Below are positions 1-64,000 of a DNA stretch of 64,000 nucleotides, piece after piece (the stretch's first letter is position 1; every line of letters starts with the position of its first letter). This DNA comes from Pseudophaeobacter sp. EL27. GTDB taxonomy: Bacteria > Pseudomonadota > Alphaproteobacteria > Rhodobacterales > Rhodobacteraceae. Position numbers and translations under genes: made by a program. The DNA lies in assembly GCF_900313025.1 (NCBI RefSeq), contig NZ_OMPQ01000009.1, positions 450,072-514,071 of the forward strand, read 5' to 3'. The notes beneath the pieces are model-generated. The model saw only the letters and a program-made list of their open reading frames with translations, was not told where the DNA came from and made no database searches.

Positions 1-342
1 AAACCAGGTGTTCCACAGGCTTTCACCCGATTGCGCGCCCGGCACCATCATCAGGTTCTCGCGGCAGGTCATCGAGGAAAACTCATGCGCAATCTGGAAG
101 GTGCGCAGCAATCCCTTGTGAAACAGCTCATGCGGTGGCAGGCCAGTGATGTCTTCGCCATCCATGGTCACCCGACCGGAGGTGGGCTCTAATACACCTG
201 CTATCACGTTGAAAAGAGTGGTTTTTCCGGCGCCATTTGGCCCGATCAAACCGGTTATGGACCCCTTGGCGATTTCGAGCGAGGCGCCGTCAACCGCGTG
301 GAACCCGCCGAAGTGCTTATGCAAGTCCTCGACGACGATCAT
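1..342 (-). CDS. livG: Branched-chain amino acid ABC transporter ATP-binding protein (LivG type), 3' part cut by window edge
   Basis: This is the N-terminal 114 codons of an ABC ATPase; the rest lies left of the window. From the ATG at 342 the protein begins MIVVEDLHKHFGGFHAVDG. It has a Walker A motif GPNGAGKTT at residues 34-42 and a Q-loop in RTFQI, followed by a LivG-like stretch. In the LivFGHMK family this cytoplasmic subunit energises uptake of branched-chain amino acids. The substrate-binding gene lies just upstream on the same strand, which supports that reading. The LivG rather than LivF assignment is inferred from the GGF.AVDG start and could be wrong. The gap to livK holds a strong hairpin, so this gene may be expressed at a lower level than livK. 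Confidence 0.85.
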   Translation of the reverse strand, partial: MIVVEDLHKHFGGFHAVDGASLEIAKGSITGLIGPNGAGKTTLFNVIAGVLEPTSGRVTMDGEDITGLPPHELFHKGLLRTFQIAHEFSSMTCRENLMMVPGAQSGESLWNTWF

Positions 343-387
343 ATCATGTATCCCCTGCCACTATTTTGCGGCTTTCTAAATTTGGAA

Positions 388-410
388 CAGCCCGGGAAAA
401 TCCCGGGCTG
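388..410 (-). terminator. Hairpin terminator or attenuator between livK and livG
   Basis: A perfect 10-bp inverted repeat (CAGCCCGGGA and TCCCGGGCTG) is separated by AAA. Read on the minus strand it follows the livK stop and is trailed by a modest T-containing stretch. It probably ends or attenuates most transcripts after the abundant binding protein, while allowing some readthrough into livG. Confidence 0.7.
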
Positions 411-440
411 CTCTTTGACATTTTGATCCTGCAAGAGAGA

Positions 441-1637
441 TCAGCGGAACTTTACAGTGGTGTTCATGCCGTCTTTGACCAGGATTTCACGGTAGGAGCC
501 AGCGCTCTCACCGGGGCCAATCAGCTCAACGCCGGTGGCGCCCTGGAAATCAACGTCCTTGCCAGCCGCGATCAGTTCCAGTGCCTTGCCCAGCTCGCCT
601 GGGTTGATCACTTCACCGGGGGCGTTGGCAACATCCATGATCTTGGCGCCATACTCAGCAGGATCGGTCGAATTTGCCGCCTGCATCGCCAGCATGATCA
701 GGGCCGCCGCGTCATAGGACTCGGACGCATAGGCCGAGGTGCCGTCAAAGCCGAGCGCTTTGGCCTGCTCTGCAAAGATGGCAGCGCCTTCGCTGTCGGA
801 ACCGGCGATTTGGCCGTAAGAGCCGTCCAGGTCAGGGCCAACGTTTTTGGGCAGACTGTCACCGATCATGCCGCCAGGCAGACCAAAGGTGTCAAACGCA
901 CCGGAGTCGAGCGAGGACTGAATGATACCCAGACCACCCTGATCAAGGTAGCCTGCAACAACCAGAATGTCGCCACCAGCGGAGGCCAGGGAAGCAACCT
1001 CAGCAGAGTAGTCGCCTTTGCCATCTTCATGCGCCGCAACGATGGTCACTTCACCACCCAGGGCTTCAAAAGAGGTCTGGATTGCGTCTGCCAGACCTTT
1101 ACCAAAGTCGTTGTTGGTATAGGTCAGAGCGATCGACTTAACGTCATGCTCCTGCAGGATTTCTGCCATGACCTGACCTTCACGCGCGTCGGACGGCGAG
1201 GTGCGGAAGAACAACCCGTTGTCTTCCATGGAGGACAGACCAGGCGAGGTTGCGGAGGGTGAGATCATTACCATGCCGTTTGGAATAGCAACGTTCTGCA
1301 GGATGGCGCCGGTCACACCGGAGCAGTCACCACCAACAATGCCGTTAACGCCTTCGGCGATCAGTTTTTCACCGTTGGCAACAGCCAGACCGTTGTCGAT
1401 GCAGCCGGTGTCGGCACGAATTGGGGTCACGGTGGCGCTGTCCAGCAGCATGCCGGACTTGGTGACTTCTTCCATCGCCAGCTCGGCGCCGGATGCCATG
1501 GCAGGTGCCAGCGATTCAATTGGGCCGGTAAAGCCAAACAATACGCCGAGTTTCACTTCCTTGGCATGGCCACCCGCATAAGCGGTGCCAGCAGTCAGCG
1601 CGAGGGCCGCAGTGGCCATCATAAGTTTTTTCATCAT
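441..1637 (-). CDS. livK: Branched-chain amino acid ABC transporter periplasmic substrate-binding protein
   Basis: The 398-residue product has a Sec signal peptide (MMKKLMMATAALALTAGTAYA, cleaved near residue 21). A type I periplasmic-binding fold of the Leu/Ile/Val receptor family follows (KLGVLFGFTGPIESLAPAM near the mature N terminus). It would capture the substrate in the periplasm for the LivHMGF permease whose ATPase starts next. A GGGAG ribosome-binding site precedes two consecutive ATG codons at 1637 and 1634. Exact substrate specificity cannot be read from sequence; amides, urea and short peptides are also bound by this family. A hairpin follows the stop codon. The leader region upstream is long (about 470 bp) and contains competing inverted repeats. 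Confidence 0.88.
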   Translation of the reverse strand: MMKKLMMATAALALTAGTAYAGGHAKEVKLGVLFGFTGPIESLAPAMASGAELAMEEVTKSGMLLDSATVTPIRADTGCIDNGLAVANGEKLIAEGVNGIVGGDCSGVTGAILQNVAIPNGMVMISPSATSPGLSSMEDNGLFFRTSPSDAREGQVMAEILQEHDVKSIALTYTNNDFGKGLADAIQTSFEALGGEVTIVAAHEDGKGDYSAEVASLASAGGDILVVAGYLDQGGLGIIQSSLDSGAFDTFGLPGGMIGDSLPKNVGPDLDGSYGQIAGSDSEGAAIFAEQAKALGFDGTSAYASESYDAAALIMLAMQAANSTDPAEYGAKIMDVANAPGEVINPGELGKALELIAAGKDVDFQGATGVELIGPGESAGSYREILVKDGMNTTVKFR

Positions 1638-2105
1638 ATTTCTCCCAGTTTATTGGAACAAGTTCTGTTCATAAGGAACCCTAGGCAAGGCGCTCAAAAA
1701 AGAAAAGTCCCCTTGGCCAGCGACATCCTCCCGATGACACTTGCTCTACTTTTTGGACCGGCATCAATTTGCTGGCCTGATGAGGCGGATGCTCTACAGG
1801 GTTCGGTGCCCGAGGGGAAGAACTCTGAGTCCATTTTGTCGCAGTAAGACAGAGACCTGGACTCAAAACTCAGAGGGGGAGGATCAACTTCTCTGGTACA
1901 CACCCGGGGTAAGGCCTCTGGGCAAGCTGTTGAGAGACAATCAATTTTGCCTAAAATTTGATCATTTGGAAAAACATCGTGCCTTGGGAGGCATGTGAAG
2001 TGCAAACTATTGGGACTAAAATCAGGTCGTGACATGCATCTGAGGGGATTGGGCCAATTCAAGCAGTGCAGCGAAAAGAATCGGCCCATTCAGCAAGGAA
2101 GAGAA
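1638..2105. other. Intergenic region upstream of livK with competing inverted repeats
   Basis: I see no convincing gene here. On the minus strand, arms 1858-1865 and 1826-1833 form a perfect 8-bp inverted repeat (TGAGTCCA/TGGACTCA). CTCTGAG at 1869-1875 could instead pair with 1823-1829, giving mutually exclusive stems. A pyrimidine-rich tract (CCTCCCCCTCT, minus strand, about 1874-1884) lies next to them. Near the glxA end, 2051-2060 pairs with 2078-2087 (10 bp, one G-U) and may be a weak terminator for that gene. Confidence 0.5.
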
Positions 2106-3104
2106 TCACTGGGATTCAGATTTACTGCCGCGTTCACGGTAGGGCGTGGTGTCATAGTGTGAACGATAACACTTGGAAAAATGAGAGGGCGAGGCAAATC
2201 CGCAGGCCAGCGCCACATTGATCACGCTCATATCTGTCTGCATCAGCAGGTTACGTGCTTTTTGCAGCCGCAGTTCCATGTAGTAGCGTTTGGGGCTTCG
2301 GTTCAGGTAGCGCCGGAACAGTCGTTCCAGCTGCCGTGTCGACATGCCAACATCCTGCGCCAGGACTGACGGGCTGATGGGCTCTTCGATATTGGCTTCC
2401 ATCATTTGGATCACCATCGACAGTTTTGGGTGCCGTACCCCAATGCGAGTCGGTATCGACAGTCGCTGTGTGTCCTGATCGGTACGGATGGAGGAATAGA
2501 TAAGTTGATCGGCGACGGAATTGGCAAGATCCTCACCGTGATCATTGGCAAGCAGTTTCAACATCAAATCAATTGAAGAGGTGCCTCCAGCCGTAGACAG
2601 TCGATTGTTATCAATAACAAAAACTGACTTCGTGAGGGTTACTTCCTCAAACTCTTCGGCAAAGCTGTCGATATTTTCCCAGTGAATCGTGGCCCGTTTT
2701 CCGTCCAACAATCCGGCCTTTGCCAAAACATAGGATGCCGTGCACAACCCCCCAATCATGACGCCTTTGCGGGCCTCACGACGCAGCCATGCGAGAAGCT
2801 TTTTGCTTGTCGCCCCCTGAACATTAACCCCGGCACAGACCAAAATCGTGTCATCGCGCTGCAATTCACCCAAATCGCCGTCCACCGCAAAGGTCGTACC
2901 GGCAGAGCAGGTCACGTTTTCGCCATTCTCGCCCAACAGGGTCCAGGTATAGGCGTCTCTGCCTGCCATACGATTTGCAATACGCAGACATTCAACGGCC
3001 GACGCAAAGGAAAGCATCGAGAATCTTTCCATCAAAACAAATACATATCTTTTGGTGGGGCCGGTTTCTTTGGGGGGGGCGATTGGTTTCTTGTGGGTTT
3101 GCAT
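2106..3104 (-). CDS. GlxA family transcriptional regulator (DJ-1/PfpI domain plus AraC helix-turn-helix)
   Basis: The N-terminal part is a DJ-1/PfpI-like sensor domain with the family's Cys-containing elbow GGLCTASYVLA. The C-terminal 100 residues are an AraC/XylS double helix-turn-helix (VLAQDVGMSTRQLERLFRRYL, then a second helix ending FASPSHFSKCYR). Relatives include GbdR, CdhR and ArgR, which respond to betaine, carnitine or arginine; the ligand here is unknown. I choose ATG 3104 because AAGG at 3114-3117 sits 9 nt upstream. A TTG start at 3122 or ATG at 3113 in the same frame lack such a site. It is divergent from aroG with about 190 bp between, so a regulatory link is possible but unproven. 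Confidence 0.85.
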   Translation of the reverse strand: MQTHKKPIAPPKETGPTKRYVFVLMERFSMLSFASAVECLRIANRMAGRDAYTWTLLGENGENVTCSAGTTFAVDGDLGELQRDDTILVCAGVNVQGATSKKLLAWLRREARKGVMIGGLCTASYVLAKAGLLDGKRATIHWENIDSFAEEFEEVTLTKSVFVIDNNRLSTAGGTSSIDLMLKLLANDHGEDLANSVADQLIYSSIRTDQDTQRLSIPTRIGVRHPKLSMVIQMMEANIEEPISPSVLAQDVGMSTRQLERLFRRYLNRSPKRYYMELRLQKARNLLMQTDMSVINVALACGFASPSHFSKCYRSHYDTTPYRERGSKSESQ

Positions 3105-3298
3105 TGGGCACATCCTTGGCAATATTTGAATGCACCGGGAGAGACTTACGTTAAGTCAGCCCCGCGTGAGACTAGAAAACCGTGCTCATAGGTTTGAGCT
3201 GGGGTCAAGAGGGGCAAATCTAATCTGGTCAGTACGAGTGCGTTTTTGTATAGGTGGCTTCCGTTCTATTATTAAGACCTCTTAAGCGGAGAAAAGCT

Positions 3299-4675
3299 AT
3301 GAGTGAGTGGCAAAAAGAAACCTGGCGCAGCAAACCCCGCGTACAGATGCCCGACTATACCGACGCCGCGGCCCTCGGGGCCGTTGAAGCGCAGCTTTCA
3401 AACTATCCGCCACTGGTCTTTGCCGGCGAGGCGCGACGTCTGAAGCAACATCTTGCAGCGGCTGGCCGCGGCGAGGCCTTTTTGTTGCAAGGCGGCGACT
3501 GTGCCGAAAGCTTTGAACAGTTCAGCGCCGATGCGATCCGGGATACCTTTAAGGTTATGTTGCAGATGGCCATGGTTCTGACCTATGGCGCTAAAGTTCC
3601 TGTGGTCAAAGTCGGACGTATGGCGGGTCAATTTGCCAAGCCACGCAGCGCGCCAACAGAAACCCTGGATGGGGTGGAGCTGCCCAGCTACCGCGGTGAT
3701 ATCATCAACGATCTGGGTTTCACTGCTGGCTCCCGCATTCCTGACCCCAAACGGATGTTGCAGGCCTATACTCAGGCGGCTGCAACCCTGAACCTGTTGC
3801 GCGCCTTTTCCACGGGTGGTTACGCCGATGTGAACCAGGTACACGCCTGGACCCTCGGCTTTACCGAAGGTGAAAAAGCCCAGACATACCGCGAGATGGC
3901 GAACCGGATCACTGATACGCTCGACTTCATGAAGGCCGCAGGCGTCAACAATGACGCCTCCCATGCGCTGCAAACGGTTGAATTTTACACCAGCCACGAA
4001 GGGTTGCTGTTGGAATATGAAGAGGCGCTGACCCGTCTGGATTCGACCTCTGGTAATTGGCTGGCTGGGTCCGGCCATATGCTTTGGATCGGTGACCGCA
4101 CCCGTCAGCCCGATGGGGCCCATGTGGAATTCTGCCGTGGTGTGTTGAACCCCATTGGCATGAAATGTGGCCCCACCACCACAGCTGATGACCTGAAGGT
4201 CCTGATGGAACGCCTGAACCCCGAGAATGAAGAGGGCCGTCTGACATTGATCGCCCGCTTTGGGGCCGGCAAGGTGGCAGAACATCTGCCGCGCCTGGTT
4301 AAGGCTGTTGAGGAAGAAGGCGCCAAGGTGACTTGGGTCTGTGATCCGATGCATGGCAATACCATCAAATCCTCCACCGGTTACAAAACCCGGCCTTTCG
4401 AGAGCGTATTGCGCGAAGTGCAGGACTTCTTTGCGGTTCATACTGCCGAAGGCACCATTCCTGGGGGCGTCCATTTTGAAATGACCGGCCAGGATGTCAC
4501 CGAATGCACTGGTGGCGTGCGCGCTGTTACGGATGAAAACTTGAGCGATCGCTACCACACGGCCTGTGATCCGCGTCTCAATGCCAGCCAATCCTTGGAA
4601 CTGGCCTTCCTGGTTGCCGAAGAATTGTCGGACCTGCGCAACAAACGTCAGGCGCGCAGCGCTGAAGCCAGCTGA
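3299..4675 (+). CDS. aroG: Class II 3-deoxy-7-phosphoheptulonate (DAHP) synthase
   Basis: It catalyses the first shikimate-pathway step, joining phosphoenolpyruvate and erythrose-4-phosphate. The 458-residue length fits the plant/actinobacterial-like class II family. The expected metal ligands are visible: Cys68 in GGDCAES, His352 in DPMHGNT, Glu394 in HFEMTG and Asp424 in CDPRLN. Phosphate-binding KPRSAPTET is at about 114-122. The start is set by GGAG at 3288-3291, 7 nt before ATG 3299; an in-frame GTG at 3254 would add 15 unlikely residues. It stands alone, followed by its own terminator. Another shikimate gene (aroQ) is 29 kb away. Confidence 0.95.
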
Positions 4676-4707
4676 CGCGTTATTGCTTCGCTATTCAAAA
4701 ACAATGT

Positions 4708-4741
4708 CCGCTCCAGTATTCTGGGGCGGTTTCTCTTTTTT
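4708..4741 (+). terminator. Intrinsic terminator of aroG
   Basis: A 9-bp stem (CCGCTCCAG/CTGGGGCGG, one G-U pair) with a TATT loop is followed by a T-rich run (TTTCTCTTTTTT). It lies 32 bp after the aroG stop. Confidence 0.85.
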
Positions 4742-4795
4742 GGTCAGTTTGTTGGTTGAGTTCTTGAACTTTAACCGGTCCGTAGAAAAGGGAAA

Positions 4796-4821
4796 CGCCC
4801 CGGGAATTCTTCCGCGGGGCG
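4796..4821 (-). terminator. Intrinsic terminator of the PAS-domain gene
   Basis: A CGCCCCG/CGGGGCG stem spans 4796-4802 and 4815-4821. Read on the minus strand it is followed by TTTCCCTTTTC. It lies about 50 bp after the stop of the minus-strand gene that ends at 4868. Confidence 0.7.
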
Positions 4822-4867
4822 ATCATTACTAGGCTATGACCAAATAGACTAGAAATAGGCTAAAACT

Positions 4868-5683
4868 TTAGGAAACGGGCGTGTCATCACGGCTGGAAAC
4901 CAGGCGCAGATGAGACCGCTTAGACTTGCTCTTGGCATCCGCACGGGAAGTGTCTCGCGCTGGTTTGGGCAATTTGCGATCCGCCAGATCACGGGCTTCC
5001 TGCAGAATAGAGGTCTCGGGAGCGAGACGGGATTGCAATTCTTCGAACTCGGGGTTCGGCGTATTCACATCCTCAGAGCTGCGCGATTTTGACTTAAACT
5101 CGGTATCATCGGTGCTTTTGGCAACAGCGCGCATTTCGATCGAGGAGATAGCAAAACGTTGCGATGTATTGGTTGGGTTGCCTTCGGAGACAAACACACC
5201 AAGCGCACGGCTTACATCGCCCAGATCGCTGCGCAGCGGCAGCAACAACATGCGGGCTTCACGGCGGCCACGCAGGCGGGAGCCTTCGGTCTGCATCTCA
5301 ATTTCAACGATGGCTGGCGCTTCAAACATATGTTCCAGCGCCGCGCTCATCTGTTTGCGTGCGTCAGGGGTAAAGAAGGCGGTGATTGGCATGCCACGGA
5401 CTTCCATACCTGCCATCTCATTGACCTTCTGGCCGGCCAGACGGAAACGGGCGATCCCTGGGGCTACACGCTCCAGAATGAATGTCTGCGACAGAATGTT
5501 CTCCAGCCCGCGCGGGTCAATCTGGGAACGGTTGGGAATGTCATCGCCGCGGCGCAGAGCAGTCCAATAGGCCTCGGCTTGACGCATGGGGGAAACCGAA
5601 ACGGCGTTACGGAAATTCGTCATGGGAACCACCTTGTTGTGCCCCTTATCCTGGCTAGAGTTTTTGCTGCCGCCAAAAAACAT
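4868..5683 (-). CDS. PAS domain-containing protein (PAS_5-like, roseobacter type)
   Basis: The 271-residue soluble protein has an N-terminal region with a variant PAS fold of the type often annotated PAS_5 in alphaproteobacteria (AYWTALRRGDDIPNRSQIDP, then RFRLAGQKVNEMAGMEVRGMP, about residues 35-165). A low-complexity, charged C-terminal half follows. No kinase, cyclase or HTH domain follows, so it is a stand-alone sensor or adaptor of unknown role. There is no signal peptide or membrane segment. It is divergent from yicC with about 250 bp between. The assignment rests on pattern recognition only. Confidence 0.7.
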   Translation of the reverse strand: MFFGGSKNSSQDKGHNKVVPMTNFRNAVSVSPMRQAEAYWTALRRGDDIPNRSQIDPRGLENILSQTFILERVAPGIARFRLAGQKVNEMAGMEVRGMPITAFFTPDARKQMSAALEHMFEAPAIVEIEMQTEGSRLRGRREARMLLLPLRSDLGDVSRALGVFVSEGNPTNTSQRFAISSIEMRAVAKSTDDTEFKSKSRSSEDVNTPNPEFEELQSRLAPETSILQEARDLADRKLPKPARDTSRADAKSKSKRSHLRLVSSRDDTPVS

Positions 5684-5935
5684 GTGCTATTCCTTACGTT
5701 GTCCGGTCCATTTGCCATCAAGTACGCAACACAATCTGTCGACTGCCTTATTCGTACCGTTTAGATGGTTACCTTGCAGTTAACATGCCATAATATTATT
5801 CAAATTTGGACTAAAACTTAAAGCAATGGTTAACGCCTAGGGCTGAGCACCAATTCCGACCACGGCTGTCGTTACATCCGACGGTACAGTTTGGAGCCCG
5901 GTTTTGCTGCCCTGTGGCTGGATAAGGACAAGCAG

Positions 5936-6832
5936 ATGAAAATTCGAAGCATGACGGGCTTTGCCTCGGGACAGGGGAGTCTTGGGGCCCATAGTTGGAG
6001 CTGGGAAATGCGTTCGGTCAATGCCAAGGGTCTGGATCTGCGCCTTCGGGTGCCGGACTGGCTGGATGGGCTGGAAGTTCATCTGCGTAAGGTCCTGGGC
6101 AACAAGCTGGCGCGGGGCAATGTCTCTCTGGGACTCAGGATCAGTCGCGGAGAAGACAGTGCGGGAACCCTCACCCTGAACAAACCTTTGCTGAATTCGG
6201 TGCTCACAGCCCTGGCAGAGGCCGAGGCACTGGCGCAATCCGCCGGTGTTGATCTCTCGGTTACGTCCGGCGCTGACCTGCTCTCTATTCGCGGCGTTTT
6301 GGAAACCTCCGCAACAGAGGATGATCCGGCGCCCTTAGTTGCGGCTTTGAAAAAGGAATTCGAAAGCCTTTTGGCTAAATTCGTTCAAATGCGTGAAGCC
6401 GAAGGGGCGGCGCTGGACCAGGTCTTGCGGTATCAGCTCTCCGAAGTCGCGCGCCTGACCAAACTGGCGGCGGAGCGCGCCGAGGCACGCAAACCTTTGG
6501 TGGCCGAGACTCTGAGGGTCAATCTGGCCCGGGTGCTAGAGAATTCAGACGGAGCAGATGCCAGTCGGGTGGCACAGGAGCTGGCCATGCTGGCGGTGAA
6601 ATCAGATGTTACTGAGGAAATCGACAGGCTTGGGGCCCATGTCTCTGCTGCCGAAGATCTGCTCGCCACGGGTGATGCGGTGGGGCGCAAGTTTGATTTC
6701 CTGATGCAGGAATTCAACCGCGAGGCCAATACGCTCTGTTCCAAAGCGCTCAACAGTGACTTGACCTCGGTGGGTCTAGAGTTGAAAGCAGTGATCGACC
6801 AGATGCGCGAACAAGTGCAAAATATAGAATAA
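5936..6832 (+). CDS. yicC: YicC family endoribonuclease
   Basis: The 298-residue product begins [15 protein letters not shown], the hallmark YicC N terminus. Its conserved C-terminal block is visible ([22 protein letters not shown]). YicC proteins are single-strand-specific endoribonucleases implicated in RNA turnover. The gene sits directly before gmk with a 19-nt gap, a pairing that is common in proteobacteria. AAGGA at 5924-5928 sets ATG 5936 as the start; an in-frame TTG at 5891 is less likely. Confidence 0.93.
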
Positions 6833-6851
6833 CTCCAAAGGAGAAGACCTG

Positions 6852-7493
6852 ATGGCAGACCGCCGCGGCCTTTTGATCATCCTGTCCTCGCCCTCCGGTG
6901 CGGGCAAATCCACCCTGGCAAAGCGCTTGCGCAGCTGGGATGACAGTATTTCCTTTTCCGTCTCGGCGACCACCCGTAATCCGCGCCCCGGCGAGGTCAA
7001 CGGGCAGGACTACCATTTTGTATCGGTGGATGATTTCAAATCCGCTGTGACCGAAAACGATATGCTGGAACATGCACATGTCTTTGGCAATTTCTACGGC
7101 TCTCCCAAAGGTCCGGTACGCGACGCCATCGAGGACGGCAAAGATGTGCTGTTTGACATCGACTGGCAGGGCGCCCAACAGATCCGCAATTCGGAACTTG
7201 GTCAGCACACACTCTCTATCTTTCTGCTGCCGCCCTCGATCACCGAGCTGCGCCGCCGGTTGGAAAGCCGGGGTCAGGACGATGCCGAGACCATCAAGCG
7301 GCGGATGGAGAAAAGCTGGGATGAGATCAGCCACTGGGGCAGCTATGATCATGTCTTGATCAATGATGACCTGGATACCACCGAAGAGGCCCTGAAAACC
7401 ATCATCACCTCGACCCGTCTGCGCCGCATCCAGCAGCCACAGCTGACAGACCATGTGCGCCTGCTGCAAAGCGAATTTGAGGAAATGTCATGA
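6852..7493 (+). CDS. gmk: Guanylate kinase
   Basis: Guanylate kinase phosphorylates GMP to GDP with ATP in the cytoplasm. The 213-residue length is standard. The P-loop SGAGKST is at residues 15-21. The GMP-binding region is visible ([19 protein letters not shown]), as is the lid-like region [11 protein letters not shown]. An AAAGGAG site precedes the ATG. It is part of a yicC-gmk-carbonic anhydrase run and overlaps the next gene by 4 nt (ATGA), indicating translational coupling. Confidence 0.97.
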
Positions 7494-8011
7494 CCCTTTA
7501 TGCTCTTGGAAACGACCAGCCACAGCTCGACGCCGACACCTGGGTGGCACCCGATGCCAATCTGATTGGCAAGGTGGTGCTCGAGGCCGGCGCCTCTGTA
7601 TGGTTTGGTTGCACCATTCGCGCCGATCACGAAGAGATCCGCATCTGCGAAGGCGCAAATGTTCAGGAAAACGTGGTCATGCACATTGATGCTGGCTATC
7701 CGCTAACTGTGGGCAAGAACTGCACCATTGGCCATAAGGTCATGCTGCATGGCTGCACCATTGGCGAAAACAGCCTGATCGGCATGGGCGCTACGGTTTT
7801 GAACGGGGCCAAGATCGGTAAAAACTGCCTGATCGGGGCAGGGGCTTTGATCACCGAAAACAAGGTGATCCCGGATAACTCGCTGGTGATGGGCGCTCCG
7901 GGCAAGGTGGTGCGCGAAGTGTCCGAGGCGCAGGCCAAAAACCTCACGCTCAGCGCGCTGCATTACCAGGAGAACATGCGCCGTTTCCGCGACGAGATGC
8001 GCCCCGTCTGA
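7490..8011 (+). CDS. Gamma carbonic anhydrase family protein (left-handed beta-helix hexapeptide repeats)
   Basis: The 173-residue product is built of hexapeptide repeats ([18 protein letters not shown], then [19 protein letters not shown]) and ends in an alpha helix. This is the pattern of the YrdA/PaaY/CaiE gamma-carbonic-anhydrase-like family. Candidate zinc-site histidines are in the VVMHID and IGHKVMLHG segments. Whether it hydrates CO2 is not shown by sequence, since many relatives are inactive or act as thioesterases. It overlaps gmk by 4 nt and is likely cotranscribed. Confidence 0.88.
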
Positions 8012-8065
8012 GCAGGCTTCCTAAAGTCGAAGCTCTGCCCTCTCTCAGGAAGGGCCGGGCTTAGG

Positions 8066-8083
8066 CTGCCACATGGCGTTTAC
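8066..8083 (+). promoter_or_regulatory. Weak Pho-box-like repeat upstream of phoR
   Basis: CTGCCAC (8066-8072) and CGTTTAC (8077-8083) lie 11 bp apart, the spacing of Pho-box half-sites. The match to the CTGTCAT-type consensus is only moderate, about 6 of 7 and 5 of 7 bases by eye. It is 44 bp before the phoR start. Confidence 0.3.
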
Positions 8084-8126
8084 ATTCGCCTGTTAGGAGA
8101 GCTGAATCACAAGTGGAGAGCAGAGC

Positions 8127-9170
8127 ATGAAACAAGAGGTGATCGCGGGTTTCCTTGAGGCGATGCCTCTGCCCAGCGTATTGGTAGACCAGACCGAACG
8201 ATTTATTGGCGCCAATAGACTTGGGCTCGACCTGTTGGGCGGGCAAATCATGGGACGCCATTTTGCCACCATCCTGCGTCAGCCGAGTGTCACCGGCGCC
8301 ATTGAGAAATGCCTGGAGGATCGCACCAATCGCTCGGCCAAGCATCTGTCCAATGATGGCGCCCAAGACACCACCTACGAGGTGTCCTTGCGCTATGTTG
8401 ATGGCATTGGTGCGGTTGAGGGCGGCGCGGTGCTCATAACCTTCACGGATGTCACTGAGCGCGAACAGGCCAATCAGATGCGCCGCGATTTTGTCGCCAA
8501 TGTCAGCCACGAATTGCGCACGCCACTGACGGCCCTGATGGGGTTTATCGAAACCCTGCGCGGTGCCGCACGCGATGATCCAAATGCGCGGGATCGGTTT
8601 CTGTCTATCATGGAGGGCGAAGCCAGCCGGATGAACCGCCTGGTCGGGGATCTGTTGTCCCTGAATCGCGTGGAGAGCAAAGAGCGTATTCGTCCCAAGG
8701 AAGAAATGGATCTGGTGGCGCATCTGACCTCGACCCTGAAAACGATGCAACCGCTTGCCGAGAGCGGCAATGTCACACTGAACTTCACCCCGCCCGAAGA
8801 TCCGGTGATGATCATTGGGGATGCCGATCAGCTGTTGCAGGTCTTTATCAACCTGGTGGAAAACGCCATCAAATACGGCGGCGACCAGGTCGAGATGACA
8901 GTTGAGCTGCTTGAGCGGGATCCGTCGCTGCGCAGTGCTGCCGTTCGGGTACAGGTGAGTGACAACGGACCCGGCATTGACCCGATACACCTGCCGCGCC
9001 TGACAGAGCGGTTCTACCGTGCTGACAGCCATCGCTCCCGTGAAATGGGCGGGACCGGATTGGGACTGGCCATCGTTAAACATATCGTCAACCGCCACCG
9101 CGGGCGGCTAAAAGTGGAGAGCGAGCTTGGCACCGGAACGTGTTTTTCGGTGATATTGCCGCTGTCATAA
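8127..9170 (+). CDS. phoR: Phosphate regulon sensor histidine kinase PhoR, soluble form
   Basis: The order is a PAS-like region (about 10-112), a HisKA domain with phospho-acceptor His128 in VANVSHELRTPLT, and a HATPase_c domain (N box NLVENAIKYGG, DNGPGID, GGTGLGLAIV). At 347 residues it fits PhoR, but it starts almost directly with the PAS region and has no membrane helix, unlike the E. coli protein. Its job is inferred from position directly upstream of pstSCAB-phoU-phoB. It would phosphorylate PhoB under phosphate limitation. Contact with the membrane would have to come through PhoU or the Pst complex. Confidence 0.88.
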   Translation: MKQEVIAGFLEAMPLPSVLVDQTERFIGANRLGLDLLGGQIMGRHFATILRQPSVTGAIEKCLEDRTNRSAKHLSNDGAQDTTYEVSLRYVDGIGAVEGGAVLITFTDVTEREQANQMRRDFVANVSHELRTPLTALMGFIETLRGAARDDPNARDRFLSIMEGEASRMNRLVGDLLSLNRVESKERIRPKEEMDLVAHLTSTLKTMQPLAESGNVTLNFTPPEDPVMIIGDADQLLQVFINLVENAIKYGGDQVEMTVELLERDPSLRSAAVRVQVSDNGPGIDPIHLPRLTERFYRADSHRSREMGGTGLGLAIVKHIVNRHRGRLKVESELGTGTCFSVILPLS

Positions 9171-9492
9171 ACCACGGCGCGCTCTTTCCCGCAGCGAGTT
9201 CCCCCAATGTCACATTCCCACAGCTCAGGGCCAGTACTGCCCCGAGGATATGAATCACGTCCTTGCAAATTCTGATCTTCCACGATCTGCGCTAGGTCAA
9301 ATGACTCTGCACGGTGTGTTTTTTCCGGAAAAGTTAAGGGCAGGGGCGGGTTTTGTGACAAAAAATGATCCGGTTCTGGTTTTGTCATACGCCTGTTACA
9401 TAGCCGTCACAAAAGCCTCATGTCCGCCTCTTAGGAGGGGCGCATGATCATCACGAGATGGTCACAGATATTAATTCCTCATGGAGACTCTG
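9171..9492. other. phoR-pstS intergenic region carrying the main Pho promoter
   Basis: No supported gene is seen. The right half carries a three-repeat Pho box (9382-9410). A GGAGG-preceded ATG at 9444 opens a 40-codon frame that runs into pstS, and I do not accept it as a gene. The left half (9171-9350) shows nothing I recognise. Confidence 0.6.
9382..9410 (+). promoter_or_regulatory. PhoB-binding Pho box with three direct repeats
   Basis: Three 7-bp half-sites recur with 4-bp spacers and 11-bp periodicity: TTGTCAT (9382-9388), CTGTTAC (9393-9399) and CCGTCAC (9404-9410). They match the known PhoB consensus CTGTCAT. They lie about 80 bp upstream of pstS, where PhoB would replace a -35 element and activate the pst operon on phosphate starvation. 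Confidence 0.85.
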
Positions 9493-10548
9493 ATGTCCTT
9501 TATGAAATTGACCGCTTCTGCCCTGACCATTGCCGCTGTGTCGGCGACTGCTGCCACGGCACGTGACCAGGTTCAGGTTGCTGGCTCCTCGACCGTTCTG
9601 CCCTATGCTTCCATCGTTGCCGAAGCCTTTGGCGAAAACTTCGACTTCCCAACACCCGTTGTTGAATCCGGTGGCTCTTCTGCGGGCCTGAAGCGCTTCT
9701 GTGAAGGTGTTGGCGAAAACACCATCGACATTGCCAATGCTTCGCGCGCCATCAAGGAAAAAGAAATCAAGGCCTGCGCCGAAGCTGGTGTCACCAACAT
9801 CATCGAAGTGCGCATCGGTTATGACGGCATCGTGTTTGCCTCTGACATCAACGGCAATGAATTTGCCTACACCCCCACCGACTGGTTCCTGGCCCTGTCC
9901 AACGAGATCCTGGTTGACGGCAAGATGGTTGCCAACCCAAACAAGACCTGGGCTGACGTAAACGCTGCCTTCCCAGCCCAAAACATCCAGGCCTTTATCC
10001 CAGGCACCAAGCACGGCACACGTGAAGTGTTTGAAGACAAAGTGATCCTGGCTGGCTGTGAAGCCACCGGCGCATTTGAACACCTGCTGGCCCACGCGGA
10101 AGGTGATACCCCTAAGGCCCAGAAAAAAGCTGCTGAAAAAGCCTGTATCGCGCTGCGGACCGATGGCGTTTCTGTCGATATCGACGGCGACTACACCGAG
10201 ACCCTGGCCCGCATCGAGAGCAACAAAGACGGCATCGGCGTCTTTGGTCTGGCCTTCTACGAGAACAACACAGACAAGCTGCAGGTTGCAACCATGTCCG
10301 GTATCGTGCCTTCGACCGAAAGCATCGCAACCGGCGAATACCCTGTCTCGCGCCCCTTGTTCTTCTACGTGAAGAAAGCTCACATCGGCGTGATCCCTGG
10401 CCTGAAGGAATTTGCTGAGTTCTTCATCTCTGATGAGGTTGCCGGCCCCGATGGTCCACTGTCCGAATATGGCCTGGTTGCCGACCCAGAGCTGAGCGAG
10501 ACTCAGAACGCGGTTGCAGACGAAGCCACCATGGGCGGCAACTCCTGA
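9493..10548 (+). CDS. pstS: Phosphate ABC transporter periplasmic substrate-binding protein
   Basis: The 351-residue product has a signal peptide (MSFMKLTASALTIAAVSATAATA). The PstS phosphate-binding motif AGSSTVLPYA and the SGGSSAGLKRFCEG segment follow. It binds phosphate in the periplasm for PstCAB. GGAG at 9483-9486 lies 6 nt before ATG 9493; a second in-frame ATG at 9481 overlaps that site and is less likely. It is the first gene of pstSCAB-phoU-phoB under a strong Pho box. A 9-bp hairpin follows the stop and may raise its level relative to the permease genes. Confidence 0.95.
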   Translation: MSFMKLTASALTIAAVSATAATARDQVQVAGSSTVLPYASIVAEAFGENFDFPTPVVESGGSSAGLKRFCEGVGENTIDIANASRAIKEKEIKACAEAGVTNIIEVRIGYDGIVFASDINGNEFAYTPTDWFLALSNEILVDGKMVANPNKTWADVNAAFPAQNIQAFIPGTKHGTREVFEDKVILAGCEATGAFEHLLAHAEGDTPKAQKKAAEKACIALRTDGVSVDIDGDYTETLARIESNKDGIGVFGLAFYENNTDKLQVATMSGIVPSTESIATGEYPVSRPLFFYVKKAHIGVIPGLKEFAEFFISDEVAGPDGPLSEYGLVADPELSETQNAVADEATMGGNS

Positions 10549-10574
10549 TAACCCCCAGCACATAGCTACTGGCT

Positions 10575-10593
10575 GGGGCGGATCATCCGCCCC
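10575..10593 (+). repeat. Hairpin in the pstS-pstC gap
   Basis: GGGGCGGAT and ATCCGCCCC form a perfect 9-bp inverted repeat around a single C. No good T-run follows. It is likely an mRNA-stabilising or attenuating element that separates high pstS expression from the permease genes. Confidence 0.6.
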
Positions 10594-10654
10594 AATCCTG
10601 TTTCTGGACCTGGTCCTGTTCGACTTTACCGCTGCTGTCACACCGGAGCTTTTG

Positions 10655-12133
10655 ATGCCAACATTCTGGCTTATCCTTGTCTTGCTGGCGCTTACAGCGC
10701 TTGGCTTCTGGTTTGGGCGCCGCCGCGCCTTGGCCTCGGCGCAGGGAAATCCGCGCCATCTGCACTCACTCCCCATCTACTACGGCGCGAATGTTGCCAT
10801 GAGTGTCGCCATTCCAGCTCTGCTGACGCTGGTGGTTTGGCTCCTGGCGCAGCCTCTGCTGATTGAAAACCGGGTGTCGGCGACCATCCCGCAAGAGCTG
10901 ATCCCGGAAAATACCAGCATTGGCCTAGTGATGAGCGACGTGCGTCGCTTGGCTGAAGGTCTGGACCTGGCGGTTGATCAGAATGTCATGACCCGGGGTG
11001 AGGCACTTGACCTGGATGCAAGTACCACGGATGTGCGCGCCCTGCTTGGCTCGGTTGGCGTGGCTCTGGGGTCCGAAGTGCGCCCCGAAGTGCTGGCAGC
11101 GGCCCAAAGCTACCGGAAGCTCTCCAGCACCGGATCTACCGCAATGACGCTGGTCTGTCTGGTTCTGGCCTTGATCGGTTTTGGCCTGTCCGCACGCCGC
11201 ACCCACAAAGACTTTCGCGCACGCAACATCGTGGAGCGCGGTGTACTGGCGCTTTTGGTGCTGGCGGCCTCGCTGGCGATCCTGACCACGGTTGGCATCG
11301 TTCTGTCGATGTTGTTTGAAACCGTGAACTTCTTTGGCCTGCACGCCTGGACAGATTTCTTCTTTGGCAGCACCTGGGCGCCGAATTTCCGCGGTGACAG
11401 TGAGCTGTCGATGCTGCCGCTGCTCTGGGGCACGCTCTATATATCGGCGATTGCCCTGATAGTAGCGGTGCCCGTTGGTCTGTTTGCAGCGATCTACCTG
11501 TCGGAATACGCCAGCCCTGCGGTGCGTTCCGTTGCCAAGCCACTGCTGGAGATCCTCGCGGGGATCCCGACAATTGTGTATGGTCTTTTTGCACTGCTGA
11601 CGGTGGGGCCGCTGCTGCTCAACCTCTTTGGCCAGGGCGAAGAGGGCTTTCTGGGGCTTGAGTGGATGACCGGGGCAACCTCGGTGCTGACGGCAGGCGT
11701 GGTGATGGGCATCATGTTGATCCCCTTTGTCTCGTCCCTGTCTGACGACATCATCAACGCAGTCCCCCAATCATTGCGGGATGGCTCGCTGGGTCTGGGC
11801 GCCACCTCATCCGAGACCGTGCGCCAGGTAGTTCTGCCGGCCGCCCTGCCGGGCATCGTTGGCGCCATCCTGCTGGCGGCCTCGCGCGCCATTGGCGAGA
11901 CGATGATTGTGGTCATGGGGGCAGGGGCGATTGCAAAGTTCTCTGCCAACCCGTTTGAATCAATGACAACAATCACCACCCGTGTGGTCAGCCAGCTGAC
12001 GGGTGATACCGATTTTGCCAGCCCCGAAACGCTGGTGGCCTTTGCCCTCGGGCTTTCTCTCTTTGTCCTTACTCTGGGCCTCAATGTCCTGGCGCTCTAC
12101 ATCGTGCGCAAATATCGGGAGCAGTACGACTAA
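10655..12133 (+). CDS. pstC: Phosphate ABC transporter permease PstC
   Basis: The 492-residue inner-membrane permease is longer than the roughly 320-residue E. coli protein because of an N-terminal extension and a large soluble segment after the second helix. The C-terminal half has the permease core (LAGIPTIVYGLFALLTVGPLL and the EAA-like loop with AVPQSLRDGSLGLGATS). It pairs with PstA to form the channel. I choose ATG 10655 because GGAG at 10645-10648 is 6 nt upstream; the frame is open back to 10514 but those residues look non-coding. It overlaps pstA by 1 nt. Confidence 0.93.
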   Translation: MPTFWLILVLLALTALGFWFGRRRALASAQGNPRHLHSLPIYYGANVAMSVAIPALLTLVVWLLAQPLLIENRVSATIPQELIPENTSIGLVMSDVRRLAEGLDLAVDQNVMTRGEALDLDASTTDVRALLGSVGVALGSEVRPEVLAAAQSYRKLSSTGSTAMTLVCLVLALIGFGLSARRTHKDFRARNIVERGVLALLVLAASLAILTTVGIVLSMLFETVNFFGLHAWTDFFFGSTWAPNFRGDSELSMLPLLWGTLYISAIALIVAVPVGLFAAIYLSEYASPAVRSVAKPLLEILAGIPTIVYGLFALLTVGPLLLNLFGQGEEGFLGLEWMTGATSVLTAGVVMGIMLIPFVSSLSDDIINAVPQSLRDGSLGLGATSSETVRQVVLPAALPGIVGAILLAASRAIGETMIVVMGAGAIAKFSANPFESMTTITTRVVSQLTGDTDFASPETLVAFALGLSLFVLTLGLNVLALYIVRKYREQYD

Positions 12134-13485
12134 TGACTGATCTTAGCCCAACTCCGGACCAGCCTGCTGCGGCCAAAACCTCGCTGCTGACCCTGTCCCC
12201 CCGCACTGTGAAGCGCAATTCTGCGGAACGCCGCTTCAAAGCCTATGGCATTGCTGCCATTGCGGTGGGTCTTTTGATGCTTCTGGTACTGGTCACGACC
12301 ATTGTGGGCCGTGGCACCGGCGCCTTTCAGCAGACCTTCATCACCGTGAATGTCGAACTGCTGGAAAGCAAGCTGGACAAAAACGGCGAGCGCAACATCG
12401 AAGACATCAAGCGCGTCACCACCTTTGGCTACGCACCTTTGCTGAAGACCGCGATGAAAGAAACGGTGTCTGGCCTTGGTATTGAAACCGACCTCAAGGC
12501 CAAGCATCTGGCGGGGCTATTGTCCAAAAGCGCCGTTGCGCAGTTGCGGGCCTTTGTTCTGGCCAATCCTGAAAAGATTGGCGAAACCATCGCGTTCCGC
12601 TTCCTGGCGCAGAGCCGCGTTGATGGCTACCTCAAGGGGCGTGTGTCGCGTGACAGCATTGCCAATGACAAAAACATCTCACCGGCACAGCTGGACCTGG
12701 TGGATGCGCTGATTGCGGCCGGGGTGATTGAGAAGACCTTTAATCTGGACTTTATCATCGGGTCTGACGCCTCTGATCAACGCCCTGAAGCGGCCGGCAT
12801 GGGCGTGTCGATGATGGGGTCTTTGTTCATGATGCTGGTGGTTCTGGCCCTGGCCCTGCCCATTGGCGTTGCGGCTTCGATCTATCTGGAAGAGTTTGCA
12901 CCCAAGAACTGGATCACCGATGTGATCGAGGTGAATATCGCCAACCTCGCGGCGGTGCCGTCGATTGTCTACGGCATCCTTGGTCTTGCGGTCTTTATCA
13001 ACTACATGCACCTGCCGATGTCGGCCCCTCTGGTCGGTGGCCTGGTGCTGACGCTGATGACGCTGCCAACGATCATTATCTCGACCCGTGCGGCTCTCAA
13101 GGCGGTTCCGCCCTCAATTCGGAATGCCGCATTGGGGGTTGGTGCCTCCAAGATGCAGTCGGTATTCCACCACGTGCTGCCACTGGCCGCACCGGGAATC
13201 CTGACCGGGACCATCATTGGCCTGGCGCAGGCACTTGGCGAAACCGCACCTTTGTTGTTGATCGGTATGGTTGGCTTTATCGCTTCCAACGCGCCTGAAA
13301 CCATTGGTGAGGGCCTGTTGTCGCCGAACTCTGCAATGCCTGCTCAGATCTATGAATGGGCCAAACGTGCCGACCCGGCCTTTTATGAACGCGCCTGGGG
13401 CGGCATCATCATCCTACTAATCTTTCTTGTAACCATGAATACGGTGGCCGTGATACTGCGGCGTCGGTTTGAACGTCGCTGGTAG
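12133..13485 (+). CDS. pstA: Phosphate ABC transporter permease PstA with large N-terminal insert
   Basis: The 450-residue inner-membrane protein has one helix near residues 38-58 and then about 165 soluble residues, resembling the DUF3333 segment seen in alphaproteobacterial PstA. Five permease helices follow, with the coupling loop [20 protein letters not shown]. coli PstA lacks this insert. It forms the phosphate channel with PstC and is driven by PstB. It starts in the stop codon of pstC (TAATG). Next is pstB, 14 nt on. Confidence 0.93.
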
Positions 13486-13499
13486 CCGGAGGTGAGGAA

Positions 13500-14297
13500 A
13501 TGAACACTATGAATATGTTGGATAAAACCTTGGACACAGAGACCACCAAGATCTCCGCGCGCAATGTCAATGTCTACTATGGCGATACACATGCCATCAA
13601 GGACGTGAATGTCGAGATCGCCGCCAACACCGTCACGGCCTTTATTGGGCCGTCGGGCTGTGGCAAATCCACTTTCCTGCGCTGTATCAACCGGATGAAC
13701 GACACGATTGATGTCTGTCGGGTGACCGGAGACATTCTGCTGGACGGCGAAGACATTTACGACAAACGCGTCGACCCGGTGCAGCTGCGAGCCAAGGTTG
13801 GCATGGTGTTCCAGAAGCCAAACCCATTCCCCAAGTCGATTTACGACAATGTGTCTTACGGTCCCCGGATCCACGGTTTGTCGCGAAACAAGGCAGAGCT
13901 GGATGAAATCGTTGAGAAATCTCTGCGCCGCGCGGCGATCTGGGACGAGGTCAAGGATCGCCTGGATGCGCCGGGCACCGGCCTGTCCGGTGGCCAACAA
14001 CAACGTCTGTGCATTGCCCGCGCCATTGCCACCGAACCCGAAGTTTTGCTGATGGATGAGCCCTGCTCGGCGCTGGATCCGATTGCGACGGCTCAGGTGG
14101 AAGAGCTGATCGACGAGCTGCGGGCGAACTACTCTGTGGTGATCGTGACCCATTCGATGCAACAGGCCGCCCGTGTCAGCCAGAAAACCGCCTTTTTCCA
14201 TCTGGGTAATCTGGTGGAATTTGGCCCTACAGGTCAGATTTTCACCAACCCGGATGATCCCCGCACCGAAAGCTATATCACTGGCCGTATCGGTTAA
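13500..14297 (+). CDS. pstB: Phosphate ABC transporter ATP-binding protein
   Basis: The 265-residue ATPase has Walker [10 protein letters not shown], signature [14 protein letters not shown], Walker [13 protein letters not shown] and the H-loop [11 protein letters not shown]. The segment [19 protein letters not shown] is diagnostic of PstB. It powers phosphate import through PstCA. A GGAGGTGAGG region lies just before the ATG. It sits between pstA and phoU in the operon and also takes part in phosphate signalling to PhoR. Confidence 0.97.
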
Positions 14298-14316
14298 GCG
14301 AGCAAAGGAAAATATC

Positions 14317-15027
14317 ATGGTAGAACAACATATTGCCTCAGCCTTTGATCGGGATCTCGAGGCCATCCAGGCCCAGATCATGAAGATGGGCGGGTTGGTC
14401 GAAGCTGCAATCGTCGATTCTGCGCGGGCGCTGGAAACCCGAGATGAAGAACTGGCGCAGCAGGTGCGCATCGGCGATCAGGCCATCGATGGTCTGGAAG
14501 AGCTGATCAACGAGGAAGCCGCCCGCGTCATCGCAATGCGTGCGCCCGCCGCCGTCGATCTGCGCGTGGTGCTGTCGGTGATGAAAATCGCCGGCAATCT
14601 GGAGCGCATTGGTGACTACTCGAAAAACATCGCCAAACGCACCGGGGTTCTGGTCCAATGGCATGACAGTACCGACAGCTCAGCTGCATTGCGCAGGATG
14701 GCGCGTGAAGTCGAACTGATGCTCAAGGACGCATTGGATGCCTACATTCAGCGCGATGTTGAGCTGGCAGCAGATGTGATCCTGCGCGACCGCGAAGTTG
14801 ATCAGATGTACAATGCACTGTTTCGGGAATTCCTGACCCATATGATGGAGGATCCGCGTAACATTACCTCCTGTATGCATTTGCATTTCATTGCAAAAAA
14901 CATTGAACGCATGGGCGATCACGTGACCTCGATCGCTGAGGAGCTGATCTACCTGGTGACGGGCAGCCGCCCCGAGGATGATCGGCCCAAGGCCGATACC
15001 ACCTCAACTGCGATCGAGGAGACCTGA
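14317..15027 (+). CDS. phoU: Phosphate signalling regulator PhoU
   Basis: The 236-residue helical protein has two PhoU repeats; the ends of the conserved bundles are visible (GNLERIGDYSKNIAKR, then AKNIERMGDHVTSIAEEL). PhoU restrains PhoR when phosphate is abundant and modulates Pst activity. AAAGGAA at 14304-14310 fixes ATG 14317, although the frame is open further upstream inside pstB. It is followed 3 nt later by phoB. Because PhoR here lacks a membrane anchor, PhoU is a likely bridge between Pst and PhoR. Confidence 0.95.
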   Translation: MVEQHIASAFDRDLEAIQAQIMKMGGLVEAAIVDSARALETRDEELAQQVRIGDQAIDGLEELINEEAARVIAMRAPAAVDLRVVLSVMKIAGNLERIGDYSKNIAKRTGVLVQWHDSTDSSAALRRMAREVELMLKDALDAYIQRDVELAADVILRDREVDQMYNALFREFLTHMMEDPRNITSCMHLHFIAKNIERMGDHVTSIAEELIYLVTGSRPEDDRPKADTTSTAIEET

Positions 15028-15030
15028 TCC

Positions 15031-15720
15031 ATGACTGCCGATCAGCCCACAGTTCTGATCATCGAAGATGAATTGGCCCAGCGTGAAGTGCTCGCCTATA
15101 ATCTTGAAGCCGATGGCTTTCGTGTCATCCGGGCGGAAAACGGTGAAGAGGGCCTGCTGCTAGTTGAAGAAGACATGCCCGATATCATCGTTCTGGACTG
15201 GATGATGCCCAATTTGAGCGGGATCGAGGTTTGCCGTCGCCTCAAAACACGGCCCGAGACACGCGGCATTCCGATCATCATGCTTTCTGCCCGGTCTGAA
15301 GAGGTCGACAAGGTGCGCGGGCTGGAAACCGGGGCGGATGACTATGTGGTCAAACCCTATTCGGTGATCGAGCTGATGGCACGGGTGCGCACGCAGCTGC
15401 GGCGGGTGCGACCTTCAACTGTTGGCGTGCGCTTGGAATATGATGACATCATTCTGGACGCTGAAACCCATAAGGTCAGCCGGTCCGAGCAGTCCCTGAA
15501 ACTGGGTCCAACCGAGTTTCGCCTGCTCTCCACCTTTATGGAGAAACCGGGGCGGGTCTGGAGCCGTGAGCAATTGCTGGACCGGGTCTGGGGGCGTGAC
15601 ATCTATGTCGACACCCGTACGGTTGACGTCCATATTGGCCGCTTGCGCAAGGCGCTCACCCAGTTTGGCGGTGCTGACCCGGTTCGCACGGTCCGCGGTG
15701 CGGGCTATGCACTGGGCTAG
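15031..15720 (+). CDS. phoB: Phosphate regulon response regulator PhoB
   Basis: The receiver domain (1-120) has phospho-acceptor Asp56 in IIVLDWMMP and the switch Lys in VKPYS. An OmpR/PhoB winged helix follows (about 130-229; KLGPTEFRLLSTFMEKPGRVWSREQLLDRVWG). At 229 residues it is standard. Phosphorylated by PhoR, it would bind the Pho box upstream of pstS and so activate its own operon. It is the last gene, closed by a strong terminator. Confidence 0.96.
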   Translation: MTADQPTVLIIEDELAQREVLAYNLEADGFRVIRAENGEEGLLLVEEDMPDIIVLDWMMPNLSGIEVCRRLKTRPETRGIPIIMLSARSEEVDKVRGLETGADDYVVKPYSVIELMARVRTQLRRVRPSTVGVRLEYDDIILDAETHKVSRSEQSLKLGPTEFRLLSTFMEKPGRVWSREQLLDRVWGRDIYVDTRTVDVHIGRLRKALTQFGGADPVRTVRGAGYALG

Positions 15721-15756
15721 AAGTGCCGGATAATCGATTGAAGATAAAGTAAAAAT

Positions 15757-15785
15757 GGGCGCCATTGGGCGCCCGTTTCTTTTTC
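15757..15785 (+). terminator. Intrinsic terminator of the pst-pho operon
   Basis: A GGGCGCC/GGCGCCC stem with an ATTG loop is followed by GTTTCTTTTT, 36 bp after the phoB stop. Confidence 0.9.
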
Positions 15786-15809
15786 ATCCTCCAACGGTGT
15801 CTGATTAAC

Positions 15810-16724
15810 CTAGCGTGGCAGCGGGTCTTCTGGCTGAGCTTGTCCCTCCAGCCACTGTCGGAACTTTGTGAGCGCCGGATCACGCGATTTGGTCTTGGGC
15901 CAAACCAGGTAATAGGCCCCTGCGGCCTCGGTTGCCTGTGGCTGGAGCCCGGTCAAACGACCGGTGGCGATATCCTGTTCCACCAGATAATCTGGCATCA
16001 AGGCCACCCCCAGACCATGCAGGGCGGCCTGGGTTATTGTTGAGAATTGATCATACATTGTTCCCCCCAATGACTCAGGACTGGTGGAAACCCCATGGAG
16101 TTCAAACCAATCTACCCAGGCGGTGGGACGGGTTTGAATATGTAAAAGCGGCATTTTCAAAATTTTCTGAGGCGGGATGTAAGTCCCAACTGGAACCAGA
16201 TCTGGGCTGCAAACCGGCAAAAGCTGTTCGCTCTTCAACAGCATAGAATCCGTTCCAGGCCAGTCTGAATTTCCAAAATGTATCGCTGCATCAATGGGTT
16301 CGCTGCCAAAGCTAAAAGCCTGCAATCGGGTGGTCATATTGATGGTGATATCAGGGTGGCGGCGGGCAAACTCTGGCAGACGCGGCATCAGCCAACGCAT
16401 GCCAAAGGCCGGCAGGATCGCCAGATTCAGCGTTCCAGCCAGAGGTGCAGCTTGCACCCGCAATGTTGACTGGGTGATCTTGTCCAGCGCCTCGCGGATC
16501 TCACGGGCATAGGTCTCCGCCTCCGGGGACAGATGCAGTTTCTTGCGGTCACGTTGCACCAAAGAGACCCCAAGCTGCGCCTCAAGGGATTGTAATTGCC
16601 GACTAACTGCCCCCTGCGTCAGGCTAAGCTCCTCGGCTGCAGCGGAGGCACTGCCGAGACGGTCCAGAGCTTCCAGGGCGCGCAGCGCAGAGATCGAGGG
16701 GAGGAATCGCCGGGGATGTTGCAT
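15810..16724 (-). CDS. LysR family transcriptional regulator (GcvA-like), probable regulator of gcdH
   Basis: The 304-residue protein has an N-terminal winged HTH (about 10-68; SASAAAEELSLTQGAVSRQLQSLEAQLG) and a LysR effector-binding domain. The start region RFLPSISALRALEALDRLGS resembles the GcvA/AmpR subgroup. It is divergent from glutaryl-CoA dehydrogenase with 108 bp between, an arrangement also known for GcdR in Pseudomonas. An ATGAG-N5-CTCAT palindrome lies 3 bp upstream of the start, suggesting autoregulation. ATG 16724 has an in-frame stop four codons upstream and no clear Shine-Dalgarno sequence. The inducer, perhaps glutarate or glutaryl-CoA, is inferred. Confidence 0.88.
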   Translation of the reverse strand: MQHPRRFLPSISALRALEALDRLGSASAAAEELSLTQGAVSRQLQSLEAQLGVSLVQRDRKKLHLSPEAETYAREIREALDKITQSTLRVQAAPLAGTLNLAILPAFGMRWLMPRLPEFARRHPDITINMTTRLQAFSFGSEPIDAAIHFGNSDWPGTDSMLLKSEQLLPVCSPDLVPVGTYIPPQKILKMPLLHIQTRPTAWVDWFELHGVSTSPESLGGTMYDQFSTITQAALHGLGVALMPDYLVEQDIATGRLTGLQPQATEAAGAYYLVWPKTKSRDPALTKFRQWLEGQAQPEDPLPR

Positions 16725-16726
16725 GT

Positions 16727-16741
16727 ATGAGTTTTACTCAT
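16727..16741 (+). promoter_or_regulatory. Palindromic LysR-type operator between lysR and gcdH
   Basis: ATGAG-TTTTA-CTCAT is a perfect 5-bp inverted repeat containing the T-N11-A core of LysR-type boxes. It lies just upstream of the regulator's start codon and 92 bp before gcdH. Confidence 0.6.
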
Positions 16742-16832
16742 GTTTTAGTGCCAAAGTCTCGCTATTTTTTCGCCAAATCAGCTGTTAATCATTGAGCAAC
16801 ACACGCACATATCCAATCATGAGGATCTTCAG

Positions 16833-18053
16833 ATGACTGATAAGCCAAGCCTGCGCGCCAAAGATGCACCCGACCTGGGGGGCTTCACCTGGGAAGATCC
16901 TCTGCGTATGGACGACCAGCTGACTGAAGATGAGCGGATGATCACCGCTTCTGCACGGGCCTATGCCCAGGAAAAGCTGCAGCCACGGGTCACCGCAGCC
17001 TATGAAAATGAGGAAACTGATCCCGCGATCTTCCGCGAAATGGGTGAAATGGGCCTGCTGGGCACCACCATCCCCGAAGAATACGGCGGTTTGGGCGGCG
17101 GCTATGTCTCCTATGGTTTGGTTGCCCGCGAGGTAGAACGCGTCGACAGTGGTTATCGGTCGATGATGTCGGTGCAAAGCTCTCTGGTGATGTACCCGAT
17201 CTATGCCTATGGCAGCGAAGAGCAGCGTAAGAAATACCTGCCCAAACTGGCCTCTGGCGAATGGATTGGTTGCTTTGGTCTGACCGAACCCGACGCAGGT
17301 TCCGACCCGGCTGGCATGAAAACCCGCGCCGAAAAGACCGCCACCGGCTATAAGCTGACAGGTTCAAAGATGTGGATCTCCAACGCGCCTATCGCGGATG
17401 TCTTTGTTGTTTGGGCCAAATCTGACGAGCATGGTGGCAAAATCCGCGGATTTGTGCTGGAAAAAGGCATGAAGGGCCTCTCGGCGCCGAAGATCCAGAA
17501 CAAGGCTTCCCTGCGGGCCTCGATCACTGGTGAGATCGTCATGGATGGTGTCGAAGTTGCTGACGAAGCATTGCTGCCACATGTGCAGGGGCTGAAAGGT
17601 CCGTTTGGCTGTTTGAACCGTGCCCGCTATGGCATCAGCTGGGGCGCGATGGGGGCGGCCGAAGCCTGCTGGCATGCGGCGCGCCAGTATGGTCTGGACC
17701 GCACGCAATTTGGTCGCCCGCTGGCCAACACCCAGTTGTTCCAGCTGAAGCTCGCCAATATGCAGACCGAAATCACCCTTGGGTTGCAGGCCTCGTTGCG
17801 CGTTGGTCGCCTGATGGATGAGGCCAATGCCGCGCCTGAAATGATTTCGATCATCAAGCGCAACAACTGCGGCAAGGCGCTGGAGATCGCCCGCCATGCC
17901 CGCGACATGCACGGCGGCAATGGCATCAGCCTGGAATTCAACGTGATCCGCCACATGGTGAACCTCGAAACTGTTAACACCTATGAGGGCACCCATGACG
18001 TTCATGCGCTGATCCTGGGTCGGGCGCAGACTGGGTTGCAGGCGTTTTTCTAA
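16833..18053 (+). CDS. gcdH: Glutaryl-CoA dehydrogenase (acyl-CoA dehydrogenase family)
   Basis: This FAD enzyme oxidises and decarboxylates glutaryl-CoA to crotonyl-CoA in lysine and tryptophan breakdown. The 406-residue length, the FAD/substrate segment [18 protein letters not shown] and the C-terminal [22 protein letters not shown] are typical of GCDH. The catalytic base is Glu385 in YEGT. GAGG at 16821-16824 lies 8 nt before the start. It is monocistronic, with a divergent LysR regulator and a terminator after it. Electrons would pass to electron-transfer flavoprotein, which is not in the window. Confidence 0.93.
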
Positions 18054-18102
18054 GTAAAGAAGATGCTTTAAGTTAAGGCCAAGTTGTTTTGGTTCTGATT
18101 TG

Positions 18103-18140
18103 CGGGCGAGGGGTGGCAGGCCATCCTTCGCCCGTTTCCT
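18103..18140 (+). terminator. Terminator of gcdH
   Basis: The outer stem CGGGCGA/TCGCCCG (18103-18109 with 18128-18134) encloses further GC pairing and is followed by TTTCCTTTC. It lies 49 bp after the stop. Confidence 0.75.
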
Positions 18141-18815
18141 TTCAAGTATTGCGCTTGCGCAATATGAGCCTGCAATAATGCAATTCCTTCAGTTTTCCCC
18201 TCAACCACGATAGATTTGCAAAGCATTTCTTATCGGCTCGCTGCATCTGCACTGTGGTTTGGGATACAAAACTCTTAATCACTATCTTGCAAAGGATCTG
18301 CCTGCAAACCGGCTCTGAAATTGCAAAGAGGCCAATAAATAGACGCCTGAGCGTGATTTCAGCTAGAGACCTTCGGGAATGTGAGGAGGTCAATACCTTA
18401 CCAAACCAGAGGTAAGCATGGAGAATTTGCAATGTCAGATCTGGAAAGCTGACAACCACCTTGTGGTTTTGCAAACATGTCTGAAGCGGCCAAAAGAGCA
18501 GGGCGCCTTCACATTGACGCAAAGGGGGCGAGCCGATCTAGCTCGAAGCACCCCCAGCCCGATGGCACCTTGCACAAATCACCCTACGGATTTGCGCAAA
18601 TAAGCGCCCAAAAGCGCAAAGTTGAGCGTTCATTCCAGCATAGCATTCGGTTAAAAACGCATATTTACAATAATTTAACCCGGTACGAGCGCGATGTGAA
18701 GGGCTTTCTTTCATCTTGATCGACACTGGGGGGTTTACTCTCACCTCATAACATATAAATAAATGAATATGTAAACCTCTTACGTCTTTCAGGCGTGGAA
18801 AGGGTGAGAGCAGAG
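18141..18815. other. Long intergenic region between gcdH and the SulP gene
   Basis: No supported gene. Frames at 18142-18522 (minus) and 18477-18719 (plus) lack a ribosome-binding site and a recognisable protein character. A perfect 7-bp inverted repeat ATTGCGC-TT-GCGCAAT is at 18148-18163. The right end (18740-18790) is AT-rich and probably holds the SulP promoter. Confidence 0.5.
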
Positions 18816-20579
18816 ATGACAAAAACGCTCCTGACAAAAACGCAGTGGAACAAGCTTTTCCCAATCCTGAATTGGGGTTCCACCTATAGCCGAAAAGACC
18901 TGGGCGGTGATGTGACTGCAGCGGTGATTGTCACAATCATGCTGATCCCCCAGTCATTGGCCTATGCCTTGCTCGCAGGACTTCCCGCAGAAGTAGGGCT
19001 CTATGCCTCGATCCTTCCCTTGGTGGCCTATGCCATCTTTGGCACCTCACGGGTGTTAGCGGTCGGGCCGGTGGCCGTCGTTTCCCTGATGTCGGCCTCG
19101 GCGCTGTCCACATTGGGGCTGGAAACCCTGGCGGATTATGTGGCGGCCTCGGCGGTCTTGGCCTTGATGTCAGGTGTGCTGCTGGTGGTCATGGGCGCCC
19201 TGAAACTGGGCGTGGTTGCAAACCTGCTGTCGCATCCTGTCATTGCCGGCTTCATCACTGCTTCGGGCCTGTTGATTGCAGTAAGCCAAGTAAAGCACAT
19301 ACTGGGTGTCAAAGCCTCTGGTCATAACCTGCTGGAGATACTCAGTTCATTGGGGCAGGGGCTGGGACAGGTCAATTTAGTGACGCTGACTCTTGGTCTT
19401 GCAGTTTTGGCGTTTTTGTTCTGGTTGCGCCTTGGATTGTCGGACCTGTTGCAGGCCAAATTTGGCCTGTCCAAACAGATGGCAGGCACCATCGTTCGCA
19501 TCGGGCCAGTCTTTGCGGTGATTGGCACCATTGCCCTGTCTTGGGGGGGGGATCTTCCCGCCCTTGGCGTGTCGGTTGTTGGTGCGGTGCCAACTGGATT
19601 ACCGCCCATGGGACTGCCGCAGCTGAACAGCACGGTGTTGACCGCGCTGATTGGGCCTGCAGTGCTGATTACCATTATCGGCTATGTCGAAAGTGTTTCT
19701 GTCGCTCAAACTTTGGCAGCCAAACGTCGTCAGAAGATTGATCCCAATCAAGAACTTACTGCTCTTGGCGCGGCAAATATTGCCTCGGGCCTGTCCGGCG
19801 GCTATGCGGTAACCGGCGGTTTTGCCAGATCGGTGGTGAATTTCGACGCCGGAGCGCGCACTCCAGCGGCAGGCGCGTTGACTGCAATTGGAATAACTTT
19901 GGCCGCTATCTACCTGACTCCATATCTGTATTTCCTTCCAACAGCGACATTGGCTGCCACCATTATTGTGGCCGTTCTATCGCTTGTTGATCTCACCATC
20001 CTCAAAACCGCCTGGCGCTATTCACGGGCCGATTTTGCAGCTGTTTTTGTCACCGTGGTTCTGACACTTCTGATCGGGGTCGAGATTGGGGTAGGCGCCG
20101 GGGTGGTCACTTCAGTCGCTTTGTTCCTATGGAAGACATCGCGCCCACATGTGGCCGAGGTCGGGCAGGTGCCAGGCAGCCAACATTTTAGAAATATTGA
20201 TCGCCATCAGGTGCATACCGATCCATCACTGGTGACGCTCAGAATTGACGAAAGCCTGTATTTTGCCAATGCCCGTCGCATGGAAGATTTGATCCTTGAC
20301 CGTGTGCACCGCGGCAGTGGGCAGTTGCGCCATGTGGTTCTGATGTGTTCAGCAGTGAATGAAATCGACCTCAGTGCCTTGGAGTCGCTGGAGGCAATCA
20401 ACCATCAACTCTCTGACCTAGGCGTCAATCTGCATCTGTCCGAGGTTAAAGGGCCGGTGATGGATCGGTTGAAGCGGAGCCATTTCCTGGAGGAGCTTAC
20501 CGGTGAAGTTTTTCTGTCGCAAAACTGCGCCTTCGAAAGGCTAAGCAAGGATCCAGCGTCTGAACAAGAGGTGTCTTAA
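18816..20579 (+). CDS. SulP family inorganic anion transporter with C-terminal STAS domain
   Basis: The 587-residue membrane protein begins with the SulP signature near residue 30 (GGDVTAAVIVTIMLIPQSLAYALL). It continues with 10-14 hydrophobic segments and ends in a cytoplasmic STAS domain (about 440-565; ESLYFANARRMEDLIL and LSALESLEAINHQL). The family moves sulfate, bicarbonate or other anions, usually with Na+ or H+; the substrate cannot be assigned here. I favour ATG 18816 over GTG 18795 because the upstream GGGTGAG fits it better. It stands alone after a 760-bp gap. Confidence 0.9.
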   Translation: MTKTLLTKTQWNKLFPILNWGSTYSRKDLGGDVTAAVIVTIMLIPQSLAYALLAGLPAEVGLYASILPLVAYAIFGTSRVLAVGPVAVVSLMSASALSTLGLETLADYVAASAVLALMSGVLLVVMGALKLGVVANLLSHPVIAGFITASGLLIAVSQVKHILGVKASGHNLLEILSSLGQGLGQVNLVTLTLGLAVLAFLFWLRLGLSDLLQAKFGLSKQMAGTIVRIGPVFAVIGTIALSWGGDLPALGVSVVGAVPTGLPPMGLPQLNSTVLTALIGPAVLITIIGYVESVSVAQTLAAKRRQKIDPNQELTALGAANIASGLSGGYAVTGGFARSVVNFDAGARTPAAGALTAIGITLAAIYLTPYLYFLPTATLAATIIVAVLSLVDLTILKTAWRYSRADFAAVFVTVVLTLLIGVEIGVGAGVVTSVALFLWKTSRPHVAEVGQVPGSQHFRNIDRHQVHTDPSLVTLRIDESLYFANARRMEDLILDRVHRGSGQLRHVVLMCSAVNEIDLSALESLEAINHQLSDLGVNLHLSEVKGPVMDRLKRSHFLEELTGEVFLSQNCAFERLSKDPASEQEVS

Positions 20580-20720
20580 CCCCACAAACTATTTGCGACA
20601 GGTAGCGCCTATAATTGGTATTATGTAAATAAACAATGTTCCGTTCCGTCACCCAGGATTGGCAGCCCCTGTAAAGCACAGTAGCCTTTCTCCAACAAAA
20701 CCAGAGACAAGGCGGTAGAA

Positions 20721-21488
20721 ATGAACATCAAAGGTAGTTGCATAGTTGTGACCGGCGCTGCAAATGGCATCGGCAAAGGACTTGCGCAGAAGTTTGCGGA
20801 TCTGGGCGCCGCCCATGTGATCTGCGCTGATATCGATCTGGATGGCGCAAAGATCACGGCTGCCCACATCTGCGGTGTTGCTCTACATCTCGATGCCAGT
20901 AGCGAAGACAGTATCAAGGCGTTGATTGATACTGTCGAAAACAGCATTGCACCAATTGATCTGTTTTGCTCCAATGCCGGCATTCTCACCATGGGTGGTT
21001 TTGAAGTCTCCAATGAGGAATGGCAAAAGATTTGGGATATCAATGTGATGTCCCATGTTTGGGCGGCGCGCCATCTGGTTCCGCTGATGATGGAGCGTGG
21101 CGGTGGCTACATGCTCAACACCGCCTCAGCAGCTGGCTTGTTAAACCAGATTGGCGCGGCACCTTATGGTGTTACCAAACACGCCGCAGTGGGTTTTGCC
21201 GAATGGTTGGCCATCACCTATGGCGATCAGGGCCTTGGCGTTTCCGTTCTATGTCCACAGGCGGTGCGTTCTGAAATGACCCGTGGGTTTGAGGATAGCG
21301 TTGCCAGCCTCGATGGAATGCTGGAGCCTGATCTTGTCGCCGACTATTGCGTGAAAGCAATCGAAAACAACGAGTTCCTGGTCTTGCCGCATCCACAAGT
21401 AAAAGACTACATGCAGGCCAAAGCCGCCAATTATGGTCGTTGGATCACCGGCATGCAAAAGCTGCGGGATAAGTTCTCCGGTAAATAA
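20721..21488 (+). CDS. SDR family oxidoreductase
   Basis: The 255-residue classical short-chain dehydrogenase has the NAD(P)-binding TGAANGIGKG at 11-20, SNAG at 84-87 and catalytic Ser136, Tyr149 and Lys153 (YGVTK). Asp37-Ile-Asp39 after the second beta strand suggests NAD+ preference. The substrate is unknown. It is transcribed alone and converges on the thioesterase gene with only 21 bp between. The preceding 140 bp are AT-rich (TATAAT at 20609-20614) and probably hold the promoter. Confidence 0.88.
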   Translation: MNIKGSCIVVTGAANGIGKGLAQKFADLGAAHVICADIDLDGAKITAAHICGVALHLDASSEDSIKALIDTVENSIAPIDLFCSNAGILTMGGFEVSNEEWQKIWDINVMSHVWAARHLVPLMMERGGGYMLNTASAAGLLNQIGAAPYGVTKHAAVGFAEWLAITYGDQGLGVSVLCPQAVRSEMTRGFEDSVASLDGMLEPDLVADYCVKAIENNEFLVLPHPQVKDYMQAKAANYGRWITGMQKLRDKFSGK

Positions 21489-21509
21489 ACCCGCTGCTCA
21501 ACTGCGCTG

Positions 21510-22373
21510 TTATCCAGTGATTGGACGCATCAGGCCTTCTTGGGCGACGCTGGCGACCAACTGACCATCCTGCGTGTAGATGGAGCCGCGGTTGAAGCCC
21601 CGGCCACCGCCGCCAAAAGGAGAATCCATCGTATAAAGATGCCATTGGTCGAATTGCACCGGAGCATGGAACCACATGGCATGATCCAGACTGGCAGTCA
21701 TCGCTTCGGGCTTATACCAGGTAAGCCCGTGCGGCCGCAGTGCCGAGCCTAGCAAGCCAAAGTCGGAGGCATAGGCCATCAACACATGCTGTAGCTGCGG
21801 CCCTGCCGCTTTAGCTGCTTCCATTCTGATCCACATATGATTGATATCACTTGTTTTATCAGGATTCAGAGGGTCACGTGGCTCAATATCGCGGATCTCG
21901 AAGGGCCGCGGCCGGATGAACTCCGCGCGGTGTTCTTCTGCTATGCGATGGGCATGTTGCAGATGCACCTCATCGCGCGACAAAAGTCCATCAGGCGCTG
22001 GAACGTCCGGCATCTCATGCTGGTGCACCCAGCCTTCTTCTTGATGATGGAATGAGGCCGCCAGGTTCAGGATCTGGCGACCATTTTGGATCGCAGTAAC
22101 CCTGCGCGTTGTGAAACTGCCGCCATCACGGGCCGGATCAACCTCGTAGATGACCGGCTTGCTGGGGTCTCCGGGGCGGATGAAATAGGCATGCAGCGAA
22201 TGGCACAGCCGTTCGGGCACACTGGCGTAAGCTGCCGTCAGGGCCTGCGCGATGACCTGACCGCCATAGATCCGCATGGGCGTTTCTCCGCCCGATCCAA
22301 TCCCGCGGTAGAGATTGGTATCGAGCTCTTCTAGGTCGAGAAGATTGAGAAGAACACTCCCAGCGTCAGTCAT
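21510..22373 (-). CDS. tesB: Acyl-CoA thioesterase II
   Basis: The 287-residue protein has a double hotdog fold with the TesB family landmarks IYGGQVIAQAL, SFHHQEEGW, ASDFGLLGSALRPHG and SLDHAMWFH. Family catalytic residues (Asp, Thr, Gln) probably correspond to the Asp in ASDFGLL or SLDHAMW and to downstream residues. It hydrolyses medium and long-chain acyl-CoA in the cytoplasm. It lies 13 bp after the acyl-CoA ligase gene on the same strand and seems to be the last gene of the acyl-CoA block. Confidence 0.93.
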   Translation of the reverse strand: MTDAGSVLLNLLDLEELDTNLYRGIGSGGETPMRIYGGQVIAQALTAAYASVPERLCHSLHAYFIRPGDPSKPVIYEVDPARDGGSFTTRRVTAIQNGRQILNLAASFHHQEEGWVHQHEMPDVPAPDGLLSRDEVHLQHAHRIAEEHRAEFIRPRPFEIRDIEPRDPLNPDKTSDINHMWIRMEAAKAAGPQLQHVLMAYASDFGLLGSALRPHGLTWYKPEAMTASLDHAMWFHAPVQFDQWHLYTMDSPFGGGGRGFNRGSIYTQDGQLVASVAQEGLMRPITG

Positions 22374-22386
22374 TTAGCAGATCTTT

Positions 22387-24345
22387 CTAATGTTTTCGGT
22401 CATTGGCATAAGAAATGAACAGATCAAAACTGTCAGAGTTCACCATCGAGTCCCGGTTCACAACCTTTGCAGGATCCCCTCCAAGTAGCAGCTTTTTCAC
22501 CGGAACTTCCAGCTTTTTGCCGGAGAGGGTTCGCGGAATTTCGGCGACTTCGATTATCTCATCCGGTACAAAACGGGCGGAGACAAACTCACGGATCGAG
22601 GATTTAATCTGATCTTTCAGCCCTTCGTCCAGGCTTCCTGGTTCCGTCAGAACCACAAAGAGCGGCATGAAACTGTCTTTGCCGAGGAACTCCAAGTCCA
22701 CAACCAGACTGTCCTGGATCTCGGGCAAGGCCTCGACGGCTTGGTAGATTTCCGATGAGCCTAGGCGCAGGCCACGTCGATTGATCGTTGCATCCGAGCG
22801 ACCATAGATGACTGAACCACCTTCGGCAGTGAAGGAGATCCAATCACCGTGACGCCAGATACCTGGGTAGGTCTCAAAATAACTTTCTCGCAGCCGCGAT
22901 CCATCCTCATCTCCCCAGAAAAACAAGGGCATAGAAGGCAAAGGTTCAGTGCAGACCAATTCGCCGACTTCGCCAGTCAACTCGGCGCCGAAGGGATCAA
23001 AGGCGCGGACCGCATTGCCTAGGGCGCGGGCCTGCATTTCACCAGCTCGGACTGGCAACATGACATTGCCGCCGACAAAGGCGCCGCAGAAATCGGTGCC
23101 GCCAGAAACGGGCGCCAGCCAGATATCAGCGCTGACAGAACGGTACACCCAATCATATCCATCCGATGTCATCGGCGATCCGGTAGCACCCAAGGAGACC
23201 AGAGAAGTCAGATCCAAATTGGCGCCGGGCTCGATGCCCGATTTGGCACAGGCGGTGAAAAACGCGGCACCCGCGCCAAAATAACTCATCCTTTCATCGG
23301 CAACGCGGCGCCAGATATCCAGCATATCCGGATAGTTAGGGGCGCGATCATAAAGCATGACCGTGACTCCCTGCCCCAAAGCGCCAAGTTGCAGGTTCCA
23401 CATCACCCAGCCAGAGGAGGTCAGCCAGCAAAATCGGCTGCCTGGAGCCAGATCAAGGTGAAGCGACTGTTTGCTTCCTTCCAGCAAAATACCACCGTGG
23501 CCATGCACAATCGGCTTTGGGTTGCCGGTGGTGCCAGAAGAGTAGACGATCCACAGCGGATGATCAAAATCCACCTGGGCGAAGCTCAGCTCTGCCGCAG
23601 TGTTCAGCAAGCCTGACCAGGCCACAGACCCGGTTGGGGCCGGCAGATCATTTGTGGCGACATAGATATGGTGTTCAAGGCTTGGCAAACCCGCCACAAC
23701 CTTAGCCATCTCATCTTGTCGACCGTTTTCTTTGCCGCCATGCAGATAGCTGTCTTGATAGATCAACACCTTAGGTTTGATCTGCCGGAACCGATCGAGA
23801 ATTGCCACATGGCCCATATCCGGCGCGCAAAGCGACCAAATGGCGCCTAGGCTGCTCGCCGCAAGGCAGGCGATAATGGCGCTTTCGGTATTGGGCAGGA
23901 TAGCTGCCACACGGTCGCCCTGCCCGATCCCCATATCCCGTAGATGCGACGCTAGGCTTGCGACCTGGGCGCGGAGCTCAACCCAGCTGAGTTCTGAGCG
24001 ACCAAAGGTTTCGGAATGCACAATAAGAGCCTGATTTCCCTCATCAACACCCCGACCGGAAAGAATATTTTCAGCCCAGTTCAACTGCGCGCCAGGGAAC
24101 CATTTTGCGCCGGGCATCTTGCGGTCTGCCAAAACAGTGCTGGCTGTGGCGGAAAACTTGAGGTCAAAATAGTCACAGATGGATTGCCAGAAGGCTTCCA
24201 GATCCGTTGTACTCCAGCTCCACAACTCGTTGTAGCTGGCAAATTCCAGCCCTTTGGTCTGCCTGAGCCAGTTTTGGTAGGCTGCCAGTTGACTGGCCTC
24301 TGCGCGTTCTGCAGTTGGGGTCCAGAGGATCGGATTTTCGTTCAT
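22387..24345 (-). CDS. Acetoacetate-CoA ligase (acetoacetyl-CoA synthetase type)
   Basis: The 652-residue AMP-forming acyl-CoA synthetase has the P-loop YSSGTTGNPKPIVHG, the TGSPMTSDGYDWVY region, the hinge region (RRGLRLGSSEIYQAVE) and the C-terminal SGKKLEVPVKKLLLGG with the acetylatable Lys. Length and the N-terminal FWQSICDYFDLKF block fit acetoacetyl-CoA synthetase, which activates acetoacetate; another short 3- or 4-oxo acid is possible. ATG 24345 overlaps the upstream hydrolase stop by 4 nt (ATGA), so the two are translationally coupled. The frame is open to 24459, but that region is inside the hydrolase gene. Confidence 0.9.
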   Translation of the reverse strand: MNENPILWTPTAERAEASQLAAYQNWLRQTKGLEFASYNELWSWSTTDLEAFWQSICDYFDLKFSATASTVLADRKMPGAKWFPGAQLNWAENILSGRGVDEGNQALIVHSETFGRSELSWVELRAQVASLASHLRDMGIGQGDRVAAILPNTESAIIACLAASSLGAIWSLCAPDMGHVAILDRFRQIKPKVLIYQDSYLHGGKENGRQDEMAKVVAGLPSLEHHIYVATNDLPAPTGSVAWSGLLNTAAELSFAQVDFDHPLWIVYSSGTTGNPKPIVHGHGGILLEGSKQSLHLDLAPGSRFCWLTSSGWVMWNLQLGALGQGVTVMLYDRAPNYPDMLDIWRRVADERMSYFGAGAAFFTACAKSGIEPGANLDLTSLVSLGATGSPMTSDGYDWVYRSVSADIWLAPVSGGTDFCGAFVGGNVMLPVRAGEMQARALGNAVRAFDPFGAELTGEVGELVCTEPLPSMPLFFWGDEDGSRLRESYFETYPGIWRHGDWISFTAEGGSVIYGRSDATINRRGLRLGSSEIYQAVEALPEIQDSLVVDLEFLGKDSFMPLFVVLTEPGSLDEGLKDQIKSSIREFVSARFVPDEIIEVAEIPRTLSGKKLEVPVKKLLLGGDPAKVVNRDSMVNSDSFDLFISYANDRKH

Positions 24346-25553
24346 TTCATAAGTGCTCCATGCACCAGGGCTTTGAGTTCGGCCCGTGCGGGATACGAGC
24401 TGGAGGGGGAAAGCTGGGTGAAAAAGACAACCGAAAGATCCAGGATCGGATCCACCCAAAAGAAGGTTGAGGCCATACCACCCCAGCTGAAATCACCAAC
24501 GGAACCCGGGCAACGCGCACGGGCTGGATCCAGCACCACAGCCCCACCGAGGCCAAAGCCCATGCCCTCCATCGGCTGCTCAGCAAAGCTTTGCGGTCCC
24601 ATCGAGGCAATGTCACCGGGCAGGTGGTTTTGCATCATAAAATCAAGGGTTTTGGGTGCGATGATATAGCCATCCTTGCCACGCCCGCGCTGACGGAGCA
24701 TCTCGGTAAAACGCATGTAGTCATCAATGGTTCCAACCAAACCACCGCCGCCCGACATCATATCTGCGGTCTCAAATGGTGATCCGCCATAGAGATCCGT
24801 CAGGCGCAGTGTTTCACCACCTTTTTGGGCGGAATTGAGCGCCATGGCGTCCCCCGACAGGGGCGTGTAAAGTGAGGCAAAGCGGTTACCGGCCTGGCGC
24901 GGCACCCGAAATCCGGTTTCCGTCATTCCCAAAGGCTGAAAGATTTCGGTTTCAAAGAACTCTGCAAGTGTTTGACCAGAAACAACTTCAACCACCCGAC
25001 CAAGCACATCAATGCTAACTGAATACTCCCAGCGGCTGCCTGGTTGAAAGGCCAAAGGATAGCTGGCCAGATGGGCGACCATCTTGCCCAGATCACCCTG
25101 ATTTGGTTTGAACATCAGCTGTTCGCGATCCATCGCTTGTGACAGAACACCGGGATTGAATGGATAGCTCAAACCAGAGGTATGGGTCAGCAACTCATGC
25201 AGTGTTGGCGCGCGGGAAGGCTCGGTTTGCTCGATCGAGGTCGCACCGGGAACCAGAGCCTGCATTTCACCGAACTCAGGAATGAAATCGGACACCGGTG
25301 CATCAAGGTGAAACAAGCCCTTTTCGGCCAGCATCATCAGCGCAACCGAGGTCACAGGCTTGGTCATGGAATAGATCCGGACCAGGGTATCGCGGGTGAA
25401 GTCGAGGTTTTCTTCCAGGTTCCGCCGACCTGCTGCGTGGAAATATTGCTCAACTCCGCCCTGGTTGATCAGCAGTGAGCTACCTGCATATTTTCTATGA
25501 TCCACATAGCGTTGCTGCCATTTCTTTAAATTCTCAAGCCGTGTCTGATCCAT
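24342..25553 (-). CDS. Serine hydrolase, beta-lactamase class C fold (family VIII esterase-like)
   Basis: The 403-residue protein has the nucleophile motif SMTK at 62-65, YSV at 177-179 within WEYSVSIDVLG, and no signal peptide. The Y-S-x-x-x-D-V-x-G pattern resembles family VIII carboxylesterases more than secreted beta-lactamases. It likely cleaves an ester or lactone in the cytoplasm. Its coupling to an acyl-CoA ligase suggests that it releases the acid which the ligase then activates; that is inference. It lies 32 bp after the crotonase gene. Confidence 0.88.
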   Translation of the reverse strand: MDQTRLENLKKWQQRYVDHRKYAGSSLLINQGGVEQYFHAAGRRNLEENLDFTRDTLVRIYSMTKPVTSVALMMLAEKGLFHLDAPVSDFIPEFGEMQALVPGATSIEQTEPSRAPTLHELLTHTSGLSYPFNPGVLSQAMDREQLMFKPNQGDLGKMVAHLASYPLAFQPGSRWEYSVSIDVLGRVVEVVSGQTLAEFFETEIFQPLGMTETGFRVPRQAGNRFASLYTPLSGDAMALNSAQKGGETLRLTDLYGGSPFETADMMSGGGGLVGTIDDYMRFTEMLRQRGRGKDGYIIAPKTLDFMMQNHLPGDIASMGPQSFAEQPMEGMGFGLGGAVVLDPARARCPGSVGDFSWGGMASTFFWVDPILDLSVVFFTQLSPSSSYPARAELKALVHGALMK

Positions 25554-25585
25554 TGCCCCTGCCCTCCCTTTGCGTCGTTTTCCGA

Positions 25586-26350
25586 CTATCCCTGATCGAT
25601 CATGCGCTGCATTGCTGGCTTGGTCTCGCTGTTGAACCAGCCACCTTCGGGGCTGTTCACGCCCTCACCCAATGCCGTTTTGATCTTTGCGATGGTCTCT
25701 CCGCGCAGTTGCTGTTTGATTGAGGCATAGGCAATCGAGGGCAGCTCAGCCAGTTTACGGGCCTCAGACAAGGAAAAGGCCGTCAGATCTTCCTGATCCT
25801 CTGCGATGATATCTATAAAGCCAAAGTTGCGCGCCGCGATGGAGCCAATTGGCTGTCCCGTCAGCATCAACCGGCGCTGGGTATCGGAATCCAGTGTTGC
25901 CTTGGCGATCTCCAGCGGCCCGACAGGGAAATCCGCCCCGACGCGGACTTCTGCAAGCCCAAAAGAGGATTTGGTCATGGCAACCCGGCGATCACTGGCG
26001 AGCACAAAGAACAACCCACCAGCAATGGCTGCGCCGCTCACAGATGCAACCACGGGTTTGGGACAGGCATAGAGCGCCAGAAAGCCCTCATTCAGCCCAC
26101 GGACGATGGCATGCTGCTGTTCAATGTCAAAATCCTGAGCCTCCTTAAGGTCAAGTCCAGCGGAAAACACTTTGAAAGGGCTTGTCAAAATAATTGCACG
26201 CACGGCATCATCATCGCCCAATCGAGTGATCAGATCGGCAAACTCCATCAGGAATTCTGCACTCAGCGCATTGACCGGAGCACGGCCCAATTGCAGCTCA
26301 ACAATCCCATCCCCAAGGTCCCGTGTGCTGAGGGTGTCACTTTCTGTCAT
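25586..26350 (-). CDS. Enoyl-CoA hydratase/isomerase family protein
   Basis: The 254-residue crotonase-fold protein shows oxyanion-hole segments FSAGLDLKEA and SVSGAAIAGG. The second acid region reads LAEVRVGADFPVG rather than the usual hydratase pattern, so it may be a delta-3-delta-2 isomerase or a specialised hydratase. It probably works in beta-oxidation together with the neighbouring acyl-CoA dehydrogenases and ligase. The upstream 190 bp contain the terminator of the preceding gene, so this gene may start a new transcript with the hydrolase, ligase and thioesterase. Confidence 0.85.
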   Translation of the reverse strand: MTESDTLSTRDLGDGIVELQLGRAPVNALSAEFLMEFADLITRLGDDDAVRAIILTSPFKVFSAGLDLKEAQDFDIEQQHAIVRGLNEGFLALYACPKPVVASVSGAAIAGGLFFVLASDRRVAMTKSSFGLAEVRVGADFPVGPLEIAKATLDSDTQRRLMLTGQPIGSIAARNFGFIDIIAEDQEDLTAFSLSEARKLAELPSIAYASIKQQLRGETIAKIKTALGEGVNSPEGGWFNSETKPAMQRMIDQG

Positions 26351-26497
26351 CCAGGCTCTCCTTCGCTCAGAAACTGCCTTCTGTGTCCGAAGGCTTTGAT
26401 TGACATATTGCGCAGCCCCATCTCCCTGGTCGAGGGCAAAGAACTACGTAGAACCACGCATAGCGCTATGAAAGGGGTTATATAGCCAAAAGAAGTA

Positions 26498-26530
26498 AAC
26501 GAATGCAGGCAGGTTTTGCCCGCATTCGTT
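26498..26530 (-). terminator. Terminator after the APH-type kinase gene
   Basis: The stem AACGAATGC/GCATTCGTT with inner GGCA/TGCC pairs is followed on the minus strand by TACTTCTTTTGG. It lies 15 bp after the kinase gene stop and splits the acyl-CoA block into two transcription units. Confidence 0.8.
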
Positions 26531-26544
26531 CAAAATTTCAAAGG

Positions 26545-27573
26545 CTATTTGTTAAGCGCTTCCAAGCCACTACGGGCAAAAAGTGAGACAAATCCACCAA
26601 GTTTGACGGCGCGCTCCGGGTTTGAGGCATTGCCATCCAAGGCGCGCTTCAGCACCCCCTGCAAGATAGCACCCATGCGGAAAAAGCTAAAGGAGAGGTA
26701 GAAGCCAAAGTGGTCAATCCCCTGCAACCCGCGTCGCTTGCAGTAGCTCTCGATAAAGGCCTGATCCGAGGGCAGCCCAAGTGCCGCCCGATCGACCCCG
26801 GCAAGGCCACGACCTTCGTCACCCGGGGGCATCTGCCATTGCATAATGACCCCGGCCAGATCGGCATAGGGATGGCCGATCGTCGACAATTCCCAGTCCA
26901 ATACCGCCTGGCAGGCTGTTCCATCGCTGGCAAAGATCATATTGTCGATCCGATAATCCCCATGCACCAATCCGCGCTGCCCGTCATCTTTTGGCATCGC
27001 CTTTTCAAGGGCTTGGATCAGCTCGTTCATTTCCGGAATGGTTTCGGTTTCCGATGCGCGATATTGTTTGGTCCAACGTGCCAGCTGGCGCTCAAAATAG
27101 TTTCCGGGCGGGCCGTAATCCGAAAGCCCAACCGCATCGATATCGACCTGGTGCAGCGTGGCCAGCACTCGGTTCATTTCATCTATAACACCTGCACGAG
27201 TCTGCGGATCCGCATCCTTCATCCGGGGATCAGTGATATTGCGGCCCGCGACGTGATCCATCACATAAAAGGACGAGCCCAAGACATCATCGTCTTCACA
27301 GAGCAAATGCATCTTTGCCACCGGGACATCCGTAGCCGCCAGCGCCTGTTGCACCCGGAATTCACGGTCAACCGCATGGGCAGATTTTAGCAAAACGCCC
27401 GGCGGTTTACGGCGCAACACATAGTTTCCTGCACGGGTTTTCAACATAAAGGTTGGGTTGGACTGCCCGGTCTCAAACTTTACCACCTCAAAATCGCTGT
27501 CAAACCCGGGCAAGCGCCCGCGAAGATAGGCGCCAACGGCCTCTTGATCCAGGGTCTGGGTCTTTGTGCTCAT
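26545..27573 (-). CDS. Phosphotransferase family protein (APH fold, ACAD10/11 N-domain-like)
   Basis: The 342-residue protein has an aminoglycoside-phosphotransferase fold with the catalytic loop LVHGDYRIDNMIF (HGD....N) and metal-binding VLDWELSTIGHPYADLAG. The N-terminal RLPGFDSDFEVVKFETGQSNPTFML and LRRKPPG are typical of the group related to the kinase domain of human ACAD10/11 and to LvaA, which phosphorylates 4-hydroxyacyl-CoA. It is unlikely to be a drug-resistance kinase given its neighbours: acyl-CoA dehydrogenases, an SDR and a histidine phosphatase. The true substrate is inferred. Confidence 0.85.
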   Translation of the reverse strand: MSTKTQTLDQEAVGAYLRGRLPGFDSDFEVVKFETGQSNPTFMLKTRAGNYVLRRKPPGVLLKSAHAVDREFRVQQALAATDVPVAKMHLLCEDDDVLGSSFYVMDHVAGRNITDPRMKDADPQTRAGVIDEMNRVLATLHQVDIDAVGLSDYGPPGNYFERQLARWTKQYRASETETIPEMNELIQALEKAMPKDDGQRGLVHGDYRIDNMIFASDGTACQAVLDWELSTIGHPYADLAGVIMQWQMPPGDEGRGLAGVDRAALGLPSDQAFIESYCKRRGLQGIDHFGFYLSFSFFRMGAILQGVLKRALDGNASNPERAVKLGGFVSLFARSGLEALNK

Positions 27574-27585
27574 CTTCTGCTCCCG

Positions 27586-28236
27586 TCAGCTATAGGTCAT
27601 AAGAGCCGCACGCTCCTGATTATGAAAGTGCGGCACGGAGTTGAATTCATGGAGAAAAAACTTCTCCTTTGAGAATACAAATCGGCTGGTAGATGTGTTC
27701 TTTATCTGTAGGTTCAGTGCGATCATCTGATCATTGGGCAGGGTCAGACTGGCAGCAACCAGTCGCGCAATGGCGCCCCCAGAACTTACCACCAATACGC
27801 GCTCCGCCCCAGATGAAACGGCCTCTTGCCGGGCTTGCTCTACGCGATTGCAGAAGGCCTCCCAGCTTTCGCGCGCCTGCGCTATGCCCCCCCTCTGCCA
27901 TTCAGCCAGTGTTTCCTTCAACGCACGGAAATGCGTCTTACGGTCAGTGATGACATCCCGCGGCGCCTGACCGCCAAAACGGCTGTGCAGCAGATCGTGA
28001 AAATCATATTCATTCCACCCGGCATGTTCTTCTGCAGTCCCGTCAAACCCCATTTCCTCCAGGGTTTGCTTTTGCCGCATCAGGCTGCCGGTAATCATCC
28101 GGTCCGGGATCCAGTCGAGCCCGCGCAGGGTGTCCCCCAGGGCGCGCGATTGTTGCCGCCCCAGGTCGCTCAGATCATCATAGTTATCCGCCCCAAAGGA
28201 CGCCTGACCATGGCGAACAATCAACAGTTCAGCCAT
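27586..28236 (-). CDS. Histidine phosphatase family protein
   Basis: The 216-residue branch-1 histidine phosphatase begins MAELLIVRHGQASFG, with the RHG motif at 8-10 and the second His in a VSSGGAIARL region, where the usual SHGG reads SSGG. It lies 12 bp upstream of the kinase gene and 2 bp after the flavin oxidoreductase gene, so it is almost certainly cotranscribed. Co-occurrence with an APH-type kinase suggests that it removes a phosphate from a pathway intermediate or dead-end product, but this is only inferred. The missing second-motif His could reduce activity. Confidence 0.82.
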   Translation of the reverse strand: MAELLIVRHGQASFGADNYDDLSDLGRQQSRALGDTLRGLDWIPDRMITGSLMRQKQTLEEMGFDGTAEEHAGWNEYDFHDLLHSRFGGQAPRDVITDRKTHFRALKETLAEWQRGGIAQARESWEAFCNRVEQARQEAVSSGAERVLVVSSGGAIARLVAASLTLPNDQMIALNLQIKNTSTSRFVFSKEKFFLHEFNSVPHFHNQERAALMTYS

Positions 28237-28238
28237 TT

Positions 28239-29237
28239 TTAGCTGTTGAACTCGCTGGCCAGTTTTGTACCGGCTGCCTGGTACTCACCGGCAATACGGT
28301 CCACCAGTTCACCTGCCGAACAGATGGATTTGACATCGCCAATCCCCTGACCCGATCCCCAGATTTCTTTCCAGGCCTTAGGCTTGGACGAGCCACTGCC
28401 GAAGTTCATGGAAGTGGAATCTGCGCTCTCCAGATTGTCGGGGTCCAGGCCGGCGTTGACGACTGACTTTTTCAAGTAGTTCCCTGAAACACCCGTAAAC
28501 AAAGAAGAATACACAATGTCATCAGCGCCGCTATCGACGATCATCTGCTTGTATTCCTGCTGGGCATTGGCCTCATGGGTGGCAATAAACGGAGAGCCCG
28601 CATAGCCAAAATCGGCACCCAAAGCGCGCGCTGCCAAAAGCGCCTCGCCGCTGGCAATAGCGCCGGACAGGGCCAAGGGGCCATCAAACCAGCTGCGGAT
28701 CTCGCGGATCAGTGCAAAGGGAGACTGCTGACCGGCATGGCCACCAGCGCCGGCCGCCACGGCAATCAGACCATCAGCGCCCTTCTCAATGGCCTTTTTG
28801 GCAAAGGTATTGTTGATCACGTCATGCAGCACAACACCACCACAGGAATGCGCGGCCTCGTTCACCTCCGGGCGGGCGCCAAGCGAGGTGATCCAGATTG
28901 GCACATTCCAGCGGTTGCAGATCTCCAGGTCACGCTCCAGCCGGGTGTTGGAGCGATGGACAATTTGGTTCACTGCAAAAGGCGCGGCGGGCTGGTCTGG
29001 GTTTTCCTGATTGTGACGATCCAGTTCCTCGGTGATCTGCTTCAGCCAGGCTTCCAGCAGGATCGGATCGCCCTCGCCTTCGCGCGCATTCAAGGCAGGA
29101 AAGGCGCCGACAATCCCGGCCTTACACTGGGCAATCACCAGTTCGGGCACCGAGATGATAAACAATGGGGAGCCAATCAGCGGGATCCGCAGCCCCTGCA
29201 GCGCCTTAGGCAGGTGCTCATTCGATGAAGACATCAT
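28239..29237 (-). CDS. NAD(P)H-dependent flavin oxidoreductase (nitronate monooxygenase family)
   Basis: The 332-residue TIM-barrel FMN protein has the family landmarks LIGSPLFIISVPELVIAQCKAGIVGAFPALN, VAAGAGGHAGQ (FMN phosphate site) and ADFGYAGSPFIATHEA. Some relatives oxidise alkyl nitronates; others act as enoyl reductases or have unknown roles. Within this cluster a reductase or oxidase step on an acyl-CoA intermediate is possible. AGGAAG precedes tandem ATG codons at 29237 and 29234. Confidence 0.85.
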   Translation of the reverse strand: MMSSSNEHLPKALQGLRIPLIGSPLFIISVPELVIAQCKAGIVGAFPALNAREGEGDPILLEAWLKQITEELDRHNQENPDQPAAPFAVNQIVHRSNTRLERDLEICNRWNVPIWITSLGARPEVNEAAHSCGGVVLHDVINNTFAKKAIEKGADGLIAVAAGAGGHAGQQSPFALIREIRSWFDGPLALSGAIASGEALLAARALGADFGYAGSPFIATHEANAQQEYKQMIVDSGADDIVYSSLFTGVSGNYLKKSVVNAGLDPDNLESADSTSMNFGSGSSKPKAWKEIWGSGQGIGDVKSICSAGELVDRIAGEYQAAGTKLASEFNS

Positions 29238-29279
29238 TTCTTCCTAACTTCAGTAATTTGCAGGTCAAACATGACCTGT

Positions 29280-30095
29280 TTATTCCATTGCGCTGGCAAA
29301 GATATTTTGGCCAGACATAACATTGATACCGCCCGAGATTGGCACCACGGAGCCGGTGACATAGGCGCCGCCCTTACCGCTAAGGAACAGGACCGATCCG
29401 GCAATATCCTCGTAGCAGCCAACCCGGCCTAGAGGCACATCTTTACCGACCTTCGCACGTTTTTCTTCGTCCCCCGTGGCAAAGGCGGTCATCTTTGACA
29501 CAAAGGGACCTGGCGCCAGGGCATTTACTGTTACATGTTTATGGGCCAGCTCCTTGGCCAGGATTTTGGACATATGGATGACAGCCGCTTTGGAGGCCGC
29601 GTAGCTATAGGCCCCATCTCCCATTGGGACCTCTCCCATGACGGAACCCACGTTGATCACCCGGGCCGGATCCCCCAGCTCGCCGCTTTGGATCAGCATC
29701 GGCAGCAATCGGCGGGTCAGGTCAAAGACACCAGTAACATTGACGTTCATCACCTTTTCCCAGGCAGCATGGGGGAAGTCCTTCAGTTCCGCACCCCAGG
29801 TAATGCCTGAGTTATTCATCAGGATATCAAGCTGTTGGCTTCGGGATTTAACCTTTGCAACCAGGGCTTCGATCCCCTCCTCAGAGCCGACATCCCCGGC
29901 AAAGCCTTCGGCGGTTCCCGGTGCATCCAGGGCGTTCAGTTCTGCAGCTACGGCTTCGCAGGCATGCCCCTTGCGCGAGGCGATCAAGACCCGCGCGCCA
30001 GCCCGCACCATGGCTTCGGCGGCCATGCGTCCAATTCCGGTTGCGCCCCCCGTGATCAGCGCGGTTTTGCCATTGAGTGTAAACAGATCCTGCAT
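29280..30095 (-). CDS. SDR family oxidoreductase (RhlG-like)
   Basis: The 271-residue classical SDR has the cofactor motif TGGATGIGR at about 15-23, MNNSGI, and a catalytic YSYAASKAA segment. The Ser-Arg-Lys after the second strand (IASRKGH) suggests NADPH. RhlG and FabG relatives reduce 3-oxo or other oxo-acyl substrates. I set the start at ATG 30095 because AAGGAG lies 8 nt upstream; an in-frame TTG at 30101 would overlap that spacing. It sits between the flavin oxidoreductase and acyl-CoA dehydrogenase genes, 12 bp from the latter. Confidence 0.88.
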   Translation of the reverse strand: MQDLFTLNGKTALITGGATGIGRMAAEAMVRAGARVLIASRKGHACEAVAAELNALDAPGTAEGFAGDVGSEEGIEALVAKVKSRSQQLDILMNNSGITWGAELKDFPHAAWEKVMNVNVTGVFDLTRRLLPMLIQSGELGDPARVINVGSVMGEVPMGDGAYSYAASKAAVIHMSKILAKELAHKHVTVNALAPGPFVSKMTAFATGDEEKRAKVGKDVPLGRVGCYEDIAGSVLFLSGKGGAYVTGSVVPISGGINVMSGQNIFASAME

Positions 30096-30107
30096 CTTCA
30101 ATTCTCC

Positions 30108-31223
30108 TTAGAAGCCGCGCAATTGGGCAACCTGCCCCGCGTGGTAGCCATAGTCACCCAGCCATTCGGCTGCGACCCTTGCGCGTTTCATGTAAAACCC
30201 CATGTCAAAGGCATCGGTCATGCCAATGCCTCCGTGCATCTGCACACCTTCCTGCACCGATTTCTGGGCTGTATCCGTTGCGCGGGCCTTGGCGACAGAA
30301 ACCGCCAGTGTGGCCTGCTCCGGGTTCTCGTCGAGAATGCGGCCGGCATTCAATACCGCAGAATGGGTGAGCTCGATCTCACACCACATATGCGCGGCGC
30401 GATGTTGCAGGGCCTGAAAACTGCCAATGGTGATGCCAAACTGCTTGCGCTCTTTCAGGTAGTCGGTGGTCAGGGCAAAAGCCGCTTCCGCCAGTCCGGT
30501 GGTTTCAGCCGCTAGCGCCGCCTGCCCGGCCTCAAGCGCCGGTTTCAGCAACTCATAGCCTCTGCCAACCTCGCCTAGCAGGGCCTCGCCCGAGACCTCC
30601 ACATCGTCAAACATCAGATCTGCCGCATCGCGGCTGTCGATCATTTCCAATGCCTTCTGAGTCAGGCCCGGAGATTTGTTGGAGAGATCAAACAGGCACA
30701 GCCCTTCATCACTTTTGGCCAAAACCAGGACACGATCCGCCTGGCAGCCGTCAACAACAAATCGCTTTTGCCCCTTCAAGACATAGCCGTTTCCACGTTT
30801 TTCTGCCGTGAGTTCAACCTGTTCGGGCGAAAACTTAGCGCTTTCATCCAGCGCTAGCGCATAGGTAAGCCCACCCGCAGCTATCTGTTTGAGCTTTTCG
30901 GTTGTGGCCTCATCGCTGAGCTGTCGCAACAGGGTGGCGGCCATAACGGCGGTGCTCAAAAACGGGCTGACCGTCAGGTTGCGCCCCATCTCGCGGGCCA
31001 GAACATGGGCTGCGGCATGGCCCATATCAGAGCCATCAGCCGCTTCGGGTACCAGTACACCTGCCCATCCGGCCGATGTCATTTCTTGCCACAGCTCAGG
31101 GTCGTTGCGTTTGCCAGCATCCCGCATCTCGCGCAGGCGCGACACCGGAGCCGATTTGGAGAGGAACCCATGGGCTGCCTCTGACAGGAGGGTTTCTTCC
31201 TCTGTTTGAATGAGTTTTGCCAT
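30108..31223 (-). CDS. Acyl-CoA dehydrogenase family protein, subunit lacking the usual catalytic Glu motif
   Basis: The 371-residue protein has the acyl-CoA dehydrogenase fold (N-terminal helical SEAAHGFLSKSAPVSRLREM, C-terminal VQMHGGIGMTDAFDMGFYMKRA) but no EGT-type catalytic segment near its C terminus. It is 5 bp from a second acyl-CoA dehydrogenase gene that does carry that motif. Such adjacent pairs form alpha2-beta2 heterotetramers in actinobacterial sterol side-chain degradation (FadE28/FadE29 type). I infer a similar heteromer here. Substrate unknown. Confidence 0.85.
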   Translation of the reverse strand: MAKLIQTEEETLLSEAAHGFLSKSAPVSRLREMRDAGKRNDPELWQEMTSAGWAGVLVPEAADGSDMGHAAAHVLAREMGRNLTVSPFLSTAVMAATLLRQLSDEATTEKLKQIAAGGLTYALALDESAKFSPEQVELTAEKRGNGYVLKGQKRFVVDGCQADRVLVLAKSDEGLCLFDLSNKSPGLTQKALEMIDSRDAADLMFDDVEVSGEALLGEVGRGYELLKPALEAGQAALAAETTGLAEAAFALTTDYLKERKQFGITIGSFQALQHRAAHMWCEIELTHSAVLNAGRILDENPEQATLAVSVAKARATDTAQKSVQEGVQMHGGIGMTDAFDMGFYMKRARVAAEWLGDYGYHAGQVAQLRGF

Positions 31224-31228
31224 GGTTC

Positions 31229-32404
31229 TTATCCTGGAAGGTTCAAAATGCGACGGCTGATAATGGAGAGCATCACCTCAGAGGTGCCCCCTTCGATCGA
31301 GTTGGCTTTGGTCCGCAGCCAGGAAGAGGCCGCAGTATCCGCCCAGGTCAGGCCGGCGGAACCGTCAGCAGCCATCTCTAGCTCCAGCCGTTTCTTGTTC
31401 AGCTCTGTGCCCATGTATTTCAACATGGCAGAGGCATCCCCAACACCCTGGCCCCCTTCGGCCTGGTCCTTGTAGCGTTCCAGCGTCATCTCCAGCGCCA
31501 GGCTGTCTACCTCGGCCCGCATGGCTTCGCCGCGCAACACCGGATCGCTTTCACCTGTTTCGCTATCAGACAGTACCGCCCCCAGAGCCCGCCCTGAGCC
31601 CATGACATTCCCGCCATTGCTGATCATCTCGCGTTCATGAGTGAGCAGGTATTTCGCCACATCCCAGCCGCGGTTGATGGTGCCGACCACTTGGTGCTTT
31701 GGCACCTCGACATCCTCAAAAAAGGTCTCGCAAAAGGGCGAGGCACCAGAAATCAGCCGGATCGGCCGGGTGGTAATGCCGGGGCTGCGCATATCCATAA
31801 GCACAAAGGAAATCCCGAGGTGTTTCTTGGCCTCACGGTCGGTTCTGAGCAGGGCAAAGATCCAATCCGCACGATCCGCGTAAGAGGTCCAGATCTTTTG
31901 CCCGTTGACCAACCAGGTCTCACCCTGGTCCGCCGCATGGGTCTGCACCCCGGCCAGATCAGATCCGGCGCCGGGTTCAGAATAGCCCTGGCACCAGCGG
32001 ATCTCACCCCGGGCAATTGGCGGCAAGAAGTGCAATTTCTGCTCTTCACTGCCAAATTTCAAAAGCGCCGGGCCCAGCATCCAAATGCCAAAGCTATCCA
32101 GTGGAGAGCGCGCGCCAATGGCCTGCATCTCTTCCTTCAGGATCTTGTCTTCATCCCGGCTAAGTCCAGCGCCACCATAGGGTTTTGGCCATGTAGGCAC
32201 GGTAAATCCACGTGCCGCACAACGGTCAAGCCAGGTCTTTTGTGCGTCACAGGTAAAGGTCCAGGTGGTCCCTCCCCAACAGATTGCGTCCTCTCCGGCC
32301 GCGCCATCGCGCATTTCTGGCGGGCAATTGGTCTCTAGCCAGTCCCGTACCTCGCGACGAAATTCAGCCAGATCGCCTTCCGCGTCAACTTCACCCATGG
32401 TCAT
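31229..32404 (-). CDS. Acyl-CoA dehydrogenase family protein, subunit with catalytic Glu
   Basis: The 391-residue FAD enzyme has the substrate/FAD segment CQGYSEPGAGSDLAG, WTSYADRADW and the catalytic segment SIEGGTSEV (Glu about 371). It would oxidise an acyl-CoA to the enoyl-CoA and pass electrons to ETF. AGGAG at 32409-32413 precedes ATG 32404; a TTG at 32416 is also in frame, and ATG 32398 is another option. It is the first gene of the minus-strand unit that runs to 26545, divergent from a quinone oxidoreductase gene. Confidence 0.9.
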   Translation of the reverse strand: MTMGEVDAEGDLAEFRREVRDWLETNCPPEMRDGAAGEDAICWGGTTWTFTCDAQKTWLDRCAARGFTVPTWPKPYGGAGLSRDEDKILKEEMQAIGARSPLDSFGIWMLGPALLKFGSEEQKLHFLPPIARGEIRWCQGYSEPGAGSDLAGVQTHAADQGETWLVNGQKIWTSYADRADWIFALLRTDREAKKHLGISFVLMDMRSPGITTRPIRLISGASPFCETFFEDVEVPKHQVVGTINRGWDVAKYLLTHEREMISNGGNVMGSGRALGAVLSDSETGESDPVLRGEAMRAEVDSLALEMTLERYKDQAEGGQGVGDASAMLKYMGTELNKKRLELEMAADGSAGLTWADTAASSWLRTKANSIEGGTSEVMLSIISRRILNLPG

Positions 32405-32569
32405 ATTTCTCCTCAACCCCGCCTCCCAGAGCCTCCCGTGGCGTCAGGCGGTTTCACAATGTAGAATTACATTTCGCTATGCCATTGACAACGCGCCTGA
32501 GCGGCAGAAGACTTTACGTAATTTTAGGAAACACCAGGCTGCCTCCGTGCTGCCAGAAGGGCGAAGACG

Positions 32570-33565
32570 ATGAAATCTATGCTAAGCACCACTCCCGGTG
32601 GACCCGAAACGCTGGTCTGGAGTGATCAACCGGACCTCACCCCCGGTAAAGGCGAGTTGTTGGTTGATATCCGGGCGGCAGGTGTCAACTTCCCCGATAC
32701 GCTGATCATTCGAGATCTCTACCAGATGAAACCGCCACGCCCCTTTGCGCCAGGTGGTGAAATTTCTGGTGTTGTGGCGGCCCTGGGTGAAGGCGTCAGC
32801 GGCTATGAGATCGGCGAGCGGGTGCTAGCACTGACGGGGCACGGTGGCTTTGCCACCCAGATCTGTGTGGCGGCCAATCAGGCGGTCAAATTCCCCGAAG
32901 CAATGCCTTTTGAACAGGCGGCGGGCTTTGTCTTTACCTATGGCACCTCTTATCACGCCCTCAAAGATCGGGCGCAGTTGAAGCCCGGTGAGACCCTGTT
33001 GATTTTGGGCGCTGCCGGCGGGGTTGGCGCTGCGGCGATTGAGTTGGGAAAAGCCATGGGGGCAAAAGTGATTGCAGCGGTGTCTTCACAGGAAAAGGCC
33101 GCCTTTTGTGCTGAGATCGGCGCAGATGAAACTCTGGTCTATGATCGGGAAATGGGGCGTGACGCACAAAAGGCATTCTCCAAAAGTATCAAAGAATTAT
33201 CCGGAAAATCTGGTGTAGATGTCGTCTATGACGCGGTGGGCGGGAATTACGCAGAACCAGCCCTGCGTTCCATGGCCTGGTTGGGGCGTTACCTGGTAGT
33301 GGGCTTCCCAGCTGGTATCCCTGAAATCCCGCTGAACCTGCCGCTGCTAAAGGGCTGTGACATCCAGGGGGTTTTCTGGGGGGCCTCGGTCTTTCGTGAC
33401 CCCAAAGGGCATGCCGAGAACATGGCCGAGCTGCAGACACTTTATGGCGCAGGCAAGATCAAGCCGCAGATCTGTGAAGTCCTGCCGATGACAGAAGCAG
33501 CCAAGGCGCTGGAGATGATGCAGGACAGACGGGTCATGGGCAAAGTCATCCTGACCAATAGCTAG
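32570..33565 (+). CDS. NADPH:quinone oxidoreductase family protein (zinc-less MDR)
   Basis: The 331-residue medium-chain dehydrogenase/reductase has AGVNFPDTLIIRDLYQ at the N terminus, the Rossmann motif GAAGGVGAAAIELGKAMGAK at about 145-164, and lacks the zinc-ligand cysteines of alcohol dehydrogenases. It resembles QOR and enoyl/acryloyl reductases. It is divergent from the acyl-CoA dehydrogenase unit with about 165 bp between, so the two may share a regulator. A strong terminator follows. The substrate is unknown; an enoyl-CoA or enoyl-thioester reductase role is possible. Confidence 0.87.
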   Translation: MKSMLSTTPGGPETLVWSDQPDLTPGKGELLVDIRAAGVNFPDTLIIRDLYQMKPPRPFAPGGEISGVVAALGEGVSGYEIGERVLALTGHGGFATQICVAANQAVKFPEAMPFEQAAGFVFTYGTSYHALKDRAQLKPGETLLILGAAGGVGAAAIELGKAMGAKVIAAVSSQEKAAFCAEIGADETLVYDREMGRDAQKAFSKSIKELSGKSGVDVVYDAVGGNYAEPALRSMAWLGRYLVVGFPAGIPEIPLNLPLLKGCDIQGVFWGASVFRDPKGHAENMAELQTLYGAGKIKPQICEVLPMTEAAKALEMMQDRRVMGKVILTNS

Positions 33566-33587
33566 CGCGCGAATTAGGGCCAACAAC

Positions 33588-33622
33588 AAGACGAGCAGAC
33601 CGCCTGGATGCTCGTCTTTTTT
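33588..33622 (+). terminator. Intrinsic terminator after the quinone oxidoreductase gene
   Basis: A 10-bp stem AAGACGAGCA/TGCTCGTCTT is followed by TTTT, 23 bp after the stop codon. Confidence 0.92.
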
Positions 33623-33727
33623 CGTGCGAAAATAGCAACATACTGCATGTAAAACCGTGCTGATTCACATCGCTTTCCCTGTGCAAACCAACTGTTTCAG
33701 CTTAAACCTGAATTTAGGAGAAGTGTA

Positions 33728-34183
33728 ATGCAGAGTTTATTAGTACTGAACGGTCCAAATCTTAACCTACTTGGGACCCGACAACCCGAAGTTTACGGGC
33801 CAGAAACCCTCGAAATGCTGGAAGAAACCTGTGTTGAACATGGCAGGAAATCCGGATTTCAGGTTGAGTGTTTGCAATCAAACCACGAAGGGGCTTTGCT
33901 GGACGCCATTCATGCGGCCCGCGGTAAACATGCCGGGATTATCCTGAACGCTGGTGCCTACACCCATACCTCCATCGCACTGATGGATGCCATTCTCTCG
34001 GTTGAGATCCCGACTGTTGAGGTCCACCTGTCCAATATCCATGCCCGTGAGAGCTTTCGCCACCAGTCCTATATCGCGAGGGCTGCAATAGGCCAGATCT
34101 GCGGTTTTGGCAGGCAGGGCTATTTGATGGCGATTGATGCCCTGGTGCAGAAGTTATCTCAAGTAGACGGTGCAACCGCATGA
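33728..34183 (+). CDS. aroQ: Type II 3-dehydroquinate dehydratase
   Basis: It dehydrates 3-dehydroquinate to 3-dehydroshikimate, the third shikimate-pathway step. The 151-residue length fits the dodecameric type II enzyme. Active-site residues align with those known in M. tuberculosis AroQ with an offset of one: Arg18 and Tyr23 on the lid loop, Asn74, His100 and Arg111. TAGGAG precedes the ATG. The stop overlaps the next gene's start (ATGA), so it is translationally coupled to a LuxR-type regulator, an unusual partner for this enzyme. Confidence 0.96.
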   Translation: MQSLLVLNGPNLNLLGTRQPEVYGPETLEMLEETCVEHGRKSGFQVECLQSNHEGALLDAIHAARGKHAGIILNAGAYTHTSIALMDAILSVEIPTVEVHLSNIHARESFRHQSYIARAAIGQICGFGRQGYLMAIDALVQKLSQVDGATA

Positions 34184-34935
34184 CAATGTTGGATTACCTT
34201 CACTTTGTTTCCGGCGCCAAAAGCCTGGAGGAGCTCTGGCACACCCATGTCTTGAAAATGGAAGAATACGGGTTTGACCGGCTCATCTACGGCTATACGC
34301 GGTTCAAGACTGAAACCTCGCTGGGCGACCCGGACGATTTTGTTATCCTCACAAATCATGACCAAAAATACATCTCTGGCTTTCTGCATCAGGGCCTCTA
34401 TCGCCAGGCACCAATGGTGCTATGGGCGTTGGAGAATGAAGGCGCCGGCAGTTGGACCAAGATCCGGGAATTGCTTGAAGACGGGCAGCTTAGCCCGGGT
34501 GCCAAACAAGTAATTGAATTCAATGAGCGCATGCAGTTGAACGCTGGTTATACAATCAGCTTCTTCTCGGCCTCCAAACGCTACAAAGGTGCAATCTCGC
34601 TGGCGGCAAAGCCCGGGAGTAGCCAAAGCGAGTTGGACGAAATGTGGCAAGAGCACGGTGAGGATATCGTGCTGATGAATAATGTGGTTCATCTCAAAAT
34701 TCTGACCCTGCCCTATGACCCCCCGAATCGCAGCCTCACCAGCCGTCAGCGCGAAGCCCTGGAGTGGGTTGGCGACGGAAAAACCACCCAGGATATTGCT
34801 TTGCTCATGGGGCTGACCTCGGCCACAGTTGAAAAGCATCTGCGTCTGGCGCGGGCTTCGCTGTCGGTCGAAACCAGTGCGCAGGCAGTTCTAAAAGCAG
34901 CTCTGCAAAACCAGATGTATGTGCTTGAAAACTAG
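34180..34935 (+). CDS. LuxR family transcriptional regulator (autoinducer-binding-like domain), LuxR solo
   Basis: The 251-residue protein has an N-terminal autoinducer-binding-like domain (about 15-165) and a C-terminal LuxR HTH (LTSRQREALEWVGDGKTTQDIALLMGLTSATVEKHLRLARASL, about 186-228). By my hand alignment the AHL-contact positions are altered: the Trp57, Tyr61 and Asp70 positions of TraR appear as Tyr, Phe and Ala in the stretch KYISGFLHQGLYRQAP, while the following Pro is kept. No luxI homologue is in the window. It may therefore sense a non-AHL ligand. It overlaps aroQ by 4 nt. Confidence 0.88.
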   Translation: MTMLDYLHFVSGAKSLEELWHTHVLKMEEYGFDRLIYGYTRFKTETSLGDPDDFVILTNHDQKYISGFLHQGLYRQAPMVLWALENEGAGSWTKIRELLEDGQLSPGAKQVIEFNERMQLNAGYTISFFSASKRYKGAISLAAKPGSSQSELDEMWQEHGEDIVLMNNVVHLKILTLPYDPPNRSLTSRQREALEWVGDGKTTQDIALLMGLTSATVEKHLRLARASLSVETSAQAVLKAALQNQMYVLEN

Positions 34936-34983
34936 TAATCTTAGTCACGAGAAGAAGGCTCTCAGAGCGCTAAAATGTTGGAT

Positions 34984-35031
34984 GCGCACTCTTCGCGTAA
35001 AAGGGGAACCTTCCCTAGGGGAAGAGTGCGC
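34984..35031 (+). repeat. Perfect 11-bp inverted repeat with internal stem downstream of luxR
   Basis: GCGCACTCTTC (34984-34994) and GAAGAGTGCGC (35021-35031) are exact reverse complements. The 26-nt loop contains a smaller GGGAA/TTCCC pairing. There is no T-run, so it is not a standard terminator. Confidence 0.75.
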
Positions 35032-35470
35032 TATTCGGGTAAGGAAAACACTACTACACTCATTGCGCTATTTCAGGCAGAATATAGCTGTTCCGTGAGT
35101 GGTGGCTTTAGCCTAGGAACTTTGGGAAATGATCCTTGCAATACCAGGGCTCTCAGACCTGTTCGGTTTCTGGCGTGTATTTTTCCACGCCAGTACCGTG
35201 TTAAAGAGGGGTCCCATCCATCCCCATCAATGGGGCCTCTCGTCTCCCCTCCCTCCCTTTACCCTACGTCTTGGTGCCAGTTCGACCTGCTGTCCAAATT
35301 GTACCATTTCCCAAGGCTCCCTCCCGCTTTTAAGGCGAAGTCAAAGCGCCAGTAGATGGGTCTTGGTACATTGCGCGCTTTGGTTCATTGGCCTGCTTTG
35401 CGTTGCCTTCTGTCACTTCCGCACATTCTACCCCCCTTTGTTTGATCAAACTCCGCCAAACAAAAAAAGA

Positions 35471-35492
35471 GGCTGACGGAAAACCGCCAGCC
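35471..35492 (-). terminator. Intrinsic terminator of rpsB-tsf
   Basis: On the minus strand, GGCTGGCGG-TTTT-CCGTCAGCC (one G-U pair) is followed by TCTTTTTTT. It lies 26 bp after the tsf stop. Confidence 0.9.
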
Positions 35493-35518
35493 CCTAAATT
35501 CTGTCGCTTTGTAAAAGC

Positions 35519-36394
35519 TTAGCCTTGGGCAGCTTTTGCAACTTCAGCTGCGAAGTCTTCTTTTTCGACTTCGATGCCTTCGCCAACTTCCAGACGCACA
35601 AAACCGGTGATGGTCGCGCCTGCTTCTTTTGCAGCGGCTTCCACAGTGAGGTCAGGGTTCACAACAAAGGCCTGGTTCAGCAGAGTGGCTTCGGCGACGA
35701 ATTTCTTCATGCGACCAACGATCATCTTCTCGATGACGGCCTCAGGCTTACCGGATTCGCGTGCGATATCCATCTGAACCTGCTTTTCTTTCTCAACAAC
35801 CGAAGCATCCATGTCGGCCTCAGAGAGAGCGGCAGGGTTAACAGCTGCAATGTGCATTGCAACCTGCTTGCCGAATGCCTCATTGCCACCGGTCATTGCG
35901 ACCAATACGCCGATTTTGCCCATGCCAGCGGTTGCGGCATTGTGGACGTAAGAGATCACGGTCTCGCCTTCCAGCGCAGCCATGCGGCGCACCGACATGT
36001 TCTCACCAATGGTGGCGATCTTGGCGGTGATCACGGCCTCGACGGACTTGCCGCCCATGTCAGCAGCTTTCAGCGCGTCAACGTCCGCAACACCCAGGGC
36101 AACCTTGGCGATACCGCCAACCATTTCCTGGAATTCAGCGTTTTTGCCAACAAAGTCGGTTTCAGAGTTCACTTCAACCGCAACACCTTTGCCGCCATCA
36201 ACAACAACGGCCACCAGGCCTTCTGCTGCGGTACGACCGGATTTTTTGGCCGCTTTGGCCAGACCTTTGGTGCGCAGCCAATCAACGGCGGCTTCCATGT
36301 CGCCATTGGTTTCGGTCAGCGCTTTTTTGGCGTCCATCATGCCGGCGCCGGTGGAGTCGCGCAGTTCTTTAACGAGTGCAGCTGTGATTGCCAT
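35519..36394 (-). CDS. tsf: Translation elongation factor Ts
   Basis: EF-Ts is the nucleotide-exchange factor for EF-Tu. The 291-residue product has the N-terminal UBA-like domain ([26 protein letters not shown]) and the EF-Tu-contacting T79-D-F-V82 motif. It follows rpsB in the usual rpsB-tsf order, 90 bp downstream, with a hairpin between them. A terminator follows. Codon use is strongly biased, which also produces a full-length antisense open frame that I regard as a shadow. Confidence 0.98.
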
Positions 36395-36425
36395 CTTTAG
36401 GCTCTCCTCAAATCAAAACGGAATT

Positions 36426-36447
36426 GGGGCAGGTGATACCCTGCCCC
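36426..36447 (-). repeat. Hairpin in the rpsB-tsf gap
   Basis: GGGGCAGG and CCTGCCCC form an 8-bp stem with a 6-nt loop, without a clear T-run. It is probably an mRNA processing or partial attenuation element between the two genes. Confidence 0.6.
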
Positions 36448-36484
36448 GCATGTCAAATCTGTGACAAGTAGTGAGGCTGGATGC

Positions 36485-37240
36485 TTATTCAGCAACAGCT
36501 TCTTCTACAGGCGCATCTTCCAGGGCGCCGAGATCAACACCGGCAGCACCCAGCTGAGCGGACATGCCGTCCAGAGCAGCACGTGCAACCAGATCGCAAT
36601 ACAGGTTGATGGCGCGCGATGCGTCATCGTTACCTGGGATCACAAAGTCAACGCCATCAGGGGAGCAGTTGGTGTCGACAACTGCCACAACCGGGATACC
36701 CAGTTTTTTGGCTTCGGCGATGGCCAGTGCTTCTTTTTTCACGTCGATGACGAAAAGCAGGTCAGGAACACCGCCCATTTCGGCGATACCGCCGAGGGAG
36801 GCCTGCAGTTTCTGCTGGTCACGTTCCATGCCCAGGCGCTCTTTCTTGGTGAGGCCTTCGGCACCACCTTCGAGCTTCTCGTCGATTTCGTTCAGACGCT
36901 TGATCGACTGGGAAACAGTTTTCCAGTTGGTCAAGGTGCCGCCCAACCAGCGGTGGTTCATGTAGTACTGAGCGGATTTCTCAGCGGCTTCAGCGATGGG
37001 GCCTGCGGCCTGACGCTTGGTACCAACAAAAAGAACGCGGCCGCCCTTGGCAACGGTATCACGAACAATTTGCAGAGCTTGGTCCAGCATTGGAACGGTC
37101 TGTGTCAGGTCCATGATGTGGATGCCGTTACGCGCGCCATAGATATATGGGCCCATACGTGGGTTCCAGCGCTGTGTCTGGTGACCAAAGTGTACGCCTG
37201 CTTCCAGCAGCTGGCGCATGGTGAACTCGGGAAGAGCCAT
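36485..37240 (-). CDS. rpsB: 30S ribosomal protein S2
   Basis: The 251-residue product begins [29 protein letters not shown], the S2 signature, and continues with the [26 protein letters not shown] region. It assembles late on the small subunit. ATG 37240 is preceded by AAGGA; the open frame extends to 37477 but the extra residues are leader. A -35/-10 promoter (37366-37394) and a foldable leader precede it. Confidence 0.98.
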
Positions 37241-37257
37241 GCTAATATTCCTTGTTT

Positions 37258-37303
37258 CCGGTTTCAGTCCTCGGTGGGGGTTCAGAGCATCTGCTCCAAC
37301 CGG
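37258..37303 (-). promoter_or_regulatory. Structured 5' leader of rpsB
   Basis: In the transcript, CCGGTT (37303-37298) can pair with AACCGG (37263-37258). They enclose a GAGC-loop-GCTC hairpin (37285-37296). The structure ends 6 nt before the rpsB ribosome-binding site. S2 autoregulation through its leader is known in other bacteria; that role is inferred here. Confidence 0.45.
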
Positions 37304-37365
37304 CGGCCCATTTAGGGATTTCTCCCCCAGACAGGCCAAACCCCACCTGCGGGTTTGATGGCGCG

Positions 37366-37394
37366 CGTATAGGCCAGGATTGCCTTGCCTGCAA
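37366..37394 (-). promoter_or_regulatory. Probable rpsB promoter
   Basis: On the minus strand, TTGCAG (37394-37389) and TATACG (37371-37366) are separated by exactly 17 bp. Transcription would start near 37359, giving a leader of about 120 nt. Confidence 0.5.
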
Positions 37395-37397
37395 GCG

Positions 37398-38225
37398 CTA
37401 ATTGCGCATCTCAGCATGGCCTTGCCGTACCACGCGCTCACACTCCGCAGCCAAGGCCTTGCGGTGGGGAAAATCACTCACCTTCAGCGGCGTATGATAG
37501 GTCAGCTCAACCCGCCCTTGACGCAGGGAGGCCAGGGTTTTCAGCAGATGTGGGCCAAACTCCATTTCACCCCACCATCCGTAAAACCGCTGCTCAGCCC
37601 CGTTGGGGGCATGAAACACCGCCGAAACCGGCTGGATGTAACAAATATCGCGCAGGTGATCGCCAAAGAAGGCGGCAAAAAGCGTTGTTTTAAAGGGAAG
37701 AACCCGCAGCCCGTCGGTGGAGGTGCCTTCGGGGAAAAACAACAGCTTATGCCCAGCCATGAGGCGGGCCTCAAACAGGTCGGTCTGCTCCTTGGCGCGG
37801 GCCCGGTTGCGTTCGATAAAGACGGTTCCGGTGGCGCGCGCCAGCCAGCCGATGCCAGGCCAGGCGGCCACTTCGGCCTTGGAGACAAAGTAGATCCGCT
37901 TTTTGGCGTTGAGGGCAAAGATATCCAGCCAGGAGGTGTGATTGGCCACCACAGCGCCGCGGTGTTTCATCAGGGTGCCATGGGCCGTAAAGCCAATCCC
38001 CAGGATACGAAAGGCATTGCGGCAGACAAACTGAGTAATAAAGGGCGTGACCGGTCGGTGCAGTCCGCAAAGCGGCCGCTCTATTAAGCGCACCAGCAGC
38101 AAGAGCAGCAAACCGCCAAACACCAGTGTCCCCAGGAGACTAGCACGTAGCAGGATTAGGACCCCGCCAAGGGCGGTGATCCGCAGTGGCTCAGGTGGTT
38201 CGCCTTCACTCCAGGTCGCAGACAT
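37398..38225 (-). CDS. olsA: Lysophospholipid/lyso-ornithine-lipid acyltransferase (PlsC fold)
   Basis: The 275-residue protein has a hydrophobic N-terminal anchor (about 20-48), the catalytic HX4D box in NHTSWLD (His96, Asp101) and the FPEGTSTDG acyl-acceptor motif. It acylates a lyso-lipid at the inner membrane. The gene just upstream is OlsB-like, separated by 3 bp. Together they suggest ornithine-lipid synthesis, with this protein adding the second acyl chain; an ordinary 1-acyl-glycerol-3-phosphate acyltransferase is the alternative. Confidence 0.85.
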
Positions 38226-38228
38226 CTG

Positions 38229-38990
38229 TTATCCCTTGACCTTATCGGTGCTGTAGAAGCGTTTTTGCCGTGCTGTCATGCGGGCGGTGTCGAGGATCAT
38301 CATAACATCCGTGGTGTTAAAGTCGTGATCAATAAAGGCCCCATCTCCCACCATGCCACCAAGGCGCAGGTAAGCCTTGATCAGGGCCGGGCAGTCGACC
38401 ATGGCCCGCTTGCGGTCCACGGCATCGGCAGGCAGCAGATCCATGCTCTGGTAGCGGCGCGATCTGCAGCGAAGCGGTTCTGGCGCCAGGTAGTCCTGGT
38501 TCAGCACGGTCAAAGGGCCCGACAATGCATCCAGGTTGGTGCCGGCAAAACTTGCGGTGCCAAACAGGATCTCGATACCCTGTTCGCTCACATAGTCATT
38601 GAGGCCCGCCCAGAGGTAAAACAAAGCCGTGCCGCCACGAAACTGGGGGTGCAGGCAGGATCGCCCCAGCTCCAGCAATCTCCGCCCGGAGCTGGTCAGT
38701 GGCGCCAGATCGTATTCGGATTCGGAATAGAACTCCCCTGCCGCCAACGCCTGATCGCTGCGCATCAGACGGTAAACGCCAACCACGCGCCCCGTCTCAG
38801 TCTCGCGGATGATCATATGGTCACAAAAAGCATCGAACTGGTCCTTCTCCAGACCTTCATGATGATCAACCAGGGCGCCATCCGCCCCCATCTCGCTCAC
38901 AAAGACTTCATAGCGAAGCGCCTGAGCCTCCCTCAGGTCGGTCTCATCTTTGGCCAAAGAGACGGTGAATTCTGCTGGGCTGTCAGCCAT
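38229..38990 (-). CDS. olsB: L-ornithine N-alpha-acyltransferase (OlsB-like GNAT)
   Basis: The 253-residue protein belongs to the OlsB/hemolysin-like GNAT family: ALRYEVFVSEMGA near residue 30, GVYRLMRSD, LELGRSCLHPQFRGG and LFGTASFAGTN. The enzyme transfers a 3-hydroxyacyl chain from ACP to ornithine, giving lyso-ornithine lipid. It is directly upstream of olsA on the same strand. Ornithine and related aminolipids are abundant in roseobacters and replace phospholipids under phosphate stress, which fits loosely with the Pho system in this window. I see no Pho box upstream. Confidence 0.88.
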   Translation of the reverse strand: MADSPAEFTVSLAKDETDLREAQALRYEVFVSEMGADGALVDHHEGLEKDQFDAFCDHMIIRETETGRVVGVYRLMRSDQALAAGEFYSESEYDLAPLTSSGRRLLELGRSCLHPQFRGGTALFYLWAGLNDYVSEQGIEILFGTASFAGTNLDALSGPLTVLNQDYLAPEPLRCRSRRYQSMDLLPADAVDRKRAMVDCPALIKAYLRLGGMVGDGAFIDHDFNTTDVMMILDTARMTARQKRFYSTDKVKG

Positions 38991-39097
38991 GTACCAGGGC
39001 TTTCATTGATCCGTTCGCGCCGCTGATAGACCGCGAGGGGCGTAATAGGCAAGGTTTTCGTAAAACTCTCCGGGGTTTCTTAACTATTCATAAACCG

Positions 39098-39280
39098 TTA
39101 AGCCTCATTCACTAGAATCAAGGGGACACGCGCCCCATCGAAGACCAGTTTTCCCTGGTCTGGGAAATTGACAGTAATTTTGCCACCTGCGTTGGATTGG
39201 ACCTCACCCGGTCCCCATTCAGGATAGTCCGGATGTTTCACACGCATGCCGGGGGCTAGAAATGCATTGAGGTCGATCAT
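39098..39280 (-). CDS. DUF3553 domain-containing small protein
   Basis: The 60-residue product begins MIDLNAFLAPGMRVKHPDYP and continues WGPGEVQSNAGGKITVNFP, a compact beta-rich domain with the DUF3553 pattern. The function of this family is unknown; the small barrel resembles CarD/Tudor-like modules. The frame is open to 39361, but the family's usual start is the ATG at 39280. Its start lies only 27 bp from that of chpT on the other strand, so its promoter must lie within the chpT coding region, or it lacks a long leader. Confidence 0.75.
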   Translation of the reverse strand: MIDLNAFLAPGMRVKHPDYPEWGPGEVQSNAGGKITVNFPDQGKLVFDGARVPLILVNEA

Positions 39281-39307
39281 GTGATGGGCCCAATTCGGAG
39301 GAATGTT

Positions 39308-39904
39308 ATGGCCGTAGATACCGCCAATTTGGCCGCTTTGATAGGGTCCAGAATTTGTCACGATTTGATCAGCCCTGTCGGTGCCATCAACAACGGATTA
39401 GAGCTCTTGGCGATGTCCGGTGCAATGGTCGGCCCTGAGCTGGAATTGATTTCCGACAGCGTGCTCAACGCCAATGCCCGCATCCGGTTTTTCCGCATTG
39501 CCTTTGGCGCCGCCGGCGACCAGCAGATGGGCCGGGCCGAAATTGTATCGGTTCTGGATGACATCAGCAAAGCAGGCCGGTTGAAGTTCCAATGGGACCA
39601 TTCCGAGGGATGCAGCCGCAGTGAAGTCCGCATGGCCTTTCTTGCAGCGCTGTGCCTGGAGACCGCCCTGCCCTATGGCGGCATGATTTCGATCTCTTGC
39701 GATGCTGGAAAATGGACCGTGGCCGGCGAAGGCCGCAAGATCAACGTGGAAGCTCCGCTCTGGGGCTATCTAGACGCCAGCGATACCTCGGCAAACCTCG
39801 CCCCCGCACAGGTGCAATTTGCCATGCTTCCCGTCGCCGCCCAGGAGGCTGACCGGAAGGTTGGATTTGATCATACTGAAGAAAAGATCACAGTCTGGTT
39901 CTAG
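39308..39904 (+). CDS. chpT: Histidine phosphotransferase ChpT
   Basis: ChpT relays phosphate from CckA to CtrA and CpdR in the alphaproteobacterial cell-cycle/motility relay. The 198-residue protein has the phospho-accepting His18 in SRICHDLISPVGAINNGLELL and a degenerate HATPase-like C-terminal half. GGAGGAA at 39297-39302 fixes ATG 39308; an in-frame ATG at 39281 lacks such a site. It is monocistronic, with a strong terminator after it. In roseobacters this relay controls flagella, gene transfer agents and quorum-linked traits. Confidence 0.9.
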   Translation: MAVDTANLAALIGSRICHDLISPVGAINNGLELLAMSGAMVGPELELISDSVLNANARIRFFRIAFGAAGDQQMGRAEIVSVLDDISKAGRLKFQWDHSEGCSRSEVRMAFLAALCLETALPYGGMISISCDAGKWTVAGEGRKINVEAPLWGYLDASDTSANLAPAQVQFAMLPVAAQEADRKVGFDHTEEKITVWF

Positions 39905-39950
39905 GCAACTTATGCTCTGATCTCGGCTTTACTGTCGGACAGAATGAAAA

Positions 39951-39980
39951 AGCCCCAATCGTCAGATTGGGGCTTTTTTA
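39951..39980. terminator. Bidirectional terminator between chpT and proA
   Basis: AGCCCCAATC-GTCA-GATTGGGGCT is a perfect 10-bp stem with an A-run before it and a T-run after it. It can therefore end both the plus-strand chpT and the minus-strand proBA transcripts. Confidence 0.95.
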
Positions 39981-40004
39981 CTTTATTCACAAGATACTTA
40001 TGAC

Positions 40005-41270
40005 TTAAGAGCGGATCGTTCCATCGCCGCGCACCAGATATTTGAAACTGGTCAACTGGGCGGCGCCGACAGGTCCACGCGCATGCATCTTGCCGGTGGC
40101 AATGCCGATCTCAGCCCCCATGCCAAACTCACCGCCATCCGCAAACTGCGTCGAGGCATTATGCATCAGAATGGCACTGTCCAGCTCCGCAAAGAACTGG
40201 CTCACAGCCGCTTCATCCTCAGTGATGATGCAGTCTGTATGCTGGGAATGATATTTGCGGATATGTTCGATTGCATCCTCAATACCTGCCACCGGCTTTG
40301 CAGCAATCACCTTGTCCAGAAACTCCTTGCCCCAATCGTCCTCTCCTGCAGGGGACATTCCCTCAGGTCCGGTCAACCCACCAGCGGCATGGATTTCCAC
40401 CCCCGCTGCCGCCAGAGCAGTCAGCACATCTCGGCCAATGGTGTCGACAATATCACGGTGGATCAGCAGACATTCCGCAGCGCCACAGATACCGGTACGG
40501 CGGGTCTTGGCGTTCAAAACCACCTCAAGCGCCTTTTTCGGATCCGCTGATTTATCGAGGTAGATATGCACGATGCCTTCAAGATGGGCAAAGACCGGCA
40601 CGCGCGCTTCGCGCTGCACCAGCCCTACCAGCCCCTTGCCACCACGCGGCACGATGACATCGACATAGTCGGTCATGGACAGCAATTCCTGCACCGCAGC
40701 ACGGTCACGCGTGGGTACCAGTTGCACCGCATCCTCAGGCAGGTTGGCCCCGCGCAACCCCTCGGCCAGGCAGGAGTGAATGACCTGACTAGAATGAAAG
40801 CTCTCGGAACCACCGCGCAAGATCACGGCATTGCCGGACTTCAGGCACAACGCACCGGCATCCGCCGTGACATTGGGACGGCTTTCATAAATCACGCCGA
40901 TGACCCCCAGCGGTGTTCTCACCCGCTGAATGTTGAGGCCCGAGGGCTGCTCCCACTCCGCCAGAACCTCGCCAACGGGGTCAGCCTGATCGGCCACCGC
41001 GCGCAGCCCGTCAACGATGCCCTGAATGCGGGGCTCATCCAGCATCAGCCGATCCATCATGGCAGGTGACAGATCTTTTGAGGCCCCGAATTCAAGGTCT
41101 TTTGCATTGGCGGCAATGATCTCAGCCCGCCGGGCCCAGACGGCCTCTGCGGCGCCAATCAAGGCGGCATGTTTGCGCTCGGCGCTGGCCATGGCCAGTG
41201 TTTGCGCCGCCCGCTTTGCACGAATGCCAAGCTCCTGCATCACTGCGGGGATATTTTCAATGTCGTTCAT
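40005..41270 (-). CDS. proA: Gamma-glutamyl phosphate reductase
   Basis: It reduces gamma-glutamyl phosphate to glutamate semialdehyde with NADPH in proline synthesis. The 421-residue aldehyde-dehydrogenase-fold protein has the catalytic Cys in the [14 protein letters not shown] segment and the NADP-binding [14 protein letters not shown]. It is 99 bp downstream of proB on the same strand and probably cotranscribed with obgE and proB. Confidence 0.97.
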
Positions 41271-41369
41271 CGGTCTCTTCTAAGCCTTTGCTGATCGAGG
41301 CTGGTGCTGTTCAGATGCCGCCAAGATAAGTGCGGCACCGTCATTGTTTCCAGCCCCAAAGTAACAGGG

Positions 41370-43507
<2,138 letters not shown>

Positions 43508-43625
43508 TTAGCTGCGCTGCCCCTATTCGGGCGCAGCGCGGAAATACGATTGGGTCAACGCGCCCCCTGATGAGGCCCGCCAATTGTCTGTGAAGTGCCT
43601 TACCTGAAAGCGCTGGCCGCGCCAA

Positions 43626-44162
43626 TCACAGTTTTCGGCTATAGGTCCAGGTGGGCACATTTGCATTGCGGCTGACCGAGAAACTCTCGGCATCGCCCAG
43701 ATAGTCAAAACCGCAATGGATCAGCACCCGCGCAGAGGCTGGGTTATCCTGAAAAACCGAGGCAAACATGGCGACATTACCCAGAGGATTGGCGCTGACC
43801 AGTGCCTCTACCGCCTCAGATGCCAGGCCAGTGTTCCAAAACAGCGGTGCGATCCAGAAACTGACTTCGGACTGGTCGCGGTCCATCTGTTTGAGGCTGA
43901 TAATCCCCTTCAACTCTTCACCACCGTCTGGCGTACCGTCGATGGCCCAGATTTCCTCTTCCCGTGTCGCAGAGGCGGCGCGGGCCACATAGGCCTCTAC
44001 GGCACCGGGGGGCATCGGATGCGGAATGGAGGGGGTCATGCGGGCCACGCGCTCATCGCTCATGTATTGAGCAATAAGGCCGCTGTCGGAGTCCCGAAGC
44101 GGGCGCAGCACAAATCGGCTGGTCTCAATAACCTGCTGATCCTTCACATTATCCAGGCTCAT
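43626..44162 (-). CDS. GNAT family N-acetyltransferase (RimJ/RimL-like)
   Basis: The 178-residue protein has the N-terminal ETSRFVLRPLRDSD typical of RimJ/RimL-type acetyltransferases and the FWIAPLFWNTGLASEAVEALV region that forms the acetyl-CoA site. Such enzymes often acetylate protein N termini or small amines; the substrate is unknown. The position between rpmA and obgE suggests a ribosome-linked role, but that is only by association. Confidence 0.85.
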   Translation of the reverse strand: MSLDNVKDQQVIETSRFVLRPLRDSDSGLIAQYMSDERVARMTPSIPHPMPPGAVEAYVARAASATREEEIWAIDGTPDGGEELKGIISLKQMDRDQSEVSFWIAPLFWNTGLASEAVEALVSANPLGNVAMFASVFQDNPASARVLIHCGFDYLGDAESFSVSRNANVPTWTYSRKL

Positions 44163-44300
44163 ATCTCTGCTCCTTTTGCAAAGAAATCGGAAACGGAGGC
44201 GCGTTTGAAAAACTGCAACAGAACCGACCTAAGAAAGGCATGGCCGTTTTCAAGGCGCCGATACTAAACAACTAAGGCGCGGCTGCGCCAAATAAAAAGA

Positions 44301-44324
44301 GGGGACCGGCTATTGCCGATCCCC
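44301..44324 (-). terminator. Terminator after rpmA
   Basis: On the minus strand, a 10-bp stem GGGGATCGGC/GCCGGTCCCC (one G-U) with an AATA loop is followed by TCTTTTTATTT, 28 bp after the rpmA stop. It likely separates rplU-rpmA from the GNAT-obgE-proBA unit. Confidence 0.9.
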
Positions 44325-44352
44325 TCATTGTTCAAAACCTTGTGGGTTCGGT

Positions 44353-44622
44353 TTACTCAGCGGCCTCCGCCACTGGGAGAACCGATACAAAGGTGCGGCC
44401 TTTGAGGCCTTTGTGGAAGGTGACAGCACCGTCTGTCACAGCAAAGATCGTGTGATCTTTGCCCAGACCTACGCCCTCGCCCGGCCAAAATTTGGTGCCG
44501 CGCTGACGAATGATGATGTTGCCTGCGATGGCCGCCTGGCCACCATAGAGTTTCACACCGAGGCGGCGACCAGCTGAGTCGCGGCCGTTACGGGAGGAAC
44601 CACCAGCTTTTTTATGTGCCAT
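44353..44622 (-). CDS. rpmA: 50S ribosomal protein L27
   Basis: The 89-residue protein begins [18 protein letters not shown], the canonical L27 start without the Firmicutes N-terminal extension. It continues with [10 protein letters not shown] and [13 protein letters not shown]27 reaches into the peptidyl-transferase centre. It is 11 bp downstream of rplU, the usual order. Confidence 0.98.
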
Positions 44623-44633
44623 TCTGTCTCTCC

Positions 44634-45197
44634 TTAGCCTTTAGCCAGATCTTTGGCCTGTGCAACCCACTCGGGTTTCACTTTGACCGCGTCAATACCA
44701 GCAATGTCGTCTTCGGACAAGGCTGCGATCTGGGCAAAGCTTGTCAGACCAGCTTCATTCAGCTTTTTGGCGGCGGCAGGGCCTACACCGGTCAGCTGAG
44801 TAAGATCATCTGCGCCAGCTGCTGCTGCCGGAGCTGCCTTTGGGGCGGCTTTGGCTGCGGCTTTTGGAGCGGCTTTGGTTGCGCCGGATGCCAGGATCTC
44901 GGTGATCTTGATCAGGGTCAGTTTCTGACGGTGGCCCTTGGTGCGCTTGGAGGAGTGCTTACGACGACGCTTCACGAAGTGAATGAGCTTTTCGCCTTTG
45001 ATCTGGTCGATCACTTCTGCCTTAACAGCAGCGCCATCTACCAGAGGAGCACCAACCACGGGGGCGTCGCCACCGAGCATCAGGATTTCGTCGAACTGGA
45101 TTGTTTCGCCAGCATCAGCAGCCAATTTTTCAATGCGGAGGATATCACCCGCCTGAACTTTGTACTGCTTGCCGCCAGTCTTGAGGACCGCAAACAT
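44634..45197 (-). CDS. rplU: 50S ribosomal protein L21 with C-terminal Ala/Lys/Pro linker and helix-hairpin-helix domain
   Basis: Residues 1-103 are a normal L21 ([14 protein letters not shown], then [18 protein letters not shown]). An Ala-Pro-Lys-rich linker (about 107-127) and a helix-hairpin-helix-like domain ([21 protein letters not shown], about 132-187) follow, giving 187 residues against about 103 in E. coli. Similar extensions occur in alphaproteobacterial L21, but their role is unknown; nucleic-acid binding is a guess. AAAGGAA precedes ATG 45197. The frame is open to 45365 but that is leader sequence. Confidence 0.95.
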
Positions 45198-45304
45198 CTG
45201 CGTGTTTCCTTTATCAACCGCGTCCTTTGGTCCCCTATCGGGTGTTTTGGCCAGGTGGCCACCTCGAACAGCGCGCCCCGGTTGGGGCCGTATTACAAAA
45301 TGAA

Positions 45305-45329
45305 CCCGGCACAGAGAATCCGGGCCGGG
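45305..45329 (-). terminator. Possible terminator of the DUF2059 gene upstream of rplU
   Basis: CCCGGC/GCCGGG (45305-45310 with 45324-45329) is followed on the minus strand by TTCATTTTGT. The stem is short and the loop long, so termination may be partial. Confidence 0.45.
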
Positions 45330-45427
45330 ATGGCGCATTTGCCTGAATGTAGCGGTCTGTGTCAACCCACTTTAGCGCCCTGCTCTGGCAGAACCCAAAA
45401 GGCGCAGGAAAAACGCAGGCGGCGCAC

Positions 45428-46291
45428 CTAGATATCTTCGCCCTGCCCCAGCTCTTTCATGCGATAGGCCAAAGCTTCGAACCGATTGGCGGTGATCTCA
45501 AACTGCACCGCATTCAACAGCTCATAGACCTGCTGCATCAAAGGCGTTTCCAGGGCCTCGACATAGGCTTCAACCTCAGCCTCGCTAAACCCCTGATAGG
45601 TATATGCAGAAGCCGCCAGATTGGAGGCGCGCAGCGCAATACGCATCTCTGCTTCCTGATCCCGCTGAAAGGCACGCAGTCCTTCCGCATCCAGTTGCAG
45701 CTCGATAACGCCAGCAGCATTGGCCGCCATCAAAAACCTGAACTGGATCTGTTGCAGGGATTTCAATCCCGATCCAGCGGCATCAATCGCCCGGCTCATC
45801 CGGTGATACAACGCGACCCGCTTGCTGCCTGCCTTGACCAGATCTGCAATGATGCGTTCACCAGCAGCCTGCTTTGTGTCGCCTTCCGCAACCAGATGTG
45901 AGGCATTTTCAGCCGTGACCAAACGCTGCCCCAGATCACTGGCATAAAAGGCCGCAGCATGGCTCAGGGCCTCTTCTTCCAGGGTCTCTGTCAGGATGTC
46001 GAGCGCCAGTTCGCGCATTTTTTCCTGATTAAACACCGCCCGGGACAGACGCGTCCACTCGGAGCCAAAGTCGCCCGCCGACAACCCCAACATGCGCGGT
46101 GCATCGCTCGCAGAAAGAGCAATACTGTCGAGTGCGACATCAAATCCCGTCACTTCCAGAAAGGCCTCGACCTTACCACGTTCTGCAGCCTGAGCCGGGG
46201 TGAAAAGAGAAAGCGCTAGCAAGCTAAGGGCAAACAGGGAGCGCGTCTGAACGATGGAAAGGAGAAGGGTGCGTTTTAAAAACTGTCTCAT
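45428..46291 (-). CDS. DUF2059 domain-containing exported protein
   Basis: The 287-residue protein has an N-terminal signal sequence ending near residue 36 (LALSLFTPAQA) and helical repeats. The segment ALDILTETLEEEALSHAAAFYASDLGQRLVTAE resembles DUF2059, which occurs in periplasmic proteins of unknown function. It lies alone upstream of rplU on the same strand, with a possible terminator between. No enzyme motif is visible. Confidence 0.78.
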   Translation of the reverse strand: MRQFLKRTLLLSIVQTRSLFALSLLALSLFTPAQAAERGKVEAFLEVTGFDVALDSIALSASDAPRMLGLSAGDFGSEWTRLSRAVFNQEKMRELALDILTETLEEEALSHAAAFYASDLGQRLVTAENASHLVAEGDTKQAAGERIIADLVKAGSKRVALYHRMSRAIDAAGSGLKSLQQIQFRFLMAANAAGVIELQLDAEGLRAFQRDQEAEMRIALRASNLAASAYTYQGFSEAEVEAYVEALETPLMQQVYELLNAVQFEITANRFEALAYRMKELGQGEDI

Positions 46292-46363
46292 ACTTGAAAT
46301 CTAGGTGAAAACTGCGACCAAACAATGAAAAAATACCATTCTCAAAAGAAGTTGAAAAACCCC

Positions 46364-46392
46364 TTGCACTGGGCTGCGTTCAGCCTTAAACG
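46364..46392 (+). promoter_or_regulatory. Probable promoter of tRNA-Ser
   Basis: TTGCAC (46364-46369) and TAAACG (46387-46392) are separated by 17 bp and lie 20 bp upstream of the tRNA 5' end. Confidence 0.45.
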
Positions 46393-46412
46393 CTCCTCCA
46401 CCAGACCCCCGC

Positions 46413-46502
46413 GGAGAGGTGCCGGAGTGGTCGAACGGGGCGGTCTCGAAAACCGTTGAGCCTTCACGGGTTCCCAGGGTTCGAATCCCTGTCTCTCCGC
46501 CA
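46413..46502 (+). tRNA. tRNA-Ser (anticodon CGA)
   Basis: The 90-nt class II tRNA pairs acceptor arm GGAGAGG with TCTCTCC, then G and an encoded CCA (46500-46502). The anticodon loop is CTCGAAA, giving anticodon CGA, which reads UCG. A long variable arm (GAGCCTTCACGGGTTC region) and the T loop GGTTCGAATCC are visible. It stands alone between the DUF2059 and AraC genes. Confidence 0.96.
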
Positions 46503-46569
46503 CTATCCCCATTTCATTTGAGATCACTCTTGCGAGAACGGACCCGGTGATGCCTTTCGATGCTGAACC

Positions 46570-47556
46570 TCAGGCCCGGTTTCGAATTGAGCCTGGTGTC
46601 GCCCCAAACCAACGGTTGAAGGCTCGGAAAAAGGCACTGGGCTCTGCATATCCAACCCGCTGAGCAATTTCCGCAATGGGAAGACTGCTGTTCTTAAGCA
46701 ATGAGATCGCTAGATTGCGGCGGCGTTCTTCCTTGATTTCACCAAAGCTCTGCCCCTCCTCCTTTAGTCTTCGGTGCAGGGTCGAGGTGGACATGCCAAG
46801 CATCGAAGCGATCTCATCAATGCTGGCCCAGGATTCCATCGCGCCAGTCGACAGTTCTGCGATGACCTTTGCCTTGATTCCATCACCATGGCGATAACCG
46901 CTCAGAAAGGCGGTTGGAGCGGATTTCAGAAAGCTCTTCAACGCGCGGTCCGATCGGTTGATGGGCTTGCGCAGGTATTTTCGCTCAATAGTCATCTGAG
47001 CCATCTCTGCGCCAAACTGTACCGGGACGCCGAAGAAATCGCCGTAGTCATTTGTCCCTGAAGGTTCCGGGCAGGGAAACCGAATTTGCCGGATCGGAAT
47101 CCGTTCACCGATCAGCCAGCAATTCAGCGCGTGTAGAATGGTGAAATAGACCCGATAGGCAAAGGCGGATTTAGCAGGCCCGGTCTCCGCTAACGTTACC
47201 TGAGCCATGCGCCCGTCGATCCGCAAACGGCCCGCCGGATCCTCCAGAAGGATTGTCAGAAACCGCAGTGCCCGGGCCACAGCGACCTCCAGGTTTGGCG
47301 CGTGCCGCGTGGCATGCCCCAGCAGGGTGAAACTGCCTGGGCTCATGGGGCGCGCGCCAAGGCCAAAGAATTCGTCCTGCATGCGGAAGGACAGCTCTAG
47401 CCAGATCTGGCCAAACTGCTGGGGGCTGAGATGTTGCAAATCCTCCTGCAAAATACCCAGATCTGCGATCAATGCCGCCATATCGACGCCAGCCAGTCGG
47501 CCACTTTCCATGGCTTCTTCGGCAAAGGCCTGTGGGATTACTGTGGTATTCAACAT
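46570..47556 (-). CDS. AraC family transcriptional regulator (OruR/ArgR-like arabinose-binding N domain)
   Basis: The 328-residue protein has a long N-terminal ligand domain of the Arabinose_bd type (about 15-205; PGSFTLLGHATRHAPNLEVAVARALRF). A C-terminal AraC HTH pair follows (SIDEIASMLGMSTSTLHRRLKEEGQSF and IAEIAQRVGYAEPSAFFRAFNRWFG). It is divergent from an acyl-CoA dehydrogenase gene with 174 bp between and probably controls it. Ligand unknown; a fatty-acid or branched acyl derivative is plausible from context. Confidence 0.88.
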   Translation of the reverse strand: MLNTTVIPQAFAEEAMESGRLAGVDMAALIADLGILQEDLQHLSPQQFGQIWLELSFRMQDEFFGLGARPMSPGSFTLLGHATRHAPNLEVAVARALRFLTILLEDPAGRLRIDGRMAQVTLAETGPAKSAFAYRVYFTILHALNCWLIGERIPIRQIRFPCPEPSGTNDYGDFFGVPVQFGAEMAQMTIERKYLRKPINRSDRALKSFLKSAPTAFLSGYRHGDGIKAKVIAELSTGAMESWASIDEIASMLGMSTSTLHRRLKEEGQSFGEIKEERRRNLAISLLKNSSLPIAEIAQRVGYAEPSAFFRAFNRWFGATPGSIRNRA

Positions 47557-47730
47557 GGCATTTCCTGTCAGCTATTTGAAACATATTGGCATCGCTTACG
47601 ATAGCCTTCAACTCTATGGTTGCCCGATGAACAATCCTGCCCCCTGCCCGTTGCAGCCTTCGGCTGCCTACCCGGTCAGTTCTAAGGGTCGAGGCATTCG
47701 CGGCCCTCAGGGGCACAGAGGAGAGATGAC

Positions 47731-48876
47731 ATGCTTGACGAAACACAATCCGCCATCCGCGACATGGCAGCTCAATTCGCACAGGACCGTTTGTGGCCCG
47801 GGGCTGAAGAACGCGACAAAACCAAGGCTTTCCCCCGCGCGCAACTGACAGAGATGGGCGAACTGGGGTTTCTGGGAATGCTCGTCCCGGAGAAATATGG
47901 CGGCATCGAACTCGATGCGGTCACCTACGCCAGTGTTGTTGAAGAAGTCGCCGCCGGAGACGGCTCCTGCTCGACCATTCTCAGCGTGCACAGCTCGGTT
48001 GGCTGTGGCCCGATTGTGAAATACGGCACTGAGGAACAGAAGCAGAAGTACCTGCCCAAACTGGCAAGCGGCGAGTGGATCGGCGGCTTTGCACTGACGG
48101 AACCGCAGGCCGGGTCGGATGCATCCAAGCTGAAAACAACAGCGGTTCTGGATGGCGATTCCTATGTGCTCAACGGTTCCAAACAGTTCATTTCCTCTGG
48201 CAAGAACGGCAAGCTGATCATCGTCTTTGCCGTGACCGACAAAGAGGCCGGCTCCAAGGGGATCAGCGCCTTTATCGTCGAGACCGACACCCCCGGATAT
48301 GAAGTGGTGCGGGTCGAGGAAAAGCTGGGGCTTCATTCTTCGGATACCTGCCAGCTGTCCTTTGAAAACATGCGCGTGCCAAAGGAAAACCTGCTGGGCA
48401 CTGAGGGCGAAGGCTATAAGATTGCCTTGGCAAACCTTGAGGGCGGGCGCATCGGCATCGCCTCGCAGGCCGTCGGCATGGCGCGCAAGGCGATGGAACT
48501 TGCTGTCGAATATGCACAGGAACGCAAAGCCTTTGGCAAGGAGATTGCCCAACATCAGGCTGTCGGTTTCCGGCTGGCGGATATGGCCACCAAGGTTGAG
48601 GCCGCCCGCCAACTGGTACAGCACGCAGCGCGCCGCCGTGATGCCGGTCTGCCGGCGCTGCGCGAAGCCTCGATGGCCAAGCTTTTTGCCACGGAGATGG
48701 CCGAAGAGGTCTGTTCCGCTGCGATCCAGACCTTTGGTGGCTATGGCTACCTGAGCGATTACCCGGTCGAGCGGATTTACCGAGACGTACGTGTGTCGCA
48801 GATCTATGAGGGCACGAGTGATATCCAACGTCTGGTTATCGCGCGCGATTTGCTGGCCAATCCCGGCCCGCGTTGA
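47731..48876 (+). CDS. Acyl-CoA dehydrogenase (short/branched-chain type)
   Basis: The 381-residue FAD enzyme has [20 protein letters not shown], the [17 protein letters not shown] region and catalytic Glu360 in [18 protein letters not shown]. Length and motifs fit butyryl- or isobutyryl-type dehydrogenases. GAGGAGAG lies just upstream; ATG 47731 fits the family N terminus. It is monocistronic and divergent from an AraC regulator. Substrate chain length cannot be fixed from sequence. Confidence 0.92.
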
Positions 48877-49138
48877 ACGATAACCTGAACCCAAAAATCG
48901 GGGCGGGCTTAGCTGGCCCCGAATACCACCGCGACCCGGCTTTGGTGCAGGGCAAGGTGTAAAACTAGGCTGGATAACGTCGGATCGAGACGCAAAACCC
49001 ATCTGTCGCGGGCTTCCCTCAGGTAATCACATAAACGTGACCCGGTATGAAATTTCTTTGATTGGCGTCAAAGACAGTCACCTGTAGATTTTTAGAATAA
49101 GGGTTCTAACCAGCTGAATCCAAATGGAGAGATCGGTC

Positions 49139-49756
49139 GTGACTGCCAAGATCATTATCGCGGATGACCACCCTCTGTTTCGAACAGGATTGCGACAACT
49201 GGTACAAAAGCAGGCGGCGGCTCATATTATTGAAGTCGCGGATTTTGCCGCTTTGATGCAACAGGCCCAGCAAGATCCGCCACCTGACGCCATGATCCTG
49301 GATCTTGTTTTTCCGGGGTTTGACGGTGTCGCCAGCATTTCAAAACTCCGCGAAGCCTATCCGCTTTGTGCGCTGATCGTGGTTTCCATGAACGATGCCC
49401 CAGAAAATGTCGACCTAATCATGGCTACAGGTGCCAACGGGTTCATTTCAAAGGCAGTCCCCCCCGATCAAATGGCGCAGGCGATTTCTGACATACTGGC
49501 AGGTCAGTGCCTGGTCTGTCTGGAAAGTGAGGAAGAGGTTCCTCAGGATCAGATCGTGGATATTTCGCGGTTATCGCCGCGCCAGCGGGAGGTTCTATTG
49601 CGTTTGGGTCAGGGCAAGACCACCAAAGAAATTGGCCGCGAACTAGCGATCTCCCCCTACACTGCGCGCGCTCATATCTCTGCCCTGTTCAAAGCGCTGG
49701 GCGTATCCACCCGGTCGGCAGCTGCGGCAATTGCCGTTCAAGCAGGTTTGGTGTGA
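49139..49756 (+). CDS. NarL/LuxR-type response regulator
   Basis: The 205-residue protein has a receiver domain (about 1-120; ADDHPLFRTG, phospho-acceptor Asp55 in AMILDLVFPG, switch Lys in ISKAVPP) and a C-terminal LuxR-type HTH (LSPRQREVLLRLGQGKTTKEIGRELAISPYTARAHI). I prefer GTG 49139 because GGAGAG at 49126-49131 is 7 nt upstream; ATG 49124 in the same frame lacks a ribosome-binding site. It converges on a hybrid histidine kinase gene 19 bp away, its likely partner. Confidence 0.88.
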   Translation: MTAKIIIADDHPLFRTGLRQLVQKQAAAHIIEVADFAALMQQAQQDPPPDAMILDLVFPGFDGVASISKLREAYPLCALIVVSMNDAPENVDLIMATGANGFISKAVPPDQMAQAISDILAGQCLVCLESEEEVPQDQIVDISRLSPRQREVLLRLGQGKTTKEIGRELAISPYTARAHISALFKALGVSTRSAAAAIAVQAGLV

Positions 49757-49775
49757 ACCCTGGGATAACGCGGGT

Positions 49776-51509
49776 TTAACTTGCCTCGAGATCGCGCGCG
49801 CTTTTTGCCATGGCCAATAGAACAGACCTGAGCTGGACCGGTGTAACCGGCTTTTGCAGTACCCAGGCGCCCTCCTCCTTGGCCTGTTGCTGAATGGCCT
49901 GAGTGATCGTACCGCTGATCAGGGTAACCGGAACCGGACGCTGCCATTTTTTGATCAGGTTCTTTGCCAGGGCCAACCCGTCTTCCGCCTCGTTCAGGTG
50001 GTAATCCATCAACAAGAGATCTGCATCCGTTGGCATCTCTTCACTGGGCAAACAGGTAACAACATTATAGCCCCAACCCGACAGGAGTTTTTGCAGGCCA
50101 ACCAGAACGTTCTGATTGTCATCAACAACCAGAATTTTGAGACCTGCAGGCTCGCGCGCATGGTGCGGCGCCAGAGCAGCGCCTGCCCTCTTGGCAGAGC
50201 CGTCAACCATTGGGAGCCCAACGACAGCGACATGGGTGCCGTGCCCCTCAACGGAGTTGAAACTGACATCCAGCTCCAGCAAGTCAGCAGTCCGCTGCAC
50301 AATTGACAACCCCAAGCCCAAGCCTTCGACCCGCCCCGGCCCATGCGGATTGCCGCGGAAGAACTCGGTGAAAACCTTGTCCTGAAACTCATGGGCGACT
50401 CCAGGTCCCTGATCCAGAACATGAATGCTCAGATGGTCCTTCTTCTGGCGCACACCGATAAGAATGCGTGAGCCAGGCGCGTACTTTACCGCATTGAACA
50501 CCAAATTCTGCAAAATGGAGCTCAAAAGAGCATGGTCCGTTTTGATCCAGAGAGAACTCGGCACCATGATCAAAGTACAGTTGTTCTCCATCGCTTCAGG
50601 CTGAGCCTGACGGATGACCTGAGCCAACACATCCGCCACTGCAAACTCGGTGTTTTCAGGGCGTATCCCGGCGGAATCCAAGGCCGAGATATTCAACAGG
50701 GACTTAAATAGCCTCGCTAGGCTTTCGACCGACAGATCAATCGTTTCCAGAGTATCGCGCGCCTCGTCATTCAGTGGATGCGCCCGAAGGCTCTCGGTCA
50801 GCAAGCCGATGGCGTGAATGGGCTGTCGTAAATCGTGGTTTGCCTGTGCCAGAAACCTAGTTTTGGCTTCATTTGCCTGTTCAGCTTCTGCAGCGGCATT
50901 GGCAAATTTCTCTGCCAGATCCAGGTTTTCTGACTTTGCCTCCAGATATTTGGTGAGGGCATTATAGGTGTCCTCAGCCAGCCCATGCATCATCACCATA
51001 AAGATCACCACCAGGCCCGCCAAAAGGTAGAAATCCCCGCCCAGCGAGGAAACCCGCAGGGTGACAAGGCCAAGAAAGGGAATTTGATAGTACAAAAACG
51101 AGTACTTAAAGATGCCCAGAGATTGGGTGGAGGCCGCCGCCGCCCCGGCGACAATTGACATCTGAATGGAGAAATACGCCGCATTCTCGGTATTGAAGCC
51201 AAAGAACAGGAACAGCCCCCAGCTGACCCCGACAAAACCAAACAGCCAATACAGCTGTTTTTCCCACCGGTTGAGATCGGTGCTTTCCATCACCGCCTGC
51301 CGCCGCAGATAGTAAAGCGCACTAGGGGTTAGGACGATCTCCACCCCCCCCCAAAGCACAAGCCAGGGCCAGGCGAGAACGTCATGGGCCAGATAGATCA
51401 GCACTGAAACGGCGGCAAAATGCCCGAGGAAGATCTTTGCCGGCGCCTGTGCAAAAAGCAGGACCCGCTCCCGCTGGAAATCGACGGTTTCAGGCAGGGA
51501 GGGTGTCAT
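49776..51509 (-). CDS. Hybrid sensor histidine kinase/response regulator
   Basis: The 577-residue protein has about five to six membrane helices (25-175) with no large periplasmic domain. A short coiled coil follows (185-220), then HisKA with phospho-acceptor His225 in ANHDLRQPIHAIG, HATPase_c (NLVFNAVKYAPG, DQGPGV, GLGLGLSIV) and a C-terminal receiver (about 457-570) with Asp502 in LLLMDYHLNE. The HDLRQP box is typical of kinases paired with NarL/FixJ-type regulators. A convergent regulator lies 19 bp away. The signal is unknown. Confidence 0.9.
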   Translation of the reverse strand: MTPSLPETVDFQRERVLLFAQAPAKIFLGHFAAVSVLIYLAHDVLAWPWLVLWGGVEIVLTPSALYYLRRQAVMESTDLNRWEKQLYWLFGFVGVSWGLFLFFGFNTENAAYFSIQMSIVAGAAAASTQSLGIFKYSFLYYQIPFLGLVTLRVSSLGGDFYLLAGLVVIFMVMMHGLAEDTYNALTKYLEAKSENLDLAEKFANAAAEAEQANEAKTRFLAQANHDLRQPIHAIGLLTESLRAHPLNDEARDTLETIDLSVESLARLFKSLLNISALDSAGIRPENTEFAVADVLAQVIRQAQPEAMENNCTLIMVPSSLWIKTDHALLSSILQNLVFNAVKYAPGSRILIGVRQKKDHLSIHVLDQGPGVAHEFQDKVFTEFFRGNPHGPGRVEGLGLGLSIVQRTADLLELDVSFNSVEGHGTHVAVVGLPMVDGSAKRAGAALAPHHAREPAGLKILVVDDNQNVLVGLQKLLSGWGYNVVTCLPSEEMPTDADLLLMDYHLNEAEDGLALAKNLIKKWQRPVPVTLISGTITQAIQQQAKEEGAWVLQKPVTPVQLRSVLLAMAKSARDLEAS

Positions 51510-51950
51510 TTCTAGTCCAGTTTTTGCAAATATGTCAGCAAGCTACCTGTTCCCGGCTGGGACCGCACTAGTACATTTGCAGCAATTGCCCTCTGCCCAA
51601 TTTTTGGGCTAAATTTCGGGCATCGGTTGCTTGGCCCGGACGGGCGGTTCTGGTCCTAAACAGGATCACCCAAAGGTAAAAGACGCCGAGAACTGACCTG
51701 GGACACGAAATGTACCATGGGGTTTTGCTGGGGGAATGACACGCGGGTGGCATTCTTGTATTTTCGAGCTAAAGCAACATGTTGCAGCGGGGAATGTAGC
51801 AAGAGGCGCTGGCGGTTGGTCCTTCCGGTCAACCAGGTCCAGATATTTTAGCGCTCTTGCAACGTCTTTGGCACCCTGAAACCCCAGGCCAATACCGACC
51901 GTGGCCCCGCCAATCTTATTTCAGATGGGGCCAGGTGTGAGGGTGCAATC

Positions 51951-51981
51951 GGACAGGGAATTGGTAAAACAATCCCTGTCC
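51951..51981 (+). repeat. Strong stem-loop followed by CU-rich tract
   Basis: GGACAGGGA (51951-51959) pairs exactly with TCCCTGTCC (51973-51981), and TTG pairs with CAA further in, leaving one bulged A and a 6-nt loop. There is no T-run on either side, so it is not a standard terminator. A small RNA is possible. Confidence 0.6.
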
Positions 51982-52088
51982 CTACCTCCCTCTATCTCCA
52001 GTTCTCAACCCAGCAGTCAGGTTTGCCTTTTGTGGCAAGAGACTTTGGCTTCCCATTTCACACAGAACCAGGCGCCCGCAAGAAAAAA

Positions 52089-52106
52089 GGCCGGGTTCCC
52101 CCGGCC
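52089..52106 (-). terminator. Terminator of the one-carbon operon
   Basis: GGCCGGG/CCCGGCC with a 4-nt loop is followed on the minus strand by TTTTTTCTT, 32 bp after the methyltransferase gene stop. Confidence 0.92.
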
Positions 52107-52137
52107 TCTCTAATAGAACTAATGGTCTTGGGGGCTG

Positions 52138-53196
52138 TCAGGCCCGGCGACGGCGACCACCGCGACCACCACGACCACGACCCTCTTCACCTTCTTTGGC
52201 TGGGGCCTTGTTGAACTTGATCCATTCGCCACCGTGGGGGTCATTGTTGGTCAGGAAGTTGGCAGCGCGGATTGCTTCCATTTCCTTACCAGCACGTGGT
52301 TTCATTGACCCCAGACCAAACATGGTCACGAATGTCTCATCATCCATACCTTCGGGCAGAATGATACCGGAGGCAGCAACCTCTTCCTTCTTGGCAGCCA
52401 GTGCTTTTTGCGTCACGGGCAGACCAACCGGGTTCATGATCGCCGAAGTCATACCAGCGCCCATCGCCATCGGCAGGAAGGCGTTGTTGATTCCATGGCG
52501 GTTTGGCAGACCAAAGGAGATGTTCGACGCACCACAGGTAGTGTTCACGCCCAGTTCCTCACGCAGACGACGCACCAGGGCAAAGACCTGCAGGCCCGCT
52601 GTCCCCATGGCACCGACCGGCATCACCAGCGGGTCAACCACGATGTCATGCGCGGGAATGCCAAAGTCTGCCGCGCGCTGGACGATCTTTTTCGCCACTT
52701 CAAACCGCACGTCCGGGTCTTCGGAAATACCAGTGTCGTCATTGGAGATCGCAACAACCGGCACATTGTATTTCTTGACCAGCGGCAGGATCTCTTCCAG
52801 GCGCTCTTCTTCGCCAGTGACCGAGTTCAGCAGCGGGCGGCCTTCGCAGACTTCCAGACCGGCCTCTAGTGCGCCAGGGACCGAGGAGTCGATGCACAAA
52901 GGCACATCAACAAGCCCCTGAACCAGCTCAACAATCTTCCGCATCAGAGGCGGCTCTGTCTCGTTTGGGTTGGGGTTGGAGTTGTAGACAACGCCTGCGT
53001 TGATATCGAGCACAGTTGCGCCAGCCAGAACCTGCGCCACCGCGTCTTTTTCAACGGTGGAAAAATCGCCCGCTTCCAGTTCCGCTGCCAGTTTTTTACG
53101 GCCGGTGGGGTTGATCCGCTCGCCAATGACACAGAAGGGCTCATCAAAGCCCATAACAGCGGTTTTTGTTTTAGATTCGATAACCGTACGGGTCAT
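52138..53196 (-). CDS. Methyltetrahydrofolate:cobalamin methyltransferase (DHPS-like pterin-binding domain) with Arg/Gly-rich C-terminal tail
   Basis: The 352-residue protein is a TIM barrel of the pterin-binding family: GERINPTGRKKLAAEL, ATVLDINAGVV, CIDSSVPGALEAGLE and GASNISFGLPNRHGIN. It transfers the methyl group of 5-methyl-THF to a corrinoid protein. Roseobacters use separate proteins for the modules of MetH, and this fits the pterin module. The last 14 residues (GRGRGGRGGRRRRA) form an Arg/Gly-rich tail unusual for a metabolic enzyme. It is last in a three-gene operon with a MetF-like protein, 3 bp downstream. Confidence 0.87.
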   Translation of the reverse strand: MTRTVIESKTKTAVMGFDEPFCVIGERINPTGRKKLAAELEAGDFSTVEKDAVAQVLAGATVLDINAGVVYNSNPNPNETEPPLMRKIVELVQGLVDVPLCIDSSVPGALEAGLEVCEGRPLLNSVTGEEERLEEILPLVKKYNVPVVAISNDDTGISEDPDVRFEVAKKIVQRAADFGIPAHDIVVDPLVMPVGAMGTAGLQVFALVRRLREELGVNTTCGASNISFGLPNRHGINNAFLPMAMGAGMTSAIMNPVGLPVTQKALAAKKEEVAASGIILPEGMDDETFVTMFGLGSMKPRAGKEMEAIRAANFLTNNDPHGGEWIKFNKAPAKEGEEGRGRGGRGGRRRRA

Positions 53197-53199
53197 TGT

Positions 53200-54132
53200 T
53201 TATCCTTGCGGGTTGACGGGCTGCGCGGAGGCGCCGCCGTTGTTGATGGCCCAGGTGGCATTGGTCTTGATGCCGCCAAGTGGGAAAAAGTGAACTTTGG
53301 TGATGTTGAAATCAGGGTTCGCGGCCTTGTGGGCTGCAAGATCCGTCAGAATCTCACCGGGCTCATGTGGCAGCAGCAGTTTGGTCACGTCCTTGGCGCG
53401 CTTTTGCAGCACTTTCAGCGACGGACCGACGCCACAGGCAATCGCAAATTTGATCATAGTCTGCAGCTTGGCCGGACCGGCAATACCGATATGGACCGGC
53501 AGGTTCATGCCGCGCTCGCTCAGCTCATTAACCCAATCGATGACCGGTTGGGCTTCAAAGCAGAACTGGGTTGCCAGGGCCATCTCAGCGTCAGTGCGCT
53601 TGGAGAATTCCTGTTTCCAGTCCAGCGCCGCATAGGTGTTTGCGCGCCCGCCTTTGGGATCGATATCGAGGTTGGGCTCTGGGTGGCCTGCAACGTTCAG
53701 ATGGGTGAACCCAGCCTTGTCGAACAGACCAGTTTCCAGCAGCTGCATTGACGAGTGGAAATCGCCTTTGGGCTCTGCAACGCCACCGGCCAGCAACAGC
53801 GCCTGCTTGACACCAGCTTCGCCCTGGTAACGGGAAATCCAATCGGCCAGAGTGACTTCATCCTTGATGATGCGCGCCGGGAAATGCGGCATGACATCAT
53901 AGCCTTCATCCGCAATCCGTTTGGCAGTGGAGACCATGTCCTCAATCGGAGTGCCATCGATATGAGCGATATAGACGCGGGTTCCGGCCGGCAAGAGAGC
54001 GCGGAAGTCCTCGACCTTGGTAGCCGTGCGCGGCATCACTTCGATGGAATAGCCTTTCAGAAAGGCCTCCATTTCAGGGGTGACGGGCTGATCAGCGCCA
54101 GAATCGCGTTTTTTGAAGTTCAACAAAGCCAT
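53200..54132 (-). CDS. Methylenetetrahydrofolate reductase family protein
   Basis: The 310-residue TIM-barrel protein resembles MetF: EVMPRTATKVEDFRALLPAGTRVYIAHIDGTP near the start, MPHFPARIIKD, LLLAGGVAEPKGDF (flavin contact) and FCFEAQPVIDWVNEL. It is divergent from E. coli MetF and belongs to the version found beside the cobalamin methyltransferase in roseobacters. It would reduce methylene-THF to methyl-THF, or run in reverse in demethylation pathways. GGGAGG lies 5 nt before ATG 54132; GTG 54135 is the alternative. Confidence 0.83.
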   Translation of the reverse strand: MALLNFKKRDSGADQPVTPEMEAFLKGYSIEVMPRTATKVEDFRALLPAGTRVYIAHIDGTPIEDMVSTAKRIADEGYDVMPHFPARIIKDEVTLADWISRYQGEAGVKQALLLAGGVAEPKGDFHSSMQLLETGLFDKAGFTHLNVAGHPEPNLDIDPKGGRANTYAALDWKQEFSKRTDAEMALATQFCFEAQPVIDWVNELSERGMNLPVHIGIAGPAKLQTMIKFAIACGVGPSLKVLQKRAKDVTKLLLPHEPGEILTDLAAHKAANPDFNITKVHFFPLGGIKTNATWAINNGGASAQPVNPQG

Positions 54133-54159
54133 CACGGCCTCCCAATAGTGGTGTCAGGC

Positions 54160-54456
54160 TCACGCCCATCCGTCATTTGCAATCAGGGTCTTGAGACGAT
54201 CCTGATCATATTCCGCTTCCAAACGTTTGGCCTCAGATTCGGCAACTTCGCCAGCGTCACCTTCCAATGCATAGGGCGCCGCCTTGCGCCATTCTGCAAG
54301 GTAGGCATCGCTGTCTTTGGCATTGACCTTCATTGCAGCCCGGTCGATTGCCTGTTCAAAACGCTCCTCCAATTGCCGTTTTGAACCGCGACGACCTTTG
54401 CCCACGATGACCTGCGCGGGGATATCGCGCCAGTATACGATCGTAACATCCACCAT
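54160..54456 (-). CDS. Small 'virulence factor' domain protein
   Basis: The 98-residue protein begins MVDVTIVYWRDIPAQVIVGKGR and is rich in charged residues. It looks like the short family annotated as virulence factor (PF13769-like) that recurs beside this MetF-like gene; the name is historical and says nothing about role. AGGAGG lies 10 nt before the ATG. It is the first gene of the operon, so a part in folate or corrinoid chemistry is the simplest guess. Confidence 0.72.
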   Translation of the reverse strand: MVDVTIVYWRDIPAQVIVGKGRRGSKRQLEERFEQAIDRAAMKVNAKDSDAYLAEWRKAAPYALEGDAGEVAESEAKRLEAEYDQDRLKTLIANDGWA

Positions 54457-54768
54457 GGTAGCTTGTCCTCCTGAGACGTCTGATAATTTTTGTTTCTAGT
54501 GCGTCCCGTTTGACAGAGTACGCCGGATTTCGACACCACTTGGGTTTTGAGCGACTTTTTCCTGTCTCTTGAATACAAAGCCGCCTCCACTCTGGCCACC
54601 GCTGGGAGAGGTCAAAATACTCATCAAACATATGAGTTTGTCACAAGCTTTGCGGTTAATCCCCAAGCTCTGCACCTTCAGCCCCTGTTTATAGCCTCCA
54701 GATGCCCTTGCGCAGCGGGGCCTGGCTCCATAGTCTAGGGGCAACACGATAATCGGAGGGCGTGAATC
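54457..54768. other. Divergent intergenic region between the one-carbon operon and ppx/gppA
   Basis: I see no gene and no recognisable SAM or cobalamin riboswitch on the minus strand. It must hold promoters for both directions. A ribosome-binding site AGGAGG precedes the minus-strand gene and GGAGGG precedes the plus-strand gene. Confidence 0.5.
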
Positions 54769-55881
54769 ATGGCGCCCAGGCGTTCCAAAGGTGCGGGCGC
54801 GTTTCCCAAGGTGGTTGAAACCCCTGTACCAGCCCGTCCGGATTCTGATGCGCTCTATGCGGCTCTGGATCTTGGCACAAATAGTTGCCGCATGCTGATT
54901 GCCCAGCCAAAAGGCAGTGGCTTTCATGTGGTAGACAGCTTTTCCAAGTCAGTGCAATTGGGCACCGGGCTTGAACGAACGGGGCGTCTGTCTCGTTCGT
55001 CCATGGCTCGTACCATTCAGGCTTTGCGGATTTGTCAGCAAAAACTGAAACGTAACCGCGTCAAACGCATGCGCCTGGTCACCACCGAGGCCTGTCGGCG
55101 CGCCAAGAACGCGCGTGAGTTCATCAGGCAGGTGAAACGGGAAACCGGGCTGCTGCTGGAAATCATCCAACCCGAGGAGGAGGCCCGCCTGGCGGTGATC
55201 TCCTGTGCGCCCCTGGTGTCGACCAAAACGGACCAGCTCTTGGTGGTGGATATCGGTGGCGGTTCGACCGAGCTGGTCTGGATTGACCTTTCCTCGGTTC
55301 CGGCCCGGGATCGACCGGCGGCAATCATGCGACTGCATGCCGGGTTCCATACTGCCGACAGCCCCTTTCCCTCGGCCAAGGTTGTCGATTGGATTTCGGT
55401 TCCCTTAGGGGTCGCCACTCTACGCGATCAGTTTAACGACGTGGAAGATGACTCTGCCCGCTTTGCCCTGATGAGCTGGTACTTTGAAGAACATCTGGCG
55501 GATTTTGCGCCCTATAAGGATGAGCAGGCCCGCGATGGCTTTCAGATTGTTGGCACCTCAGGTACGGTGACCACTGTTGCTGCCTCCCATCTTGGGTTAA
55601 AGCGCTACGACCGAACCAAGGTTGACGGGCTGCGGATGACCAGCGACCAGATCGACAAGGTGATCCGTGGCTATCTGGAGCTTGGGCCGCAGGGGCGGCG
55701 TCGCGATCCCCGGATCGGCGAAGACCGTCAGGCCTTGATCATGTCCGGATCGGCAATTCTGCAAGCGCTGCTGCGCTGCTGGCCGACGGATCGGCTCTCG
55801 GTTGCGGATCGGGGACTGCGCGAAGGCCTGCTCTATGCGCAGATGAGCGCGGATGGCGTATTGGAAGACGGGCCCTTCTGA
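54769..55881 (+). CDS. Ppx/GppA phosphatase family protein
   Basis: The 370-residue protein has the ASKHA phosphate-binding loops [16 protein letters not shown] (about 27-42) and [13 protein letters not shown] (about 160-172), and lacks the extra C-terminal domains of E. coli Ppx. The family removes phosphate from inorganic polyphosphate or from pppGpp. The short form fits alphaproteobacterial exopolyphosphatase/guanosine pentaphosphate phosphatase. It is followed 62 bp later by rlmE, a conserved pair in this group. Confidence 0.9.
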
Positions 55882-55943
55882 GGCACGTAAATGTAATTCA
55901 CGCCCTGCCCTTCGTTTTGGAGGCTGCGGCGAAAACGGTGAAG

Positions 55944-56678
55944 ATGATGGCAAAAACGCCTACAGGAAAGACCCCCACAGGCAAGAACACCTCTGGTCGT
56001 GGTCAACGTGATCTGAAGGTCAAAGTGAAATCTGCCCGCGGGCGGACCTTGAGTTCTACCCGCTGGTTGCAACGGCAGCTGAATGACCCCTATGTGAAAC
56101 GCGCCCAGGCCGAAGGCTATCGCGGTCGCGCCGCCTATAAGATCATGGAAGTCGACGACAAATACCGCTTCCTAGTACCTGGTGCGCGGATTGTTGATCT
56201 GGGCTGTGCCCCTGGTGGCTGGGCGCAGGTTGCGGTGAAACGCATCAATGTGATGGGCGAAAAACGCGGCAAAGCTCAGGGGCGCATCATCGGCGTTGAT
56301 CTACAGGAGATGGAACCTCTGGCGGGCGCTGAGCTTCATACGCTGGATTTCATGGATGAAGGCGCGGATGATCAGGTCAAGGAATGGCTTGGCGGCAAGG
56401 CGGATGTTGTGATGTCCGACATGGCAGCCTCAAGCTCGGGTCACAAACAAACCGATCACCTGAAGATTATTGCCCTCTGCGAGGCCGCTGCATATTTTGC
56501 CTTTGATGTGCTCGAAGAAGGCGGCACTTTTGTCGCCAAAGTTCTGGCAGGTGGGGCCGAGGGTGAGTTGCAGAAACTGCTGAAGAACAAATTCACCAAG
56601 GTTGCCAATGTCAAACCGCCCTCATCGCGGTCGGACAGTTCGGAGAAATTTGTGGTAGCAATGGGCTTTAAGGGCTAG
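55944..56678 (+). CDS. rlmE: 23S rRNA 2'-O-methyltransferase RlmE (FtsJ)
   Basis: It methylates U2552 of 23S rRNA in the 50S subunit. The product of about 244 residues has a basic, Lys/Thr/Gly-rich N-terminal tail of about 35 residues. Then come the RlmE core [16 protein letters not shown], the SAM motif [13 protein letters not shown] and the catalytic K-D-K set visible in [19 protein letters not shown] and FVAKVLAGG. The start is uncertain: tandem ATG codons at 55944 and 55947, with an open frame back to TTG 55917. Confidence 0.95.
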
Positions 56679-56684
56679 CGACCC

Positions 56685-56864
56685 TTAGTGTTGCCCCATC
56701 AGGGACCGCGCTGCCAGATCTCGGAGTTTGAGGGCATCTTCGCCCTCGCCTTCGCTCTGCAAAGAGACCCGCAGCTTTTGCGTCACCCGGTTGGCAAGCA
56801 CTGACTTTTTCAAAACCTGTTTAACCACCTCTGGAACCAACAACTCTTTGGCAAACCCTGTCAT
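56685..56864 (-). CDS. Small hypothetical helical protein (59 residues)
   Basis: A 59-codon frame starts ATG at 56864 with AGGAAG just upstream. It begins MTGFAKELLVPEVVKQVLKK and ends LKLRDLAARSLMGQH. It is amphipathic and charged, with no signal peptide. It converges with rlmE, ending 6 bp from that stop. I do not recognise a family. Sensible composition, a ribosome-binding site and tight packing support a real gene. Confidence 0.65.
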   Translation of the reverse strand: MTGFAKELLVPEVVKQVLKKSVLANRVTQKLRVSLQSEGEGEDALKLRDLAARSLMGQH

Positions 56865-57028
56865 CTTGATCTTCCTATTCTTCTACCCTGTGGTGTCAGG
56901 ATAAGAACTGGGTAGGATCTGAGCGGGGCCAAAATGTGGCAGCTCTGCCCCATTGTTTCCAATCCGGAAACATGTGTCTTTTCTGCACTCTCGGTTCCTT
57001 GAAAGATCCGACCCCAATTTCTCCTAGG

Positions 57029-57916
57029 TCAATTCTTTGCTTTGCGAAGATCAATAAGAGCACCGTTGAACTCCGCCCCAAAGATCAAGATAGCCGCGTT
57101 GACGTAGAGAAAGATCATCGCCGCCATAGCCCCGGCTAGCCCGGCATAGGTGGCAGAATATTGAGCGATAGAGCCCACATAGAAAGCAAAGCCAATCCCA
57201 GCCCCCCACCACAGGGCGACCGTTAACACAGTTCCTGGCAAAATATGGGACAGGCGATGAACATGGCCGGGCAGCAAGAGGTGGCAGAAAAAAACGGCTA
57301 TAAATGGCAGCAGCACAGCCACCAGCCCATGTAGTCCGGATGTCAAATAGCCCGAGAGCTCCACATCCGGAAAAAAGTCAGCCAGATAATGCAGATAGAG
57401 CGGTAAGATCACCTCAAACAGGGCGGCAAACAAGATGCCGATGCCGCCGAGGATCACAAAGCCAAAACACAGCAACCGTGACAGCCAAAAGGGACGCTTA
57501 TCGTCATCGTGATAGGCCTGCACCATGGCCAGACGCACCGCATTGACGCCATTGGAGGCAAAATACAGCGCAAAAACACCGCCGAAGGTGATCAGTCCGG
57601 TGCTTGAGGTTGCCAATACGGCATCCAGTTCTGCCAGGATCGGGGTGGAGACCGGCTCGGGCCAGCCACCAAAGACCAGATCCACCAGATGGTCTAGATC
57701 AACGCCCTGGGAAAAGACCCCCGCGATGGTGCCGGCCAGGGCAACGGTGAACAAGACAAAGGGAAACAGCGCCAGCATCATCGACATGGCGACATGGCTG
57801 CTCATCACCCAACCGTTTTTGCTGCTGAACCGCCTTGCCGCCTGCCAGAGCGACTTCATCCAAATATTTGAGAAAACGCCATTATTCATTCCGATGGGGT
57901 TCCGTTTTTCGATCAC
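57029..57916 (-). CDS. YihY/BrkB family inner-membrane protein
   Basis: The 295-residue protein has six predicted membrane helices and the family's FSSKNGWVMSSHVAMSMMLALFPFVLF start, the LITFGGVFALYFASNGVNAVRLAM region and the ATYAGLAGAMAAMIFLYVNAAILIFGAEFNG end. The family was once called RNase BN by mistake and is of unknown function, perhaps transport. The start is uncertain: GTG 57916, ATG 57889 and ATG 57859 are in frame. It is divergent from the AttE-like operon. Confidence 0.87.
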   Translation of the reverse strand: MIEKRNPIGMNNGVFSNIWMKSLWQAARRFSSKNGWVMSSHVAMSMMLALFPFVLFTVALAGTIAGVFSQGVDLDHLVDLVFGGWPEPVSTPILAELDAVLATSSTGLITFGGVFALYFASNGVNAVRLAMVQAYHDDDKRPFWLSRLLCFGFVILGGIGILFAALFEVILPLYLHYLADFFPDVELSGYLTSGLHGLVAVLLPFIAVFFCHLLLPGHVHRLSHILPGTVLTVALWWGAGIGFAFYVGSIAQYSATYAGLAGAMAAMIFLYVNAAILIFGAEFNGALIDLRKAKN

Positions 57917-58058
57917 AACATTCAGAATCCTATAGCAAAAATCCGCAACAGGACAGCTCCTTGCTGGACAGTTGGCGCGCAGGTGTATTGACTGTTAAAT
58001 ATCGATCGACCTGCCAACTGACGGCCCGTCGGCTCCTTACTGGGGATCAGATCAACAC

Positions 58059-58715
58059 ATGGTTTTAACCGTCTCAAACGTCACCAAAACAATACCTCAA
58101 AGCGGCCTGGAAAAACCCATTCTGGATCAGGTCTCCTTGCAGCTGGACGCAGGCAAATCGCTGGCACTCACCGGTGAAAGCGGTTCCGGAAAAAGCACGC
58201 TTTTGCACCTTATCGGCGCCTTGGATGGTTTTGACGGTGGCGAGATCCAGATAGATGGCTGCCCGCTCAGCGCCCTTGATGATGGCAGCAGATCCGCCCT
58301 GCGCAGGAGCAAGGTTTCTATCGTTTTTCAACAGTTTAACATTATACCTTCACTTGATGTCGCAGCGAACATCTCACTTCACGCCAAGCTGGCAAAACGC
58401 CATGATCCGCAGTGGGACACGGAACTGGTGCGGCGCCTTGGGTTGTCCCCACTGATGTCGCGCTATCCAGAGCAGTTGTCAGGCGGGCAACAGCAACGTG
58501 TGGCCATTGCCCGCGCCCTCGCCATGCGCCCCAAGCTGCTGCTCGCGGATGAGCCAACGGGAAGTCTGGATGAGGAGACCGGCGACGCAGTATTGGCTTT
58601 GATGTTGGAGCTGGTGGCAGAAAGCCAGACGGCATTGTTTCTTGTCACCCATTCTCCCGGGATTGCCGCGGTTCTTGACCAACAGTTACACCTCAGCAAT
58701 GGACGGCTGACGTGA
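58059..58715 (+). CDS. ABC transporter ATP-binding protein (LolD/AttE-like)
   Basis: The 218-residue MacB/LolD-class ATPase has Walker A GESGSGKST (about 39-47), signature [19 protein letters not shown], Walker B LLLADEPTGSLDE and H-loop VTHSPG. It overlaps the permease gene by 4 nt (GTGA). With the FtsX-type permease and the AttH-like exported protein it forms an AttEFGH-like system, in which two permeases are fused. Such MacB-fold machines act on lipids or lipoproteins rather than importing solutes. Confidence 0.9.
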   Translation: MVLTVSNVTKTIPQSGLEKPILDQVSLQLDAGKSLALTGESGSGKSTLLHLIGALDGFDGGEIQIDGCPLSALDDGSRSALRRSKVSIVFQQFNIIPSLDVAANISLHAKLAKRHDPQWDTELVRRLGLSPLMSRYPEQLSGGQQQRVAIARALAMRPKLLLADEPTGSLDEETGDAVLALMLELVAESQTALFLVTHSPGIAAVLDQQLHLSNGRLT

Positions 58716-61135
58716 CCCGGGCTGCACTTGTTGCGCTGCTGTCCCATTGGCGCCAGCATCACTTTCAACTAGGCGTTTTGATCCTTGGCCTAGCGCTGGC
58801 CACCGCGCTTTGGATGGCGGTTCAGGCGATCAACACCCAGGCAAGATCCAGCTATGCCAAGGCCGAAGGCTATGTTCAGCAGTTTGACATGCCCGGCCTT
58901 GTCTCTACTAGCAACAGTCTGCGGGTGTCAGATTATGTTGCCCTAAAGCGCGCGGGCTGGGCACTCTCCCCAATGCTTGAAGGCCGCATGAGGCGAGCGG
59001 GTCAGTCCATTGATATCATTGGCGTAGATCTATTGACCACGCCTAGGATCTCTGGTGCGGTTCCTTCCGCAACAGAGGCAGAGACTGGAGAGCTGCTCCT
59101 CTCGATGCTGCGTTCCCCGGAGGGACTGCTGATGCATCCTGACACAGCCGCAGCTGTGTCAGAGGCCTTTGCAGACGCAAGAATCCACCTCACGACAGAG
59201 GTTCCCAATGGTCGCGCCATTGGCGATATTTCTACGGTCAGCCGCTTGCTTGACGAACCGGAAAAGCTAACGAGGTTGATCTATCTGGGCCAAGGCCAAC
59301 CCTCGCTCACTGCCCTGCGTGCGCTGCCGGATCACATACAGTTTGAAGCCACTGGTACCAGTCCTATTGACCCCGGCAGCCTGACCGAGAGCTTTCACCT
59401 CAACCTGACGGCCTTTGGTTTTTTGTCCTTCGTTGTTGGGCTTTTTATTGTGCAGGGCACCGTTGGACTGGCGATGGAGCAGCGGCGTGGCCTATTTCGC
59501 ACGCTGCGATGTCTGGGGCTGCCTTTTCGTAACCTCATCCTGATCTTGGTGATCGAAATCAGCATAATTGCTCTTACTTCGGCCTGCATCGGTTTGATAA
59601 TTGGATACTTTCTTGCAACCGCCCTTTTGCCAGGTGTGGCTGTCACCCTATCCGGCCTTTACGGTGTGCAGGTTGAAAATAGCCTTACCGTTAGGCCAGA
59701 ATGGATCTTGTCCGGTCTGGCGATGACACTGCTGGGGGCGGCCATTGCGAGTGGCTATGCCTTTTATAGCCTTTGGCGCCTTCCCATCCTGCAAGCCCCC
59801 TCCACCCAGGCCAGAGGGCAACAGATCCTCCGAAACTTCAATGGATGGGCTTTGACCGGGGCAGGATTGCTTGGACTAGGCTGCCTGTCGCTGCTGCTCT
59901 GGGGTGGGCTCAATGGTGGCTTTGTCTTTTTGGGCTGCATCATGTTGGGAACGGCGCTGCTCTTGCCCTTTTGCCTTTGGCACATTCTGCGTATTGGCCA
60001 AAGGCTGACGCCCCATCCGCTGGGCCATTGGCTCTGGGCGGATGCCAGGGCACAGCTTCCCGGTCTATCTCTGGCTCTGATGGCATTGATGCTGGCCTTG
60101 GCAACAAATATTGGTGTTGGAACAATGGTTTCCAGCTTCAGATTGACCTTCTCTGAGTGGTTGGATCAACGGCTGTCTTCGGAGCTCTACGTAACAGCCC
60201 GCGATGATACCCAAGGAGCCGCGCTCTTGCATTGGTTGGAGGTGAGAGACCTTCGCGTCTTACCGATCCGTTCTCAGGTTCTGCAGCAGCCGACAGGGCA
60301 AATCACCATCTACGGGGTCCGCGATGACCCCACCTATCGAGACAACTGGCCCATGCTTGAGGCCCAACCAAAGGTCTGGGATCAACTGGCGGATGGACAG
60401 GGCATACTGGTGAGCGAACAACTGGCACGGCGTGCGGATCTCAGCTTGGGCGACAGAATTGAGCTACCCCAGGGCTGGCCAAACAGGGTTCTGGGGATCT
60501 ATTCCGACTATGGCAATCCCCATGGACAGGCAATTGTCTCGATGCCACAACTGTTGCGCAATGCGCCAGAGGCGCCAAACCAGCGCTTTGGCCTGCGCAT
60601 GGATCTCGATGAAATTCCAAATCTGATCAAAGATCTCCAAGAGGTATTTGATTTAGAAAGAGAAAACATAACCGAGCAGGGCAAAATCAAAGCGGCGTCA
60701 AAACGGATATTTGATCAGACTTTCGGTGTCACTGACAGCCTAAAGCTGCTCACTCTCGGGGTGGCGAGTTTTGCCATTTTCACCAGTCTTGCGACCCTGT
60801 GGAGCCAACGCTTGCCGCAGCTTGGGCCAGTTTGGGCCATGGGAGTCAGCCGCAGAACCCTTGCCATGATCGACATTTTACGCAGCTTGTTGATGGCCGC
60901 TCTCACTGCGCTTTTGGCGCTGCCGCTGGGCCTGGTCCTGTCCTGGGCCTTGCTAGTGGTGATCAACACAGAGGCCTTTGGCTGGCGGCTGCCCGTCTAT
61001 CTGTTCCCACTGGACTGGCTATGGCTTACCAGCCTGTCGCTCCTTGCGGCATTGCTGGCGGCCTTGCTGCCTGCCTGGCGTCTGTTTCGGCTCCAACCCA
61101 GTGAGCTATTGAAGGTATTTTCCAGTGAACGTTAG
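58712..61135 (+). CDS. FtsX-like ABC transporter permease (fused AttF-AttG type)
   Basis: The 807-residue membrane protein has an N-terminal helix, a periplasmic domain (about 45-225), an FtsX block of three to four helices (about 230-355), further helices (about 370-460), a second periplasmic domain (about 470-660) and a C-terminal FtsX block (about 670-800). It therefore joins two permease halves in one chain, as in LolCE-like exporters. GTG 58712 overlaps the ATPase stop. Its end overlaps the next gene by 11 bp. Confidence 0.88.
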   Translation: MTRAALVALLSHWRQHHFQLGVLILGLALATALWMAVQAINTQARSSYAKAEGYVQQFDMPGLVSTSNSLRVSDYVALKRAGWALSPMLEGRMRRAGQSIDIIGVDLLTTPRISGAVPSATEAETGELLLSMLRSPEGLLMHPDTAAAVSEAFADARIHLTTEVPNGRAIGDISTVSRLLDEPEKLTRLIYLGQGQPSLTALRALPDHIQFEATGTSPIDPGSLTESFHLNLTAFGFLSFVVGLFIVQGTVGLAMEQRRGLFRTLRCLGLPFRNLILILVIEISIIALTSACIGLIIGYFLATALLPGVAVTLSGLYGVQVENSLTVRPEWILSGLAMTLLGAAIASGYAFYSLWRLPILQAPSTQARGQQILRNFNGWALTGAGLLGLGCLSLLLWGGLNGGFVFLGCIMLGTALLLPFCLWHILRIGQRLTPHPLGHWLWADARAQLPGLSLALMALMLALATNIGVGTMVSSFRLTFSEWLDQRLSSELYVTARDDTQGAALLHWLEVRDLRVLPIRSQVLQQPTGQITIYGVRDDPTYRDNWPMLEAQPKVWDQLADGQGILVSEQLARRADLSLGDRIELPQGWPNRVLGIYSDYGNPHGQAIVSMPQLLRNAPEAPNQRFGLRMDLDEIPNLIKDLQEVFDLERENITEQGKIKAASKRIFDQTFGVTDSLKLLTLGVASFAIFTSLATLWSQRLPQLGPVWAMGVSRRTLAMIDILRSLLMAALTALLALPLGLVLSWALLVVINTEAFGWRLPVYLFPLDWLWLTSLSLLAALLAALLPAWRLFRLQPSELLKVFSSER

Positions 61136-62177
61136 CCGCTTTCTTTTTTGCCTCTGCCTCCTCACACCCACCCCCGGCTTTGCCCAGGGATTTGCCGGTC
61201 TCGGGACCGAGGCTGAGGGCTTTGCCATTCCATCGCCGAGCCACCGGTTGCAGTTCCCGCGCGATCATGGTGCTCATCCGGATTTTCGTATTGAGTGGTG
61301 GTATTTGACTGCCAACCTTGAAGGAGAAAATGGCGAAGAATACGGCATCCAATGGACCTTGTTTCGTAGCGCCCTTGCCCCCGGTGAAGCAAAGGGGTGG
61401 CAAAGCCCACAGATCTGGATGGGCCATGCCGGCCTCACCAGCGCCACCGAACATTTCTCGGCTGAACGTCTGGCCCGTGGTGGAATTGGGCAAGCTGGCG
61501 TCAGCTTAGCTCCCTTTGAGGCCTGGATTGATGATTGGCAAATGACCGGGACAGATGATCTGTCGCAGCTGGATCTTACTGCCAATGGGGGCAGCTTCTC
61601 CTATGCGCTCAAGGCAGAAGCTGAGGGCCCATTGGTTTTGCAGGGCGCGCAGGGCTATTCGGTAAAATCGCCCGAAGGCCAAGCAAGCTACTATTACTCG
61701 CAACCAGAGTACCGGATGGAAGGGGTGCTTACCCTGCCCTCTGGTCCTGTTGCGGTGCGTGGTGATGGCTGGTTGGATCGTGAATGGTCCAGCCAGCCCC
61801 TGTCAGAAAACCAAAGTGGTTGGGACTGGTTCTCCCTGCGGTTCGACAGCGGGGATAAGCTCATGGGATTTGTGCTGCGCGGTGCCAATGGTGCCAATGA
61901 CTTCCGCTCCGGCACCTGGATTTCAGCTGATGGCGAGGTCACGCCATTACAACCGGGTGCCTTTCAGGCCGTCCCTCTGGCGCAGGTGATGGTCGGGGAT
62001 AAAACGATCCCGGTGCGCTGGGAGGTTCACCTGCCCGATCGAGAAGTTTTTGTTACAGTAGAGGCACTTAACCCACAAAGCTGGATGGATGTATCCTTTG
62101 CCTATTGGGAAGGTCCCGTAACCATTTCAGGCAGCCACAGTGGTAAAGGGTACCTGGAAATGACGGGCTATGAATAG
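61125..62177 (+). CDS. AttH/CrtC-like exported lipocalin-domain protein (carotenoid 1,2-hydratase family fold)
   Basis: The 350-residue protein has a signal peptide (MNVSRFLFCLCLLTPTPGFA) and a double lipocalin-like fold of the AttH/CrtC family: FPRDHGAHPDFRIEWWYLTANL, GWLDREWSSQPLSENQSGWDWFSLRF and VSFAYWEGPVTISG. It is annotated in relatives as a hydrolase or carotenoid hydratase, but no carotenoid genes are nearby. The operon with an AttE/AttFG-like exporter suggests a lipid-handling periplasmic protein. GTG 61125 overlaps the permease gene. Confidence 0.87.
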   Translation: MNVSRFLFCLCLLTPTPGFAQGFAGLGTEAEGFAIPSPSHRLQFPRDHGAHPDFRIEWWYLTANLEGENGEEYGIQWTLFRSALAPGEAKGWQSPQIWMGHAGLTSATEHFSAERLARGGIGQAGVSLAPFEAWIDDWQMTGTDDLSQLDLTANGGSFSYALKAEAEGPLVLQGAQGYSVKSPEGQASYYYSQPEYRMEGVLTLPSGPVAVRGDGWLDREWSSQPLSENQSGWDWFSLRFDSGDKLMGFVLRGANGANDFRSGTWISADGEVTPLQPGAFQAVPLAQVMVGDKTIPVRWEVHLPDREVFVTVEALNPQSWMDVSFAYWEGPVTISGSHSGKGYLEMTGYE

Positions 62178-62190
62178 GGCATCAGCAACA

Positions 62191-62216
62191 AGGGGCGCTC
62201 GCAAGCGCCCCTTTCT
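62191..62216. terminator. Terminator after the AttH-like gene, possibly bidirectional
   Basis: AGGGGCGC-TCGCAA-GCGCCCCT is a perfect 8-bp stem, followed by TTCTTTGTT on the plus strand. The minus-strand side has a weaker T-stretch and may help end the usp transcript. Confidence 0.88.
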
Positions 62217-62219
62217 TTG

Positions 62220-62666
62220 TTATTGATCCTTTGGTCCGCGAACCACAAAGACCGAGCATTCGGAATGCCGGATGACCCGGGCCGCATTCGGCCCAAGCAG
62301 ATAGTCCTTCAGATCTGGCTTATGGGCGCCAATCACGATGAGATCACTGCCGGCGGCCTCGGCCACCTTCAGGATTTCCTGATAGGCGGTACCCGTGGCA
62401 ACCACATGACGGATCTTATTGTTGTGATCCTCCCCGAGGATTTCGGCGCAAACCGATTTGAGCCTGGCTGTGGTGTCTTCAACCGCCTTTTCGTGATGAT
62501 GGCTTTCAAAAAAGCCAGAGACCCAGCTTTCCCCAAAATCCGGCAGAACATTAACCACATCCAATTGCGCCCCGTCGAGATCGGCCATTCTGGCCGCCTG
62601 TTCGAGAACCAATTTATCTGTGGCTTTGTCGCTCAACTCGACCGCACATAGGACCGATTTGATCAT
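62220..62666 (-). CDS. Universal stress protein (UspA family), TRAP-associated
   Basis: The 148-residue single-domain Usp begins MIKSVLCAVELSDKATD and ends SECSVFVVRGPK. The ATP-loop region reads GAHKPDLKDYLLGPN, where the canonical G-x2-G has Lys in place of the second Gly. ATP binding is therefore doubtful. Its ATG overlaps the TRAP permease stop by 4 nt, so it is coupled. In Halomonas the Usp TeaD regulates the TeaABC TRAP transporter, and a similar role is inferred here. Confidence 0.9.
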   Translation of the reverse strand: MIKSVLCAVELSDKATDKLVLEQAARMADLDGAQLDVVNVLPDFGESWVSGFFESHHHEKAVEDTTARLKSVCAEILGEDHNNKIRHVVATGTAYQEILKVAEAAGSDLIVIGAHKPDLKDYLLGPNAARVIRHSECSVFVVRGPKDQ

Positions 62667-64000
62667 GCTGGAACTCCTTCTCTACGGGCACGGCCGCGTT
62701 GCATCAGGGCAATCAAACCCAGCAGCAAAAGCGCTGGAATGAACACCAGCTCCTTTGGCATCTGGTCAGCTGGTGCGAGGATTTCTTTCACAAAAACAGG
62801 ACTATCCCCGTAAAAGTCAAAGCTGCCAAGATCCTGTTCCGCTGGGGTGCCAAAGCCCGGCGCGTCCAGGTTCATCTGATCTGCCTCAGGCAACAGGATC
62901 AGTCCGGCTTTCTCCGCCATGGCAGCACCGTCCAGACCTTCGAGAACCTCAACAACCAGGGTGGTTGAAGCGATCTCTCCGGTATCAAAATCCGGGCCTT
63001 CAATGGTGAGACGAAGCTGCTGCCCTGCCTCTGCCGCACCAAGCGCCTGCACCAGTTCGGTCGGGGCAACCTCAGTATGAGGAGGCATGATCCGGTTCAT
63101 GAAGAAATCCGGACGGAACAGTGCAAAGGCAACAAAGACCAGCAGGAAACTCTCGTATAGTCTGCTGCGGGTGACAAAGTAGCCCATGGTGCCAGCGGTA
63201 AAGACCAGGATGGCAATTGTCGCGGATATGGCCACCAATATGCCCTGGGTCCAGGTCACATCTATCAACAACAGATCAGTGTTGAAGATGAAGACAAAGG
63301 GCAAAGCCACTGTTCGCAAACTATAAAAGAAGGCGACAAAGCCTGTGCGGATCGCATCGCCACCCGATACAGCAGCGGCAGCAAAGCTGGCAAGCCCGAC
63401 CGGTGGCGTCACATCGGCCATGATCCCAAAGTAGAACACAAAGAGATGCACGGCGATTAGCGGCACGATCAGCCCGGACTGCGCGCCCAGCTCAACCACA
63501 ACCCCCGCCATCAGCGAGCTGACAACGATATAGTTGGCCGTGGTGGGCAGGCCCATGCCCAGCACCAGCGACAAGAGACCAACGCAGAGCAGGACAAAAA
63601 CCAGAATGGTGCCGGTCATATCTGCAGCGCGCTCCGCCACGGTGCCTTGGAAACTGGTGATACCAACCAGATCCGTCAGCGGGCTGATGGCGTGAACCAC
63701 AACCGCACTGAGATAGGTCAGACCATAGGCCATGGTTTCAACCAGATCTGCCATCACCTGCCCAACACCTGTCAGCGTCACTGTACCAACAATCACACCG
63801 GCCGTTGCTGTTGCCAGGGCAATACCGATCATATTGCGAGAGCCGTCAATCAACCCGCTCCACAGATCGTGGCAGCCTTCAAGGAAGGTCGTCATCATGT
63901 TGCTTTGGTTGCGGAAAAACGCCTTGATGGGCTTTTGGGTCAACAGAATGACAAAGAGCAGCGCCGTCGCCCAGAAGGCTGAAAGCCCCGGGGATTTCTG
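62663..64000 (-). CDS. TRAP transporter fused permease (DctM-type with DUF3394-like C-terminal domain), 5' part beyond window
   Basis: At least 446 codons are present and the gene continues past 64000. Hydrophobic helices of the large DctM-like subunit are seen, with the conserved LGMGLPTTANYIVVSSLMAG and FGIMADVTPPVGLASFAAAAV blocks typical of TAXI-type fused permeases. A periplasmic C-terminal domain follows (about 300 onward from the internal ATG at 63895, DUF3394-like) and a final helix FIPALLLLGLIALMQ. It would import an organic acid using the Na+ gradient with a TAXI binding protein that is probably upstream, outside the window. Confidence 0.92.
   Translation of the reverse strand, partial: QKSPGLSAFWATALLFVILLTQKPIKAFFRNQSNMMTTFLEGCHDLWSGLIDGSRNMIGIALATATAGVIVGTVTLTGVGQVMADLVETMAYGLTYLSAVVVHAISPLTDLVGITSFQGTVAERAADMTGTILVFVLLCVGLLSLVLGMGLPTTANYIVVSSLMAGVVVELGAQSGLIVPLIAVHLFVFYFGIMADVTPPVGLASFAAAAVSGGDAIRTGFVAFFYSLRTVALPFVFIFNTDLLLIDVTWTQGILVAISATIAILVFTAGTMGYFVTRSRLYESFLLVFVAFALFRPDFFMNRIMPPHTEVAPTELVQALGAAEAGQQLRLTIEGPDFDTGEIASTTLVVEVLEGLDGAAMAEKAGLILLPEADQMNLDAPGFGTPAEQDLGSFDFYGDSPVFVKEILAPADQMPKELVFIPALLLLGLIALMQRGRARREGVPA

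What the first reader, a model, noticed from the sequence alone, without database searches (positions are those of the whole stretch)
34180..34935. LuxR solo translationally coupled to aroQ, with altered signal-pocket residues
The regulator overlaps aroQ by 4 nt and no luxI is near. By hand alignment the AHL-contact positions equivalent to TraR Trp57, Tyr61 and Asp70 appear as Tyr, Phe and Ala, with the next Pro conserved. Loss of the Asp that holds the AHL amide suggests a different ligand. The tie to a shikimate-pathway gene raises the idea that it senses an aromatic or shikimate-derived signal.
Basis: partly seen in the sequence, partly recalled or inferred. Interest (0 to 1): 0.7.

Follow-up and report, generated by a model that had tools for sequence, protein, structure and literature searches.

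The report
Known LuxR solo next to aroQ
This is a LuxR-type gene regulator with an altered signal pocket that is widespread in one family of marine bacteria; it was already catalogued in 2015, and its link to the neighbouring aromatic-synthesis gene is looser than it looks.

Summary
A 251-aa LuxR-type protein (34180-34935) overlaps aroQ by ATGA. At TraR positions W57/Y61/D70/P71/W85/G113 it has Y/F/A/P/W/G. No luxI lies beside it. It is not new: Subramoni et al. 2015 (PMC4338825, Table 4, group 1) list aroQ/geneX - luxR solo - tsf(C) in Rhodobacteraceae with W57Y, Y61F, D70I/G/A, E178Q, and suggest a role in aromatic amino acid synthesis. New here are limits to that reading. Of 199 genera of the family sampled, 137 carry the regulator; aroQ is directly upstream in 61, absent there in 74, undetermined in 2. 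The pocket signature is alike with and without aroQ. At least nine genera have the luxR-type aroQ but no luxR at the threshold used. The steady neighbour is convergent tsf-rpsB. So aroQ looks like a positional neighbour, and shikimate sensing is weakened. Most likely it is a non-AHL, or ligand-independent, family-specific regulator. Ligand and targets are unknown.

The parts
34180..34935 (+). LuxR-type solo regulator, 251 aa: PF03472 autoinducer-binding domain (residues 16-173) and GerE HTH (185-239)
   Evidence: AlphaFold2 model mean pLDDT 82.4, pTM 0.67; Foldseek: LasR ligand-binding domain TM about 0.8-0.86 by target length
33728..34183 (+). aroQ, type II 3-dehydroquinate dehydratase (the lineage of aroQ found beside this luxR)
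34180..34183 (+). ATGA start/stop overlap of luxR and aroQ; 62 of 69 named linked loci overlap by 4 or 1 nt
34357..34413 (+). stretch holding the codons of H60, Y64, F68, A77 and P78 (TraR Y53, W57, Y61, D70, P71 positions)
34453..34455 (+). codon of W92 (TraR W85 position)
34546..34548 (+). codon of G123 (TraR G113 position)
35519..36394 (-). tsf, translation elongation factor Ts, convergent with luxR: the most constant neighbour of this regulator
36485..37240 (-). rpsB, ribosomal protein S2 (the 2015 table prints rpoB at this place)
33623..33641 (+). CGTGCGAAAATAGCAACAT, a block conserved in the 12 genus genomes examined, 104-109 nt before aroQ; role unknown

Best explanation
A Rhodobacteraceae LuxR-fold transcription factor (the 'group 1' LuxR solo of Subramoni et al. 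2015). Shown: the two LuxR domains; loss of the AHL amide-holding Asp and change of the two aromatic head-group contacts; a signature kept across the subfamily; a chromosomal place that is nearly always beside convergent tsf-rpsB. Inferred: it works as a LuxR-type DNA-binding regulator that does not hold an AHL in the TraR/LasR way and answers instead to a non-AHL, probably endogenous, small molecule. Inferred: where aroQ is upstream, the overlap gives luxR co-transcription and perhaps translational coupling with aroQ as a way to be expressed, and is not a sign of what it senses. Neither ligand nor target genes are known.
For: Domains and fold. Signature HYFAPWG (Y53, W57, Y61, D70, P71, W85, G113 positions) against YWYDPWG in most other LuxRs of the same and related genomes. 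D at the D70 place in 0 of 71 rows and in 0 of the 24 rows that cover it among 25 more genera. Y64, W92 and G123 in 71 of 71 rows, with or without aroQ, so the pocket region is under constraint independent of aroQ. Subfamily in 137 of 199 sampled genera of the family; in a class-wide draw of 289 genomes the 5 matches are all of this family and the other 284 have none (kinship of only 20 of these 284 is printed, all other families). Against a tight aroQ tie: 61 linked, 74 not, 2 undetermined, and aroQ alone at the same tsf-rpsB site in the 4 luxR-less loci read with enough flank (L184-L187). PluR and PauR show that LuxR-fold proteins with changed motifs can sense non-AHLs (PMC4414361, passages).
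Against: PluR and PauR need the Asp (D75) for sensing, and the plant-responsive solos are listed with changes at W57 and Y61 only (PMC4414361 passages; PMC4338825 Table 3). Solos without the Asp are listed (AvhR D70S; groups 3, 6, 7, 9), but no ligand for any of them was given in what I read, so a ligand-independent protein fits nearly as well. The regulator is found mostly in genomes that also have luxI (127 of 137 with it, 37 of 62 without it; Fisher p 6.5e-8, not corrected for kinship), which could point to an AHL link. No operator common to the family was found. F68 is Y, as in AHL receptors, in 7 of 71 rows.
Confidence: 0.5

Rival explanations
1. Ligand-independent LuxR: the changed residues close the pocket, and activity is set by expression level (for example through coupling to aroQ) and not by a signal.
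For: Asp replaced by Ala, Gly, Ser, Thr or Ile; aromatic residues Y64, F68, W92 strongly kept, which could pack a filled core. Ligand-independent solos are a recognised class (PMC10134790 passages).
Against: The examples of that class named in PMC10134790 keep all six motif residues (passage), unlike this protein. The AlphaFold2 model keeps the LasR-like ligand-binding fold. Pocket-equivalent positions are among the most conserved of the protein. Model coordinates were not at hand for a cavity calculation.
Confidence: 0.27
2. AHL receptor with another way of holding the head group, listening to the cell's own or others' AHLs.
For: Strong co-occurrence with luxI across 199 genera; three of six motif residues kept; closest solved structures are AHL receptors; an orphan luxI is in the own genome.
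Against: Asp lost in every ortholog row that covers it; 10 of 137 genera with the regulator have no luxI at E 1e-6; the co-occurrence is not corrected for kinship.
Confidence: 0.13
3. Sensor of an aromatic or shikimate-pathway metabolite that controls aroQ (first reader; a role in aromatic amino acid synthesis is also the suggestion of Subramoni et al. 2015).
For: aroQ directly upstream in 61 genera, overlapping by 4 or 1 nt in 62 of 69 named linked loci. The aroQ beside luxR is of another lineage than the aroQ of unlinked genomes, and among the listed matches no genome with luxR has an aroQ of at least 57% identity away from it.
Against: 74 of 137 genera have the regulator without aroQ beside it, with the same pocket residues in those aligned; at least 9 genera have this type of aroQ without luxR; 11 changes of linkage on the luxR tree.
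Confidence: 0.1

Closest known systems
Group 1 'unknown' LuxR solos of Subramoni et al. 2015 (PMC4338825, Table 4; abstract, sections 15 and 17 and passages seen)
   Same: Gene order aroQ/geneX - luxR solo - tsf (complement), Rhodobacteraceae hosts, W57Y, Y61F, D70 to A/G/I, E178Q; suggestion of an aromatic amino acid role
   Different: The text says aroQ was always in the same transcriptional unit (in representative genomes; the table itself allows another gene); here 74 of 137 genera lack it there. The gene after tsf is rpsB here, rpoB in the table. P71 is kept in this protein (P71V is among the changes listed for the group).
TraR / LasR type AHL receptors
   Same: Both domains, fold, P71, W85 and G113
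   Different: W57, Y61 and D70 replaced; no cognate luxI beside it
Plant-associated solos OryR / XccR / PsoR
   Same: Solo LuxR with changes at W57 and Y61
   Different: Listed with W57M, Y61W and a pip neighbour (PMC4338825 Table 3); here Y and F, Asp lost, neighbours aroQ and tsf
PluR / PauR of Photorhabdus
   Same: LuxR fold with altered motif, non-AHL signals
   Different: TYDQCS / TYDQYI keep Tyr and Asp (PMC4414361 passages); here YFAPWG
AvhR and the hchA-linked solos (PA1136 family, group 9 of 2015)
   Same: Solos listed with the Asp replaced (D70S; D70A/R/Q/N); the best NCBIfam hit of this protein is the PA1136 family model
   Different: That hit is far below the cut-off (52.3 of 215.6 bits) and the gene context differs
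VarR of Nautella italica R11
   Same: Solo LuxR of a roseobacter
   Different: VarR is said not to lie in an operon, and to have a next-best hit of only 26% identity, in R. pomeroyi (PMC3230580, PMC4602140 passages), while this protein is 66% identical to its R. pomeroyi relative; so probably not the ortholog (sequences not compared)

Membership tests
Subramoni 2015 group 1 LuxR solo | Context aroQ or other gene - luxR - tsf on the opposite strand | tested here: met
Subramoni 2015 group 1 LuxR solo | W57Y, Y61F, D70I/G/A | tested here: met
   Y64, F68, A77:
Subramoni 2015 group 1 LuxR solo | E178Q in the HTH domain | tested here: met
   Q190 lies opposite the Glu of TraR LDPKE in the alignment and is invariant in the 26 rows; that this Glu is number 178 was not checked
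Subramoni 2015 group 1 LuxR solo | P71V (listed among changes) | tested here: not met
   P78 kept here and in 70 of 71 rows; the paper lists changes seen in the group, so I read it as not required of each member
AHL-binding LuxR receptor | PF03472 plus GerE domains and LuxR fold | tested here: met
AHL-binding LuxR receptor | WYDPWG motif | tested here: not met
   YFAPWG, 3 of 6 kept
AHL-binding LuxR receptor | Cognate luxI adjacent | tested here: not met
AHL-binding LuxR receptor | Binds AHL | not testable with these tools
   needs protein or reporter work
Plant-associated (OryR type) LuxR solo | W57M, Y61W | tested here: not met
   Y and F:
Plant-associated (OryR type) LuxR solo | pip (proline iminopeptidase) neighbour | tested here: not met
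   the genes on either side are aroQ and tsf
PA1136 / hchA-linked regulator (TIGR03541) | Score over the curated cut-off | tested here: not met
   52.3 of 215.6 bits
VarR of Nautella italica | Orthology to EEB72782 | not tested
   sequence of VarR not compared; published identity and context argue against

The most novel reading that the evidence does not exclude
A regulator carried by most sampled genera of Rhodobacteraceae, anchored at the tsf-rpsB locus, that has dropped AHL sensing and reads an endogenous non-AHL metabolite reporting growth or translation state, feeding that into the same cells' quorum-sensing network (it co-occurs with luxI). aroQ would be one of several upstream genes that have supplied its expression.
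Probability: 0.08. Interest if true: 0.65.

Novelty: already known. Interest (0 to 1): 0.28.

Why it matters
The group was catalogued in 2015. My searches of the held library turned up no mutant, ligand or target for it, although it is in 137 of 199 sampled genera of a major marine family. That the aroQ link is missing in 74 of these 137 while the pocket stays the same tells experimenters not to start from shikimate ligands, and that a deletion in an unlinked species would avoid polar effects from or on aroQ.

Tried and rejected
Shikimate-ligand reading: tested by linkage census, pocket comparison and trees; weakened, not excluded.

VarR as the ortholog: set aside on published identity and context, without comparing the sequences.

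Common operator: the block before aroQ is shared by the 12 genus genomes examined and is single in the own genome at 0 mismatches (one other site at 2). With up to 4 mismatches it was not found just upstream of aroQ or luxR in the loci outside the genus, except a 4-mismatch hit across the aroQ start of L105. The Leisingera/Phaeobacter and Ruegeria sets shown have other conserved blocks, and 16 unlinked luxR upstream regions share none. No lux box is claimed.

Loss of the ribosome-binding site as a sign of translational coupling: predicted anti-Shine-Dalgarno pairing does not differ between linked (85) and unlinked (31) luxR starts (p 0.38) or from aroQ starts (p 0.57). Null result; coupling rests on the overlap alone.

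OlsB as a source of an N-acyl amino acid ligand: olsB lies within 5 kb downstream in 62 of 73 named loci with room, but in only 2 of 16 loci from other genera, where tsf-rpsB stay in 16 of 16. Not pursued.

Structured RNA in the luxR-tsf gap: two overlapping Rfam matches on the minus strand, both below gathering score; treated as chance.

Dropped or awkward rows. Gene calls by longest ORF were noisy because of antisense frames and were replaced by tblastn with named proteins. In one search five of 31 rows were wrong-frame and dropped (L124, L127, L128, L131, L136). The aroQ match list was cut off. The 31 genera missing from it were read directly: 6, of which 2 have the upstream side of luxR off the contig (L270, L273). 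Of the 45 with aroQ listed elsewhere, 14 were read directly, and 3 more plus one with both further matches not all listed were read because a second aroQ match was not listed (G075, G102, G158, G168): none has aroQ beside luxR. The rest rest on coordinates. Some genera carry two matches; L306 is a second copy without tsf. L287 (38% identity, other gene order and motif) is probably not an ortholog but is kept in the counts.

Full report
What is there. ORF 34180-34935 (+) encodes a 251-aa protein with an autoinducer-binding domain and a LuxR-type HTH, both over Pfam cut-offs. It starts inside the stop of aroQ (33728-34183), in ATGA. An AlphaFold2 model from an alignment of 81 sequences has mean pLDDT 82.4 and pTM 0.67. 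Foldseek's first matches are full-length LasR, CviR, TraR, RhlR, QscR and SdiA at TM about 0.5-0.6, with large rmsd because the domain arrangement differs, and then the LasR ligand-binding domain at TM about 0.8-0.86 by target length.

Pocket. The profile alignment to TraR and MAFFT with other LuxRs agree: TraR Y53, W57, Y61, D70, P71, W85, G113 correspond to H60, Y64, F68, A77, P78, W92, G123. Of 31 LuxR loci taken from the own genome and relatives, 5 were extracted in a wrong frame and 4 belong to this subfamily; of the other 22, D is kept in 22 and the six-residue motif in 21. In 71 rows of the subfamily (69 different), Y64, W92 and G123 are kept in 71, F68 is F in 64 and Y in 7, and position 77 is A in 62, G in 5, S in 2, T in 1, I in 1 and never D. 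Of 25 more genera, 24 cover these positions, none has D, and 23 have Y64; the exception, L287, is probably not an ortholog.

Spread. One genome per genus, 199 genera of the family at 90% completeness or more: 137 have the regulator (E 1e-45). In a class-wide draw of 289 genomes the 5 matches are all of the same family; the other 284 have none, though the kinship of only 20 of these is printed. The KLH11 genome has three PF03472 proteins, and PMC3824088 (passages) lists two paired luxR and one orphan, RKLH11_1390, for it, so that gene is the ortholog by elimination. By the same reasoning SPO1974 is the likely ortholog in R. pomeroyi DSS-3, judged from another strain.

Link to aroQ. Among the 137 genera, coordinates show aroQ directly upstream in 61; in 45 aroQ is listed only elsewhere; in 31 it was not in the cut-off list. 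Reading those 31 (6) shows no aroQ beside luxR in 29, and in 2 the upstream side is off the contig. Four of the 45 with an unlisted further aroQ match were also read: none has aroQ beside luxR. So 61 linked, 74 not, 2 undetermined. Linked aroQ are 56-100% identical to this one, unlinked 49-56%. The 17 sampled aroQ of the unlinked type are one clade (100/97), apart from the luxR-linked type; the linked rows fall on the other side of a branch of 98/80 together with 6 rows from luxR-less genomes and 2 rows from other families, with few columns and many unresolved forks. In the four read with enough flank (L184-L187) it sits alone beside tsf-rpsB. On the luxR tree the linkage needs 11 changes (10-12 in bootstrap trees), at least 5 forced by starred branches; long branches make deep placements unsure. 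Among 80 named loci, which are the best hits to this protein and so biased to close relatives, 69 have aroQ upstream, 62 of them overlapping by 4 or 1 nt and 7 with gaps of 0 to 9 nt.

Constant neighbour. Convergent tsf lies downstream of luxR in 35 of 36 of L148-L183 (the other has none in the 2.5 kb before its contig ends), in 21 of 25 of L263-L287 (one contig end directly after luxR; two with none in 2.5-2.9 kb; L287 with tsf on the other side), and in 76 of 80 named loci (two contigs end within 0.1 and 2.5 kb; two have none in 5 kb).

Literature. Subramoni et al. 2015 (PMC4338825; abstract, sections 15 and 17 and passages seen) list this as group 1 of unknown LuxR solos with the same context and substitutions, and infer a role in aromatic amino acid synthesis because aroQ was always in the same transcriptional unit in representatives. 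The finding is therefore already known. My census does not bear out 'always', and the gene after tsf is rpsB. Searches for a mutant, ligand or later study of the group found none in the held library; most subscription papers are missing from it. PMC4886583 (passages) reports that the three orphan luxR genes of D. shibae, one of them possibly this one, did not change in expression with AHLs; that says nothing about activity.

Mechanism. Shown: domains, predicted fold, residues, gene order, distribution. Inferred: DNA-binding regulator; no AHL held in the TraR manner; a non-AHL ligand more likely than none, because pocket positions are kept so strictly; aroQ a positional neighbour whose overlap can supply expression. 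Against: co-occurrence with luxI (127 of 137 against 37 of 62; p 6.5e-8 without kinship correction) leaves a link to quorum sensing open, although 10 genera with the regulator lack luxI at the threshold used; and the non-AHL sensors that I read about keep and need the Asp that is lost here.

Noticed in passing
33623-33641 (+): Block CGTGCGAWAWTNGCAACAT 104-109 nt before aroQ in the 12 genus genomes examined (0-2 mismatches), single at 0 mismatches in the own genome; part of it reads TGCnAnnnTnGCA, an imperfect dyad. Function unknown.
   Followed up: partly
G000:C13:175896-176423 (outside the window): An orphan luxI over the Pfam cut-off with no PF03472 luxR beside it, on the same contig as the window.
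   Followed up: no
37398-38990 (-): olsB-olsA (ornithine lipid synthesis) near luxR; OlsB matches the LuxI family weakly (20.9 bits, cut-off 24). Near luxR in 62 of 73 close named loci but 2 of 16 loci of other genera.
   Followed up: partly
39281-39904 (+): chpT-like phosphotransferase of the CckA-ChpT-CtrA relay, about 4.3 kb from luxR; NCBIfam scores are below the cut-off, Pfam HPTransfase over it.
   Followed up: no
Rhodobacteraceae, many loci: The family uses two separate aroQ lineages: one at the luxR/tsf locus, one elsewhere; by my count of the rows, 175 of 193 genomes with aroQ have a single match.
   Followed up: partly
34936-35518: Gap of about 580 bp between luxR and convergent tsf. 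In R. pomeroyi an antisense transcript at SPO1974 (probable ortholog) is listed in PMC4809877 (passage); read-through from tsf is a possible source.
   Followed up: no
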